Shown here: in pieces, positions 1-64,000 of the stretch
Layout of the letters: each line of letters starts with the position of its first letter
Numbering within the stretch: position 1 is the first letter of the stretch
Assembly (NCBI GenBank): GCA_946406115.1
Contig: OX291560.1
Location: forward strand, 8,681,158 to 8,745,157
Reading direction: 5' to 3'
From: Apoda limacodes
Lineage: Eukaryota; Arthropoda; Insecta; Lepidoptera; Limacodidae
DNA: 64,000 nucleotides
The notes under the pieces: generated by a model
The model's input: only the letters and a program-made list of their open reading frames with translations
Told to the model about the DNA's origin: nothing
Databases searched by the model: none
Position numbers and translations under genes: made by a program

Positions 1-128
1 TAATAAAGCCGGGGTCATATTGGACATGCTCTTTGCGATGTCCTAGTAGACAAGTGTAATAGACACTGCACTTCTAGTTATCTTTACTGATGGGTATTAA
101 GAGGCTATACTACCTCTCTTTTATTTTA

Positions 129-362
129 AGTGAAAACTTCTTTAGCGGCGTTGTGCACTTTTTTGGTATGGGTAAAAAATGATAAACTCGAGACTGATCG
201 AAAATTCGTAAGACGGAAACCATAATGCCACGCGATAAAAATTCGCAAGGCGGAAACCATAATGCCACGCCAAAATAGAATGATTGGCAAAATAAAAAGA
301 TTGATTTTGAAGTGAAAACTACTTTAGCGGCGTTGTGCACTTTTTTTGTGATGGGTAAGAAA
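129..362. repeat. direct repeat pair around nested short repeat
   Basis: A block with the core 'ttagcggcgttgtgcac' begins at 129 and again at 311, a spacing of 182 bp, each time followed by a T-run and 'atgggtaa'. Between them a ~35-bp block containing 'cggaaaccataatgccacgc' occurs twice, at about 201-235 and 238-270. No coding capacity is evident and the family is not one I can name. Confidence 0.7.
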
Positions 363-527
363 TGCTTAACTCTATAGGACGGATAAAAAGTAAGGGGAAA
401 TTGGGTTGATGAAAAGATGATAGTGCGGATAACACATGGTAAAATGTTATATCCAGGTTGTATGTTTTCACTTCTGCCGGCACTCTCGAAGTGCAACACG
501 TTTTTTTTAAAATTGGTTAAGTAGTTG

Positions 528-859
528 CAGAGATTACACCCTACATACAAACAATTTTTACCTTTTTATTATATTAATAGAATATTTAGTCTCTAGCCAG
601 GTTTACAGTAGCCACAAGATTATACCTATGTCAAACTTAATAAAGTTCTGTGCCTTAAAATTTTAAAATGAACCGTCTATTAGAATATTTAAATTTAATT
701 TAGTAGTTTCAGAGATAACATCAAACATACAAACTTACCGCTTTGTAATATTAGTAGAAGATATAGTCTCTGGCCAGAGAGATTACATCCAACATACAAA
801 CTTACCGCTTTGTAATATTAGTAGAAGATAAAATCTCTGGCCAGGTTTATAGTGGCCAC
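528..859. repeat. three copies of a 70-90 bp dispersed repeat
   Basis: Three related blocks occur at about 528-617, 708-776 and 777-859. Each has 'agagatta/taaca' followed by 'acatacaaac', then 'taatattagtagaa' and 'tctctggccag'. The last two are nearly identical and abut. The 'aatattagtaga' core resembles the 3' tail shared by many lepidopteran SINE and RTE-derived repeats, so these are probably tandem 3' tails. Confidence 0.65.
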
Positions 860-1856
860 AAGTTGCACATACTTAACCCAAACTTCACAGAGTGCCACAC
901 AGACCCCCTATATGATAGCTTTGAAGTTCGTCTGTAAGACCCTTTAAGTAGATATATTAAGTTAAAATTATAACCAAGTCCTACATGGTCCTGTATAGAG
1001 CAAGATGGACTCTTTATGATGATCACTTCATCAGAAATAGATCTTGTTGAGCCGACAGTTTGACCAAAAACGAGATTGACTTTATCCTGACTTCTGAAAA
1101 TAATAATTAAATTCTTTATTGCACTAGATTTGTAGATCTTAATGCCTATAGGCACTTTCTACCAGTTAATCTTTGGTAATCTAGACATAAATAAGTAGTT
1201 GTGCAGTGTTTGGTGTAATAGATAGTAGTAGCTTAAATAAAGATAATAGATTAAGTGATTAAAGATGGTACTTAAAAATAATATCATAAAGTATAATTTG
1301 TAAATAAATAAATAATATAGTATAATTTTATACATAAACATACATATATATTTAGGCATAAGTCACTAGAAAGTACCAATACCTGACCTGATATTTTGGA
1401 TGTCAATATACTACTGATGCATTAAAAGCTTTAAAACTCTATAGTGACTTTACATTACAAATATTTACGGGTAAATTATTCTACAAACGAACTGGTGTGA
1501 CAGTAAACCAATCCGAAAAAAAATACGTATTGTGCGCAGGGGTGCAGAAGAGATTAGAACGGCAAATCTTTGTATTATATAAGGAGGGGGATAAAAGACT
1601 ACTAAGAAATCCATAAATACATGCCAGAAGATGTGTATTACGGCGAAAATGGATATTGAGGCAATTTGACTGTGTACGATATTTGGAGACATGGTCATAC
1701 TTACATACAATTATACATTCCATTTATGCCCACACAAAAAACTGACCCTTCGGTGTTCTAGATTCGGTTACCTAGGAAATATTAAGTGAAAGTGAAACTG
1801 ATGCCAGGAATTTACTTAAAACTGTAAAAAGAGGCCTTCCATAATTTGGTGATCAA
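860..1856. other. AT-rich stretch with no recognised feature
   Basis: This ~1-kb stretch has several open frames of 60-100 codons on the minus strand (for example 847-1155), but none shows a domain, splice context or composition that I recognise. The part at 1200-1360 is very AT-rich. I cannot assign any function here. Confidence 0.5.
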
Positions 1857-3233
1857 ATCAAAACATCTAGTTAGTTAGTTGGACTTATGTTTTACACACT
1901 TAGCCTAATGATGATTGTACGTAGGTAACCAATACCTGTCATTGGTTGGTTACTCATACCATCCCAGCTCCATCCAGAAGTTCAGGAGGCACCTGATGTT
2001 ATTCAGCGCTTTTCTCATGGTTTGTGGATTCTTAAGGAGCTTTGTCCGTTGGTCGCTCACGCTTTTGCAATGAAGATCCACTTGAGACGTTATCTCCTCC
2101 GCTTACATACAACCTCTGCATAGAGGACTGTCAGTAACGCCGATATTGAAAAAGTGACCTGTTATTATGCCAACTATGTAGCGTAGGATTTTCCTACGAA
2201 GTTTTAACAGTTTGTGTGACAGATTTGCGTCCAACGATGTAAGAACATTCTTGGTTTGTTTGCAGTCCGTTTGTTCTGCCCACTGTTTGTTGTGTTGTTG
2301 TAAGGTTCTGTCACGTAACCATGTTTTGAGTTGGATGAATGGTATCGGTACAATTGGTTCAGGTCCCATTATTTTAGTGCCCGATCCTCTTTGCCAACTC
2401 ATCTGCCGCATCATTGCCTAGAGACCCACTATGACCACGTATCCATTGAAGAGTAACCCGGTTCTTCAATGCAATTTTTTGCAGTTTACAGTGACACTCC
2501 AGGATTAGTCCACTGTTGATGCGGTTGTTGTTGAGAGCACAGCGGCACTGTCGGAGATGATGCGTATCGATGCATCGCTTATGCCTCTAGACAGGACAGC
2601 TGTTGCAGCTGTTGGTCGGTATCCTAACACATTCTGCTTGGAAGATGGTGTTGAGTACACCCAAGCTCGGTGATATGTTGATGTTCTGTTCATGGGAGAA
2701 TTCCCCTGCGCCCATCCCTGGTTGGTTGTATAACAAAATGAAGGGGTCTGAGGTTGAAAATGACCTCTAGTGCTGTCGTGGGAGTCGTTTTAATACTGCC
2801 TGTGGTTGCCAAGCAGGCAATGTTGATGCGGTTGTTGTTGAGAGCACAGCGGCACTGTCGGAGATGATGCGTATCGATGCATCGCTTATGCCTCTAGACA
2901 GGACAGCTGTTGCAGCTGTTGGTCGGTATCCTAACACATTCTGCTTGGAAGATGGTGTTGAGTACACCCAAGCTCGGTGATATGTTGATGTTCTGTTCAT
3001 GGGAGAATTCCCCTGCGCCCATCCCTGGTTGGTTGTATAACAAAATGAAGGGGTCTGAGGTTGAAAATGACCTCTAGTGCTGTCGTGGGAGTCGTTTTAA
3101 TACTGCCTGTGGTTGCCAAGCAGGCAAGGCGCTGCAGGCTTTGTAGTTTATTTTTTACTGTGCTTAACTGAGTTCGGGGCCACCAAACTACTGCACCATA
3201 TGTTAACATGGGTTGTATCATCAAAACATCTAG
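1857..3233 (-). mobile_element. 5'-truncated RNase-H-bearing LINE (I/LOA-like) with target duplication
   Basis: The minus strand reads, in order, the thumb of a non-LTR reverse transcriptase (from about 3219, motif LTYGAVVWWP then RLACLATTGSIKTTPT), an RNase H domain (about 3000-2420, broken by frameshifts) and the usual post-RNase-H tail (2414-2103, motif LRRKILRYIVGIITGHF). The first part of the polymerase is absent, so the copy is 5'-truncated. The 14-bp sequence 'atcaaaacatctag' flanks it at 1857-1870 and 3220-3233 and is the likely target-site duplication. Next to the left duplication is 'ttagttagttgg', a short simple repeat that would be the 3' end, as in LINEs that end in simple repeats rather than poly(A). 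The order of domains places it among RNase-H-carrying LINEs; the exact clade is an inference. It contains an exact 307-bp tandem duplication. Confidence 0.82.
2514..3127. repeat. exact 307-bp tandem duplication
   Basis: Positions 2514-2820 and 2821-3127 read identically as far as I can check, base for base. The unit lies within the RNase H part of the LINE remnant, so the same broken 60-residue frame appears twice at a 307-bp offset. As 307 is not a multiple of three, the duplication shifts frame. Confidence 0.92.
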
Positions 3234-4548
3234 GTAAGCTTACTTAGCAAAGTAGTTGCACAGTAAATCTGCTTGTCCATTACTATGTCAGTTTGCTGCC
3301 AAGACATACACACACACAACTCAAGACACGAGACATAGAATTATGTTTTATTTTGGACATAACATCATCCTAATTTTAATATTCCGTATCTTGCCATCCA
3401 TTTAATATGTAAAAATATAATAAAATTGTAAAAAAAGGTCAGAGACAAGTGTCCAATATTGATTGAATACCACTGATATGGTATTTACTTATAAGAACCA
3501 ATAGATTACACAAAAGAATTAGGAAATTTATACTTCGGTCAAATAAGATGTCAAGCAAAAGGAAATAGATGGAAGAGTGATTATTTCATGGAAAGGTTTG
3601 TGAAAAGTGATAAAGAAATAAAGACTTTACTACAGACTATCCAGCAGTTATTAATATTTTGCCAAATCCAACATATGGCTGCCTAACTTGGAAACTCACA
3701 GAAAAAATGAATATTAACTAATAGTATGCCAAAATTCAATGGAAAAATGTTTTACTGGAATTAAATTAACACATAAGGTAAAGTCACACCCTATAAATAG
3801 GAGGAATTTACTAAAACTGTGAAAATTATGAGAATTATGAATTAGAGATAGACAGGCCACATTATGAAAAGAGAACACATAAATAAATTTAGGAGAAATA
3901 GGACTTTTACTGTAGCAAGTCACAAGATAGAATGATGATATAAAAAGAACCGCAGGAGTATTGCGGTCACATGTAACAGGATAGAATGCAAAGCCTTGAA
4001 GGAGGCCTTTGTCACAAGGCAAACTGTTGACTAGCAAAGGCTATTGCAAGAAAGTAATAAAACAAAAGATACTACATAAAGTTGTAATTTATTATGTTTG
4101 ATTCATGTGAAGGTTATCAGTAATAGAGGCTTACTTATCATTATTACTATTACATTATTTAAAAAAATGATTTTATACAATACCATTAAAATTCTTTTGC
4201 TTTTCTGACTACTATCACAATGCCAACCAGAAATGAAATAATTAAAGTTAAGTTAGGTTTAGTTATGTTTTATTCAGTAAGCTGAGCGCAAGGGCAGCCC
4301 ACAGAGGGGTGTGTTTAATACACACAGAGCAAAATTTTACAAGAAATCCATACAATTTTTTTTTGTAAAAAATCCATAAAAAAAAAGATTTGCCCATCGA
4401 TTTTTGCATTCCATTTGTTTTCAAACAAGTGTTAGAAAATTAATTTTTACACTGACAAGAGCATTAAAGCCAAGTCTAAGTCAATTTTTTTTTCAAATTA
4501 TTCTACAAACACTTTTGAATTGTCAAAGTTATGAAATACTATTTTTTT
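3234..4548. other. AT-rich intergenic stretch, no gene seen
   Basis: About 1.3 kb of AT-rich sequence with a short CA microsatellite near 3306-3320. Minus-strand frames such as 3714-4037 have low-complexity translations without recognisable motifs. I see no gene or named repeat. Confidence 0.5.
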
Positions 4549-5830
4549 TCTTATTTTCTTGATCGCATACACAGCAGAGCTAGGTTATGGCAAGGTATGT
4601 ATATGGGAACCCCATTGAAGTTTGGAGTCCAGCATTAATTATGCCAAGAAAGACTGTTGAATTAACAAGTTCTAATTGCTCATCATTAATATTAATACAT
4701 GTCTGGATCTGCCTAACATTTGGTAATGTTAATTTAACACATTTGGTTGTTTTCTCATTCAATAACAAATTATTAGCGTTTAACCAACTTACTATTTTAG
4801 AAATGGCATTATTAGTTCATCATTACATGTCTGTCATCTCTTAACTTTAAAAATTAAAGAGGTGTCATCAGCAAATAAGACAAAGTCATGGTTTTTTTTA
4901 CATGATATGGGAGATCATAAAGGACCTAAAATTGAGCCCTGAGGGACTCCCATAGTGACTACTGATCCCGGAGATCTTTCACCGTTTACATCTATTGTCT
5001 GCACTAGTTGGAGGTCAAAAGGTCAAGAGCTTTGCATCTAATACCATAGTGATGTAGCTTCCTGATGAAATTTTCATGTTGGTCACAGTCAAATGCCTTA
5101 GATAAATCACAAAACACTCCAAGAGCATTATGCGAATTCTCCCAGGCATTAAATACATTTTTTAAACTACTAAGTAGATCATTAATACAGAAATGGCTTG
5201 ACATTTGACATAGTATGATTTATTTAAAACTTTACTGAGTACAGGTAGTATTGAAATAGGCCACAAATTATTAGGTGAGGTATAACTTTGCTAAGTTTCA
5301 TCTCATCAGGAAACGCACCACTATTAACATAACTATTAAAAATTATGGCTAAGGGTTGTGCTATAACATAAATTATTGAGTTTAAAGTTTATACAGAAAG
5401 TCCCCAAAGGTCTGTGGTGGTTTTATTTCTAATGTATTTATAATATCCGTAGGACTAATGTTTTTAAATACAAAGGGAACTTTACATTCAGGAACATTAG
5501 TTTTTATTAATTTTTCTACAAACAAAAAATAACAAATTATTTAAATTAAAAGACCAAAATAAGGCAAGCAATCTAATACCTAATGAGCTATTTTCTAAAA
5601 TGTTTATATTGAAGTCGCCACAAACAATGAATTGCTTATTGGAGTTGCTGATTTGATTTAGCACTTCGTTCATGACTAATTCAAAAACTTTTACGAACTG
5701 AATATATGGCAGTGTAAGTAATTCAACTTGAAAATTTAATAATACCTTGAGCTGGTTGCAAAACACATTCTTAGTAACTAAATGACAATTTCTACGTATA
5801 CATTGAGGGTAAAGCAATAAACCTCAGATA
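4549..5830 (-). pseudogene. degenerate Jockey/CR1-like LINE, endonuclease to RT thumb
   Basis: Minus-strand fragments in proper order belong to one LINE ORF2. At 5817-5497 is a piece of apurinic endonuclease (motif FIVCGDFNINILE). At 5204-5004 is the RT palm with LGVFCDLSKAFDC. At about 4990-4850 comes a GVPQGSILGP-like stretch followed by FADDTS in another frame. At 4768-4549 is the thumb (KTTKCVKLTLPNVRQIQT). Stops and frameshifts separate them, so it is dead. Homology to the fragment at 46140-46765 begins at about 4549 ('cttgatcgcatacacagcag' in both), so this copy is cut off before its 3' end. The two fragments are the same family and between them cover most of ORF2. Confidence 0.8.
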
Positions 5831-6244
5831 AAGATGACGCATTCAATCAATAAATCAAGGTTATACCTAATAGAATACCAATACCTGTTTATTCCTAAGC
5901 GCAAATCACGTTCGTTGGTGAGTAAACGGTTATAACATTAAATAGAATACTGTATTCAGTCAAAAGAGTACACACTCGCAAAAGGAAACTAGTTGTAAAC
6001 TTTAAACCACTCACCGGTCAGCCAAACAGGTGTAAATTGCAAGTTTCAAAAAAGTTATAAATTTTCGCAAATATTGCACTGCAGTGATTTTTATAGTTTT
6101 TACCGCACTTAACACTAAAACTTATAATAATCCTAATTTGACTTTCTTGTAAGATTTGGTTTTAAACACATACGTTTTATAACAATAATAAAAATATATC
6201 GCAGTATTGAAATGCAACAATGCATCCACAGAGTATATAGGGAT
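5831..6244. other. no recognised feature
   Basis: About 400 bp of AT-rich sequence between the LINE remnant and the 914-bp element. No coding frame, terminal repeat or named repeat was recognised. Confidence 0.45.
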
Positions 6245-6249
6245 CCCAG

Positions 6250-7163
6250 GGGGCCGTTCAAAAACCGACTGAGTCGAGTAGAGTTATGACTCGAACCGTT
6301 CATAAACTAACTGAGTTCCAACCCTTATCCGTTCAAAAACGCGTAGAGTTGTTACCCTAGGGTTGGCTCAAGTGAACCGTACTCGACGCGGGTTCGTCGG
6401 AGTAGGCGGCCATATTTGATTAAAATGGTCAAAGCAATGTTTCCGTATTAAGAAAATTAGTAAATTAGTTTTTGTATTTAAGTATTTTTGTATGACTTTT
6501 GAATTTGGAGTTTTTTTAGTAATAAAAGATTTTAAAGTATTTCCACTCCACTACTAGGGTTCAGTTTTCTCTTAGAATCTTTAGTGAATAACTCTAAATG
6601 CCTTAAAATAGTTTTAAAATATTGATTTTAGCCGTAAATTTTAGCTGTTTAGAAATATTCCTATTTTCATTTTATTTTTTGTCAACATAAAATCTAACAA
6701 TAAAATAAACCGCGATTCAAGTGTTTAGAATGCAAACAAAACGTTACAACTACAAGAGATAAAAATTTTTAACATACTGATAAATAAATAGTATTATAAT
6801 ATACTTAATAATAATGGTAAGTTTTACTAAAATATATGTATAATCAAAACAAAAGAATTCACCAAGTTCCCATCTAGTTTATGAAAACTTAATTCAAAAA
6901 AGCAAGAAGGAAATTATTAGTTTGTTCTTACTCAAAGTCAAAAAAATAGCCTAAAATTTTATTTGAATGTTAGTGTTCCGTAGGCCTTACAAAAGTATTT
7001 CAAATAAAAAAAATGCCCCTACAAGGGCGAAATTCCTAAAAGTGGAAACATTGATTAAAACTTGACAGATGTAACTCGGTTAGCCGTTCAAAAACTATAG
7101 AGTAGAGTTAGGAACCCGATGACGTCATTTTTAACTAAAGTTACTCGTTTTTGAACGCAACCC
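6250..7163 (+). mobile_element. 914-bp inverted-terminal-repeat element, copy A
   Basis: One end reads 'ggggccgttcaaaaaccgac' and the other, as its complement, 'gggttgcgttcaaaaacgag', giving imperfect terminal inverted repeats around GTTCAAAAAC. The same element, reverse-complemented and very similar over its length, lies at 36051-36992, which fixes both ends. Both copies are flanked by 'cag' on the left and 'ag' on the right, suggesting a 2-bp target duplication, but this is weak. No transposase frame is present, so it is non-autonomous. Sub-terminal repeats of the motif 'gttcaaaaac' recur near both ends. The superfamily is unknown to me. Confidence 0.85.
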
Positions 7164-7825
7164 AGAGTGCATCTTCATCTGTTCATAAAAAACTAAATAT
7201 GTTGCCAGCTTCAAAATTAGTGCGAAGGCAGAGCTACAATTCAGGGTGCGTTCATTAACCTTACTGAGGTAGCACTGACAGCAGAGAGCAAATTCATTTT
7301 TACAGTACACAAAAGACAGCACGCAACTCTACCTCGGAAGAGTGAATTTTTGTGTGTGGAAGCTTCTGTCGTAATTTGAATTATATTCTCTTTGTACATA
7401 CCTATAACTAACTCCAGTAGGTGAACAGAACATCTTTCTTTCTATGTAAAATGCTGAGTTGTGTGTTTGGAAAGTTAAAAAAGTATGGTTTTGATAAGTG
7501 TAGTAGTGTAATAAGTGCAGGCACTGCAGTACAACAATGACAGATATTATAGCGTGATGCGTGATTAAAAAATAAACTATTTGTTCCGTCCTAATGTACG
7601 ATCCTTCTTTCCGCTACTACCATTAACACCATGCCATTTGAAAACTAACTCCTATGTGTTGTCAGCACTAAATGTTAACTTACGTTTAAAATGTAACGAG
7701 CGTATAAAAAAATCTACGATCGGGGATTGGACTTGCCAAATGCCAAATGCCAAATAATATCTACAGATCAAAATTTTTTAAAAGCGAAAAACTCCGTAGA
7801 TTTCAAGTTTCGTAATCTTAGGTTA
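7164..7825. other. no gene recognised; possible MITE remnant at 7240-7345
   Basis: The segment has no convincing coding frame. 'cagggtgcgttcattaac' near 7243 and 'gcacgcaactctacctcgg' near 7320 vaguely resemble inverted ends of another short element, but I could not define boundaries. Confidence 0.35.
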
Positions 7826-8030
7826 TGTTCGAAAACCCGCCGAGTATTATCGCCCGGTAAAGTTGAAAAATCAACGTTCAACGTTAATTTTTACACTGAC
7901 AGGAGTAAATTTCAACTTTTTTCTATAGCAGTGTAAAGAATTCCACTTGACAGTTGGAAAATTACTTTACCCCGGGCGTCCCAAAATCACTTTTTTAACT
8001 TTCTCGTTGCGATTTGGACAGCACCCTTTT
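7826..8030 (+). mobile_element. MITE related to the TA-flanked cluster at 47150-47700
   Basis: Shares, in the same order, 'cgccgagtattatcgcccgg', 'gcagtgtaaagaattc', 'cttgacagttggaaaattac' and 'gcgatttgga' with the elements at 47233-47455 and 47458-47699. Ends read 'ggttatgttc' and 'cagcaccct', which match the inverted ends better defined in the other copies. No coding capacity. Confidence 0.75.
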
Positions 8031-8189
8031 TTAAATCCGTCCTATTCATTGTGCCAAAAAGCTTTTGTATTGATATCAATAATTATAAGCTTCTTGGACT
8101 GTGCAATAGCTTCATAAAATTGACTATATTATCGAGTTCTGTAATTTTAATCTGTCCTTTCATTCCGTGTTCCGTGTCCGGTTTTTTTT

Positions 8190-8221
8190 TTAATACCACT
8201 AAGTTGGCAAACAAGCACACT
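8190..8221. repeat. LINE/SINE 3'-tail repeat ('taccactaag..ggcaaacaag')
   Basis: T-run followed by 'taccactaagttggcaaaca'. The same tail occurs at 19920-19945 and 35968-35998, and a diverged one near 40170. It is a common dispersed tail in moth genomes; here it abuts the truncated 3' side of the minus-strand LINE that follows. Confidence 0.6.
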
Positions 8222-9600
8222 TCACTTCATATGGGGCCGAACTTGCTACTTGTAAAGTAACAACCTTTGCCCGGACGTGAAGTACTGCTTCGCTCTGTTG
8301 AGTACACCAAGTTTTTTGGACGCCAGCTTCACCTTATCTTGTAAATGATCTCGGAACTGAACATCGCTGGAGATGTCGACACCAAGGATCCCAATGCTCT
8401 TGGAGATGGAGAGGGGAGGTTCTGGAATTGTGGGACTACAGTGAATGGAGTTTTCTTAGCGGTGAACGCGCAGACTTGTGCCTTTGTAGGGTTGAATCGA
8501 ACCAAGTTTACCCGTCCCCAGTCAGAGACCTTGGACAGTGTGGTCTCGATTTGAGACACAAGTTCTCCGCGGTTTTCCTACACAACGGAACGAGGGATGT
8601 TTGTACGACTCGTGTAATAAGCGTCTCCAGTACTGTCATCTGCAATGCAATGCATGTTGTTGATGTCCAACATGTCATTGATATGCAGTAGAAACAGCGT
8701 AGGAGACAGCACAGAGCCTTGCGGGACACCAGCATTAATTTCCATGCTATCAGAGCAACTACCGTCAACTACGGTTCGTTTGCGTCTGCCGGACAAAAAG
8801 ATAGCTACCCATTTGCGCAAACCCTCGGGCACTTCGTAAGATGGCAACTTCGAAAGAAGACCCCGGTGCCAGACCCAATCGAACGCCTCTGCTATGTCCA
8901 TCTGCCAATGCCTCCCCCTGACCCTCAATGGCTAATGCCCATCGGTGTGTTAGATACACTAGAAGGTCATCAGTCGAGCGATCGTGGCGAAAGCCATATT
9001 GACGGTCACTGACCAGGTCGTGTTCTTCTAGGTAGCTTAGAAGCTGTGTGTTGATCACACGTTCCATCCTTTTGGAGAGGAGAGAGGTAAAAGCGATAGG
9101 CCTGAAACTCGATGGAACTGATCTATCGCCCTTTTTGGGCACCGGGTGCACATTCGCAGTCTTCCATGAAGACAGAAATTGCCTAGTGCGGTAGGAAAGC
9201 GCGAAGTGGCGAGTGAGCACAGGACATAACTCAAGAGCACACTGCTTAAGCACCACTGCTGGTATACCGTCTGGCCCACTGGAATTATGAACGTCTAGAG
9301 AAAGCAACGCCCGCCGTATCTCCCGCTGTGTTATTGAGATTTCCGGCATGGTCTTACCGCACCACGGTATAGTAGGTGGTACAGCGCCTTCATCGTTTAT
9401 ATTCGAGTTTGAGACACAGAGACTGCCCAGTAGATCGGCTTTCTCTTTAGCACTATGGGCCAAGTCACCATCAGTCTTTTGCAGTGTTGGTAACGACGAC
9501 TGGCAAAAGTTCCTTTCGGCAGCTTTGGCAAGCGACTAGAAGGATAGCTCGCAAGTCGCCCACCTATTTTGCCGATGAATTGGATAACATAGATTTATGC
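8222..9600 (-). pseudogene. degenerate Jockey/CR1-like LINE reverse transcriptase
   Basis: Minus-strand reading frames in register cover an RT domain. 9463-8930 has SGPDGIPAVVLKQC, PVPKKGDRSVPSSFRPIAF and DRQYGFRHDRSTDDLLVYL. 8928-8578 has MDIAEAFDWVWHRGLLSKL and AGVPQGSVLSPTLFLLHIND, with CIADDSTG in place of the FADD-type catalytic box. 8559-8222 has SDWGRVNLVRFNPTKAQVCA and then the thumb (KVKLASKKLGVLNRAKQYF). At least two frameshifts and a stop near 8235 interrupt it. No endonuclease is seen upstream of 9600, and the 3' side ends at the tail repeat near 8220. A second, plus-strand copy of the same family is at 20570-21030. Confidence 0.85.
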
Positions 9601-9779
9601 ATACTAGTCCATACTAATATTATAATTGCGAAAGTAAGTCTGTCTGTCTGTTTGTTACCTCTTTACGCTTAAACCATTAAACGAATTAAGATGAAATTTT
9701 GTATGGAGATAGTCTGAGTACCGGGAAAGGACGTAGGCTATTAGACGTCAAGTGTGAGTCGGTTTGGATTTCTACATAT
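9601..9779. repeat. lepidopteran dispersed repeat ('catactaatattata' type)
   Basis: Begins 'catactaatattataattgc' and runs through a (TCTG)n stretch, 'ttacctctttacgcttaaac', 'gatgaaattttgtatggaga' and 'tagtctgagtaccggg'. Related copies lie at 10378-10510, 23257-23610 and 38440-38755. This dispersed repeat is common in Lepidoptera; whether it is SINE- or Helitron-derived I cannot tell. Confidence 0.7.
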
Positions 9780-10375
9780 AATTCTTCTGTACGTGTGTTT
9801 GTCACCTAACTCCTCTTAAACGGCTGGAACGATTTAGCTGAAATTTTGTGTGAATATTTCAATGGTTTCCTGGATGTTTTGAAAACACAATTGTACCCGG
9901 TAGGTGGCGCAGCAGTTGGTGTGTCACTGATCTTCTCCTAAACAGCAGGGAGGATTTTAATGATATTTTTGTGTACATGCGAGGGCTCCCTGCAAGGTTT
10001 GAATTTACAAATAGACCCGGTAGGTAGCACTGCAGTGGGTGTGTCCCTGATCTTCTCCTAAACAGAAGGGATAATTTTAATGATGTTATTGCGTACGTGT
10101 CAGTGGGTTCCTGCAAGGTTCGAATTTCTAAATGGACCCGGTAGGTGGCGCTGCAGTCAGTGTCTTCACTGAACTTCTCCTAAGCGGCAGGGATGAATTT
10201 AATTATATTTTTGTGTACGTTCGAGTGTGTCCCTGCTAGGTTTGAAAACATAACCGGACTCGGTAGATAGCGCTGCAGTTGGTGTGTCCTTGGTCTGCTT
10301 CTAAACGGCAGGGAAGATTTTAATATTTTTTGTTTACATGCGAGGGGTTCCTGCAAGGTTTATATTTACAAATGG
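9780..10375 (+). repeat. ~120-bp tandem array, about five units
   Basis: The phrase 'acccggtaggtggcgc' or a close variant starts at 9895, 10015, 10136 and 10258, giving periods of 120, 121 and 122 bp. Each unit also has 'cttctcctaaacagcaggg', 'tttttgtgtac' and 'cctgcaaggttt'. A more diverged unit precedes the first (9780-9894). The array is bracketed on both sides by the 'catactaatattata' repeat, and the last unit runs directly into it. A reverse-complement copy of about 1.7 units is at 28440-28640. Confidence 0.88.
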
Positions 10376-10641
10376 GACCCATACTAATATTATAAATGCG
10401 AAAGTCACTCTGTCTGTCTGTCTGTCTGTTACCTCTTCACGCTTAAACCGATGTACCTATTAGGATGAAATTTGCCACGGAGATAGCTTGGGACTCAAGC
10501 ATAATAGGTCAAGGCCATATCCTTGTTTTCCTTTATATAAATAGGTTTTGTTTTGTTATCTCAGGTAGTTTACAGTTTAGTCTACTTTCCTTTTTTTCCT
10601 TTTTTTTATCAAAAGAAGTTTCTAAAAACTTGGGACTATAA
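10376..10641. repeat. second copy of the dispersed 'catactaatattata' repeat plus spacer
   Basis: 'catactaatattataaatgc' at 10379, then a (TCTG)n run and 'cacgcttaaaccgatg', matching 9601-9779. The remainder to 10638 is T-rich with no feature recognised. The last three bases, TAA at 10639-10641, form the left target duplication of the next element. Confidence 0.65.
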
Positions 10642-11285
10642 GAGCTCTGCCTCACCGGGATGCCATGGCGACGTCGCCGGCGAAGAAAGCATGGCTACCT
10701 CTGGCATCCAAAGGTCGCTTCAGTCAGTTTGACGACGATTCGTGGGTATGGACGTAGAGGAGATCGCACTTATTTATTATGTTCGTCAAAAAAATACAAA
10801 GAGAAAAGAAGAAAAAAAGCAAAGTATGGGTTCATCCTTTTATATCGGATCGCAGGCGAAGTGGTTTGTTTTTTTAAATTATATAGAGATTTAAGAAAAT
10901 ATCCTGATAATGTCGGAATAATCAGTCGATGCACTATCCCATGAGCACGGACGGTTTTGAATTTCCACGATACATCTTACGGTATCAAAACTCATTTTTT
11001 CAACGTTACACAAATGTACTAAAATATAAGCAAGCGTCCAAAATGGCGTTCGGTTGGCGACTGAGTGAGTGAGGTGCAGCTTATGCGCATACATTTTAGT
11101 GGCGACGTAGCCAGGCTGCCAGAGCATCCAGTCGCCACGTAGCGAGCCGTAAATCGTGACTACGCTTCCAAATTAGCGACGTTGCCAAAGCGTCGCCAAG
11201 TGAGTGAGAGCCGATACATTTCTCTATGAATTATTTGGATACGTAGCTGGCGACGTCGCCATGATATCCCGGTTAGGCAGAGCTC
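10642..11285. mobile_element. PIF/Harbinger-type deletion derivative with TAA target duplication
   Basis: The ends are inverted repeats of about 37 bp: 'gagctctgcctcaccgggat' at 10642, and the complement of the right end reads 'gagctctgcctaaccgggat'. Both continue with 'catggcgacgtcgcc'. The element is flanked by TAA at 10639-10641 and 11286-11288, the 3-bp target typical of PIF/Harbinger. On the minus strand, frame 10891-11127 contains CIVEIQNRPCSWDSASTDYS, which looks like the start of a MADF-type DNA-binding domain such as occurs in the second protein of many Harbinger elements. It is cut short by a stop. No transposase remains, so this is most likely an internally deleted, non-autonomous copy. 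The MADF reading is by eye. Confidence 0.8.
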
Positions 11286-11288
11286 TAA

Positions 11289-11639
11289 GTGAACTATATT
11301 TAAACTCGGTGAACTAGAAGTGTTCTGTGATGTAATAAAAAGAAAACTCTTTAAAATCTTTTATTAGTACCTAATTGTTTAAGAATTATCTGAAATCATC
11401 ACTTCTTACCACTAAAATTAAATGTTGAAATCACGAGACTGCATTTCAATTGTTAAAGTTTTTCACCAGTTGATATTATATAATAATAGTAATAATAATA
11501 ATAATAGCCTTTATTTCCCTTAAATGTACAATAAACAAGAGCATTTTTAATTAGACTGACAATAAATACATAAAATTTGTGTACTAGAATATTTGTAAAT
11601 AATAATATAAAGATACTAATTTATTTGTTTTTTTAACTA
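11289..11639. repeat. AT-rich stretch with (AAT)n and repeat tail
   Basis: Contains 'aataataataataatagcc' around 11493, followed by 'tttatttcccttaaatgtac', a tail seen at the 3' ends of some lepidopteran LINEs when read on the other strand. 11320-11430 resembles 40215-40325 in order of short motifs ('gttctgtgatgtaataaaaa', 'ttatctgaaat'). No gene. Confidence 0.45.
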
Positions 11640-12645
11640 TTTTCTGTTCTTATTCGCATTTTTTTGGGATCGTCCATTGCTGGACGTAGGCCTCCTCCAT
11701 CTCGTGCCACTTCTCTCTATTAGTCATAGGTGTTATGGCGATCATTGGGGTAAAAGCTGCATTTTGTGATGGAAGCAAGCCGCTTTGCACAGTGATTGCG
11801 TTTTTGCCGGCAGCGCCCAAAGTTTCATCCCTTAGGAATAGAGATGGCGCCACTTCCTGTACTTCCATATTTTTATAACTATTTAAGATATTGACATGCA
11901 TTATGTATTATGCATTAACATTTTAATAATGTTAATTGTGCATTAACATTTTAGTAGTAGTTAAGAAGCATTTTCAAAGAATCGGGATTTTTGACAATTG
12001 CTTAATAATTTTAATTTTTTTTTATATTTTTTTCTTTGTAGAATAAGTAATTATCTATTTATTGACATATTAATCAGCAAAATCCGTGCATCCGTCAGGC
12101 TTGTAGAATTTTTAAAATTTTATTTTGGGAAGTGGCGCCATCTCTATTCCTAAGGGATGAAACTTCGTGCGCTGCCGGGAAAAACGCTTATTTTGGTCCC
12201 TACTATAGCTGTGCAAAGCGGCTTGCTTCCATCACAAAGTGCAGCTTTTTTTTCATAAAATCTATGACTATATCTGCGGCTAGGCGGGTCCAGAGTTTAC
12301 CGGCTACTTCTACAATGTCATCGCGCCATCGTCGAAGGGGTCGACCCCGCTCGCGCTTTCCTTCGGGGTACCAGTGAATAGTTTTGTGACTCCATCTGCC
12401 ATCTTGGAGTCTAGCCAGATGTCCGGCCCATTTCCATTTAAGTTTCGCTATTGTATCGAGTGCGTCTATTATTTTAGTTCGTCGTCTAATTTCACAGCTT
12501 TTGACATGGTTCCTTAAATTTATGCCTAGCATGCTCCGCTCTTCTGCTCTCTGGAAGGATTTAATCTTTCTCTTTGATTCTATTGTAGAGGCCCATGTTT
12601 GGCAGCCATATGTAAGAGTTGGTAGTACGTGGGTGTCCATAACAT
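11640..12645 (-). pseudogene. RTE-clade LINE 3' end, split by a foldback insertion
   Basis: The minus-strand frame 12640-12203 has the RTE thumb and tail: LPTLTYGCQTWAS, QRAEERSMLGINLRNHVKS, KLKWKWAGHLARLQDGRWS, YPEGKRERGRPLRRWRDDI and AGKLWTRLAADI. The expected final residues are found beyond the insertion at 11750-11640 as REKWHEMEEAYVQQWT and a stop. Between them lies the inverted-repeat element 11752-12249, so one original ORF was interrupted. The 5' part of the LINE is missing beyond 12645. Confidence 0.87.
11752..12249. mobile_element. ~500-bp foldback element inserted in the RTE tail
   Basis: Arms at 11752-11857 and 12128-12249 are inverted copies of one another: the left reads 'gtgatggaagcaagccgctt' then 'catcccttaggaatagagat', and the right is the complement with one ~12-bp length difference. 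The loop of about 270 bp is AT-rich and non-coding. It sits inside a single LINE coding frame, which shows it is an insertion. Target duplication could not be fixed because both edges are A/T runs. Confidence 0.78.
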
Positions 12646-13190
12646 ACTGTAAAACCCCCCCGTGAAAAAAACAGAAGAAAGATTTTAATTGATTTTGATA
12701 AAATATAATTTGGTAGTAAAATAAATAGATATCCTAAATACTAGTGTTTATAACTTAGCTACGTACGTCCGAATCTAGCCGTTGAGAAACCGGAGTATGC
12801 TCGTAGGTTCCCGCTTGTTGTTCATGCTCACACCACGCTGAGTTCGCTTATCCACTCCTGGAATTCGAAAATAAAAGTGTGTAAATATTGGATTCATAAT
12901 AATTAATAATATAGATTTTTGAATGTTAGTTACGAAAGCGTGTTAAGAATTGTGCAGCTAAGGCTCATGAATAGTGAATTATGAAGAAATAAGCAGGACA
13001 TGACGCGCAATGTCTGAGGATCCACACCAAATCTCCCGCCCAATCTTGGGACTTGAAAACGAGGACGCGCGGTAACGCCCGCGCCACGATACGATATAAT
13101 GTAATTGACTTTGACTCTGGCAAATGCATAAATGGTCTGCTAAGACCGTGCGAGCCCATTATAATATTAAAAAAAAAAAAAAAATTACAA
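12646..13190 (+). repeat. possible retroposed repeat ending in poly(A) at 13171-13187
   Basis: A GC-richer segment (13000-13160, for example 'gaggacgcgcggtaacgccc') is followed by 'ataatatt' and a run of about 17 A. This is the look of a retroposed SINE or LINE 3' end. The complement of 13025-13105 has weak tRNA-like promoter spacing, but in the wrong direction for that tail, so its class is unclear. Confidence 0.4.
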
Positions 13191-15600
13191 ATACCAAGTT
13201 AGAAGTTAAGAAGCATTTTTAATGAATTGGACCCTTTATCCTTATCTCCAAACAGATATAATTAATTCTGCTTCTTTTGTAATCACCAAATTAATTATGA
13301 TAATTTGACCAATCATATCTGTTGCCCTCTCCTCGAGATTTTAAATAGAAAAACCGCAATCTATTTAAGATCTCTACACATAAAGGCTGTCCAGTGACTC
13401 TATTTTCTACGCATCCTAGGCCTCTAAGTCATACTAGACTTATATATATTATAGATAGAATAGCTTAATATCGATGTTGGAAAGCAAATTTCAAACATTG
13501 TTTGTATTTACCTAGTCTAACGTCTGCTCGTGACGAACATTTCCAATTCTATAGCCACGTAGGAAACAAGTATATGACGCCTAGCATAAACTGGATTCCA
13601 ACACGCTGACGAGGTCAAAGGCTTCCTCCAAGAGTCTCCCAGAACCGTCATTCATCATTTCCCGAAGCCATAAACTCGAAAATGACGCTGAGCATAGGTA
13701 GGTGATGAAGCTATGTTGTGAAGTAATTTCTAATATACTTCATTAGAAATAAGTTCCGCCCCTACTCTTCCTAGTTCCCTCGGGGACGCCGACAGATACA
13801 AGGGGTGGTTTGAGTCCCTAAATGTTTATAATCAAAAAAAAAATTTTTTGAAAGTTAAACTGAGATATTAAAATTTCCTCTCAACTCTAGAAGTAATTAG
13901 TTGTGAAAATAAACTTGTATTCAAGAGAATTGTAATCAGTCATTGTTAAAATTATTTAATTTAATGTGTTTCTAGGGTGGTATTGATTATACGAATTGAT
14001 CTGTATCCGTTACTTCATGAAATTAGGTGATTTGACTAAATTTAAAAGTCACGACTTCGAAGAATAGTTAGGTATGAAAATACCTATAGATTTTATGGTC
14101 CCTCGGCGATAATGTATTAACTAATAAATAGATTTTTATATAGTTGTTGAGCTCTTGACAGGATAATTTAGTTTTTACATATTTTCATGTAGTATTAAGC
14201 TTTTCAAACATTTCGTTTGAAAATTATTTAATGAAGCTTCAAATTAAATGCTTAAGTGGTTGTAATCACCCAGTTGAAACAATACACATCAAACAAAATA
14301 ACATAACAATTTTACACACATTCAATCAATCACAAACACTTTTGTAAATAAATTCGATTTCAAAAGCTCGCCTCCTACTCCAACTAATTGATAAATCAAA
14401 ATATTGCAGTCGTTGTCTGATGTTTGCTGTCACTGTCGAAATTCACTTCTGTAACTGTATAAAAAGAAAAGTAAACCCTACCTGAAACTTTAAGATTCGT
14501 TTCAGGCCTAAAGCTCCTAATTTATAAAACCAGTTGAGAAATAAGAGAAAAATACAGACAAAATGCAGGAAGTCGAAAGAGGACCACCTCTCGTCTCATG
14601 TTATATCAGCATCTGAATAAATATATTAGCTATATATATATGTAGTGTTTATTAATTAGACCCGTCGTTCCCGGTCGCAAGCTAATGAAAATTCCTTTAG
14701 ACATACATATTTTCACACTTTAGTCATCGATAAAACATGCATTCGTCTTTAATACATACATCCTATTAAACTAAGGTATACAAAGGGATTAGTGAATTAA
14801 ATAAAAATCCAAAAGTTAAAAGAAGAAATATATGATAATAATTATTAAAAAAAAATTGATACTGTTTACCAATTGTATGAAGAGCTCCAACCATCAAAAT
14901 TTTAGTAGTTAAAGTGCACAATTGTAAAGTTAAATTTTAAATTAATCAAATTAAATTGAATTAAATACTAAATTAAAAGTAAATTGATATATCACTTGTA
15001 ACTAAAAACACTGTTTCTCATTGACTACACCACGAATACACTCTAATGCACTCTTTGGCTGACTCCTTTGTATAAATTCAATTATCACGATCAATCGCCA
15101 ACACTCCTGCTAGGTGACTGTATTATATAAAAAAAAAGGAAACTCCACGACTGTATTCTAGAGAACTCTCTCGCAGACTGTCGCAACTTCGTTCCCGCAA
15201 ACGCTTCCTCGAAATCCTCTATACCGATTATCGGCTCTGGGGCCCTTTTCTATGCATTCACGCGGTTCATGGATCTAATAAAACTGGCTATTCAACATCA
15301 CAATCAGTATTCTTTGTCTTTACAAAATATGTGACAAACTGAAACTACACCGTATTTGTATATCTTTTAGAGATAAAAACAAAATACAGTTCGAGTACGT
15401 GACTTTCTATAGTTAAAGTTACTAAATTTTAGTAGATCCTTTTTAAAAGATTAAGTAATTTTCTCACAGTGTTTTTTTTTTAAACTTGTTAAAAGATTCC
15501 TGTCAACGTAGACGAAATTAACTGTGTAAGCACAACACAGATGTAAGCACCTATTCACTTAAGAAAATAACTCAAGGTCAATACTTAGATATTGCACATA
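13191..15600. other. 2.4-kb stretch without recognised genes
   Basis: Mostly AT-rich. Two islands look different: 13560-13700 (mixed composition, short open frame on the minus strand at 13655-13585) and 15120-15290 (GC-richer, with 'tattatataaaaaaaa' beside it). The second could be a promoter or an LTR-like region read on the minus strand, but no partner repeat or primer-binding site is visible. Nothing here can be named. Confidence 0.4.
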
Positions 15601-15603
15601 AAT

Positions 15604-16704
15604 TCAGTTCACCATATTTACTTTCATGTCTATTTTCAAAGTAACATAAAACGATATGTTACAATACTTCTTGATATGTGTAGAGAATTTTCCCTTAAAA
15701 ATTACCTTGAGTGACCAATATTTTTTCCAAGAAATATTTATTCTACGTTTGACTTTATTTAAAGTTCTGTTTGTAAAGCAAATGTTTTGGCCCAGGTAAA
15801 TATAATTTTCTACATAGTTTATTGTTTTATTTTCTACTATTAAAGGAATCTTATCTCCGTTTGTCATTATTTTGGTCTTATCTGAGTTTATTTTTAAGCC
15901 ACACTCTTGACTCGCTGCGCTTAGGCATTCAACCATCGATTGGATCTCTGGGTGACTTTCCGAGAACAAGACAATGTCATCTGCAATCCTAAGGTGAGAT
16001 AAAAATTTACCATTTATTTTTATAACTTTGTTGCTCCAGTCTAGCGACCTAAATACATATTCTAGCAGGGCAATGAACAGTTTGGGCGAAATGGTGTCAC
16101 CTTGCCGGACTCCTTTTTGAATATGAAATGGCTTACCTGCCTGTTCTAGTCTTACTTTTGCGTTAGAATCGGTGTAGATATTTTGGAGCTCTGACAGGTA
16201 TTTTTTTGTGTATCCCTTGTTCAGATAGAGCTTCCCAAAGTTTATTATGTGTAATAGAGTCAAAAGCTTTGGCGTAATCTATGAATACTATGTGGAGTGT
16301 TTTCCCGTATTCTGTATATTTTTCTAAAAATTGTGATAAAGTGAACAGATGATCTACAGTAGAGTAGTTTTTTCGAAAAAAGCTCTAAACTGATTTTCCT
16401 CAATTTGCATATTAATCCTATTTAGTATTACTGTTGTAAACAGTTTATAAATTGTTGATAGCAAACTGATAGGTCTATAGCTGTTCAAATTTTTTGGATC
16501 ACCTTTTTTATAGAGAAGATTTATTATGCAACTTTTCCACTGGTCGGGAATTTTTTCTTGCGACAGCACTTGGTTGAATATGAAAGTTAATGCCGGGGTG
16601 ATAGAGTCGTCCAGAGCTTTAATAAGGTCACTTGTTATGCCATCTTCGCCTGGACTTTTGTTCTTTTGAAGCTTTTGTATGGCGGCTCGTCTTTCGGATG
16701 ACAA
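15604..16704 (-). pseudogene. LINE reverse transcriptase domain, two frames, truncated
   Basis: Frame 16704-16354 has the finger region (RAAIQKLQKNKSPGEDGITS, YRPISLLSTIYKLFTTVILN, EENQFRAFF). Frame 16263-15604 has the palm and thumb: VRQGDTISPKLFIALLEY, LRIADDIVLFSES (catalytic box as ADD with an Ile before it), and LKINSDKTKIMTNG. The gap between the frames still encodes a palm A-box (FVDYAKAFD-like) near 16275 in a third frame. Homology ends near 15660, after which the frame runs into unrelated sequence. Confidence 0.8.
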
Positions 16705-17299
16705 AAATGGTAATACCTCATCGTCTGTAGAAGTTACGTTGTATGATTGGGTATGTAAGTTTGTTTCAGTACTGTAGAGATCTCTGTAAAACTCAGTGGC
16801 TGATTCTATAAGTTGTTGTCTTGTGGTTACTGTCTTGTCATTTTAATTTTTTAGTTCCATTATCCATTCTTTAGTGTTGCTTATTGTTTGAAAAGCTTTT
16901 TTAATTGATCCGGAACGCTCTAGTTCTTCTTAAAGGATATTAAATCTCCTTTTTTTTTCGTTTTTTTTCAATCTTTTTTCGTATAGCTTTATATAGATTT
17001 TTCAACCGTTTTTTTTGGTAGAATGTCCGGAACTTAACTTTCTTTAGTTTTGCTTTCTCGTTTATGAGCCCCATGATCTTTTTATCTGTAATATCTTCGT
17101 AGATTTGTTTCTTATTTTTCTTGCTAGGCGGAAGTTTCTTAACAGAATTATTTATGGCGGTGACTAGATTTTTATATGTTTCATTTGGATTTGAATTTTT
17201 ACAGTATTATGTACTGTACTGTTTTCTCTTGAAAAAATATTCTTTTGACAGTCTTGTGATACAGCTGTAAAAAAATTATTTTTTGGTATATTAAAAGGT

Positions 17300-18010
17300 T
17301 TTCTGTTTAATTTAGAAATGCCGTGGAGGTCAATTTCGCAACTTGTGTATTCTTGACAATTTTTATATTTTTTGTTACAATAAAATCAATTTCATTTCTC
17401 ATGCTGCCGTTTGGTGATTGCCAAGTCCATTTGCTTTTTTTTGATTTTTTATATTTGGTATTTGTAATTATAAGCTTATTTTCAAAGCAGAATTCAATTA
17501 ATTTTTGTCCTCTCTCATTTTTTGTTCCGAAACCGAATTTGCCAGTAATATAATTTTCATCTTTTTCTGGTATCCCAATTTTTGCATTAAAGTCTCCAAT
17601 AATAAAAGTATTTTTCGTGCTATTTTCCAGAGCTTTCCTTCAGTCGTAGTAGAACTTATCTATTTCATGGTCTGGTGCCTTCTCAGTGGGTGCGTAGGCC
17701 TGAATTATTATATAATAGTTGTTTCCTAAGTTCAAGTCTAGTCGGACCACTCTATCTGAAAATATGCCGAAGTTTTGTATGTTTGATTTTAAATACTTTT
17801 TCACCAGAAATCCAACGCCGTTACGACCACTGATTTCTCCGTTATATAGGAACATATAATTCTGATTTTCTTCTATATGTTGTCCTGGTTTTTTTATTTC
17901 TTATAGACCAATTATGTCCCATTTTATATTTTTTATACTGTTTTCAAGCTGGAGAATTCTCGTTCTGTCTAACAGAGATCTAACGTTATAGATAAGTATG
18001 TATAAGCTTT
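17300..18010 (-). pseudogene. LINE apurinic endonuclease domain remnant
   Basis: The clearest frame is 17855-17640: FLYNGEISGRNGVGFLVKKY, then RVVRLDLNLGNNYYIIIQAY and APTEKAPDHEIDKFYYDL. These are the middle strands of an APE-type endonuclease from RTE-like LINEs. Further pieces in other frames at 17590-17330 contain GKFGFGTKNERGQKLIEFC and TWQSPNGSMRNEIDFI, the usual end of the domain before the SDHR-type box. Stops between the pieces show decay. Confidence 0.75.
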
Positions 18011-18259
18011 TAGTGAGTCTATTAGTTTGCGATGGAGGGTCTTGGTCTAACTCTCCCGCGGCGACCACTCGTACTGGGACAGTTGAAATATTCGTCTGGT
18101 TTTTATTGGAGCGTCATCTTTACGGCTGACAAAGGACAGCATAGAGTTTGCGTTTGTTTTGTGTTTCTTGGTTGTTTGTGTGTAGTGATTTTTATATTCA
18201 TGTGTCTTCTTTGTTTCCTGGGCAGCAGGGGTTGCTTGTGAAGGTGATATTGATAGCTG

Positions 18260-18828
18260 TCATTTTTGAGTAGCATGTTCTTTTCCGTCCTTAACTATTA
18301 GCTTCTCGTATTTTAAAAACGCTATGTTACCCTTTTCAATTTCCTTCTGTTGCTCTAATTTTAGTTTTTTTCGTATTTTTAACATATTGCTTGGAAATTC
18401 TTCTTCAATATATATACTTTTATCAGTCAGATTTCTCTTGTTTTTAAGGATTTGAATTTTTGTGCCCAATGTAGAAAAGGTGACTGATATAGGACGGGAG
18501 CCTTTCTTGCACACTCTACGAATTGACTGAAGTTCTGAATGATGAATATCAACTTTTAGATCGTTTTTAATTGTTTCAATAACACGTTTTTGCAGTTGGA
18601 AATACGAGTTTTCATTTTCTTCTATGCCGAAAAATACTATGTTTCTTTGCACACTTTTGTGCGTAATTCGTTTACATCAATTTTGAACTCGTCGAATCCT
18701 CTATAGATGTGGTTTTTTATTTTGGTTGTAATTTTTCCTTCGATTTGAGCAAGTTGAGTATCAATTGACGATAGTTTATTATTCATATCGGTTTTCATTT
18801 CGAGTAATAATTTTTGTAGCTCGTCCAT
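18260..18828 (-). pseudogene. LINE ORF1 (coiled-coil plus RRM-like domain), frameshifted
   Basis: The frame starting at 18828 opens MDELQKLLLEMKTDMNNKL and is strongly heptad-like, so it would form a coiled coil of about 55 residues. It then breaks near 18645, and the continuation in another frame (18652-18260) reads RNIVFFGIEENENSYFQLQK, then LKVDIHHSELQSIRRV and RPISVTFSTLGTKIQIL. That pattern matches the RRM-like and C-terminal domains of L1-type ORF1 proteins, which bind RNA and trimerise through the coiled coil. The two frames overlap by a few codons at the break, consistent with one lost or gained base. A frame-preserving ancestor is inferred, not seen. Confidence 0.7.
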
Positions 18829-19310
18829 TATATTGTTGTTTTGGTATTGGTAGTGACCTCCTACGGTATGTTATTGCACTAATTATATGGTTGTCAGTGC
18901 GGGATGTCGTAGAGCGCGCCGTCTATTGAAGATGGCGTTATCTGTTCAAGTAGTACTGGGATGATAATGCACTTTGTATTAACGGTAAGGAATTTAGTTT
19001 ATATTTCCAATCACAATTTACCTTATTTGTAAGCTATTGATTCTCCTGTTTACGTGAAAGGTTCCATTGGTTGAGGATTGCAAATGTCAATGCGTTTTAA
19101 AAGATAGAAGAACCACGGTCTTTGTTTTTTACTATTTTTACTATTTTCTCTTTTCTTCGTCACTGTCCACAACATATAATTTCAGTCACTTAATTTCACT
19201 TAATGTCAGTCAATTTTCACTATTTTACACTTCGTTCTGAGATAGATAAGTAATTTAAAACTTTATTTCCGTAGAGAGACGATGTAAACAATACCACAGT
19301 GGCGCCTCCT

Positions 19311-19513
19311 CCTCAAAATAGTATCAAAATGATATTATATACTAATAGACAAATTAATGAGTTTTATGGTTCTTTAAAAAATCTACTGATGAGCGCGGAA
19401 TATTTTTAGGTTTTGAATAAATATTTAGGAGTTTATCTATGAGTACTAAACGTTGAAGTGCAAATTGCGGTAAACCATTTTACGGTTTAAAGTTTATGGT
19501 GGATAAAAGCTGC
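19311..19513. other. short unassigned spacer
   Basis: AT-rich spacer between the LINE leader and the palindromic element. No feature recognised. Confidence 0.4.
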
Positions 19514-19561
19514 AGTGCAGCCAAAGATGATTTATACGTATAAGTCATCTTTGAGTGCAGC
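19514..19561. mobile_element. 32-bp palindrome with 8-bp flanking duplication (hAT-like)
   Basis: The segment 19522-19553 reads 'caaagatgatttatac' then 'gtataagtcatctttg', a near-perfect palindrome. It is flanked by the direct repeat 'agtgcagc' at 19514-19521 and 19554-19561. Its ends equal the terminal repeats of the 141-bp element at 29620-29760. It therefore looks like an element reduced to its two terminal repeats, or a solo double terminus. Confidence 0.7.
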
Positions 19562-19914
19562 CCTGAAAAGTTTTAGTTTATTGTTGACGGCTCTAGAATC
19601 CCGTTTTTCCGTTCCGTTAGAGTTGCTCCAGTTCAATATTATGTTACAAAATTATTAGGACTGTTTGGTAAAGACAATAAGTTATACCCAATATCAAACA
19701 TCATATCAAACAAAAACATCTATCTACTTAATAACATTACTATGGAAAAATTCTATTAATAATTTAGAAAAATTCTAAGCGAGGTTTTTAAATTGGGTTT
19801 TTTTCCACAAGTACTGCAAGAGAAGTAAAAAAAATGACTAATCCACTTGCTCTGACCCACACAAGGCTTAAAAGAATCATTGAAAAATAAGTCAGTTAAA
19901 TCTGACTGGACACC
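19562..19914. other. unassigned AT-rich spacer
   Basis: About 350 bp without a recognised gene or repeat. Confidence 0.4.
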
Positions 19915-20380
19915 TTTTATACCCCACTAAGGTGGCAAACAAACGAACGGACGGTCTAATTTTAAAGCTATCACCGTAGCCCACGGACGCTTGCAACACC
20001 AGGAGCATTATTCGCACGTTTTAACAACCCTTTATAAAGCTGATTACTCCCTTCTTGAAGATCCCTCATATTGAAATCCCTAGAGAAAAAACCTTGGCAG
20101 ACAGTTCATTTAATGTCCACAACTTAAGCGGCCACGGGAGGAAAAACCTCAGAAACCGCACAGTGCGTGACCATTGTAGTTCTAAGGTGTGACGATGTAT
20201 TTCCTGCCGGTGCGATGGCAGAAATAGGTATAAAATGTAAAATCTATGCCAACCATCAGACAGTGTGTGCCACACTACAGTGGTATTACCTGGAAACTAC
20301 ACTGAATGGAGTCGGTGAGAACTGGGAAGTAGAGAATTTGACCGAGCCAAGACCCGATTGGTCACAAATATTTTGAGGAA
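19915..20380. repeat. dispersed LINE-tail repeat
   Basis: Contains 'accccactaaggtggcaaac', 'caccgtagcccacggacgc', 'gaaaaaaccttggcagacag' and 'ttaagcggccacgggaggaa' in a layout that recurs in moth genomes as a LINE-derived or LINE-mobilised repeat. Fragments of the same family occur at 8190, 24170-24300, 35968 and 43470-43560. Confidence 0.55.
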
Positions 20381-20569
20381 CGTGAACTAAAGTTTGAAAC
20401 CTGTAGAGACCAAGGGCCAGCCTAGGCAGAAATCTTGCGTATATTGACAGATTTGGTTAGGGTCGACATATATAGCTCCACAAAATTCTATCCTATTTTA
20501 GGAACCGTGAGGCGAGACAGAATATCTCAAACCTTATCAGTGAATCAAAATTACGCGAAATATCGGAAA

Positions 20570-21030
20570 CGCAATTACAAGGACCGCACAAACATCCCCT
20601 GTTACGTTACGGAAAAAACATAGAGCACTTGAGTGGAAATCTTATGACCACTCTGACCGATGTCACTGACTAGGAAGGGAAGGACTTGGTTTGATTCTAC
20701 CCAAACAAGATGCAATTCTGCACGTTCACAGCTAAGAAAAACTTTAAACGGGCATTCCTTTTACTGTGGTTCCATAATTCCAAAACAAATTTCTTTCCAT
20801 AACCAATAGGATTGAAATCATTGGTATGTTGACTAAGACAGCGGCGAGGTTCAGTTCCGAGATCATTAAAAATATATAAAAATTAATAAATGTAAGTCAA
20901 ACCGGTGTCTCTAAGAAATTTGGTGTCGGTATTCAAAATAACGAAGCAGCTCTCCACATATGGGCAAACGTTGCTACCTACTTTATAGCCGATTAACAAG
21001 TGGTATAGAATCCTTCAGTCTAGAGCAGCT
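20570..21030 (+). pseudogene. plus-strand remnant of the LINE family at 8222-9600
   Basis: In broken frames the plus strand reads DRTNIPCYVTEKT near 20580, LILPKQDAI near 20695, GIPFTVVP near 20750, and SKKFGVGIQNNEAA near 20915. These match, in order, TSRTNIPRSVV, VRFNPTKAQ, KTPFTVVPQFQN and SKKLGVLNRAKQYF of the minus-strand LINE at 8222-9600. Heavy decay with stops in every frame. Confidence 0.65.
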
Positions 21031-21318
21031 ATAACTTTTGGCCCAAGATTAAGCTTTATAGTTACCTCCCATAAAATGAAAAAACAATTTTATCAACTTT
21101 CAATAGAATCAATACAGCGTTATGTAAAATGGCTATTTTGTACGATATTAGGGCTCCGTAAATTATTTAATGTTTCAAAAGGGTTCTATCGTCAGTAAAG
21201 TTAGAGAACCGCTGCTCTAAAGCAACTTTGGATACATAACTATGTATGTTCTACCGCTTGTAGAATGGGTTATGATCTACCAACTGAATTGTGTAAAATC
21301 TACACGTACTTTTCAAAA
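21031..21318. other. unassigned AT-rich spacer
   Basis: About 290 bp with no recognised feature. Confidence 0.35.
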
Positions 21319-21640
21319 TCAAAATCGCAAAGATTGCCATACACAGAGTTTATCATAATCATCATTCCACTGCTGGACATAGCGGTTTCCCCCTCTGCAC
21401 CTTACGCATCCAATCGCTCCCAGAAATTTTGCGTATACCATCGCGCCATCTGGCTGGGAGACGTCCCCACTACGTTTGCCAAGACGCGGTCTGCTCTCAA
21501 AAACACGTCTACACAGCCGGTCATCGGTTCTGCGAATGATGTGGCCGTCCCGTAGACATTTGACCCTGCTAATCCTGGCGACTATGTCGATGACTCTATT
21601 ATCCTGACGGATTGCCTCGTTCATAGCCCGCAGAAATCGA
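21319..21640 (-). pseudogene. RTE-clade LINE C-terminal tail remnant
   Basis: Minus-strand frame with NEAIRQDNRVIDIVARISRV, GHIIRRTDDRLCRRVFESRP and RLGKRSG, then YVQQWND at the end. This is the conserved end of RTE ORF2, where the usual text is a run of R/K-rich residues, GHI.R, RP..GKR and a final YVQQW. The intervening R.W.DD motif has been altered, so it is decayed. It resembles the tail at 11640-12640 but belongs to a different subfamily. Confidence 0.8.
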
Positions 21641-21911
21641 TCTAGCTAGGTTTCATTTTTAGAAAACACGTTTCATCCGTGTTGTCAGGCAATGATAAAC
21701 TGAAAAATATGACTTTTCCTGACATACTATTATTTTTACCTACACAGCAACACTAAAGCTACTTGAAAAGAAATGGCGAAAAAGGAGCAAAGCTCGATCT
21801 TCCCGGTACCTACTTATAATTTGTCCGAAAATCGAAATCGCTAAATTTACGTTTTCTTTACGTTTTGAGACCTGGAAAATCGTTGCCATCATTTTTTGTC
21901 ATCATAATGTC

Positions 21912-21936
21912 TCTGTGTGTGTGTGTGTGTGTGTGT
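21912..21936. repeat. TG dinucleotide microsatellite
   Basis: A run of alternating T and G ('gtgtgtgtgtgtgtgtgtgt'), followed by 'aagtaagtaggt'. Confidence 0.9.
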
Positions 21937-22639
21937 AAGTAAGTAGGTTACCTTTTTTTTGCTCCTTCTAGTATAGTATTATATAATCTGTGTCCTTGAT
22001 ATATTCAGAAAATGGAATTTGTCTCATATCATTCGATACGCCACGTTATGACTTAGACCTGAAAAGATTTTGAGCTAAATCGATTCAGCAGTATGTTTTT
22101 TATCGCTGAAAAACTATTTTTTTTAAAGACGCAAAAAATATTCTCAAGAGAAGTTGCTCGTGCGGTTCTCGCTACCGAACTAATTTTTTTTCGACTGTCT
22201 CCTGATCGCTTGCGTGCCTCATCTTAGACGTGCACAAACTGGTAGAAATGATATAACCAATCATGTATTAATATAACACGAGTTGCCACCATGAGCCCTA
22301 ACGATGGAAATTTTGAGCGGAGACAACAAAAGTTACTATAAAAAGAGATGAGATTTTAAAAGTGCATTCTATCTATAAAGAAAATTTATATAATTGCAAA
22401 AACATTCCAAAAAGATTATATCTTTCAGTTAGATCATAAAGCATAATGTAGAATAACTTTAGATACGGTATGTCCTCACGGATGATGGTTATAAATAAAA
22501 TCAACTTGTAATATGCCGAGGGAAAACTCGCCAGCTGGTGCATTTAAATAGGCAATTGATGCACCTGTCTGGCTCCTGTGTTACACCCTTCAGGCCATCA
22601 CCTGACAATCGTTCCACCGAGTTATAGCCTGCTGACATG
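21937..22639. other. unassigned stretch
   Basis: No coding frame or known repeat identified. 22150-22260 has mixed composition ('ctcgtgcggttctcgctacc') but no partner elsewhere in the window. Confidence 0.35.
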
Positions 22640-23256
22640 TTTTATCCTCCACTTTATAGTCAGCTGACTTTTCCGCTCCGGAACTAGTCATATGCTAGTC
22701 GGACTCGCACATTATGGGTGAGGGTTGTACTTGACTAATTTCAAAAATTCTTTTACATATAGAATACTACATTATCAGCAAGTAACATAGTCTAAATTTC
22801 AACCGGTCAAAAGCGAGTCGGACTTGCGCATTATGGTTAAACCCTGCTTGACTAATTCCAAAAATTCTTTCACATATAGAGTGCTACATTATCAGCAAAA
22901 AACATAGGCTATATTTCAACTGGTCAAATATGAGTCGGACTAGCGCATTAAGGGTAAACCCTATGTGACCGATTTCCAAAATTCTTTGACATATAGAAAG
23001 CTACATCATTAGCAAGTAATTTAGGCTATATTTCAACTGGTCAAATGCTAGTCGGTAGTATAAGGCGCGAGCGCATTATAGGTAGACCCTACTTGACAAA
23101 TTTCAAAAATTCCTTCACATATAGAAAGCTACATTATCAGCAAGTAGCATAGGCTTTATTACAACCAGTCAAGTGCAAGTCGGACTCGCGAATTAAGGTT
23201 AAACCCTACCTCACCGATTTCCAAAATGCTTTTACATATAGAAAGCTTCATTATAC
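22640..23256 (+). repeat. ~118-bp tandem array, five units
   Basis: The phrase 'agtcggactcgcgcattatg' or a variant starts at 22697, 22816, 22933, 23050 and 23178, spacing 119, 117, 117 and 128 bp. Each unit continues with 'taaaccctacttgac', 'aaaattctttcacatataga' and 'tttcaactggtcaaatgc'. The spacing and order are regular enough to be a satellite-like array. A sixth unit lies beyond an insertion at 23610-23705. Confidence 0.88.
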
Positions 23257-23705
23257 GAAAGTCTGTCTGTCTTTTACCTCTTCACGCATAAACCACTGTA
23301 CGGATTAAGATGAAATTTGGCATGGAGATAGTCTGAATACCGGAAAGGGTACTTGAAAACGTCAAGTGTGAGTCGGATTAATTTCTATAATTGAGGAGTT
23401 GCCGTTGAAATCCTACATTGGTAATCGAATTTAAGGCGGATGGAACCGCAAGTAAATTTGGCATGTAGATTGAGACCCGGAAAAGGACAGTCTACTTAAA
23501 AACGTCAAGTCGGTTTTTTTTCTATAATACAAAATTTTATTTTTTATCGAAATTGAAATCCTACACCGATAACCGAATTTGGGGCTGGTGAAACCGCGGG
23601 CAACAGGTAGTATGCTAATTTCAACTGGTCAAATGCGAGTCGGACTCGCGCATTATGGATAAACCCTACTTGACCAATTTAAAAAATTCTTTCACATAAA
23701 GCTAC
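23257..23705 (+). repeat. dispersed repeat interrupting the 118-bp array, plus last unit
   Basis: At 23257-23610 the array is interrupted by the dispersed repeat found also at 9601 and 38440 ('gatgaaatttggcatggaga', 'tgaggagttgccgttgaaat'), present here about twice over. The array resumes at about 23612 with 'tttcaactggtcaaatgcga' and one further unit. Confidence 0.7.
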
Positions 23706-23757
23706 ATTGATACATGAATTTTACAATATTTAAAAAAAAACCAACTAGATTTTAAAT

Positions 23758-23773
23758 TATTTTATTTTATTTA
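23758..23773 (-). terminator. MRPL19 polyadenylation signal
   Basis: On the minus strand, overlapping AATAAA motifs ('aaataaaataaaataa') lie 38-53 bases past the MRPL19 stop codon. Confidence 0.7.
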
Positions 23774-23810
23774 AAAACTATTAAACACTTAGTATCGTTA
23801 CTTATAAAGC

Positions 23811-26800
23811 TTAACCTAATTGCGGTTTAGATGTAGCTAGTGGACGTTTTTTAGTAATTTTCTTCCGCGCTAGCTGTAGTTGATGCAGTTGATTGTACAC
23901 CTCTCCCCAGATATCACCTTGATCTTCCTCTGGAATTGTTTTTCTGAAAATATATTTTTAATACTTAGTATTATCATGTATAATATCAGTCCAGTAACTA
24001 GTAAAGTAAGTACGTCTCACGCACAGGGGTGAAGTTAATCTTAAATCCTCAGTAAGCATATACTACGTCTACGTGTAACATAAGTGTGAAATAATAGTAC
24101 AGGAGATAATTTTGTTCCTGATACTGAACAACTTTCCCCAAAGAACTTGGGTCGAAATCTCATAAAAAAATTTAACCTTTCATCCTAAGTTCGATCAGCT
24201 TGGCAGGGAGCTTATTCCACAACTCAAGCGTTCGCAGGAGGAAGTTTCTCTGAAAGGACTGGCAAAGGGGGTATACTATTCTTTTCTGTCCATGTTCTTT
24301 TATTACACCGATTATTATATACATTAAACCTATTGATTTATGACTTATGGAAGATATATAAAGTCACCTTAGTCCAAATATCAGAAGCAGTATTGCACCG
24401 ATGGGCTCACCACCTGACGCGCAGGACTAAAGTGGTTGGTGGAAATAGGCTATCCCCCACATAATAATGTGGATATTTATCCAGCCACTCTAACTACCAT
24501 TCTAAGGAATTAAACTGTAATGTTATACATACATAAATATATGAAATTACCTGTACTGCTTCATCAAATCGAACCATTCTAAGGAATTAAACTGTCATGT
24601 TATACATACATAAATATATGAAATTACCTGTACTGCTTCATCAAATCGAACTTCTCCCATGGAGTTTTTCGCAGCTCCCTGCGAACTCTATCTTTCTCTT
24701 TTAGATATTCCTCTATATTAGATATGCCTTTTAGTTCCTGTCGCTCCCATCTTTCTAGCCATGGCCTTGGTTTCAGCTTTACCTGAAAAACAAGATAATC
24801 TGCAACTTTGCGATTCCACTATACCTACTAGGTACGAACATTTTTAGCTTGGAAATAAATTTGTCATCAAACTAGATTAAGGTCGCTCAAGCTGTTGATA
24901 GCAGAAAAGACTAAACACCCCTTTAAATATCACAAATAAACCTAGTCATGCATAGTCCTTTCGCTAGTCATGCATATTAAATTCTTTGTATAGCAGGTTT
25001 ATATTTGCTCCCAGTTTTTAAATTATGGTTGTCATGCTGTTCCTTGGAATTCGCGATATTTTTGAAGACAGCATACAGCTATCGAGCCGGCTCTTGGATG
25101 GTTTAAATATTGTTTTAATCAAAATCCGTCAGGGTCTCAATTGCTTTGTCTGGCTTAGACGTGTATCACTTGCAGCTTTACGCATCGACGGTGGGCCGCC
25201 TAACGTTATTTGTATAAAGATAATCTACTTCTCTATTTGTACTATGACAATGTTTAGTTGTAGTAAAGTAACATGCAGTATGATGGTTTTGATATAAAGT
25301 GGCTAAAATGGTTTTTATATAAAGTGGCTAAAATGTGTTTTAATTTACCTGCAAAGTGTTAATTCGAATAGGTGTCCCTTCAGGTAAAATCTCTGGATCC
25401 ATGTCAGTTGGGAAAGTGCTGTATTCAGGTAAAGCGTCCCGTAGATAGAACAACTTGTCGTCTAATCGTTTCTCTAGACGCAGTACTTGGACCCGTTGAA
25501 TTGTGGGATCGTAGAGCTCATATCTTATCTGGGGGTAGAATTAATTGTTTATTAAGACCAAGCTTTTGCCTGCGGCGCGTTATCGGCGTGAGTTTTTCAT
25601 TGATTATAGTTAAAAAATTACTAGACTTTCTCAAATATACATTAGTTTTGGATAGATTGGATTAATAAAGTATTAAAATACATTTTGTTAATAAATGTAG
25701 TGTTTAGATTGTTATAATTGTAACTTGATAATAGAAATTAGTCAGACAGACCAAAAGGATAGGGCATAGTGTTTTATTTATATATACACAGACAAAATAA
25801 CCTTATGCGATAATGCACCACAGGAAAACGGTTCAACATTATTAAGATAAAATATTATTACCTTGCAAACAATTGTTCAACATTAAGCAAAAAAACCGAT
25901 TGTACATAGAGACACACCAAATACTTATTGTTAGATAAGATTACAATTAAATTATACTGACTTAACAATGTTATAAATAATAGAAACAAAAAATAATAAT
26001 ATAAATATTAGATGATAGCTATTTCATGTTTATACCTCAATTCCTTGATGATCGACGACATTTCTCAGTGTAAATTCCGCTCGCAAGCCGCATCCTTTGC
26101 GCTCTATACAAATACCGACGAATCTATTGCTGTTCCCTTGTGCATGAGGGTCTGATATTGTCACTGCCAAAATTGAACCTGTAATAATCAAATTAATATC
26201 ATAATTACGCACAGCTGCGCCAACAATGCCAAGTTTCCAAAGAAAGCGAAAAAGACCGACTAGGCAGTGAGCAATATGTATATGAACCAATTAAGGCTGG
26301 TTTTTCAAAGCAGTTAAAATTAATAATTTTCAAATTATGTACTAGGGCCTAAATTTCATATCATCTTAAGTAAAGTGCACTTTTTTGTAAACTCCAGCTT
26401 TAAAATTTAGCACATTTAATGAAAATGAAAAATATCTTAATATAGGCCCTTTGAGACCTATTTGAAATCGTCAAATATTATTATTACATTATAAGGGTCT
26501 ATGATGATGTATCTATAAGAGACATAACTCCTTTATATGGGTTTCACTTTTGCCGTTTGGCTATGGAACCTTTAAAAATAAATGTTTATTTATGTTTGTT
26601 ATATGCGTCCCTTACCGCTATCCGATTGCGATGATAGTTTGATGAACTGCTGTGCACTTGGCCTTACAGATTAGCGAATTAGTACACTCATTTGAATTAT
26701 AGATTATAATAGGTGAACAATAGATTTTAATAGGTGGCGCGATTTAAAATATAGTCCAGTGCTAATTCGTGTCTTTGGTATGAATAGGGGATAGAAAATA

Positions 26801-27493
26801 GGTGGGCTAGAGTGGAGAATGTGGAGGCGGTAAGGACAATAGGAAAAAATGGCTAGGGGGAAGTGGGGGTAAGGGATAATATTATACAGACATTTATATT
26901 ATCCTAGCTTCTTGCCCGCGACTCCAGCCGCGGTAAATTCAGGTATCGGCGTAGGTTTCTACGGTAAATCCTTGATTATAGTAAGAAAGTTTGCTATAGC
27001 ATGCGCGCTGTAGCTACTTTTCACCCATGAAGAATTTGGTTATAGTGATTTCTGTGGGAAATTTTGAATTATCCTCTCTTTTCAACTATCTCTGTGCCGA
27101 ATTTCAGCCCAATTGGATGCTCCGTTGCGACGTGAAGTCAGGACAAACAAACATACATACTCACTTCCTAATTTATTTTATTATAAGTATTACAATATTT
27201 TGTTTGAAAACATATGCTTAAAACGTAACAATAACCTATTTAGGTAATGTAATGATTTAAATTATACCCACCAACATAAAACTCAGGCAAATCAATTTGA
27301 GACCTTCTATTCAGCATGTCAGCTCTTTCTAACTTCTCACGTAGGCTGTTCCTCCACTTGGGATTAGGGTCAGGAAGAAATTCAGGATATACATGTCTGT
27401 ACTCTAGTGCTGGATTCTTCAGTCTTCTTCCCAACGGTTTTCTTTGCTTGACTCCTTCAGAAACTTCTGGGAGTGATGAAAATGCCCTGTAAT
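23811..27493 (-). CDS. MRPL19: mitochondrial ribosomal protein L19 (bL19m), first exon not seen
   Basis: Structural protein of the large subunit of the mitochondrial ribosome. Five minus-strand exons with GT/AG junctions join in frame: 27272-27493, 26036-26178, 25349-25528, 24628-24782 and 23811-23943. They give about 277 residues ending in a TAA stop. The signature runs across three junctions: [20 protein letters not shown] joins [16 protein letters not shown], then [20 protein letters not shown], then [20 protein letters not shown] and [14 protein letters not shown], as in animal L19m. The segment corresponds to all of the bL19 fold plus the mitochondrial C-terminal extension ([13 protein letters not shown]). 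The first exon with the start codon and targeting peptide should lie upstream of 27493 but I could not identify it; exon two begins in phase 1. Introns carry repeats, including a SINE-like copy at 26890-27190. A 77-bp tandem duplication copies the end of exon four with its splice donor. Confidence 0.95.
24497..24650. repeat. 77-bp tandem duplication across an MRPL19 splice donor
   Basis: 24497-24573 and 24574-24650 are identical except at one base (taatg against tcatg). The unit holds the last ~23 bases of MRPL19 exon four, the GT donor and ~54 bases of intron. The minus-strand transcript therefore meets two equal donors 77 bases apart. Confidence 0.92.
26890..27190 (+). repeat. SINE/RTE-tail-like repeat in MRPL19 intron
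   Basis: 'ttgcccgcgactccagccgc' near 26910, 'gtgccgaatttcagcccaat' near 27095, and 'acaaacaaacatacatactc' near 27145 are the landmarks, in order, of the common lepidopteran Metulj-type SINE or RTE 3' tail. A better copy is at 42778-43046. Confidence 0.65.
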
Positions 27494-28439
27494 CTGTGGT
27501 AAGACAAGTTACTTAATTTAACTGATGTCAAAACATTTAAGACAAATATGCAATTAGGGAAGGTTAAGAACCTGGCATGGCGTTTGCGGTTATTTCGCTA
27601 CTGCGTAGCATGATATTCGCAAAAAAAATGTTCAAAGAAAAAACATACTTTGGGCAACATAAAATTTAATTATTTCAGACTTATACTTTAGCGCCCATGA
27701 AACCCACAAACATCTTTTTAAATTCAATTAAGCACAGAAATATTATTTTAGTCATACAGAAACACATCAGATTACTGAAAACGACTGAACATTATAGTCT
27801 AGCTAAATTTTAACATGAAGAAAAGGTAAATATTTTAACTCAATTCATCAACACTGACGTGAATGCTGCAAGCATGAGACGATCTCCCGCTTCAAACCCT
27901 TATTGGCAATGGTTAGTGAAGTCAAAAGTCTAAAATGCCGAATTAAAAGTTGGTACGGTCTCAAATTGTTGTGGAAAAAAGTTCAGCTTAAAAAAAACTT
28001 CTGTCTGTTATTCGGACCTATGTATGTTATTGGAAAGCTCGTTTTAAGACCGTCATTACTATGACGGCCAATATCTCACCCGCCCTAAATTCGTTTTTTG
28101 GAAAAGCAGGGTCATATTAAATATGATATTTTAAATTTAACATTTACATTTTTAAAATTTTAAGATAAACTACTTTTACGGAATCAAGGAATCTACGGTT
28201 GAGTCATCATTTCTGGATATCTCACTGTTTACTATGATCCCTATGTCTACATTATTTAATTCTTCATTTTCTTCCAATTCTTCGGTATTGGCGGGAAACC
28301 TTGCTTTTTATTGTTTTGGTTTTAAGCTAGCCCTTTCGATGCGTTTTTTACGTTCTATGTAATGTGTCGTTTACAAGCCACACATTTTACAATGATAATG
28401 AAGTCGCATTAAATGCAGCCAATGTTGAAATCATTCAAT
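27494..28439. other. upstream of MRPL19, first exon not located
   Basis: The first MRPL19 exon and promoter should lie here or further upstream. No minus-strand ATG with a plausible targeting peptide and a phase-1 GT donor was found. Sequence is AT-rich. Confidence 0.35.
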
Positions 28440-28640
28440 ATTTGCCGCTTAGGAGAAGATCAGTGATACACCGACTGCAGCGCCACGTACTGGGTCCAAT
28501 TGTGTTATCAAACCATGCAGGGACATACTCGAACGTACACAAACAATATCGTCAAAATCATCCCTGCCGTTTAGAAGATCATTGGCACACCCACTGCAGC
28601 GACACCTGTAGGGTCCATTTGTGAATTGAACCATGCAGGA
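28440..28640 (-). repeat. reverse-complement copy of the ~120-bp tandem unit
   Basis: 'cgcttaggagaagatcagtg', 'actgcagcgccacgtactgg' and 'tcatccctgccgttta' are complements of landmarks in the array at 9780-10375. About 1.7 units are present. Confidence 0.8.
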
Positions 28641-29611
28641 ACGTAAATTTCGAGTAAGTTGAGAAAATGTGAAAATTGATTTTGCGTCACCTTAAGGATA
28701 ATTAGTCTAACTATGAAGTTTGATTCACATTATATTGTGTCTATAATTATTATAGATATTAATTATTATTATATTATATTAGGGTTTGAGTAAGAATAAT
28801 ATTATTTTGGCGTTTATTTGAAATACCGCTATTACGCTACAAGGTTCTTTTGTTCAGTGGTCGCCATTTCCCTTAGCATCGTTATATAAAGTCCCATACA
28901 AAAATAAATGTACATCTTTTAATTACAAATATAAATGTGAAATCGAAATCATAGTTATCTTTATTAATCATAGATACTAATAGTAAATAAAATTAATTTC
29001 TATTTTTTTTGTTGACATGAATCTATGCGTCTGAAACATGTTTATAAGTCATAGATACTAATTGCAATTAAAATTAACTTTTATGTTTTTTGTTGTCATG
29101 AATCTATGTGTATGAAACAGGAAATTTGTTCCAAATGCATTCTATTAGAAGTTATTATGTTTCTTAATTATCCTTCAAAATTTTGCAATCACAAAAATTA
29201 GGATCGATATTAATTTCTTGTGAAACATTACTCTTAGTAGAAGAATTCATAACGAAGTAATTTTTTTTTATCTGCACACATGTTAGTATATGGAGTGATT
29301 TTGTAATAGGTGTGTTATAACTCCGGCAAATGTCCTAAAAAGATTTGAGTTTTAATTTTCAAAAGCAAGGAAACCTGAAATTTCGATTGTGGTTTTGTTA
29401 TTCTGACATGATTCTTTTTCATATGTGTCGTTGCGAGAAACTCTCACTTGGTTCGTCACTGACACTTGGAAAAAAATCAAGATCAAACACTCTCTGTATC
29501 ATGCTTCAGTTTCTTTGAAATTTGAGATAAAAAGTAGGTGGTGTAAATTGAGAAATGTTATATACCTACATATAAATAATATATAGTATAATATTTAATT
29601 ATGTTTCATAT
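28641..29611. repeat. AT-rich stretch with a diverged ~95-bp direct repeat
   Basis: 'catgaatctatgcgtctgaa' (29016) and 'catgaatctatgtgtatgaa' (29098) mark two copies of a diverged block including 'catagatactaat' and 'attaatttctatttttt'. No gene was recognised in this ~1-kb region. Confidence 0.5.
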
Positions 29612-29619
29612 ACCTACAT

Positions 29620-29760
29620 CAAAGATGACTTATACGTCTAGATTCCGTGTTTAGACTCACTAAACTAGGTAATCTGGGTACCTGACTTTTCAAAAATAGC
29701 TCGCTATATTTCATTTGATGTTGTTACGGACACGGTATCTAGACATATAAGTCATCTTTG
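29620..29760. mobile_element. 141-bp hAT-like MITE
   Basis: Ends are inverted repeats of about 31 bp: the left reads 'caaagatgacttatacgtct', and the complement of the right reads 'caaagatgacttatatgtct'. Both continue through 'agat..cgtgt'. Flanks are 'acctacat' (29612-29619) and 'acctaaat' (29761-29768), an 8-bp duplication with one mismatch, which together with the CA start fits hAT elements. Non-coding. Confidence 0.82.
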
Positions 29761-29768
29761 ACCTAAAT

Positions 29769-30166
29769 ATTAATAAATTTAATAATACACAAGAATAATA
29801 CAGATAATATACATACATACATACAATACATAAAAATAAAGACATAAGATAAGAATTATATACAAAAATTGCAAAATATCGAAGACCAAACAGAGTAAAA
29901 AGTAAACATATAAGTATTACTGACCAAGGTAATGATTAGTAACTTGTTTCTTGAAGAAGTGAATTGTTTGTGCATGTCGAATAGCTAAGGGTAAAGAGTT
30001 CTTAAGCTGAATTGTTACTACACTAAACAAATGATTATAAAAGTTTGTGCGATGCGAAGGTACCTTTAAGATTAGGCTGGTTGACGTTTAAAGAGTGTAC
30101 GTCTATGAACAGATAAATTGGAATTTTTCTTTTAAGTATAGAGGTGTTGATGAATTAAATAGTATG
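29769..30166. other. AT-rich with ATAC microsatellite
   Basis: 'acatacatacatacaataca' near 29812 is a short ATAC repeat. The rest has no recognised feature. Confidence 0.4.
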
Positions 30167-30660
30167 TTATAAAGAAGCCATATATATAGCCATAATACAC
30201 TTCTTAACATCAGTGAATTGGTTGAAAATAAAAGAAGAAAAGTCAGGAGTTGGGTGTATTGTAAGATGGTAAAGCGTTTGTGCCTTTGCTGGGATCAATA
30301 ACCGTACCAGCTGTGAAGTGTTGATTAAGAAGTTCAATATGTAAATTATGTGAAGAACATAATTGCTTGACATCACACATGAAGATAATTGAGATGACTT
30401 GCTAATTATTTCAAACAGGATATGTAAACACAGATAAATGACCACTCCACCACCCCCACGGTCTGCACAATTGTTGCGAATAAGTTGAAAACCAAGTAGA
30501 CAATAGGATGAGATGGAAGACAAGGTTTTAACCAAGTTTCTGAAACCAGGATTGCATGAATATTGCAGTTTAAAAATGACACAAGCATATCAGGAAAATG
30601 AGCCAGAATACTTTGGGCATTAATATGGATAAAACAAAATAAAATCACTGAGTCTGAGAA
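30167..30660 (-). pseudogene. LINE endonuclease N-terminal remnant (Jockey/CR1-like)
   Basis: Two overlapping minus-strand frames carry the start of an APE endonuclease: 30648-30406 has HINAQSILAHFPDMLVSFLN and AILVSETWLKPCLPSHP; 30535-30167 continues with GFQLIRNNCADRGGGGVVIY. The N-x-x-S and SETWL boxes are conserved positions of the domain. The frame changes between them. What follows is low-complexity. Confidence 0.78.
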
Positions 30661-30949
30661 ACAAGAATTAAGGGCTAGTTGCTAGTTGAGTAAGGAAAAC
30701 TTTGGAAACTAGTCAATTCATCACAGGAGGAAAAAGAAAGTGAATGTTCACTCTTATAAGTAACATCTTCATAATCATTAGATATCATAAATTAAAATAA
30801 TTATGTAGATATATGTATGTTAATAGTAAATAAATAATATAATAAGGAAGACTAATAGGTATCATAGGCTGCCATGATGAGATTATTTGTATATTTCGTT
30901 GGCTTCTATTTTTTGATTGCTTATTTTAGGCCTTTCTTTTTCTGGTTGG

Positions 30950-31540
30950 CTCCCATGTGGAGAATGCCAAATCTTGATCTATTTTGTTAGCTTTACTTTT
31001 CTTTGGACTTTTTCGGGCACAGTCTGAAGGTGCTCACGGATAACTGCCAGCTTTTTTAAGTGTGGAAGTGCTGAGTTCTCCAAGAGCGCGAACATATTTT
31101 CAGTCAGCCAATACACAAATTCTTCCAGTGATTTTGCTAAACCCTTCACAATGGAGTCATTTCTCATGAAGCGTGGTGCACTTACAATGGTATGAAGGGT
31201 TAGATTCTGCTAGGAAATGAGCTTCTGCATATTCCATTTCAATGCCAGATGTAACCAGACTGGAACTGCGTAAATCTTATGGGGTCTTATGTATGCTTTA
31301 AAGACTCCTAGTTTAATTCTGAAAAAAAGGCGGAATGCAAAATCTGGACTTAGTCTGGCATGCGCGACTTTGGTTGCATTGGTGACGTTCCACACATGTG
31401 AGCTTATTCTAAGGCCTTTATTGATTGTGATCCCCAGGTTTTTTACTTCTGGGAGCCACTTGATGGGTTTTTCCTGAAGAGAGTGACGTGGTGGGAGCTG
31501 CCTTCTTGAGATCAGAATAGCCGGCATCTTGCTCAAGTTA
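30950..31540 (-). pseudogene. Jockey-type LINE C-terminal region remnant
   Basis: Frame 31536-31210 has AILISRRQLPPRHSLQEKPI, WLPEVKNLGITINKGLRISS and FRIKLGVFKAYIRPHKIYAV, which is the RT thumb. Frame 31167-30979 has MRNDSIVKGLAKSLEEFVYW, then SALPHLKKLA and VPEKVQRKVKLTK, the usual C-terminal part. Two or more frameshifts separate them. Nothing of the palm survives; adjacent endonuclease pieces at 30167-30660 are downstream in this orientation and must come from another insertion. Confidence 0.8.
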
Positions 31541-32520
31541 ACAGAGAGCTTCTATTTTAATGAGGGCGAAAAAATGCCAAAGACAATACAAAATTATTTA
31601 AACATACAGTGCTTGATAGCTTATAGAATTTAGTTTTCTTGCAATTAAAACGTTGTAAGCCCCCACACAGAATAAATGGTGAAAGCACAATAAAGTCAGG
31701 TTTTGTGTGTGTGTAGTGTACTAGAAATCTATTGGGTACTACATAATATATTGATGCACAGGAATTATTAATTTATTAAGGGTTCCAGATCAACTGAGAC
31801 CACCAGAGAAAGGCAGTAGGGATAGGGTACTGCACCCTTACTTAACCTAAATCTATTTCTTCAAGGTGCCACAGACAGCCCCCTCTGCATAGTATGTATA
31901 AGAGAAAAAGGTCACGTATATACACACAACCAAGACTTCTCAGATTTTAAACAAAGATTATAAGTTAACTTTCCTAAAACACTGAAATTTTATTTTTAAT
32001 GAAAAGAGAAATAAAAACTAACCTTTTCTATTTAATATTTTCAATACATTAAAGATATTATTAATTTTCCAAACAGATAGTGCCATTTTATATTAAAGTT
32101 GGCCTTCTGCTTAGTCTGTCTTACAAAATAGTAATAATATATCTAATTCAAGCAAAGTACATTTTTTCTCAAATTATTTTTCTATTGTTTATCTTTTGTT
32201 ATTTTTTTTCTATTTATTTAGGTATTGGCTATGAACTATTAACCTCCACATAAATAAGTAACAAAATATACAAAAAAAACAATAGTTGGCCGAGTAAAAT
32301 TGACATCGAAAAGAAAAACCAAACATGAAAGTATGACTTACATCAATAACAAATAAAAAACAAAAATTTAACACAAAAAAAAACAAAAAAAAGTATTAAC
32401 TTAGAAATAACGTAATGATATATACAAAAAATTAAAGTCTACTAACTGTTTTTAAAATAAAGTCATAAATTTTAGGATATATAATACGGAATTTTAATAA
32501 TGAGGTGGTAATCTCCAGTG
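31541..32520. other. AT-rich stretch, no gene recognised
   Basis: About 1 kb of very AT-rich sequence (32030-32500 especially). No coding frame or known repeat. Confidence 0.4.
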
Positions 32521-32544
32521 GCCTATTTTGATTCTGCTTAGAGT

Positions 32545-32770
32545 GGTTGTAAGTTAGGCGGGATTAATATTTTGCAATCGGCTTCAGATAGGTTTTCATT
32601 ATGTCCTTCTTTGTCTAAGAGCTCATTAATTTTTTCACAAATTTTAAAAGATGGTTACGAACATATTTCCTTATAGAATTCAATATTTTAAAGTGTGTGA
32701 ATATTTCACGATTGTAATCATCTTTACTTATTATTGCTGTTGAGGAACCTTTGTCTGCTTGTTAAATAAT
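32545..32770 (-). pseudogene. possible Penelope-like RT N-terminal fragment
   Basis: In two minus-strand frames the sequence reads ADKGSSTAIISKDDYNREIF, THFK, and then in a shifted frame ICEKINELLDKEGHNENLSE and ADCKILIPPN. A KADKG block, a KDDY block, an EKIN..L block and an L.P block in that order are typical of the start of Penelope-like element reverse transcriptases. The piece is short and frameshifted, so other RT classes remain possible. Confidence 0.55.
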
Positions 32771-32786
32771 AATGTTATAATAATAT

Positions 32787-33045
32787 TTCCCGATTCGACT
32801 CTTTTGCCCGACCCGATTTGCTGTGCGGTCGTATTCCTGAGCGCTCAAGTGCTCTCACTGTGCTTCGTGATGTGCTGACTCATCAAGTTCGCAGTAATTC
32901 TGAGTTGGTGTTTAGCCTCAGTGCGGACTACTGAGTATCGTTGCTTAGTTTATTGCCCGCAATATTTGTACCTCTGCCTGAGTGTTAATCACTGCTCAGT
33001 TGCGTTCTTGAACGGGACATCGCTCTTCGGCCCACTGTGTAACAG
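32787..33045 (+). mobile_element. 5' end of a Jockey-clade LINE, 3' side missing
   Basis: From 'cccgattcgactc' the sequence tracks the leader of the intact Jockey element at 57518: 'tgctgtgcggtcgt', 'caagtgctctcactgtgct', 'tttattgcccgcaat' and 'gacatcgctcttcggccc' appear in the same order with modest divergence. Similarity stops near 33045. Only the 5' leader is present, which is unusual for a target-primed LINE. Confidence 0.78.
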
Positions 33046-33049
33046 TACC

Positions 33050-34060
33050 ATGACAATTTACTGTCAGCCATGGAGAGCTCGTCAATATAGGCCGCCACCA
33101 CTCTATATTCGTCCGGCGATTGCGGCAAGAATCGTACGCCTTTGCCAAACGGGCGTGCGTGCGGTACGTGTTTCAAAAGGGAACGCAACTTTTTGAAATG
33201 AACCGACCATTGTGGCAAATTCTCGACAATGATCGGTGGGTACCTGGCTTTCTCTTTATCCTTAGGCTTTTCAGGCTGGGCAGGTGTAGGCGGGGCCGGA
33301 ATAGCAGACACCTGCGCGTAGGACTGGCTGGTATTAATGGGCGAGTTGGTCTCGTTTCGCTCTGTAACATTGGTCGCTGCTGCTTGCGGCGGGGCCATTG
33401 TTTGCGTAGGTACGTACCTCTCTTGATTTGGGGTTGGGTTGTTACCGGCGGTTGACATCTCCCTAGCTGCCGCGCCGGCTTGCTCAGCTGGGTTTTTGAG
33501 CGGGCTCAGTGTGAAGGAACGTACATCGCGGCCCCTTGTCCTCCGTGGGTCACTAGTTTTGAACGCGATCGATGGCGGGTTGTCGCGTTGAGGCGGGTTG
33601 AACGGCGTCGACGGGGACGTGTTGGAGGCGCCGCGAGGGGTCGACGCGGGTGGATCGTGTAAAATTATTGTGGCAGTGTGTGCAGTGGCAAAAGTGCCGT
33701 CCGCGGCAGTGATTTGACCTGAGAATAGGTTGCGAGCTACAATTGCAGGTGGCTGGGACCTGGACCATACCTGACGTTTTCGCACTCCCCGGCCCCCAAG
33801 GGGCGGGTGGCGGAACGGAGGGGGAGGCATCTAGATGGTTGAAGACGCTGCTACTGACATCCCTCGATGGGCACGCACGGAGGCGGCCGGAACCAGAGCA
33901 AGTAAGAAAAAACACTTACTCAATCCAAAATGCCTACCGAGAGTGAAAGAGACAGCAGTCTGTTGCACTCTCGCACGCACACGCTGAGCGTTGACGCTTC
34001 GGCTCGAACGAGCACCCGCAACACACAACGCACAGACGCACACCGTCTACAAACAAAAGG
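33050..34060 (-). pseudogene. Jockey-like ORF1 5' portion, opposite orientation
   Basis: A 281-codon minus-strand frame (33830-32985) begins MPPPPFRHPPLGGRGVRKRQ, is rich in Pro, Ser and Thr, and reaches YPPIIVENLPQWSVHFKKLR and HARPFGKGVRFLPQSPDEYR. Those two blocks correspond to PPIVIKDKGAWPNI and KVQVPTPSDFRNL in ORF1 of the intact Jockey element. Homology ends near 33055, well before the zinc knuckles. A leader of about 230 bp precedes it (34060-33831). It is a different subfamily from the intact copy. Confidence 0.78.
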
Positions 34061-34221
34061 TTTTTCACGCAGAATGATTTGTTCTTAGGGGCAATTCAGT
34101 TTGAAGCTTGGCTCTGCTGTTTTCGAAACGATCGTGGTAGAATTATCCTCATGTATCGAAAACGCCGTATCGTGGGCGTCGGCTCGAACACTCTACGTTA
34201 TCTGGGGGCTTAGACGTCTCA

Positions 34222-35563
34222 AATTTAGCGTCACGAAAAAAAGAATGGAATCGAACAAAATGTATGAACATAAAGTTTTTGACGTCACTTGCTATTGATC
34301 GAGAAAGAAATCATAGACTTGTTGCTGTCTATGCTATCGGTACTATCGCCAAGCCACTGTGGATTGCTGAAACGAAAGTTGTCTATACATTAGGTAGCCA
34401 TACTTTACAAACGCAATTCCTTTTTGATATTTGTTGAACTTGCGTTCGCCAAGATCCTGCGGATAAGCTTGGCGATTGCAAATGGCGGCTTGAAATCTAT
34501 TTCATATTTAGTATATTTTTAAAGATTTAAAGTATTTTGTTAATTAGGTATTTAAATATGGTGTCTGTATTCAATATTTGTATTATAGGTATCTATTTGT
34601 CTTTGATATGAAGAAATATACCTATTTCTATTATTTTCTCAAAAATATATTTAATATAAACTAGGTAGGTACAGTAATACCCCGACTTACACTACCTCGA
34701 CATACGCGAATTCGCAGTTACGCGATTTTTCAGGCTCAGACGTGTACAACAAGAAAAGAAAAACATTATCTTTTAAGTGTAAACTTAAAATCGCTAATGT
34801 TTTAGTTTTTTGTTTATACTATGTAATGTGGTGTTTCTTTTTTATTTAAGTCTAATATCATATTATTACTTTTATTTTCATTCAACTTACTCATCGTTAA
34901 TTTAAAAATTAAGAATATAGGTAAGTATTTATTGTTTTAATATTAAAATGTTTATATGTTTTAAATAGGTTCCTTATTTATCTGAAATATATTGTGAAAA
35001 TATTAGGTACTTACTTACGTAAAACCATTCTAGCTTTCTAGTAACGAAAATCTGGCTATACATTTACTACGAATCTGTTAAATTAGAAATCAGACTAATA
35101 CTTAAAACACATGTTTTAAATTACACCATTATAATTATTTAATTACAAAATGTTGCTTATGACGTTGTGAAAATATAACAATAAATAAAGATTCAATATT
35201 TCTTCAAATCAGAGACAAATAGGTACCTATAATACAAATATTGAATTCAAACACCAAATTTAAATATCTAATTAAATAAACTTAAAAATTTAATGAATAT
35301 CCACAATAGATTCCCAGCCGCCATTTTCAATCGCCAAGCTTATCCGTAGGGTCTTAGCGAAATGAATCGCGTTTGCAAAGTTGCAATACGGCTACCTTAT
35401 AAACTACTTTTGTTTCGACCTGTGGAGCTGGCTTGGCGATGGTACCAATAGCATAGAAAAGTAACAAGTCTTTGATTCTTTTTTCGATCGATAGCAAGTG
35501 ACGTCATAAACTTTATGTTGATACATTTGGTTCGATTCCATTCTTTTTTCGTGACCCTAAATT
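34222..35563. mobile_element. ~1.34-kb foldback element with ~400-bp arms
   Basis: The left arm (34222 to about 34640) and right arm (about 35165 to 35563) are inverted copies: left 'gtcacgaaaaaaagaatgga', right as complement 'gtcacgaaaaaagaatggaa'. Both go on with 'gacgtcacttgctat', 'cgccaagcca', 'ggataagcttggcgatt' and 'tcaatatttgtattatagg'. The centre is AT-rich and non-coding. Near the inner edge of the left arm, 'cagtaataccccgacttac' at 34672 beside TA looks like a pogo/Tigger-type terminal repeat, but no partner end was found. Confidence 0.82.
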
Positions 35564-36050
35564 CTAAGTAGACTGAGTAAGCTCAATAGTCATATTCGAA
35601 ATAGAAACCGTTTACCTTTACGTTTTTTTTTTCGAGTATACTGTCATTGGAAAATATTTGAGGCTACCTACTGAGTCAATTAAAATCAAAAAAAGGAATT
35701 TGTTTATTTCAGGGCGCGTTCGTCCTGGGATTAAGAGTTCCCACGAATGATACTTTTCACACTTTTGAAAACGCCAGTATTGCCACCTACTGTTCGTGTA
35801 GCTTTAAAACGTTACTAAAAAAATTTTTGTTACAAAACTTGCAAAACGAACGGTTGACGTACACACACTACCATAAACAGTGAATATGTATAGGCAGTTT
35901 GACAGATTAACACAAAAACCCAACTTCCAGACATGGGTCTAAAGTTTTATTTTTCAGTGTTTTTTTTTTTTAATACCACTAAGGTGGTAAGCAAGCACAT
36001 GGTCCGAAGAGTAATAAATAAATCATCTTTGATTTATGTACATATACCAG
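35564..36050. repeat. spacer with LINE-tail repeat
   Basis: 'taataccactaaggtggtaa' at 35971 is the dispersed tail repeat. A further 'aatcatctttg' at 36021 equals one end of the hAT-like element at 29620. No gene. Confidence 0.5.
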
Positions 36051-36992
36051 GGTTGCGTTCAAAAACGAGTAACTTTAGTAAAAAGTGACGTCATCGGGTT
36101 CCTAACTTTACCCTATAGTTTTTGAACGGCTAACCGAGTTACATCTGTCAAGTTTTAATCAATGTTTCCACTTTTAGGAATTTCACCCTTGTAGGTGCAT
36201 TTTTTTTATTTGAAATACTTTTGTAAGGCCTATGGAACACTAATATGTATAATCAAAACAAAAGAATTCACCAAGTTCCCACCTAGTTTATGAAAACTTA
36301 ATTCAAAGAAGCAAGAGGGAAACTATTAGTTTGTTCTCACTCAAAGTCAAAAAAATAGCCTAAAACTTCATTTGAAATAAAGTTTTATTAAAATAAAAAT
36401 ATATTTTAATAAAACTTACCATTATTATTAAGTATATTATAATACTATTTATTTATCAGTATGTTAACAATGTTTACCTTTTTGCAGTTGTAACGTTGTG
36501 TTTTGTATTCTAAACACTTGAATCGCGGTTTATTTTATTGTTAAATTTTATGTTGACAAAAAATAAAATGAAAATAGGAGTATTTCTAAACAGCTAAAAT
36601 TTACGGCTAAAATCAATATTTTAAAACATTTAAGGCATTTAGGGTTATGCACTAAAGATTCTAAGAAAAAACTGAACCCTAGTAGTGGTGTGGAAATACT
36701 TAAAAATCTTTTATTACTAAAAAAACTCCAAATACAAAAGTCCTATGACTTAATACAAAAACAAACAACAAAATAATTTACTAATTTTCTTAATACGGAA
36801 ACATTGCTTTGACCATTTTAATCAAATATGGCCGCCTACTCCGACGAACCCGCGTCGAGTACGGTTCACTTGAGCCAACCCTAGGGTAACAACTCTACGC
36901 GTTTTTGAACGGATTAGGGTTGGAACTCAGTTAGTTTATGAACGGTTCGAGTCATAACTCTACTCGACTCAGTCGGTTTTTGAACGGCCGCC
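36051..36992 (-). mobile_element. 0.9-kb inverted-terminal-repeat element, copy B
   Basis: Reverse complement of copy A (6250-7163), nearly identical over the terminal ~430 bp and ~270 bp. It differs in the middle: the 134-bp segment 36243-36376 has the same orientation on the plus strand as 6834-6967 although the flanks are reversed, so that segment is inverted between copies. Beside it copy B has a short hairpin ('agttttattaaaata' and its complement, 36381-36416) not present in copy A. Confidence 0.88.
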
Positions 36993-37425
36993 AGAAGGGT
37001 TCTGGGCGTGTTTTCGGAGCTTGCAATTTCTCGCAAATAACGCAAATTTGGCAATGAAGTGTCCACGGAGCTTTGATGGCTAGCAATGATTGCTCGCAAT
37101 TGACAATTGTTCATTCGTTCGTGATTGCATAAGATGCAAACAATACATTTGACAATTGCTGTCACTGTCATTAAAAAAAAAACTGTTTTGTTATAAAACA
37201 GAGACACAAAAATAAGGCAAATGTTAATATTCTTAATATATTTTAAAGTAGTGTGACTGCCATTCATTAAGAAAAGAAAGAAAGAAGACATAGTCATATT
37301 GGTTTACTGCAGTTTGTTGAATTTTACATAAAGCACAGACTTTGAATTTAACCTCCAAATCCAAATCGGTATTAGGCTTTAGTACTATAGAACAAATACA
37401 TATACTAGAAAAGTATAATTGGCCT
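36993..37425. other. possible MITE terminus, otherwise unassigned
   Basis: 'gggcgtgttttcggagc' at 37005 is nearly the complement of 'gtctccgaaaacacgccc' at 48088, suggesting that both are ends of one short repeat family. Boundaries are not clear. Confidence 0.4.
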
Positions 37426-37665
37426 CTCCACGTAGGACGTTGTCGACTACAAAAATGCGTTTGATTCTATCAAGATTCGCTAGTGTTGCAGTCTCTCCAG
37501 CAGTATCCCATTTACTATTGGAACATCAAAGTGTTGGTAGTGTTTGTGTAATAGAGCTACAATGTCTATCCAACTTCAAGGCCAGAACATTAAACAAGTC
37601 CTACAGTAGTGCCTTCAGTTTTAATTTGTCAGACCCTATCTATATTGTACACTGGATTTCTTGAT
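37426..37665 (+). pseudogene. RTE-like RT palm fragment
   Basis: In broken plus-strand frames, VDYKNAFDSI appears near 37440 and ATMSIQLQGQ near 37560. These are the A-box and following strand of RTE reverse transcriptases. Stops in all frames; only about 200 bp is recognisable. Confidence 0.6.
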
Positions 37666-38439
37666 TGGCTGCTTTTATACCAAATTTACATCTATAACTC
37701 CAATAATTCTAGGGCAGCCAGAGGCAATATTAAATGCTTCAGACACCATCAAAACCTCGAAGGGTTTATGCTGTTTGATTTCACAAATGACAAAATGATG
37801 ATTGATATTTATATGACAGTTCTAACATTTGAATACTCTTGGGTTCGCACAAGGTGCACCGTTGGGTTGTAAGACGAAAGTTTCAAAGTCAGCCCAGCGG
37901 CTCGCTTCCGTAAAATGATAGCTAACAATTCTCGTATGAAATACATCGATTGTCGCGAAACCGCATTGTATATCTTATTTCTTTCAAAAAAAGTAAGCAA
38001 TCTTTTACGGAATCGATCCACTGGTAACCTTCAATGCTGTTGATCTCCTTATTTGAAGACGTTAGATTTACCTGTTAAAGACTATAACTCCTTTGTAGTT
38101 TAGTCTTTTATATTATTATCATAACTATGCTGTGAATATTGTCTAGTATATTGAAATTTGTAATATGTACTATAAATAGTGTTCACATTGAAATTATTAT
38201 TATTTTACTTTATCATCACTTCCAACGGTCCTTTTCCTACGGTCAAAGGGGGGTAAAATGGGGGTTCCTACACCTTTTTTTTCATTCTGCATGATAAAGA
38301 AACTGAAGCTGTGTCGTGGTAATTGAAATATAGAGACATTACTAACCATTTTTCACAGTGACATCTGACTAACAGAAATATGCTACTTAATATAATATTC
38401 AGAAACAATTCAGCTCATCCAACTAATATTAAAGTAACG
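37666..38439. other. unassigned stretch
   Basis: A minus-strand frame (38021-37809) has a basic, non-repetitive translation but no motif I recognise. No splice context or repeat partner. The rest is AT-rich. Confidence 0.35.
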
Positions 38440-38755
38440 CTAAAACCGCTGTACCAATTAAGATGAAATTTGGCATGGAGATAGTTTGAGTCTCGGGAAA
38501 GGACATAAGCTTCTTGAAAAAGTTAAGTATGAATCGGCTTTTTTCTATAATTGAGGAGTTGCCGCTGAAATCCTACACTAATAATCGAATTTAGGGTGGG
38601 TGAAACCGTGGGCAAATTTGGCATGGAGATAGTTTGGGTCCGGGGAAGGACATAGGCTACTTGAAGTGTAAGTGGGTTTTTTTTTGTATTATTGAGGAGT
38701 TCCAATGAAATCCTACATTGATAACTAAATTTAGGATGGGTGAAAACAGCAAGTG
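38440..38755 (+). repeat. dispersed repeat, two tandem copies
   Basis: 'aatttggcatggagatagtt' occurs at 38467 and 38616, each followed by a 'ggaaggacata' block, then 'gaggagttgcc' or 'gaggagttcc', 'gaaatcctaca' and 'gggtga'. Same family as 23257-23610 and 9601-9779. Confidence 0.75.
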
Positions 38756-39486
38756 TTTAAAAAAAATTAAACTGCCAAATTCCATCACTAAATCCTACTG
38801 TGGTTTAAAAATATGCATTGATGGAATGCCACCCAATTCAATTGGTGGGCAATCATTGAATCATCCTTTAGGTTTTGTTACACAATTCCTGTTTTTGTGC
38901 AAACTGCATATTTCTCGATCGCGGAATTAATGCAGGAGTAAACCACTAAAATAAGAATTGATACCCGTCTACATGAGCCAAATTTCAATTAAGAATTTTT
39001 ACAGAATAGGGAGTAATAAGGAATAAAACAAAAAAAAAACTGTCTTTCATGTCTATAATATTAACCAGATTACAATTAGAATCATTATAGTAGTGCAAAA
39101 TAATAATTCAAATATTTAAACTTACACCTGATACTTATATTTTGTAATTGCAATTCAATGAGTGCACTGAATCAATGACATCACCATCAAACTCAAGATT
39201 AACACTCCATTTTGCTATTTTGGATTTCATTTTTTTTTTTTTGTCTTTTAATAATTCAAATCTACATATAAATATATAAATCAATCACACTGTTTGAACG
39301 ATCAAAAGCTTATTTTCTTACATACTTTATATATGGTTAAAAAATCAAAAGTTAACTTAGATACATACTTATATTACTTAAACACATGTAACCATCAATA
39401 CTGCTATTAACAATAACATCAATGAACAACCTTCTGAAGAAAAACCAAAAACAAAATAACTAAATAATAATAACAATATATTCTGG
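38756..39486. other. AT-rich stretch, no gene recognised
   Basis: About 730 bp with no convincing coding frame or named repeat, ending at the putative polyadenylation signal of the following minus-strand exon. Confidence 0.4.
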
Positions 39487-39492
39487 TTTATT
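39487..39492 (-). terminator. putative polyadenylation signal
   Basis: AATAAA on the minus strand, twelve bases past the second-frame stop of the Myb/SANT-like exon. Confidence 0.5.
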
Positions 39493-39503
39493 TATAATTT
39501 TAT

Positions 39504-39965
39504 CTACAAGAAATGTCCACAAGACATGTCAATGTTGTCAATGCTGAAGTTAGAAAAATCTTTATGGCGTTTTTCTCTATACTCTTCCACTAATTTAAAT
39601 TGGCAAAGCGCTTCATTCATTTACTTTTTCTTCTGGTAGCCTGACATTTGCATTTATTGTTTGTAAAGGTTCTGTAGTTCTATTGCTTGGTGTTTGTAAA
39701 GCTGTTGTACTATTGCTTGGTGTTGTTGTTTCTATTGCAAGTAGTGAAATGTATGGTTTTCGTGACGACAATTCATTCATAACATTTATATAGATCCATG
39801 TGCGAGGGTCATTGCCGGATTTGCTACTGCGGTCTTTTACTATTTTATGTGTCCTTTTCATCCCGTTTGCCCATTTGCCTATTGCCCTGCTTACCCAATC
39901 CAATGTCAATTCTCTCTTTTTCTTCATGCATTCATGTATCCATCTACTATACGGAGTCTCAGCCT
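39504..39965 (-). pseudogene. Myb/SANT-like terminal exon with apparent frameshift
   Basis: The minus strand has an acceptor ('tctttacag' just above 39965) followed by an open frame ending with TGA at 39613. It contains VSRAIGKWANGMKRTHKIVK, DRSSKSGNDPRTWIYINVMN and ELSSRKPYIS, which resembles the latter half of Myb/SANT-like domains found in many arthropod proteins (KWAN.KKR...K...KSGN...). A Thr/Ser-rich stretch follows. In the +1 frame, coding-like text continues across that stop: ALCQFKLVEEYREKRHKDFS down to a TAG at 39504. AATAAA follows at 39487-39492. A one-base indel near the A-run at about 39622-39628 would join the two. Upstream exons are not identified, so a host pseudogene, an assembly error and a transposon-borne protein are all possible. 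Confidence 0.55.
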
Positions 39966-40366
39966 CTGTAAAGATAAAAATAACACTAGTAAATTATACC
40001 CATAAACAAACACAGAACATTTTTGAATCTGATTATACCGATTGGGACCAGGCCTAGTCTTTCGTTTTGACTTTTCGAACTGATTACCTACCAATCAAAA
40101 TAAATTCATATAGGTACAGTGTAACTTCTATTGAGAATATTAGGGGATATCCTTGTCAAATAACTATTTTTAAAACCACTAAGACAATAAGTGCGTTGCC
40201 GACTAATAAAATGTGCGATAAAAAATGTTCTGTAATGAAATAAAAAGGAAATAATTTCAATTTCTTTATAGTAATTGTTAAAAACTATCTGAAATTAACA
40301 CTTTTAAGACTTAAATTTAATGGCCAATACAGCGAGACTTCAACTTTAAGGTGCAGAAAATGGCCG
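39966..40366. other. upstream of Myb/SANT-like exon; no exon recognised
   Basis: AT-rich, with a diverged 'accactaagacaataag' tail repeat near 40177 and a segment at 40215-40325 that resembles 11320-11430. No exon found. Confidence 0.4.
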
Positions 40367-40705
40367 TTTTTAGGGTTCCGTACCCAGACTGTCCCAACGG
40401 AGCCCTATTACTAAGCCTGCGCTGTCTGTCTGTCCGTCTGTCCGACCATTAAAAGGCTCTATCTTTTAGACTGAAATAGACGCCTGAATTTTTCACAGAA
40501 TATGTGGTATAATGGTGGATTATCTAATAAATAATAAAAAGTTAAAAAAGGTAAAATTTAAGGGGGGTCCCCATACAAGAAATACATTTTCGTTGTTTTT
40601 GCACTATCGTAAAAACAATAATACATACAAACTTCAAATTTGCAGTAAATATTATGAACTCTTAAAGTATATAATAAAAACCGGCCAAGTGTTAGACGGG
40701 CCCAA
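40367..40705 (+). mobile_element. 'agggttccgtacc' family element, copy 1
   Basis: Starts 'tttttagggttccgtaccc', continues 'ggagccctattactaagcct' and a (TCTG)-rich stretch, and ends 'aaaaaccggccaagtg'. This layout is a very common non-autonomous element in moths. The other copies are 42205-42594 (reverse) and 51891-52176. No coding frame. Confidence 0.8.
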
Positions 40706-40773
40706 GTGATTACTATTTTAAATTACCAGTACAGCGCCATCTACGTAATTTACGAACACAAACAAAACAAAAA

Positions 40774-40833
40774 GTGTGCCGCTAAGCGGTCACCCATCCA
40801 AGTACTGACCAAGCCCGACGTTGCTTAACTTTG
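40774..40833 (-). ncRNA. 5S rRNA-derived arm (unit 1, left)
   Basis: The complement reads 'aaagttaagcaacgtcgggc', 'ttggtcagtacttggatggg', 'tgaccgcttagcggcacac'. This aligns with 5S rRNA from the internal promoter's A box to just past the C box (roughly residues 46-103). The 5' half and the last stem strand are absent, so it is not a ribosomal gene. Confidence 0.85.
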
Positions 40834-40954
40834 AATAAAGTTTTCAACAAAACAATGTGTCATTTTACCGTCTAAAATTATACCGTTACAGCGCCATCTA
40901 GCTTACCATTAAGAGAAACAGTAACTATATTTGGTTTGTTGGAAAAGATATTCA

Positions 40955-41012
40955 AAGTTAAGCAACCTCGGGCTTGGTCAGTACTTGGATGGGTGACCAC
41001 TTAGAGGCACAC
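40955..41012 (+). ncRNA. 5S rRNA-derived arm (unit 1, right)
   Basis: Same 5S segment as the left arm in inverted orientation, with small changes ('caacctcgggctt', 'gaccacttagaggc'). A T5 run follows at once at 41013. Confidence 0.85.
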
Positions 41013-41045
41013 TTTTTGTTTTTGTTTGTGTTCGTAAATTACGTA

Positions 41046-41120
41046 AATTTACATGCGTATTATTAACATCGGTCAATTGCAAGTCGGACTAGCGCACCGT
41101 GGATTTCGTACCACGGTTTA
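41046..41120. repeat. spacer S1 of the 5S-armed array
   Basis: Contains 'acatcggtcaattgcaagtc', 'ggactagcgcaccg' and 'gtaccacgg'. It is the inverted copy of the spacer at 41411-41484. The phrase 'agtcggactagcgca' is shared with the 118-bp array and the 'agggttccgtacc' family. Confidence 0.8.
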
Positions 41121-41151
41121 ACGTAATTTACAAAAGCAAACAAAAACAAAA

Positions 41152-41202
41152 GCTAAGCAGTCACCCATCCAAGTATTGACCAAGCCCAACGTTGCTTAAC
41201 TT
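41152..41202 (-). ncRNA. 5S rRNA-derived arm (unit 2, left)
   Basis: Complement reads 'aagttaagcaacgttgggct', 'tggtcaatacttggatgggt', 'gactgcttagct'. Promoter boxes are retained; the terminal 'ggcacac' is deleted. Confidence 0.82.
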
Positions 41203-41317
41203 GGAATATTGTTTACAACAAATACGTTACTGTTTCTCTTAATATGAGCTAGATGGCGCTGTCACGGTATAATTTTAGACGGCAAAATTACACATTGTTT
41301 TGTTGAAAACTATATTC

Positions 41318-41376
41318 AAACTTAAGCAACGTCGGGCTTGGTCAGTACTTGGATGGGTGACCGCTTAGCGGCACAC
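41318..41376 (+). ncRNA. 5S rRNA-derived arm (unit 2, right)
   Basis: Reads 'aacttaagcaacgtcgggct', 'tggtcagtacttggatgggt', 'gaccgcttagcggcacac', followed by T5. This is the arm closest to the normal 5S sequence in the C-box region. Confidence 0.85.
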
Positions 41377-41410
41377 TTTTTGTTTTTGTTTGTGTTCGTA
41401 AATTACGTAA

Positions 41411-41484
41411 AACCGTCGTCCGTAAACCTCGGTGCGCGAGTCAGACTTGCAATTGACCGATGTTAATGTTACGCATGTAAATTT
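41411..41484. repeat. spacer S2 of the 5S-armed array (inverted S1)
   Basis: Complement reads 'aacatcggtcaattgcaagt', 'ctgactcgcgcaccgaggtt', matching S1 (41046-41120) with a few changes. Confidence 0.8.
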
Positions 41485-41516
41485 ACGTTATTTACGAACA
41501 CAAACATTAACAAAAA

Positions 41517-41575
41517 GTGTGCCGGTAAGCGGTCACCCATCTAAGTACTGACCAAGCCCGACGTTGCTTAACTTT
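41517..41575 (-). ncRNA. 5S rRNA-derived arm (unit 3, left)
   Basis: Complement reads 'aaagttaagcaacgtcgggc', 'ttggtcagtacttagatggg', 'tgaccgcttaccggcacac', then T5. Confidence 0.84.
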
Positions 41576-41693
41576 GAATAAAGTTTTCAACAAAACAATA
41601 TGTCATTTACCGTCTAAAATTATACCGTAACAGTGCCATCAAGCTCATTTTAAGAGAAAAAGTAACATATTTGTTTGTTGGAAACAATATCTC

Positions 41694-41751
41694 AAGTTAA
41701 GCAACGCCGGGCTTGGTCAGTACTTGGATGGGTGACTGCTTAACGACACAC
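41694..41751 (+). ncRNA. 5S rRNA-derived arm (unit 3, right)
   Basis: Reads 'aagttaagcaacgccgggct', 'tggtcagtacttggatgggt', 'gactgcttaacgacacac', then T5, G, T5. Confidence 0.84.
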
Positions 41752-41785
41752 TTTTTGTTTTTGTTTGTGTTCGTAAATTGTATGA

Positions 41786-41945
41786 TCACATTTGTTGTAT
41801 GGGAGCCCTCTTCAATATTTATTTTATTCAGTTTTTAGTATTTGTTGTTATAGCGGTAACAGAAATACATCTTCTGTGAAAATTTCAACTGTCTATCAGG
41901 GTTTATGAGATACAGTCTGGAGACAGACGGACCGATTAAATAATT
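41786..41945 (-). mobile_element. fragment of the 'agggttccgtacc' family
   Basis: 'tttgttgttatagcggtaac', 'gaaaatttcaactgtctatc' and 'gagatacagtctgg' are complements, in reverse order, of 51950-52045 in the fuller copy. Lacks both ends. Confidence 0.75.
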
Positions 41946-42204
41946 AGAATTGGTTGTTACCTAGTGCATTGACTATAAGTTGTATCAAAAAGTCATAAAA
42001 AGGTAACTAAAAAATGGATTCCAAACAAAAGGCATCATTATGGCATAAATTACTTAAGAAACGTATAACAAAAACATCTCATAGTAATGTATATGTCATT
42101 ATGTAATGATTTTAAGTACATTTACATGCACGTCGTTAGTATTATAGAAATTAGCTGTCTGGCCTATATCACCCTCATAAGGCAGAAATCAGGAATCCTT
42201 TTTA

Positions 42205-42594
42205 AAAAGAAACCGGCCAAGTGCGAGTCTGGCTCGCGCACCGAGGGTTCCGTGCAAACTTACTATATGTTGTATATTATTAAAAATATTTTGATTATAT
42301 GATGTAACTAAAAATTTATGGCAATTTTTCCTTTATCTGTGCTATAAGACGTTGCTTCGTACCAAATTTCAAGATTCTGAGTTCACGGGAAGTACTCTGT
42401 AGGTTTTGATTTCTTGCGAGTTTCGAAAATTTGCGGCATAAACGGCTGTATCTTTTGATTGCGTTGGCTCAGAAGTTTGATGTTTTCACAGCTCCAAGGG
42501 ACAGGAGACCTGAGTATTTTAGCTTGATACCTCCACGAGTTCCTGAGAAAATAAGGGTTCCAGTTTTTCCTTTCAAGGTACGGAACCCCAAAAA
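42205..42594 (-). mobile_element. 'agggttccgtacc' family element, copy 2
   Basis: Begins 'aaaccggccaagtgcgagtc' and 'ctcgcgcaccgagggttccg', and ends 'ggtacggaaccccaaaaa', the complement of the start of copy 1. Internal sequence differs from copies 1 and 3, so it is a separate subfamily. Antisense open frames over 42380-42690 are not considered genes. Confidence 0.78.
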
Positions 42595-42777
42595 GGTTAA
42601 TTACGCAAGTGCCCAGCTGGTTATTCAGAGGCCTCCCAAGAACTGGATAAATTGCGCTGGAAAAAAAGTCAAATGTCAGTATTGAGATCATCTAAAACAG
42701 CAATGGTAGTTGATAATCGAAACATTTTGAACATATAAAGTAAACATTTAAAACATAAGAATCTACTAATTATTATA

Positions 42778-43046
42778 AACTAGATTTTGCGAGCGGTTAT
42801 CGCCGTAGAACTCTTTAATTATACTAATGTAGTTTGCTACAGCAAGCTACAGCTATAGTTCGTTTAAGCTCGGTTATAGTTATTCCTGCAGGAACTTTTG
42901 AATTTTCGTAATAAAAAGTAACCATGTTCGATTCCAGGACCTATCCTACATACATGTGTGCCACGTTTCATTCAGATCTGTCCAGTGGTTAAAGCGTGAT
43001 TAAGTAACAAACATCCGAAATTTCGCATTTATAATATTAAGTTGGA
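42778..43046 (+). repeat. Metulj-type SINE/RTE-tail repeat
   Basis: 'actagattttgcgagcggtt' at the start, 'gccacgtttcattcagatct' and 'gtccagtggttaaagcgtga' in the middle, and 'atttcgcatttataatatta' at the end. This sequence of landmarks is the common short retroposon tail of moths and butterflies. Confidence 0.75.
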
Positions 43047-43075
43047 TATGGGCATATTAAGTACACTCACACGTT

Positions 43076-43975
43076 AAATGTTAAATGTTATTAACTTATA
43101 TTATGACGATGATGCCAGTTGAGTTGCAGACTGGGTTCGCTCTGCACTTCACCTGAAACAGTGACAAGTTAAGGACTTAGAACAGCTCAGTTGCTATTTC
43201 TATATAAAATTGCTAAATCTGTTAATATAGTAATGATCAAAACAAGGGGCTGACTCTCGACGACAATCCCAATTTCAATCATACGGCACTTTTGTCAATA
43301 CTTTCAAATACTTACATTGTAATTACATTCAGTGGTGTGTAATCTTAATAATACTATTTGATTTTGTTGCATAAAAAGGTTTTATATATTATATGATCGA
43401 TTTATTTGATTCTAAATCAAAGTGAGTGTCGGGAGTTACCCCATATATAACCACATATACTTTGTTGGCAAACAAGTCTCTAATTACTTCTCCCTTGAAG
43501 AACCCCATACTGTAGTCCTTATAGAAAACCTTGGCATGAGTTCATTTCACAATCTTCTTATTTAATTTTAAATAACTTGCCTCTTTTCTGTATTTGAGCT
43601 AAAACAGTTAATCTGAGATTGGTGATTGAACAGTAAGATAGCCCATTTGTGAATGCATATTCATTAAATAAGACATGTTAAATGTTATTAACTTACATAG
43701 TGACGATGATCCCAGTTGAGTTGCAGTCTGGAATTTGCTCTGCACTTCACCTGAAACATTGATAAATTAAGGATTTAGAATAGCATTGTCTAGACTCTTC
43801 TTTCACATCTTTGCCCCTGTTCTGCTTGAATTTAACCAGTTAACTGATGTTTTATCAATGAGTCCATTTGTGTTGCATATATATGCCTATGCAAAATAAA
43901 TTATTTGGACAACTTGCAAAATGTAGATGATCCTTGTTGTGCATTTGCTCTGCACTTTGCTTGAAATAGTAAATT
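43076..43975 (-). repeat. three copies of an exon-like block
   Basis: A block of ~110 bp occurs at 43076-43190 and 43676-43790, and a shorter diverged one at 43915-43975. The first two share 'ttaaatgttattaactta', 'ccagttgagttgcag' and 'gctctgcacttcacctgaaa'. On the minus strand each has an acceptor ('gtttcag') before a ~55-bp segment. In the 43.7-kb copy this ends at a good donor ('gtaagt'); in the 43.1-kb copy the donor has become 'ataagt'. The 55-bp segment is open in two frames. It could be a mini-exon of an unidentified minus-strand gene or just a repeat. Confidence 0.5.
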
Positions 43976-44154
43976 GTAACAGTAAGCATCACAATGAGTT
44001 CACTTAGTGGTATAGTATAAATAACTACAAAGTGGTTAGCCAGAATAACTAAAAAATATCATATTGTATCATTTTTTTTTAAAACATTGGTGAATCCAAG
44101 GTATATTTTTATTGGTACTACTACATTCATATTATACATTTTTTTCTGGACTTA
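43976..44154. other. short unassigned spacer
   Basis: No feature recognised. Confidence 0.3.
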
Positions 44155-44402
44155 ACACAAAAATCATCTGGTCCCAAACTAAGCAAAGCTTGTACTATTG
44201 ACACCAGACAAACCATAACAGAAATATTAACACATATGTAAATTATAAACCTACTTTTTTTTATTTATAAATATTAATAAATATGTATTATACATAGGAA
44301 ACAGTCTCAAGATAAACACAAATTTTCATTACATAAATGTTTGTCATGTGCGGGATCAAGCCTGCACTTCTCGGTTCCGTAGGTAGCTACTACTAGCCAT
44401 GG
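44155..44402 (-). repeat. tRNA-derived SINE
   Basis: On the minus strand the head has 'cttgatcccgcac', a good B-box match, and a poorer A box upstream. The tail at 44160-44225 has 'tctggtgtcaatagtacaag' and 'ctttgcttagtttgggacca' as complements, the usual tail of moth tRNA-derived SINEs. The A box is degenerate. Confidence 0.65.
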
Positions 44403-45229
44403 TTATTGTCTGACCCAAGCTACTTTCCAAGTACACTTTTGCGAAATAAAAGAATAGTGTACCCATTTTTACCTATAGAAAAAGCTATTATTGGCAGCTC
44501 TCAACTGGGATGACCAGTGTGTATAACAAGTATAACAAGATGGTATTTCATATCCTTCTCCATCTCCAACTCATTTTCCAAGTTTAATGAGATAAGATAT
44601 TTAGGTATTTAATTTTTTTAACTAATATAATAAAATCTAACAAAAATAAAAGATTTTACTTAAAATATATTACTAAAATATATATAGTAATATACTTACA
44701 GCATATATATAGTAATATGCTTGTAAATTTAATGCCTAAATAGCATAATAAGAAAAATTTGAGTCATAATATAGGTATTAATGTAAAGAAGTATAAGTAA
44801 TATAAACAACAAGATGAGCCAGGAAGATATTGTATACTCAGTAAAGTTTATCTACATGTTACACAAATAACTATTAATAACCAAGAAACTAAGGATTTTT
44901 TCGAGATTTACTTATTCTCATTATTGAATCACAACTAGGAAAAGTTTTCAACAGCAATATCCCAGCAGAAATGTAAGAGAAAGAATAAAATTTCATGCAA
45001 CATCTAGAATTAAAAAAGTTAAAGCTCCTTATTTACGGTTCTAGTATTTTTCAGTATTCACAGATTGAAAGATTGGACTTTGTGTATTTCCAACTAATTT
45101 TTTATTTATTTGTAAATACAAAAGTAACAATAGTGGATTGGTGAGTGTTATATTTATTTATTAGTTACCTGTCAAAACAATTAATTGTTTGAAGAATTGC
45201 TTTCATTTCAGTATAAGCCAAATCATTTC
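44403..45229. other. AT-rich stretch, no gene recognised
   Basis: About 830 bp with low-complexity A/T composition and no recognised coding or repeat unit. Confidence 0.4.
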
Positions 45230-46000
45230 GCCAGCATCCGTGATGAAAGAGACATGTGTTGAAAAATTTAATATAATATAAAAATGGAAGGCCTCCAAGT
45301 TGGAAAATTTTGGTTTGTTTTACCTAAAACAAAAAAGGGCATCACAACATATAAAACAAACAAACAAGTGTGAGAGAGGATTATACTAAGTGGTGATGGA
45401 CATATTAATGCATGCAAAAGAGTAAAAATTGATATTTTTATATTAAAAGTTTTGATAAATTTTGTTAAACATTTAATGAAGGGGGTATTAATCAAGGATA
45501 GAAGACAATGCATGTTGACAGATCGAGGAATTTTTGGGTGGAGGATGTCATATAGTATATAGGGTATTTGGGGCAGCTGAAAAATATGTAGTCTACAGTA
45601 CCTTCGTCAATGCCACACTCACAAATAGAGTGGTCCCTAACTCTTATTTTAGCTAAAAATACTGGAGTACATGCATGTTCCAGTCTGGGACGGCATATGG
45701 TCGACGTAACTAATTTGTCACAATATTGAATTCGCAAGAACCAAGGTTTTGCAGGGATAACAGGTTGTATTTGGCCATGATAACGGCCCTTAATGGATGA
45801 AGACTGTTTCCATACATGACTCCAATCTACTGACATTGGCCTTTTAGCTGAACTGAGAAAGTCTAAAGAGAAAAGTTTATTGAAGTTTTGTATATCTGAC
45901 TGAACTACTTCTTTAGCCCAGTGGTCAGATTTCTCATTGCCTTCTATTCTACTGTGGCCTAGGACCCAGGCAAGGACAACCTCAATATTAACTTAATAGG
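45230..46000 (-). pseudogene. RNase-H-bearing LINE 3' end
   Basis: Minus-strand frames in order: about 46000-45840 encodes the end of RNase H (VVLAWVLGHSRIEGNEKSDH, with the conserved GH-x-x-x-x-GNE block), then SDIQNFNKLFSLDFLSSAKR. 45836-45560 has the post-RNase-H zinc-binding-type block (RPRLEHACTPVFLAKIRVRD, CECGIDEGTVDYIFFSCPKY). 45513-45400, in another frame, has the C-terminal end (LLSLINTPFIKCLTKFIKTF). Frameshifted once near 45540. The polymerase part is missing. Confidence 0.83.
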
Positions 46001-46139
46001 TTACATGTGTCACTGAGGCCTTCAGTAAACTCCATCACCAAACAATTGGCACACATAAAGAAGCAAACAAGCATACTGCATCAATAATGCAAATAAACTA
46101 AAAATACAATTAATGTTTTAAATAAAAAAATTTTAGTTT
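46001..46139. other. short spacer between LINE remnants
   Basis: AT-rich; no feature recognised. Confidence 0.3.
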
Positions 46140-46765
46140 ACCTATGCATCCTGTAATTGAGCATCATCAGTCCCAAGGATTTTTATCATTTACATAGTCT
46201 GAAATATTGTAGTATGCCTTTTTACACAGTACCTGCTTGATAAAAGATTTAAATTTACTTATTGATAGATTTTGAATTTTATTGGGAACTTTGTTGTAAA
46301 AGTGTATACATTGCCCCATAAAAGAGTTACTTATTTTGTGTAGACGTGTATCATGCACCAACAGCTTATTTTTACTTCTAGTATTTACTTTGTGAACGTC
46401 ACTTTTCTTGCTGAAACTATTGATATTTTTATGTACATATCAAAGATTATCATATATGTACTGCGACACTAAAGTTAAAATTTTTACTTCCCTAAACCTA
46501 TCCCTCAGAGATATCCTAGATCCCAATTTATAAATAGCACGAATTGCCCTGTTTTGTAACAAAAATATTGTATTTACATCAGCAGCGCTACCCCACAATA
46601 GGATACCATATGTCATTAAACTATGGAAATAGCTAAAATATACTATTTTTGCAGTGTCAACATCGGTCAATTGTCTTATTTTCTTGATCGCATACACAGC
46701 AGAGCTAAGTTTTTTGGCTAGGTTATGAATATGAGGACCCCATTGAAGTTTGGAGTCCAGTGTTA
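46140..46765 (-). pseudogene. Jockey/CR1-like LINE C-terminal end
   Basis: Frame 46697-46440 has AIKKIRQLTDVDTAKIVYFS, MTYGILLWGSAADVNTIFLL and QNRAIRAIYKLGSRISLRDR, the RT thumb. Frame 46361-46167 has RLHKISNSFMGQCIHFYNKV, PNKIQNLSISKFKSFIKQVL and the final NDKNPWD. Separated by one frameshift or stop near 46400. Same family as 4549-5830. 5'-truncated at 46765. Confidence 0.84.
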
Positions 46766-47151
46766 TTACGTATTTGAAACACTAAGAAGCAATTTTTGAG
46801 AAGGTAACAATACATTGATTAATTTGTTTTCTTTTTACAGTCCCAGAATATATCCCTCATCATCCAATACAAATAAGAATACTGTATCTATATTTTCTGT
46901 TTCCATAGCTTATTTATTTGTTAAACATATTCCCCACAAATCGGGTCTATAGTGTTCTTGATGCACCAGGTGTACAGAGGCCTTGAAAACTTTATGAGGA
47001 ATAAAAACTGACAACTTACATGGTCATAGTGATGCACCTACCTTCTGCTGAAGATTCAACCGTAGTTTGACTTTCACATGCTCTTACTAGCATCTCTTAC
47101 CAATTTTGCAATTTCGTCCAGTTATTTTTTACTAGGCTACGTTCCAAAACG
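46766..47151. other. unassigned; one candidate minus-strand splice site
   Basis: At 47050 the complement reads 'tcttcagcagaaggtaggtg', which could be an exon end, but no domain or partner exon supports a gene. Confidence 0.3.
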
Positions 47152-47701
47152 CAATGTGTAAGTTGAAAAAGTAGTTATGGAACGCCCGGCTCAGGGTAAC
47201 TTTCTATCTGTCAAGTTGAATATTTTACACTAGGGCTATGTTCCAAATCACGCCGAGTAATTATCGCCCGGTAAAGTGGAAAAATCAACCCGTTCGGGAA
47301 CGAGCGTTTGACAGTTAATTTTCAAACTTACAGGAGTGATTTTCAACCTTTTCTATGGCAGTGTAAAGAATTCAACTTGACAGTTGGAAAATTACTCTAC
47401 CCTGGGCGTCCCAAAACCACTTTTTTAACTTCCTCGTCGCGATTTGGATCGCACCCTAGGCTATGTCCCAAAACCCACCGAGTAATTATCGCCCGGTATT
47501 GACAGTTAATTTTCACACTGACAAGAGTGAATATCAACCTTTCTATGTCAGTTTAAGGAATTCAATTTAACAGTTGGAAAATATCCAACCCCGGGCGTCC
47601 AAAAACCACTTTTTTAACGTCTTTGTTGCAATTTGGAACGGGTTGGAAATCAACTATAGCGGGCGATTGTCACTCGGCAGGGAATTGGAACGTAGCCCCA
47701 G
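47152..47701 (+). mobile_element. cluster of TA-flanked MITEs
   Basis: One element runs 47233-47455: it starts 'gggctatgttccaaatc', its end as complement reads 'gggtgcgatccaaatc', and TA lies on both sides (47231-47232 and 47456-47457). A second starts directly at 47458 ('ggctatgtcccaaaacccac') and ends near 47699 with 'attggaacgtagcccc', the complement of the same start. A lone terminus ('ggctacgttccaaaacgc') is at 47153. The interiors share 'aattatcgcccgg' and 'cttgacagttggaaaat' with 7826-8030. TA targets suggest mobilisation by a Tc1/mariner-type transposase. Confidence 0.75.
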
Positions 47702-48483
47702 TACGTATATGACAAAGCAATTAGGTGCTTATCACAAGAAAATAATGATTTACGTTGTTACCACGAAATGCACGCTCCTGTTTTCTAACGTTAAAGATAC
47801 TGTATAAATTGTATCCGTTTATTCATAATAATAATTTTTTCAAAGACCTTGCTTTTTATCCATTACTTTATCTTTTGCAAAACAATCCGAAATCTATTAA
47901 ACAAGCAAGCAATTTGTGTTTTTCACGACACACAACTTTGAACTGATAGCTGACAGCTGTCAATAGTAAAAAAAAAATATTGAAAGCAAACAACGCAATA
48001 ACCTGTTTTTTTTGCCACCGTGCAATAAGCTACGAAAACACTTATTGCTTTCATTGCGTTCATTTGCACGCAATACAATCGCAATGGTCTCCGAAAACAC
48101 GCCCTTAAGTGTGGATTTAAACAATGGAGACGTGTTTTTGCTTGTTTTTTTTAAAAATTAGTTTAACAGGATTCGATGACAAATTTCAACAGATTTTACG
48201 AAGATCTGTAAAGAATTATGCATTGAAGACTTATAGAGGATGAAATGAAAACAATAAGCAAGTAACGGCGAGCAAAATTGTGATAATTTTCAATTAGAGC
48301 TTAGACGAATTGATGATTTTTGGCGTCATAATGTGTCTATGCTAGGGTATTTGGATTCAATTTCCAACAGCCTTCCAAACCTATGATGAAAACTGGACAA
48401 ATTAAAAAAAAAAAAAATGTAAAAGTTATTGTTGAAAATAATTAATTTTATATCACAATTGAAATTGTCTATCCAGTTCGATA
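47702..48483. other. SCOC upstream region with repeat remnants
   Basis: Contains a terminus-like 'gtctccgaaaacacgccc' at 48088 (see 37005) and the presumed SCOC promoter and leader. No TATA box or initiator could be singled out, and a non-coding leader exon may exist. Confidence 0.35.
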
Positions 48484-50619
48484 ATGTCATCAATTGTGCA
48501 GAACAATAAATGTAATGATGACAATATACCTTTGGCTGATGATGATCCGCAAGTTATAATAACTGATGATGTTGAAAACAACCATTTAGATCACGGTCGT
48601 TCAATGGACTCCTTACCCAGCTCTTACACTGGTGGTTCTTCTAGCCCTGGGTTAAACGGACCTCATAGCTTCGAACCAGATTGTGCACTTGACGAACAAG
48701 AAGATAAAGCGCGACTTATATCTCAAGTGCTAGAACTGCAAAACACTTTGGATGGTAAATATAAATTCTTTAGTAGGCCCTGTAGTAGGGACTATGTGGA
48801 ATTGAATTGATTTTTGACTAGGCGTCAAGATTTGATTATTTTCTTACACACTTGGGGTGGGTTTAAATTGCGTTTTGGCTATGATTCATATTTTTACGTA
48901 TAATAAAATAAATGCAAAAGCAGCCGACGCCCTCCAGCCACCAAGCGGGCGTCAGAGTGGTAGTACCAATGGCTTTCCCAGAAGGGAAATCCCTAACTCG
49001 AGACCCAATGTCTCCTTAGACTTGTGGGTCGAGTTAGTAGTAGAAGTATAAGAAGTAATAGTACAGATTGCCTATGTCTACAGCATATGAATATTACGAC
49101 AATTAGAAGACCTTCGTCTAACTTTCTAATGCAAAGAGCAGTCTGACTAGATTAGACATAGTCTAAATGCAATTTTACTAAAACTGGCTGCTTCTTCACA
49201 TATTTTGTTCTGATTGAACCAAATTGTACACATTTACATTAGCTTCTATTTGTTGCGTTATCTGTGTTTTCTTGGTTAGAAATGAAAGGCACTTACAATT
49301 AGCCTAAGAGGGATATGTAAGTTTTACTTGCTAACAGATACCTGGAATATCTATTGTAGAAAATATACAGTCAAGATTACTTTAACAAATGTGTTTATAC
49401 TCAATGACAGCAATTATGTAGATTAATTTGACTATAGGGGTAAAAGAAACCCTGTGGAGGAGGGAGGCATGCAAACCCCTAATTTTTAAACACTCATGCA
49501 CATTATTTGACAAGATTTAACTACAATTTAATAAAAACAATTTAAAAGATTCAACAAGAGTTTCAATTATGTGACAACTCTTACATTATATGTGAGAAGA
49601 AAAAACATATAAAGTGTGTTGGTTGAGATTCATTCACTCCAAACTAAATATATCTTTATTTACTATTTATTTTCCTTTATATATCCTTTATATTATCTTG
49701 AACACTTAATACTACTTACACTTTAAAAAATTACTTCAAGAAGTAAATTAGAATTTTTGCTAATCTCTCTGGGGAGATGAAGGATGATTTCCCTGAGATT
49801 TGCATCTGTCTATATATAATTAATTAAGTAGGTAATTAAATTATTTTAACCTGAACAATTGTAGGCAAAATCGTTTGTGTGCAAATTTTATTAGTGTCAC
49901 ATTTTTATTCCCATCTCTGTCACAGAATTTACCTAAACCTCTTCAAAAATACTAAAATAGTTTTCATAATGGCAAACTTATTTTCCTTTAATTGATATGC
50001 ATTTTATACCTCCATTCTTAAGGTAGAGAGACTGCCTGCTGTGCAGAGTGCGTGGGTTTGATCCTTGCTCAGGAAAAATGTTAATGTGATGAACATTTGT
50101 TATTGTCTTAAGTTTAAGTATGTATTAAGCAAAAAAAGTATATTGATAGCAGATAGCGCTGTGTGGGATGTCTAGGATATTTATTTTACAATTTTTATAT
50201 TATTTTGAAGATACGGCTCTGCTGTAAGATTTAAAACTCTTATGTTGCCTCGTCAGTGTTTTGTTATTTTAAAGCAATTTATGTGCTTTATAGTAACATT
50301 ATAGGAACAGTCATTGATTATGGAACTTATCATTCTCATTTAACTTCAAAACATTTCACACAACAATTATATTACATAAGAGAACATTTTTACATAAGTC
50401 CTTATTTATTAAAATGAATGTGGAATGTTTTAAAACAATGCAGTGTATTGGATGAGCTAAATATGTCTTTTATTTTTAGATCTTTCACAAAGAGTGGATT
50501 CTGTTAAAGAAGAGAACCTAAAACTTCGGTCGGAAAATCAAGTTTTAGGACAATATATAGAGAATCTTATGTCTGCGTCATCAGTTTTTCAGTCAACTAC
50601 AGCCAATGTCAAGAAATAG
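48484..50619 (+). CDS. SCOC: short coiled-coil protein (SCOC)
   Basis: SCOC family proteins are small Golgi and endosomal coiled-coil proteins that bind Arl1-class GTPases and act in autophagy regulation. Two exons: 48484-48754 (starting ATG) and 50480-50619 (ending TAG), joined at GT/AG with the split codon GAT, giving 136 residues. The N-terminal ~75 residues are acidic and disordered-looking. From about residue 80 the sequence reads [20 protein letters not shown] then [20 protein letters not shown] and [12 protein letters not shown], which closely matches the conserved coiled coil of animal SCOC. The heptad pattern is unbroken across the junction. AATAAA follows at 50640-50645. The 1.7-kb intron contains a tRNA-derived SINE near 50020-50200. 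No damage is visible, so it is probably functional. Confidence 0.95.
48895..49060 (+). repeat. GC-richer repeat-like insert in SCOC intron
   Basis: 'cagccgacgccctccagcca' to 'gtctccttagacttgtgggt' stands out from the AT-rich intron and has an inverted motif ('gacgccc' and 'gggcgtc') plus 'ggctttcccagaagggaaat'. It is likely a short retroposed repeat, but no partner exists in this window. Confidence 0.45.
50018..50200 (+). repeat. tRNA-derived SINE in SCOC intron
   Basis: 'aaggtagagagactgcctgc' resembles an A box and 'gtgggtttgatccttgctca' a B box, ~35 bases apart as in tRNAs. The body continues 'gttaatgtgatgaacatttg', typical of moth SINEs. The anticodon arm is not conserved, so it is not a tRNA gene. 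Confidence 0.65.
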
Positions 50620-50639
50620 AAATATTTAGTGCCTTAACC

Positions 50640-50645
50640 AATAAA
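50640..50645 (+). terminator. SCOC polyadenylation signal
   Basis: AATAAA, 20 bases beyond the SCOC stop codon. Confidence 0.7.
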
Positions 50646-51890
50646 TGCTTTAGCTTATTGCTCTATTATCTCAATATTTAATACCTGTTGCGAAACTAAA
50701 TAAGCTTTGATGTTTAAGATAGATTAGATAGATATGATGATCCTTATGTAAGTTCTGTTTAAGATTATTTTCTCTAAAAACTTTCATCATTTCCATTACA
50801 TTAAAATTTTTACCTACATTTTATCTTGCCACCTATTTTAACGTGGTCTACATATATCATATAATATAAACCTAATAACAATTTTTGAATACCTACCCAA
50901 ACTAATGTGTAATGTCTGTTTGTTTCTTTATCTGTTATTGCTTCAGGTCGCAACTAACTTATTCAGCTGATTCTTTGCTCAGCTATAGTTAAAGGGATGA
51001 AGATTGACACAGGCTATTTTTTATCTCAGAAAATTCAAAAGTTTTGGCAATAACTATAACAAAATTCCTTATAATCAATTCTCTAAAATAAATCATGGTG
51101 GCCTTGACCTGAAGATCCAGACAGGGATGGAGGGAACTTCCACACTACTGAACTTTAAATTATCAGTGAATCATTCTATAAAAATATTGTTCTGTATTCA
51201 GAGCTTGAAATAAACCTTTACATTAATAACCCTTATCATTGTTACTGACCATTTCAATATCTGTTATAAAATTTATCTGTTGAGTTTTTAAACAGTTTTA
51301 TGTTTTTTACATGACCACAAAGACTATGTAGATGCATGGTTATTTGTTGTAAAATGTTGATGTAAGATAGTTTTTTGTGGTTGTTTTTGGATCTGAATAA
51401 ATGACATAGACCTTAACATTATTTGTCGTATTTTAGTGCATTCTGGGTAGAGTTGGTTTAAGGTGTATTGGGTGTGTTATGTAAACAAATTTTTACCAAA
51501 CAAACTGTATTGCACTTAATATTCCTAACTAAAGACATGTCGCTACTCAAAATGTTTTCTATTTACTGTAGTCGCAAAATGCATATTCATCCATAAAATG
51601 CCTGTGAATTATCAGTAAAAAAAAATATTTAACATGTAAAATCAACAATTTTTTTTATTACTATGTAATTAATTAGGATTTGGCGTCAATGATAAATAGC
51701 AATAGGTATATGATAATAACGCATTTTAAGCAACATGTTTAGTTAGTTAGTATAGTTTAGTTTTATGATACAAATCTTATAAGGATTCACTTTAAGATGG
51801 ATTATTTGAGACAATATCCAAAAATTATCACAACATTCATAATTTTAAGTTTGTCAAAGTGTATTTTTTGTGCTCTAGCTGGTGTCTACA
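50646..51890. other. no gene recognised downstream of SCOC
   Basis: AT-rich region with further AATAAA motifs (51208, 51396) that may serve longer SCOC transcripts. No coding frame with recognisable motifs. Confidence 0.4.
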
Positions 51891-52176
51891 TTTTTAGGGT
51901 TCCGTACCTAAAGGGTAAAAAACGGGACCCTATTACTAAGACTCCGCTGTCCGTCCGTCTGTCACCAGGCTGTATCTCATGAACCGTGATAGTTAGACAG
52001 TTGAAATTTTCATAGAAATACTTCTGTTGCCGCTATAACAACAAATACTAAAAAACAGAATAAAACAAATATTTAATCGGGGCTCCCATACAACAAACGT
52101 AATTATTTTTCCGTTTTTATAGATAATAAATACGGAACCGTTCGTTCGCGAGCCCGAGTCGCACTTGGCTGATTTT
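51891..52176 (+). mobile_element. 'agggttccgtacc' family element, copy 3
   Basis: Starts 'tttttagggttccgtaccta', has 'gggaccctattactaagact', 'ggctgtatctcatgaaccgt', 'cagttgaaattttca' and 'tgccgctataacaacaaata', and ends 'gcgagcccgagtcgcacttg'. The end is the complement of 'caagtgcgagtcggactcgc' with changes, so terminal parts are inverted as expected. Confidence 0.82.
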
Positions 52177-52196
52177 CTTCATTAACTTCTTTTGTA

Positions 52197-52300
52197 GCGT
52201 TTCGTACCGATAGGGTGCCAACGGAGCCCTATTACTAAGCCTACGCTGTCTTTCTCTCCGACCATAAAAATGCTCTATCTTTTATACCAGAGATTTTTAA
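52197..52300 (+). mobile_element. fragment of the 'agggttccgtacc' family
   Basis: 'gtttcgtaccgatagggtgc' then 'caacggagccctattactaa' and 'gaccataaaaatgctctatc' match copy 1 at 40372-40465. It stops after ~100 bp. Confidence 0.7.
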
Positions 52301-54229
52301 ATTATTAATTAAACAAAATATGTCAAATTTAGGGTTTTAACTAGATCTTGAGAAAAATGTGCTTATTGCAGACTATACTTATTTTAGAATGCAAGTGCAA
52401 CTATACAACTACACCGCCTTTTTCCCGCATTTATCATGAAACCAGCTTGACCTGAAAGTGCGGTGTTGTAAGTGTCTGCGCGGCCGAATGTTTGTCTGCG
52501 TTCTGGCCGAAACATAATTTTTATGCCGAAACTTCGGTCGGACACTAAGTGCAACAAACTTTTGTGACCCGGTGGTCAAAAATCACCTTATTAAAATGAT
52601 GTTAAGCATCACTTACGTCCATAAACTGGTTCAGAAAAGTTTGTTGCTCTATACATAATATGAAATTTAGTAACCTGTTTATGCACTGATTGTGTTGTGT
52701 AGGTCAGATGTGAAAACTCTGTGCTGTTATGAATTTATGTTTGACACCATTGGCACAATCTATGTTGCACCCATTTCTATTTACTTTGAAGAGTGATTTT
52801 TACCTTGCTTTAATTGTTTCTAATAATTTAATGTACAAAAAATTGTAAAAAGCTGTAATATTTTATTATTTTCAAATTAAGTTTATTAAGTTATTTGTTA
52901 AGGATAGGGCATAGTTTTTCAAAAAACATTTATGATTTCATCTATTAAACTTTTTTCGTAGGTACATACGTGTCAAAAGTTAAGAACAAAAAATAAAGAC
53001 GGGTGGACACAATTTTTTAAGTTTGGAATAACTAACAAAATCTACACCTAAGCGAAAAAAAAAATACTCAAACGCCATACCGCTTTTCTAAGATCTACGG
53101 AAAGTCACCTCATATTTTCACAACTCAGTGTTACGTGGAACTACTCTTAAAAAATTTTTTTTTTCTTAATTTCATTACAAAGCTATATGAAGTTTCACAC
53201 AGAGGTGGGTCGCCCTAAGGAGCGCTGGTGCGCACTCCCATTAATATTTTATCAACTTAATAAACAATATCTTTTAAGATTCTACTTAAAATAATTATGT
53301 ATTATGGTCCGATTTCTCTGTATGTTAACATATCATTAAACTAAAAACATTCCATACCCACACACTTAACTCAAAATTGCACTGAGACTGTCACTAAGTG
53401 GAGTGCTAAAAATTGCTCTCCTATGTAACGAATTTCAGTGCAGAGACTTAAAGCTAAAATCAACGGGTGTGAAAGAGAAAGTTCGACACAGAGTCACACG
53501 TGAAACTTCGGTCCGGCCGGCGCGGCACGCTGTTGCCGCTCTTATGTTTTAGTTCGTGCGCGCGAGTATTTGATTAACAGATTAAATAATACCTACATAA
53601 ACAGTTTGTTATTGTCTAATAAGTAGACAAAATAAAATGTGATTAAACAGTGCGAAAATATCTTAGAGATTCAGCTTGAAATAAAGGCGAAGGTGTGACC
53701 TTTTGGTCAAAATGTGGCACGAAAACATACACGCGCGCGGTTTTTAAATCTAAATAGGCGAATAAATTTTAGTTAGTTTAGTTAGAGAGTAAATAGAATA
53801 ATAAAATGTGACCATTTAAGCAATTCCTATGTTTTTTAGTGAACACCCATTAAAAATTGTCACGAGCCGCCTCTGGTTTTACATACCCATAGTGCAACAA
53901 AGTTTTCTGAAAAAGTTTGTTGCACAAGATACCTTTCTATTAACGTTAAAATTGATATAAAAATTGCCTGCAGATACAACTTTGTGTAGTTTTTATTTCG
54001 ATTCCAAATAATGTTCAAAAAAAACTACAGGCATCGCTGAATTTTGGTATAATATACACACACATACACGACACCTACTATGAGTATGTACTTTTTATAG
54101 GAATAAAGCTTTAACTCTGCACTAATATTTTACTTATCCACTTCACATAGCAAGTTGTTACTTTGTTTTCACAAGAAAACTTCAGGTAATTTATTATAAT
54201 TGATATTATAACAAATTACCTGTGCTTAT
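52301..54229. other. 1.9-kb stretch with no recognised gene
   Basis: AT-rich with one GC-richer patch at 53500-53560 ('ccggccggcgcggcacgctg'). No coding frame or named repeat found. The patch could be a CpG-rich promoter, but no transcript unit follows that I can see. Confidence 0.35.
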
Positions 54230-54760
54230 ATAAAAAGAAGAAATTGGCTGTCAGGGATTTAATGTCATACGAGTTTGAATGCACAGCTCAAATCGCTGAT
54301 GGGTCTAGAAACTTGAAATTTGTCATGTGGGTTCCTTACTTGATGTAGGGCTCCAGTAAGCACGGATTTTACAAAATTCATCCCCTAAAGGAGTAGAATG
54401 GGGTTGCAAGTGTGTAAGAAAATCCGTCAATTTTTTAGGGTAAACGCCGCAGATTGTTTTCATTCAAAATTAATTTTTGCCATAATCTCCGAAGTTCCTT
54501 TACTTTCTCATAAAACCAAAAACCGCGATTACTTAATTTTTTGTTCTTTTTTTTTTAAGAAGAAAATACAAGGGGATTATGGCAAATCATTTTGTATGAA
54601 AAACAATCCACGGCGTTTACCCTGAAATGCATAAAAATCCTTTATTTTGATAATTAGGATTGACCTTTTTTAGAAATAAATTATCCCCTAGGGGGGAAAA
54701 GGAATGAAAATTCGTATGTAAATTACGATTTTTTTGTAGGTAACTCCATACGCAGTCAAA
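54230..54760 (+). repeat. dispersed repeat of unknown class
   Basis: 'cttgaaatttgtcatgtggg', 'ttccttacttgatgtagggc' and 'cccctaaaggagtagaatgg' follow a layout seen repeatedly in insect intergenic DNA. 'agggtaaacgccgcag' (54438) and 'cggcgtttaccct' (54611) are inverted copies. The interior (54460-54600) is unassigned. Confidence 0.45.
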
Positions 54761-55362
54761 AGTAAGTTTTTTTTAAAAAGTCCAATACTAGTATATCTCC
54801 CAAGTGTATTCTTAACGAGTTATCAGCTTCCGACGTTAAAATTTTTTATTTCCCAATACTTTTGTACCTAAAAAATCACAATGATTATTTAGGTAATAAT
54901 TGCTTCAGACGAAAATCGGTTTAGAAGTTTTTCAGATATGCCTATATATGAAGAGAGAGCAGATTTTGTAAGTTTGTTCCCATGTGGAGGGTGATCTGAA
55001 ACTATTTGAAAGGTAGGTAAGTGCGCGGGTCGACTCTCTAGGCAGACCGCAGCAGAAGTCTCTTTTTTCTCTTTTGAAAAAAGGGAACGAGCTTTAATAT
55101 AAGATGCAACTTCCTTTACTAAGAGACGTGGGCTCAATGCACGGTTGCGCACGCATCCCGGCGCGCCGCCCGTCGAACAGTGTGCTTAGTGAGAGTTTTT
55201 AACGGAACTATCGCGTTCGCGTCAACGAAATACATGTATGGCAATGAAGGAGTGCCTCTAGCGGACGCGTTTTGAGAGGGTTTTTTCTTATAGGACTTTT
55301 AATGAATACGCGAACCCGATAGTAGCGTTACAAATACGCAAAAACTCACACTAGGCACACAG
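54761..55362. other. no gene recognised; GC-richer patch at 55130-55270
   Basis: The patch at 55130-55270 ('gcgccgcccgtcgaacagtg', 'aactatcgcgttcgcgtcaa') is unlike its surroundings and lies just upstream of the coiled-coil frame that follows, so it may be a promoter. Confidence 0.35.
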
Positions 55363-55700
55363 ATGTGGCTCAGCCTGACTATATATTTAAAATATGTAGA
55401 TATGCTAGGCCAAATTAAGCAGTGTACGGCCACCCATGAACAAGCTTTAAAGCGTATTGTGGAGCTTGAAAAAGAACTTTGTGATAGTCAACAGTTAAAT
55501 TGTCAACTTGAGAGCGAAAAAAAAAGAGTCTCATGGCAGCTGATGCTCATAATCTGTTTGATGAGTTGATAGCAAGCGATTCACTCACTAACATTAACCG
55601 CAACCCTATAACAACAATTGATCTTACTGAATCAAATTCTTCCATACCATGTCACTCCTCAGCAACTGTTTTTAGTCATAAACAAATAAAAAATGCTTAA
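55363..55700 (+). pseudogene. coiled-coil protein fragment with A9 frameshift
   Basis: The plus strand reads MLGQIKQCTATHEQALKRIV then ELEKELCDSQQLNCQLESEK, an evident coiled coil. At a run of nine A (55517-55525) the frame changes, and the neighbouring frame continues LMAADAHNLFDELIASDSLT, NINRNPITTIDLTESNSSI to a TAA at 55700. A one-base loss in the A-run explains this. The protein family is not one I can name. It lies immediately next to the Gypsy LTR, so it may be a host exon or a fragment of another element. Confidence 0.5.
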
Positions 55701-55733
55701 ATTGAACAAATTTATAAAAAAACACAAAAAATT

Positions 55734-55859
55734 TGTTACATAAATAAGACAAAACCAATAGGAAACTTGGTTTTATTTAGCTTTAAGAATTTTACATGTT
55801 TGATTGACACATGACAGAACGTACATAGAAAAGAATACTTCTTAATTCTATGACAATCA
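55734..55859 (-). repeat. Gypsy 3' LTR, 126 bp
   Basis: On the minus strand it starts TGATTGTCATAG and ends TTTATGTAACA, with the TG...CA ends expected of an LTR. It is directly preceded by the polypurine tract. The LTR contains 'aataaaacc' as a possible polyadenylation signal. At 126 bp it is short for Gypsy. The second LTR is outside the window, so length is inferred from the ends only. Confidence 0.8.
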
Positions 55860-55868
55860 CCCCCCTTT
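55860..55868 (-). promoter_or_regulatory. polypurine tract of the Gypsy element
   Basis: AAAGGGGGG on the minus strand, immediately 5' of the LTR and three bases after the integrase stop codon. Such tracts prime plus-strand DNA synthesis. Confidence 0.85.
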
Positions 55869-55871
55869 AAA

Positions 55872-56846
55872 TTATTCCACCAAATAGTCTCGAAGATAAG
55901 CAGGGGATCTCCTTATTCTCGGTGTCCTGCGAAGACCTTCTTCAGTTGCTTGCGACGACTCAGCATTATCTGTACTATTATTTTCAGCATCATCATCGGA
56001 GACATTTTGAATCTCTGTATCGACTTGAAATGATGGGCAAGGAGCTAAACGGTGGTTTGACACGGTAGTTTCTCGCCCGTCCTGCATTTTAACATAGGAA
56101 TAACAGGGAATTGATTCTAAAAGCTCCACTTCTTCTACTACGGGGTCATATTTAGAAATTCTAACATTCTTTTTCATCAATACCGGTCCTGACGTCATAA
56201 GCCAAGAAGGTAAAGATTCGCCATTCACAGAACGTCTAGTATGTCTAAACATTCTTTCGTGAGGAGTTTCATTAGTTGTTGTACATAATAGTGAACGTAT
56301 AGCATGCAGCGACATAGGTAGGACTTGCTCCCAATGACCTACTTGTAAATCTTTGGAACGAAGACACAGCTGAATGGTCTTCCACAGTGTTCCATTTAAC
56401 CGCTCATCTTGCCCATTTCCTTGTGGATTGTAAGGTGTAGTTCTGCTACATGCTACTCCAACGGATGTTAAAAAATTCTTTAATTCCTCAGACATGAACG
56501 AAGAACCTCTGTCAGAATGGATGTACAAGGGAATCCCAAATACTGAAAAAAGATCTCTCAAACATTTTATAACAGTATTTGCTGACAAATCCTTACAGGG
56601 ATAAGCATAAGGAAATCTTGAATACTCGTCAATAATAGTTAACAAATATTTGTTATGAGTATGAGATGGGACAGGCCCTTTGAAGTCAATGTTTAATCGT
56701 TCGAAAGGCGCCATAGCCTTTATGAGTTGACCAGTGGTTTTAAAGAAGCGAGGTTTTATTGCTGCACACACTGGGCAAGAAGCTGTGACTAATCGAATGT
56801 CGTTAATTGAATAAGGCAGATTCTTAGACCGAACCCAATGATACAT
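55872..56846 (-). CDS. Gypsy integrase region
   Basis: Open for 324 codons. An HHCC zinc-finger remnant is at the N-terminus (CPVCAAIKPRF near residue 25, which supplies the last two Cys). The catalytic core has NIDFKGPVPSHTHNKYL (first Asp, about residue 54), IHSDRGSSFM (second Asp, about residue 110) and NPQGNGQDERLNGTLW (Glu, about residue 147), spacing close to D,D-35,E. The C-terminal ~110 residues include MFRHTRRS, LMTSGPVLMKKNVR and a basic RRTPRIRRSPAYLRDYL end. Position between RNase H and LTR fits Gypsy (Ty3-type) order. The stretch is intact, but the upstream frame change near 56868 disconnects it from the rest of the polyprotein. Confidence 0.9.
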   Translation of the reverse strand: MYHWVRSKNLPYSINDIRLVTASCPVCAAIKPRFFKTTGQLIKAMAPFERLNIDFKGPVPSHTHNKYLLTIIDEYSRFPYAYPCKDLSANTVIKCLRDLFSVFGIPLYIHSDRGSSFMSEELKNFLTSVGVACSRTTPYNPQGNGQDERLNGTLWKTIQLCLRSKDLQVGHWEQVLPMSLHAIRSLLCTTTNETPHERMFRHTRRSVNGESLPSWLMTSGPVLMKKNVRISKYDPVVEEVELLESIPCYSYVKMQDGRETTVSNHRLAPCPSFQVDTEIQNVSDDDAENNSTDNAESSQATEEGLRRTPRIRRSPAYLRDYLVE

Positions 56847-56898
56847 TCTCGTTATACCTGGATGACAAAGAATTGTGTAAAGTGTAAAGTTTATCAGT

Positions 56899-57132
56899 AT
56901 TTATATTAGCACATACACGTGAAAGGGCGTCAGCTACTATGTTTTCTTTTCCACTACGATAAATAATATCATATTTATAGCAGGAGAGCTCCAAACGCCA
57001 TCTTTCTATCTTGTCATTTATATTAGCACATACACGTGAAAGGGCGTCAGCTACTATGTTTTCTTTTCCACTACGATAAATAATATCATATTTATAGCAG
57101 GAGAGCTCCAAACGCCATCTTTCTATCTTGTC
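56899..57132. repeat. exact 117-bp tandem duplication in the Gypsy pol
   Basis: 56899-57015 and 57016-57132 are identical by eye. 117 is a multiple of three, so a 39-residue segment (ending ENIVADALSRVCANI) is repeated in frame. Confidence 0.92.
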
Positions 57133-57506
57133 ATTTTTTATTTTGCTAGAATGGCTTTGATTAAACATAAACGATACTGATTGCTGATCAGTTAATAGTA
57201 CAAAATGTCTCCCTAAAAGATAATGACGCCATTTCCGTATTGACTCAACAATTGCTCGGAATTTGATAGAGTTCTTGAAAAAAATGCTACTGGGCGTCCA
57301 TTTTGTGAAAGTGTAGCCGCAATAGCGAAATCTGAAGCATCAGTTTCAACGGTGAATATTTCATATTCGTCAATAGCTGTTAGGGCTGATTTGGAAATCT
57401 CTAATTTTAATGTGTTAAAAGCATTTTCATCTATAGGAAAGTTCGTAACATTTGTTAATGGGCTTATTTTCTCTGAAAAATTACGAATCCATTTTGAGTA
57501 GTGAGC

Positions 57507-57517
57507 AAATAAGCCTA
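57507..57517. repeat. target-site duplication, left copy
   Basis: 'aaataagccta' here and at 63317-63327, flanking the Jockey element. Confidence 0.88.
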
Positions 57518-58299
57518 GCTCATTCCCGATTCGACTCTCGTGTTGTGCGGTCGTGTTTTCGAGCGTCAAGTGCTCTCAGTGTGCTCCGTGTGTGGTGACT
57601 CAGTTGGTGCGCATTCCTGGGTGGTGTTTTGCCTCAGCGCTGACGACCTCGAATTGTTGTTTGGTTTATTGCCCGCAATTCTTGGAAAATCGGCCTGTGT
57701 GTTGAAGCGCTGCTCGGCAGTGTGTATTGGCTGGGAAATCGCTCTCGGCCCGCGCTGGGTGTGTTTGTGCGTTCTTCAACGCGCCCATAACCGAGTGTTT
57801 ATCGAAGCGATACTGTGTGGTTTTGTGCGTGAGTGTGTGTTCTCGTAGTCGCGGAACTACTACGCATAGCGGTGACCCTCGCTTGCCTCTTTGACTGTTA
57901 CCGGTTCGCCCGGTCTGAGTCCGGCTTTGTGTTAAATCGCTAGCGTAGTATTTCCGCTTCAGCGGTTCGCCGCTCCGTGCATTTACGCGTTTTAAGTGTC
58001 GATTGCGTTTTAGTTTGTAGAAATCCAGTTCCGAGTGCTCAAGGGCTGGTGGGTGAGATCGTATAGCTCTTTTCAGAGCTGCGGTCTACCTAACGTTCTT
58101 CGTTAAATCACGTCTCGTTGCTGGGGGGAAACCTAACGGTGACAACGTAACCCCGGCCGTAGGAGTAGGAGTTAGGTACACACCAGGCAATCCGTAGCAC
58201 TGCGGGGCGCCTGGCCACATTTTAGGTATTCCTGCTCCTCGCCAGCAATGGTGGGGAGTCACTAGGCACACAAAAATCTACACCTCGGTCACTCCCGCG
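57518..58299 (+). promoter_or_regulatory. Jockey 5' UTR with presumed internal promoter
   Basis: The leader starts 'gctcattcccgattcgactc'. Jockey-clade elements are transcribed by RNA polymerase II from a promoter at the start of the leader. Here 'gattcgactc' could be an initiator, and 'cgtg'-type downstream motifs follow, but no single element is decisive. The similar start at 32790 supports this as the true 5' end. Confidence 0.55.
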
Positions 58300-60156
58300 A
58301 TGGCCGAGCAACTCATCGGCTTGTCCCCGGACCAGCTAGGGGCAATCGTGCAAAATCTTGTTCGCGATCGCCCAGAGCTGGCCCACGCCATCATAAAGGC
58401 TATGGGGCCTGCCCTCACTGCGTCCAGCACAACCGCGCCCCCCCCGTCCGTCTCACCGCGTTCGACTCCGCGCTCTCGCTCGCGCAATCGTTCGCGCTCT
58501 CTCTCCCGCGAACCCCGCGAACCCCGCAACCGCGACCCGCGTCTCGCTCGCCGCGCTCTTCGGGCCCCTGCGCCCATTCGCCCTCCCACTCCGGTAGCCG
58601 ATGAGACCATTTCCCGGTCACTCGCTACCCCACCCCCCGCAACCTCCGAAACCGCACCCCGGTCTCCAGCAGCCGTAATGTCCGCTGAGTCGGCGTTGTC
58701 CGAGGACGACGAAGGCTTCAAAGTGGTTGGCCTGGGGACCAAAAAGGGGAAGAAGCGGAAGAAGTCCGCTAAGTCAAAAAAGGCTTCGGCGGCATCCGCT
58801 CTGGAGTCTTCTACTCCTCCTCCCTCCGATTCAGAGGCTAAACGCCTCAAAGCGCCTAGCGCTCCCCCGTCTCCGTCCCCGTCCACCTCGGTGGCCAGCC
58901 CTGAGCTAGCCGCCATGGACACAACCCCCCCCGCCGCCACCTCTTCGCAGTCCGACTGTCCCACTTCGGGACGGAAGGATAAATCTCCGCCGCCCATTGT
59001 CATCAAAGACAAAGGGGCCTGGCCGAACATTGCTAACGCTATGAAGGCCAAGCGTATCAATTATACGCACGCCCGCAATGATGCCGAGCGCGGCATCAAA
59101 GTGCAGGTCCCGACACCGTCAGATTTCCGAAATCTGACGGCCTTCCTCACGGCTCAAAAATATGAGTACCACACGTACTCATTGGCCGAGGAACGCGTTT
59201 TAAGGGCAGTCGTAAGGGGAGTCCCTAGGGAATTCTCCACCAAGACTGTCCAGGACGACTTAATCGTCCAAGGCCTCCCCGTACGGGAAGTACATCGCAT
59301 GTACAATGGCCGTAATAAGTCCGAGTGCTACGACATGGTGCTCGTTGTACTAGACCTGACAACAGAAGGCAAAGCCATCTTTAATATTAAAGATGTTTGC
59401 AGCCTCAAAGGCATTAGGGTCGAGACTCCGCACAAGCGGTCGAACCCTAGCCAATGCCACAGATGCCAGCTATATGGCCACGCGCAGCGCAACTGCAGAC
59501 GCAGACCGCGCTGCGTCAAATGTTTACGCGATCACGCCACTCCGGACTGTGATCGCGATCGCTCTAACGCATCCGACCCGGTCGCTTGCGTACTCTGTGG
59601 GAGTGAAGGCCACCCAGCGAATTACCGCGGGTGCCCCAAAGCTCCCAAACAGAGCTCGCGTAAACCCAAACAGGGTAAATCGCGTCCCCCCGCCCCCCGC
59701 CAACAGGCTCCGCTCGTGCCTGCACCTCTCCCCGCTGTCAACGCCTGGAGCCGTCCTCCAGCGCTAGTCGTCGCGTCCAAATCAAAGGAGACAGACAAAC
59801 TTTTGTCTTCTCTCCCCGGGCCCGTCTCAGTTACGGGTATTCCCTACCCCGCCCCTCTCATGTCTCGGGACATTCCGCGTCCAGCGCCTATGAGAAGTGC
59901 TCCCGCACCTCTCGCGCATACGCGCCTTGCCCCCCCGCGCCCCTCTTTCGCGCTGCCCTGCAACGCCGTTCACACGGCCGAGCAGCAGCAGCACCTCGGC
60001 ATTCTCGCCGAGATTTCTTGGGCCTTCGACGCGGCCAATTTCGAGATCGTGTACGCCGAATACGTACAGATCACCGATTTCACTCAAATGCTCAGCTTCA
60101 TGGCTAAGCATCGCGATTTCTTTGCCGCCCTCCGCAGGGTAGCTCCAAAACCTTAG
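58300..60156 (+). CDS. Jockey ORF1 (Gag-like nucleic-acid-binding protein)
   Basis: 618 residues. In Jockey elements ORF1 binds the element RNA and packages it for return to the nucleus. The N-terminal ~230 residues are Pro/Ser/Arg-rich with an SR-like stretch (about residues 50-85) and a basic KKGKKRKKSAKSKKA block (about residue 147) that could direct nuclear import. Residues 230-380 hold the RRM-like region (PPPIVIKDKGAWPNI, VRGVPREFSTKTVQDDL). Three CCHC zinc knuckles lie at about 386-445: CHRCQLYGHAQRNC, CVKCLRDHATPDC and CVLCGSEGHPANYRGC. The C-terminal ~170 residues are again Pro-rich. ORF2 starts seven bases after the stop. The start at 58300 is chosen because it begins MAEQLIGLSPDQLG, is the first ATG of the frame and has no upstream coding. 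Confidence 0.92.
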   Translation: MAEQLIGLSPDQLGAIVQNLVRDRPELAHAIIKAMGPALTASSTTAPPPSVSPRSTPRSRSRNRSRSLSREPREPRNRDPRLARRALRAPAPIRPPTPVADETISRSLATPPPATSETAPRSPAAVMSAESALSEDDEGFKVVGLGTKKGKKRKKSAKSKKASAASALESSTPPPSDSEAKRLKAPSAPPSPSPSTSVASPELAAMDTTPPAATSSQSDCPTSGRKDKSPPPIVIKDKGAWPNIANAMKAKRINYTHARNDAERGIKVQVPTPSDFRNLTAFLTAQKYEYHTYSLAEERVLRAVVRGVPREFSTKTVQDDLIVQGLPVREVHRMYNGRNKSECYDMVLVVLDLTTEGKAIFNIKDVCSLKGIRVETPHKRSNPSQCHRCQLYGHAQRNCRRRPRCVKCLRDHATPDCDRDRSNASDPVACVLCGSEGHPANYRGCPKAPKQSSRKPKQGKSRPPAPRQQAPLVPAPLPAVNAWSRPPALVVASKSKETDKLLSSLPGPVSVTGIPYPAPLMSRDIPRPAPMRSAPAPLAHTRLAPPRPSFALPCNAVHTAEQQQHLGILAEISWAFDAANFEIVYAEYVQITDFTQMLSFMAKHRDFFAALRRVAPKP

Positions 60157-60163
60157 AACCAAA

Positions 60164-63100
60164 ATGGATTGCACAACCGCGCGCGAAAAACCCCGGTCCG
60201 TCTCCATAGGCTATTTTAACGCCAACGGTCTCCGCAACCAAAGAGAGATATTATCGCAATTCCTCTCGTCCCAAAAACCGGACGTCTTCCTCATCCAGGA
60301 AACGTTCCTAAAGCCCGCTGTCCGTACCCCTTCGATCGCGAACTATCGCACCGTCCGTAATGATAGAACTGCCTCCAATCTCGGAGGCACTCTCATCTAT
60401 TACAGGCGCTCCCTGCATTGCTCCCCTATCGATCCTCCACCGCTTACGAATTTAGAAGCATCCGTCTGCCGCCTAGCGATGACCGGCCATCAGCCGATCA
60501 TCATTGCATCGGTTTATCTCTCTCCCCTAAAAGACTTGCTCGAGAGCGACCTTCAGTCGCTCTTAAGTTTAGGCGACGCCGTCATTCTTGCCGGCGACCT
60601 AAATTGCAAGCATCGCCGCTGGAACTCTTCTGTAACTTCACAAAGAGGCAGACTCCTCGACGATTTAGTTGACAGACTAAACTTTGACATCATCGCTCCC
60701 ATGACGCCCACTTACTTTCCCCACAATACTCGGAATAACCCCGACGTACTCGACATAGTACTTCTAAAGAATGTAAGGCTAAGCTTTCGCTCTATAGAGG
60801 TGCTTGACGAACTTGACTCGGACCACCGCCCTGTCGTCCTCCGATTAGGTTTCCCTTCGGACTCTCCTCCCGACACTAGAACCGTGACGGACTGGGATAA
60901 ATTTGGGCGATTGCTCGAAAATCCCAGCTCGCCACATCTAGACCGCGTTCCCGACGTAATCTCATCCGCGACCGATCTTAACGTAGCTATCGACTCACTC
61001 ACTAGCCACCTGACCGCCACCGTTGGCGAGTGCTCACGACAAGTGCCGGTTGGTGATTATCACCACCTAATCCTGCCTCAGCACATCAGGTCGCTAATGA
61101 CTGAGCGTAACGCGGCCCGCCGCGCTCGCGATCGCGCTCCCACTATCGATAATAAAGCTCGCTTCAACGACTTACACCGCCGTGTAAGAACCGCTGTAGC
61201 TAAACTTCGCGCCCAACGTTTCGGTGATCTTATGGAGAACATTTCTCCTTCTCACCAAGCTTATTGGCACTTAGCCAGAGCTCTAAAGTCCGAAACCGCG
61301 AACTCTCTCCCTCCGTTATCTCGTCCCAACAACGTTCCCGCGTTCAACGACGACGAAAAAGCGGATTGCCTAGCGTCTAGCCTCCAAGCCCAATGTGCCT
61401 TAAGCACACAGCCCTTCGATCCCGACCACGTGCGCGAGGTAGACGGCGAAGTGGAGCGCAGAACTTCTCTGCCTCCACAAGACCCCCTGCCCCCTGTCAC
61501 TGTCGACGAAGTCGTACAGGTCATCAAAGACCTACGCCCCCGTAAGTCCCCCGGTGCGGACGGTATCTCTAACGATATCCTAAAGCGCCTCACTCTGCCC
61601 CTTGTCTGCCTCCTAGTAGCGATCTTTAACGCTGCTATGGAACATTGCATCTTTCCTTCTCAATGGAAAGATGCAATTGTTATAGGCATCCATAAGCCAG
61701 GTAAAGCTCGTACCGAGCCGTCCTCCTATCGCCCCATAAGTTTACTAAAGGCCCTTGGTAAACTCTATGAACGCCTCCTCCTTGCTCGCCTACGGAACGC
61801 TATAGTTTCCAGAGGCATTTTAATAGATGAGCAGTTCGGCTTTCGTGCCAAACACTCATGCGTCCATCAAGTCCTCCGCATAACGGAACATATTCTTACA
61901 GGCTTTCAGCCAGCGTTAGGTAAGACCCGTCACACGGGCGCTGTCTTCTTCGATGTAGCGAAAGCTTTCGACAAAGTCTGGCACAACGGTTTAATTTTTA
62001 AACTGTACAACTTTCAGTTGCCAGATCGTCTCGTGCTCATCATTCGAGACTATTTGTCGAATCGTAGCTTTCGCTACAAAGTCGAAGGCACTCTCTCTTC
62101 CCCCCGTCCCATAGAAGCAGGAGTCCCGCAAGGGTCCGTGCTCGCCCCCATCTTGTACCTTCTGTACACTAACGATATCCCTAAAACGATAGGTACAAAT
62201 CTAGCCCTCTTTGCGGACGATACCGCTATCTATACCACAGATAGGCAAGTGAGTCGAATCACTGAGAGACTCCAACCCGCTATCACCGCCCTAGGCGAGT
62301 GGTTTCGGAAATGGAGAATCGAGGTGAATCCCGACAAAAGCTCTGCCGTTCTTTTTACCCTAGGCCGCCCTCCGCGGCCTTCTCCCCTTTCTCTCTTCGG
62401 TCGTGCCATTCCCTGGCAAAATAAGACCAAATATCTCGGTGTGACCATGGATAGTCGTTTGAACTTCCAAGCTCACACCAAAATAGTCAGAGACCGAGCC
62501 GCTTTTGTCCTCGGCCGTCTCTATCCCATGATAGGCAAGTATAGTAAGATGTCGCTTAGAAATAAGCTAAATCTTTACACAACTTGTATCCGCCCCATAC
62601 TAGCTTATGCTAGCGTAGTCTTTGCGCTGTCCAAGCGCAATCTCCACAAACTCCAGACCCTCCAAAACCGCTTTCTCAGAGCGGCCACTGGAGCCTCTTG
62701 GTACGTTCGCAATGCGGACCTACACAGAGACTTCGAACTTCCCACGATTCCCCAATATTTTAAAGACTTGGCAGTCCGCTTTTTCGAGCGTACGCAAAAT
62801 CATCCGAATCGTTTAATTGTGCAATCCACAACTTATCGTCCCCCCGATCGACCCGGTCACGGTCGTAAAACTATTGTTAGGCGGCCTCGGCACGTACTAA
62901 CGTCCCCAGATGACGATCTCGCTGTCCGGATAGCGAGATTAGTCTCCACGACCTCCCCGAATAGGGCCTCCCTCCAAACACGACGCCGACGTCCCCGGGT
63001 TCGTCGGCGCCCACAAGGATACACTAGGTATCAAAGAGTGCCGGGGCGCTTCTCGCCCCCACTCAATCGCAACCGCACCCGCGTAACGGGGAACTCCCCT

Positions 63101-63202
63101 CCTGGCGGTGACTCACCTTCGGGTTCGAGACTCACGCCGGTCGAAGGGACGCCCCCGAGAGCGACAACCCAAGCCGAGGCTTCCCCCGCGGGAAGCCCTT
63201 GA
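60164..63202 (+). CDS. Jockey ORF2 (endonuclease and reverse transcriptase)
   Basis: 1012 residues, intact. Residues 1-230 are an APE-type endonuclease: YFNANGLRNQ (Asn), FLIQETFLKP (Glu), ILAGDLNCKHRRWNS (Asp/Asn) and ELDSDHRPVVLRL (SDH box). It nicks the target for target-primed reverse transcription. RT spans about 455-720: LRPRKSPGADGISNDILKRL, YRPISLLKALGKLYERLLLA, QFGFRAKHSC, GAVFFDVAKAFDKVW (first catalytic Asp), AGVPQGSVLAPILYLLYTND and LALFADDTAIY (catalytic DD). A thumb (KYLGVTMDS, RNKLNLYTTCIRPILAYAS) follows, then a basic, low-complexity C-terminus. No RNase H, as usual for Jockey. All catalytic residues that I can place are present, so it may be active. Confidence 0.94.
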   Translation: MDCTTAREKPRSVSIGYFNANGLRNQREILSQFLSSQKPDVFLIQETFLKPAVRTPSIANYRTVRNDRTASNLGGTLIYYRRSLHCSPIDPPPLTNLEASVCRLAMTGHQPIIIASVYLSPLKDLLESDLQSLLSLGDAVILAGDLNCKHRRWNSSVTSQRGRLLDDLVDRLNFDIIAPMTPTYFPHNTRNNPDVLDIVLLKNVRLSFRSIEVLDELDSDHRPVVLRLGFPSDSPPDTRTVTDWDKFGRLLENPSSPHLDRVPDVISSATDLNVAIDSLTSHLTATVGECSRQVPVGDYHHLILPQHIRSLMTERNAARRARDRAPTIDNKARFNDLHRRVRTAVAKLRAQRFGDLMENISPSHQAYWHLARALKSETANSLPPLSRPNNVPAFNDDEKADCLASSLQAQCALSTQPFDPDHVREVDGEVERRTSLPPQDPLPPVTVDEVVQVIKDLRPRKSPGADGISNDILKRLTLPLVCLLVAIFNAAMEHCIFPSQWKDAIVIGIHKPGKARTEPSSYRPISLLKALGKLYERLLLARLRNAIVSRGILIDEQFGFRAKHSCVHQVLRITEHILTGFQPALGKTRHTGAVFFDVAKAFDKVWHNGLIFKLYNFQLPDRLVLIIRDYLSNRSFRYKVEGTLSSPRPIEAGVPQGSVLAPILYLLYTNDIPKTIGTNLALFADDTAIYTTDRQVSRITERLQPAITALGEWFRKWRIEVNPDKSSAVLFTLGRPPRPSPLSLFGRAIPWQNKTKYLGVTMDSRLNFQAHTKIVRDRAAFVLGRLYPMIGKYSKMSLRNKLNLYTTCIRPILAYASVVFALSKRNLHKLQTLQNRFLRAATGASWYVRNADLHRDFELPTIPQYFKDLAVRFFERTQNHPNRLIVQSTTYRPPDRPGHGRKTIVRRPRHVLTSPDDDLAVRIARLVSTTSPNRASLQTRRRRPRVRRRPQGYTRYQRVPGRFSPPLNRNRTRVTGNSPPGGDSPSGSRLTPVEGTPPRATTQAEASPAGSP

Positions 63203-63301
63203 GCGTTGGGCGCTATATGGGCTGAGGCTCCTTCAGAGTCTCGCCCCAAAAGTCCGGTGAAGCAGTAATGGCTGCAACAGCCAACTGCATAGTCAGCTCA
63301 G

Positions 63302-63319
63302 AAAAAAAAAAAAAAAAAA
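63302..63319 (+). repeat. poly(A) tail of the Jockey element
   Basis: An uninterrupted run of 18 A; the last three overlap the start of the right target duplication. Confidence 0.9.
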
Positions 63320-64000
63320 TAAGCCTAAAGCTCTTTTGAGTGATGCTTTATCTTTTGGAATTGGAAGATCTATTAACGGTTTCAATCGATCTTCATCTGG
63401 CTTAATTACATTGTTGTGAATTGTGTAACCTAACAGCTTTATCTTGTCGGTTTTAAATACGCATTTACTCTCATTCAAAGTAAGGTTATACTTCTTAACA
63501 GCGTCCATAAATGAATTGAGATTCTGATCATGATCAAAAATATCTTTTCCGCAGATAGTGACGTCATCTAAATATGAAAACGTTCCCTTTAATTTTTCCG
63601 TTTTTATGCTAAAATTTAGTGTTCGTTGAAAAGCAGCAACTCCATTTGTCACTCCAAACGGTATTCTAGTAAATTGATAAAGATTACCGCAAGCTTCAAA
63701 AGCAGTAAATATTTTTTCACTATTTAGGATCGGCACTTGGTGATAAGCACTTTTGAGGTCAATTTGACTAAAAAGGCTGTATTTAGCCACTTGTGAAACA
63801 ATAGTCTCCATATTAGGTAAAGGGAAAGCATCCAGTTGTGTAAATTTATTGATTGTTAAAGAGTAGTCAATAACTAACCGCTTGCGATGTGTTGTACCAC
63901 CTGTTATCAGCACTTGTGCTCGCCATGGAGATGTGCTAGGTTCGATTACTCCGTCGTAACTCGTCGTCGTCAACCATTTTGACTTTGACTTTTGACTATA
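63317..64000 (-). pseudogene. Gypsy reverse transcriptase, disrupted by the insertion
   Basis: Minus-strand frame from 63973 down to 63317. Motifs: SPWRAQVLITGG, RLVIDYSLTINKFTQLDAFP, YSLFSQIDLKSAYHQVPI (first catalytic Asp), FTRIPFGVTNGVAAFQRTL, FSYLDDVTICGKD (catalytic DD) and DRLKPLIDLPIPKDKASLKR. This is most of the RT palm and connection, with all three catalytic aspartates. It ends at the Jockey poly(A). The reading frame is open within the window; the disruption alone makes it non-functional here. Upstream (gag, protease) is outside the window. Confidence 0.92.

Follow-up and report, generated by a model that had tools for sequence, protein, structure and literature searches.

An array of outward-reading 5S promoter boxes in a moth TIR transposon, probably assembled from fragments of a dispersed repeat

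A 64-kb stretch of the Apoda limacodes genome (64,000 nucleotides of contig C23, hereafter the window; the genome comprises 800 Mb in 31 contigs) contains, at 40742-41779, an array of three units separated by spacers of about 70 bp, each unit having two arms with similarity to 5S rRNA. The locus raises the question of what such an arrangement represents: a piece of 5S rDNA, a mobile element with captured 5S DNA, a two-promoter unit that makes short RNAs, or an assembly of repeat fragments. Here, we report a computational analysis of the array, the transposon in which it resides and the dispersed repeat from which its arms appear to derive.

Arm alignments confirmed the predicted arrangement of three units with two inverted, outward-reading arms each (Table 1). 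Unit 2 and spacer 2 are inverted with respect to unit 1 and spacer 1, such that the array in the window alternates. As the reference we used the host's own 5S gene (locus L039), a member of the 5S array located on C26. In a search of the 64-kb window, all six arms matched this gene solely within positions 49-94, over 43-46 bases with 1-3 mismatches (93-98% identity; E values of 1.6e-12 to 4.2e-19, scored against the 64-kb window), and no 5S match was found in the window beyond the six arms at E 0.01. Positions 49-94 correspond to the A box and the intermediate element plus the greater part of the C box. The claim that the arms carry the 5S internal promoter region was thus upheld by the six-arm alignment, although the 5S part is shorter than the approximately 55 bases per arm originally proposed. 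The T5 runs described outside five of the arms are present, starting about 12 bases past 5S position 94, and the sixth arm (2L) has indeed lost bases, with a deletion of about 8 bases past its 5S part and a first T run of four T.

Table 1. Positions, in the window, of the host transposon, the array and the adjoining repeat sequences.
Feature	Position	Strand	Description
Host element	37004-48104		11.1-kb copy of a TIR transposon (apparently non-autonomous); span common to copies on C24, C2, C12, C5, C4 and C18
Left terminal inverted repeat	37004-37019	+	16 bp, perfect
Right terminal inverted repeat	48089-48104	-	16 bp, perfect
Open frame of host element	39613-39993	-	126 aa
Left flank	40367-40743	+	Upstream body of S5; matches dispersed S5 copies; S5 2-169 maps to 40586-40743
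Unit 1	about 40742-41047		Two inverted arms, both outward-reading
Arm 1L	40737-40860	-	5'-truncated S5 193-314, inverted; 5S 49-94 at 40786-40831
Arm 1R	40881-41048	+	S5 150-312; 5S 49-92 at 40955-40998
Unit 2	about 41118-41411		Two inverted arms, both outward-reading
Arm 2L and spacer 1	41070-41269	-	S5 150-362, inverted; 5S 49-91 at 41160-41202
Arm 2R and spacer 2	41290-41459	+	S5 193-362; 5S 52-94 at 41322-41364
Unit 3	about 41481-41785		Two inverted arms, both outward-reading
Arm 3L	41481-41603	-	S5 193-312, inverted; 5S 49-94 at 41529-41574
Arm 3R	41623-41779	+	S5 150-304; 5S 49-91 at 41694-41736
Right flank	41785-41960	-	Part of common R repeat, inverted; local alignment to R consensus

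The array is not an ordinary 5S rDNA cluster, as had been anticipated: the real 5S array stands on C26, where 46 of the 47 scored matches lie and the genes are complete at 119 bp, and the window has only the short matches given above. A single complete, top-scoring 5S gene is also found on C1 (G000:C1:46725906-46726024), away from the 46 on C26. The 5S covariance model scored 27.3 bits over the array, under its 38-bit cut-off, and the miRNA families MIR5998 and MIR1435 were rejected with scores of 66.9 and 41.3 bits against cut-offs of 180 and 94, respectively. Elsewhere in the window, a long near-perfect hairpin at 54432-54628 has weak matches to miRNA models, far under the cut-off, and a short hairpin at 769-843 matches a miRNA model, also under the cut-off.

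The suggestion that the array is located in a DNA element was borne out by the 11.1-kb TIR copy that surrounds it. Sister copies end in the same terminal inverted repeats as the window copy, and all four sister copies in which both ends were seen have matching 3-bp flanks (TTA, TAA, TTA and AAA). No matching 3-bp flanks were found at 37004 and 48104 for the window copy, though its divergence from sister copies with such flanks is just about 0.5%. Six copies, including that of the window, differ by a mean of 0.5-0.6% (range 0.1-1.0%) in two blocks outside the array; this low divergence indicates that the family moved recently, and judged by these sequences the TIR transposon family carrying the array is young. 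PIF/Harbinger elements have a 3-bp TWA target duplication and encode the Harbinger transposase and a Myb-like protein. The host element is similar to these in its short TIRs starting with GGG and its AT-rich 3-bp flank matches, but differs in that no transposase was recognised by Pfam in the four window frames scanned. Its 126-aa frame had no Pfam match at E 0.1 and no homologue at E 0.001. Inside the element, the minus-strand frames at 45492-45992 and 46170-46781 appear by eye to be remnants of a LINE reverse transcriptase and RNase H, with the Pfam RNase_H model reaching E 0.034 at best, under the cut-off. Just outside the element, a 115-aa open frame on the plus strand (48463-48810) may be a host exon. 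On C24 (L009-L013, G000:C24:19438489 onwards), three element copies stand in head-to-tail tandem at a spacing of about 12 kb, and at the two junctions seen, a right end that lacks some 50 terminal bp runs directly into the left end of the following copy.

A genome search with the 1039-bp array gave at least 128 matches, with 40 of 5520 candidates scored. We compared 19 sequences, namely that of the window and 18 from among the matches listed (roughly half of the places). In all 18, the units lie inside the same TIR element or its broken fragments; these include ten regions that all show element sequence beside the array, two of them (L037 and L038) being broken fragments of the element. Among the 19 sequences, the arrays hold one to four units in differing orientations: eight share a common four-unit arrangement, one (L031) has a single unit, and another (L034) is a plain direct array in which all units and both spacers have the same orientation. 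Flips of units and spacers between the long inverted arms, together with gain and loss between direct repeats, would produce this range of arrays.

The consensus of the arm box set is identical to the host 5S gene at 45 of 46 positions, and at 5S position 68 a T stands in place of the host gene's G in every one of the 125 element-family arms that the 19 sequences contain. Allowing up to three mismatches, a 29-base box pattern with this T has 3444 occurrences across the 800-Mb genome (reversed control: 0), which is an upper figure for the repeat described below as it includes TIR-element arms and true 5S genes, the latter being one base off the pattern. The exact places listed numbered 100, of which 61 were away from known element arrays by our own sorting, and 20 of these were fetched. 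All 20 have the same leader and boxes, and most also have in common the upstream body, the T-run and a GGCCGG-like motif at the 3' end. In eight of the ten loci extended upstream, the shared sequence begins at the counterpart of window position 40361-40367, and the length is 501-594 bp in the seven of ten loci with both ends placed (one 3' end is doubtful). These loci define a dispersed repeat, which we name S5, that measures about 0.5-0.6 kb and has a single 5S-like promoter box set in the middle of its body. Words shared between the two flanks of seven S5 loci reached at most 4-9 bases, similar to a mismatched-pair control, in a test for the target duplications of about 5-20 bp expected of a 5S-derived SINE. 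By eye, the antisense strand of S5 hinted at a tRNA-like head; this was rejected, as an Rfam scan of 10 S5 loci gave no tRNA at E 5.

We built a consensus of S5 from the 20 loci, none of them in the window; it aligns with the left flank of the array, with each of the six arms and with the two spacers. The breakpoints recur, at S5 position 150 or 193 on the inner side of the arms and at 304-314 or 362 on the outer side. The right flank belongs to a second common repeat, R, which has end sequences in common with S5; none of 300 shuffles aligned locally as well to the R consensus, built from seven R copies. A further R copy is present at 51891-52176. On this comparison, the arms are fragments of the abundant dispersed repeat S5 and not direct captures of 5S DNA. 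The proposal that a transposon had captured 5S DNA was thus not borne out. The opposing possibility, that the arms are just scattered 5S pseudogenes with no unit boundary, is correct in that the arms come from a scattered 5S-like sequence, but that sequence is a repeat with shared boundaries and has a two-armed relative at two of the 20 loci. The original view that the units are not head-to-tail 5S SINEs stands: a 5S-headed SINE is not supported, as S5 has its boxes in mid-body and extends upstream of them in the eight loci noted above.

A related two-armed form is also found outside the transposon. At L040 and L049, a second, inverted arm is present about 250 bp upstream, a count of two among 20 loci that were chosen for exact box matches; in L054, a weak inverted arm lies on the downstream side. 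An alignment of L040 with L049 extends over 304 bp at 75% and takes in the linker, while the similarity between unit 1 and L049 is found on either side of a part of the linker that is absent from unit 1. The simplest reading of these alignments is that a two-armed S5 would have spread earlier and that the window unit would be its shortened relative. The two-armed unit is thus probably an S5 derivative that was later multiplied by recombination inside the transposon.

We consider it likely that the locus is a recombination-made array of fragments of the 5S-promoter-bearing repeat S5, carried as a passenger in a young TIR transposon family. A second, 5'-truncated S5 would have joined head to head with a first, a two-armed form to which L040 and L049 are related; the resulting unit, together with an S5 3' end, would then have been multiplied. 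Units and spacers would have been flipped, and their numbers altered, by recombination between long repeats, both inverted and direct, and the transposon would have spread the resulting array. All of its parts are of known kinds, namely a promoter-bearing repeat, head-to-head joining, local multiplication and TIR carriage. Counting against this account are the unmatched flanks of the window copy, the small base of two in 20 loci for the two-armed form elsewhere, the near gap-free state of the boxes, their lower divergence compared with the middle and right part of the unit centre, and the higher conservation seen at the leader and A box of dispersed S5 copies, in a sample that is biased.

The last three observations bear on a functional reading, in which each unit would be a two-promoter non-coding RNA unit with live type-1 Pol III promoters and transcripts running from the unit centre outward for roughly 115 nt to the T-runs. 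The box set is nearly intact, with the intermediate element unchanged in 117 of the 120 complete arms (of 125) and T5 the longest T-run within 30 bases in 116 of them, and the coordinates suggest a unit centre long enough for two leaders. Dispersed S5 copies agree with their consensus at 90.8% in that portion of the A box not covered by the search pattern, at 93.5% in the preceding 25 bases and at 88.6% in the 25 before these, compared with 80.4-86.5% in the remaining sequence; this could hint at a conserved leader, in a sample biased by its choice on the box pattern and in which the A box is equalled in conservation by 48 of 308 windows. Against this reading, diversity in the boxes of orthologous arms is not lower than in the flanks, being 0.0158 against 0.0108 for the left arms (19 copies) and 0.050 against 0.011 for the right arms (17 copies), where the neighbouring arm parts are raised as well (0.041 and 0.059), perhaps from exchange between units. 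As the copies are young, this test of conservation has little power. Between units of the same copy (55 of 64 units, truncated ones left out), the boxes differ by 3.9% and 8.0%, resembling the outer arm ends at 4.8% and 7.1%, while the three parts of the unit centre differ by 5.0%, 9.7% and 17.2%, such that box divergence is below that of the middle and right parts of the centre. Gap cells between units number 0 and 3 in the boxes; the left outer end has 0 and the other 308, and the three parts of the centre have 42, 107 and 163. The substitutions therefore show no promoter-specific constraint; at most, the whole arm is held more than much of the centre. Flips and changes in unit number are also tolerated among arrays. 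A working two-promoter unit is, on these comparisons, unlikely. We favour a passenger, as box diversity is not under flank diversity and between-unit divergence is like that of the outer arm ends; the boxes may still bind TFIIIA but are most likely of no use to the transposon.

It is quite unlikely that the two-armed unit is an independent mobile family, for instance a MITE or foldback whose arms hold 5S boxes, that inserted into the TIR element. Starting at the boxes and going outward, its arms are almost identical, and two-armed relatives are present at L040 and L049, as such a family would have, but the arms are S5 fragments and S5 sequence continues past the unit at the left flank and in the spacers, where no precise ends of its own were seen. 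No target duplication was seen around the unit, and the confinement of all 18 further sequences to the TIR element or its fragments also speaks against a mobile family of approximately 300 bp with its own ends. Direct capture from a 5S gene by the transposon is highly improbable, for although the consensus box set resembles the host gene at all but one base, nothing outside 5S 49-94 is clearly similar, and S5, which has the same leader, outer end and T at 68, matches the arms over more of their length than 5S does and largely contradicts a capture. An origin of the arms from a whole 5S gene with internal deletions was likewise rejected: the left arm has only a 9-base leader match, equalled by 20 of 2000 shuffles, and the right arm and both 3' sides match 5S no better than shuffles.

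Lepidopteran 5S-derived SINEs have been described in HaSE3 (PMC3272025) and PxSE4/PxSE5 (PMC8010984), whose published descriptions give the 5S part as a 5' head and a LINE-like 3' end. S5 is similar to these in being dispersed, in having the 5S A, intermediate element and C boxes, and in that likeness to 5S is highest in the promoter region. It is set apart by the same descriptions in having its boxes in mid-body, preceded by over 400 bp of sequence that the copies have in common. The host element can be compared with MER6, a MITE with a SINE-derived V domain (PMC6887750), as both are DNA transposons that carry and spread a sequence related to another class of repeat, but the abstract on MER6 describes neither a Pol III promoter array nor inverted multiplication. 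A two-armed 5S unit was not described in the open-licence titles and abstract openings searched, which is no proof of novelty.

A broader role for S5 is rather unlikely: it would be a mobile family responsible for placing as many as a few thousand type-1 (5S, TFIIIA-dependent) box sets genome-wide, with a two-armed, divergent-promoter subfamily, boxes that are perhaps live (giving short RNAs or a TFIIIA soak) and a TIR transposon that is perhaps a vehicle concentrating up to eight of them per copy. The array is most likely an unusual variant and a passenger. In the descriptions cited above, 5S-derived repeats are SINE heads, whereas the promoter of S5 stands in mid-body. This mid-body 5S promoter, its head-to-head form and its multiplication in a transposon would offer a natural way to test if stray TFIIIA boxes give rise to transcripts or are bound and nothing more, and the array shows how palindromic promoter arrays can arise via recombination inside transposons.
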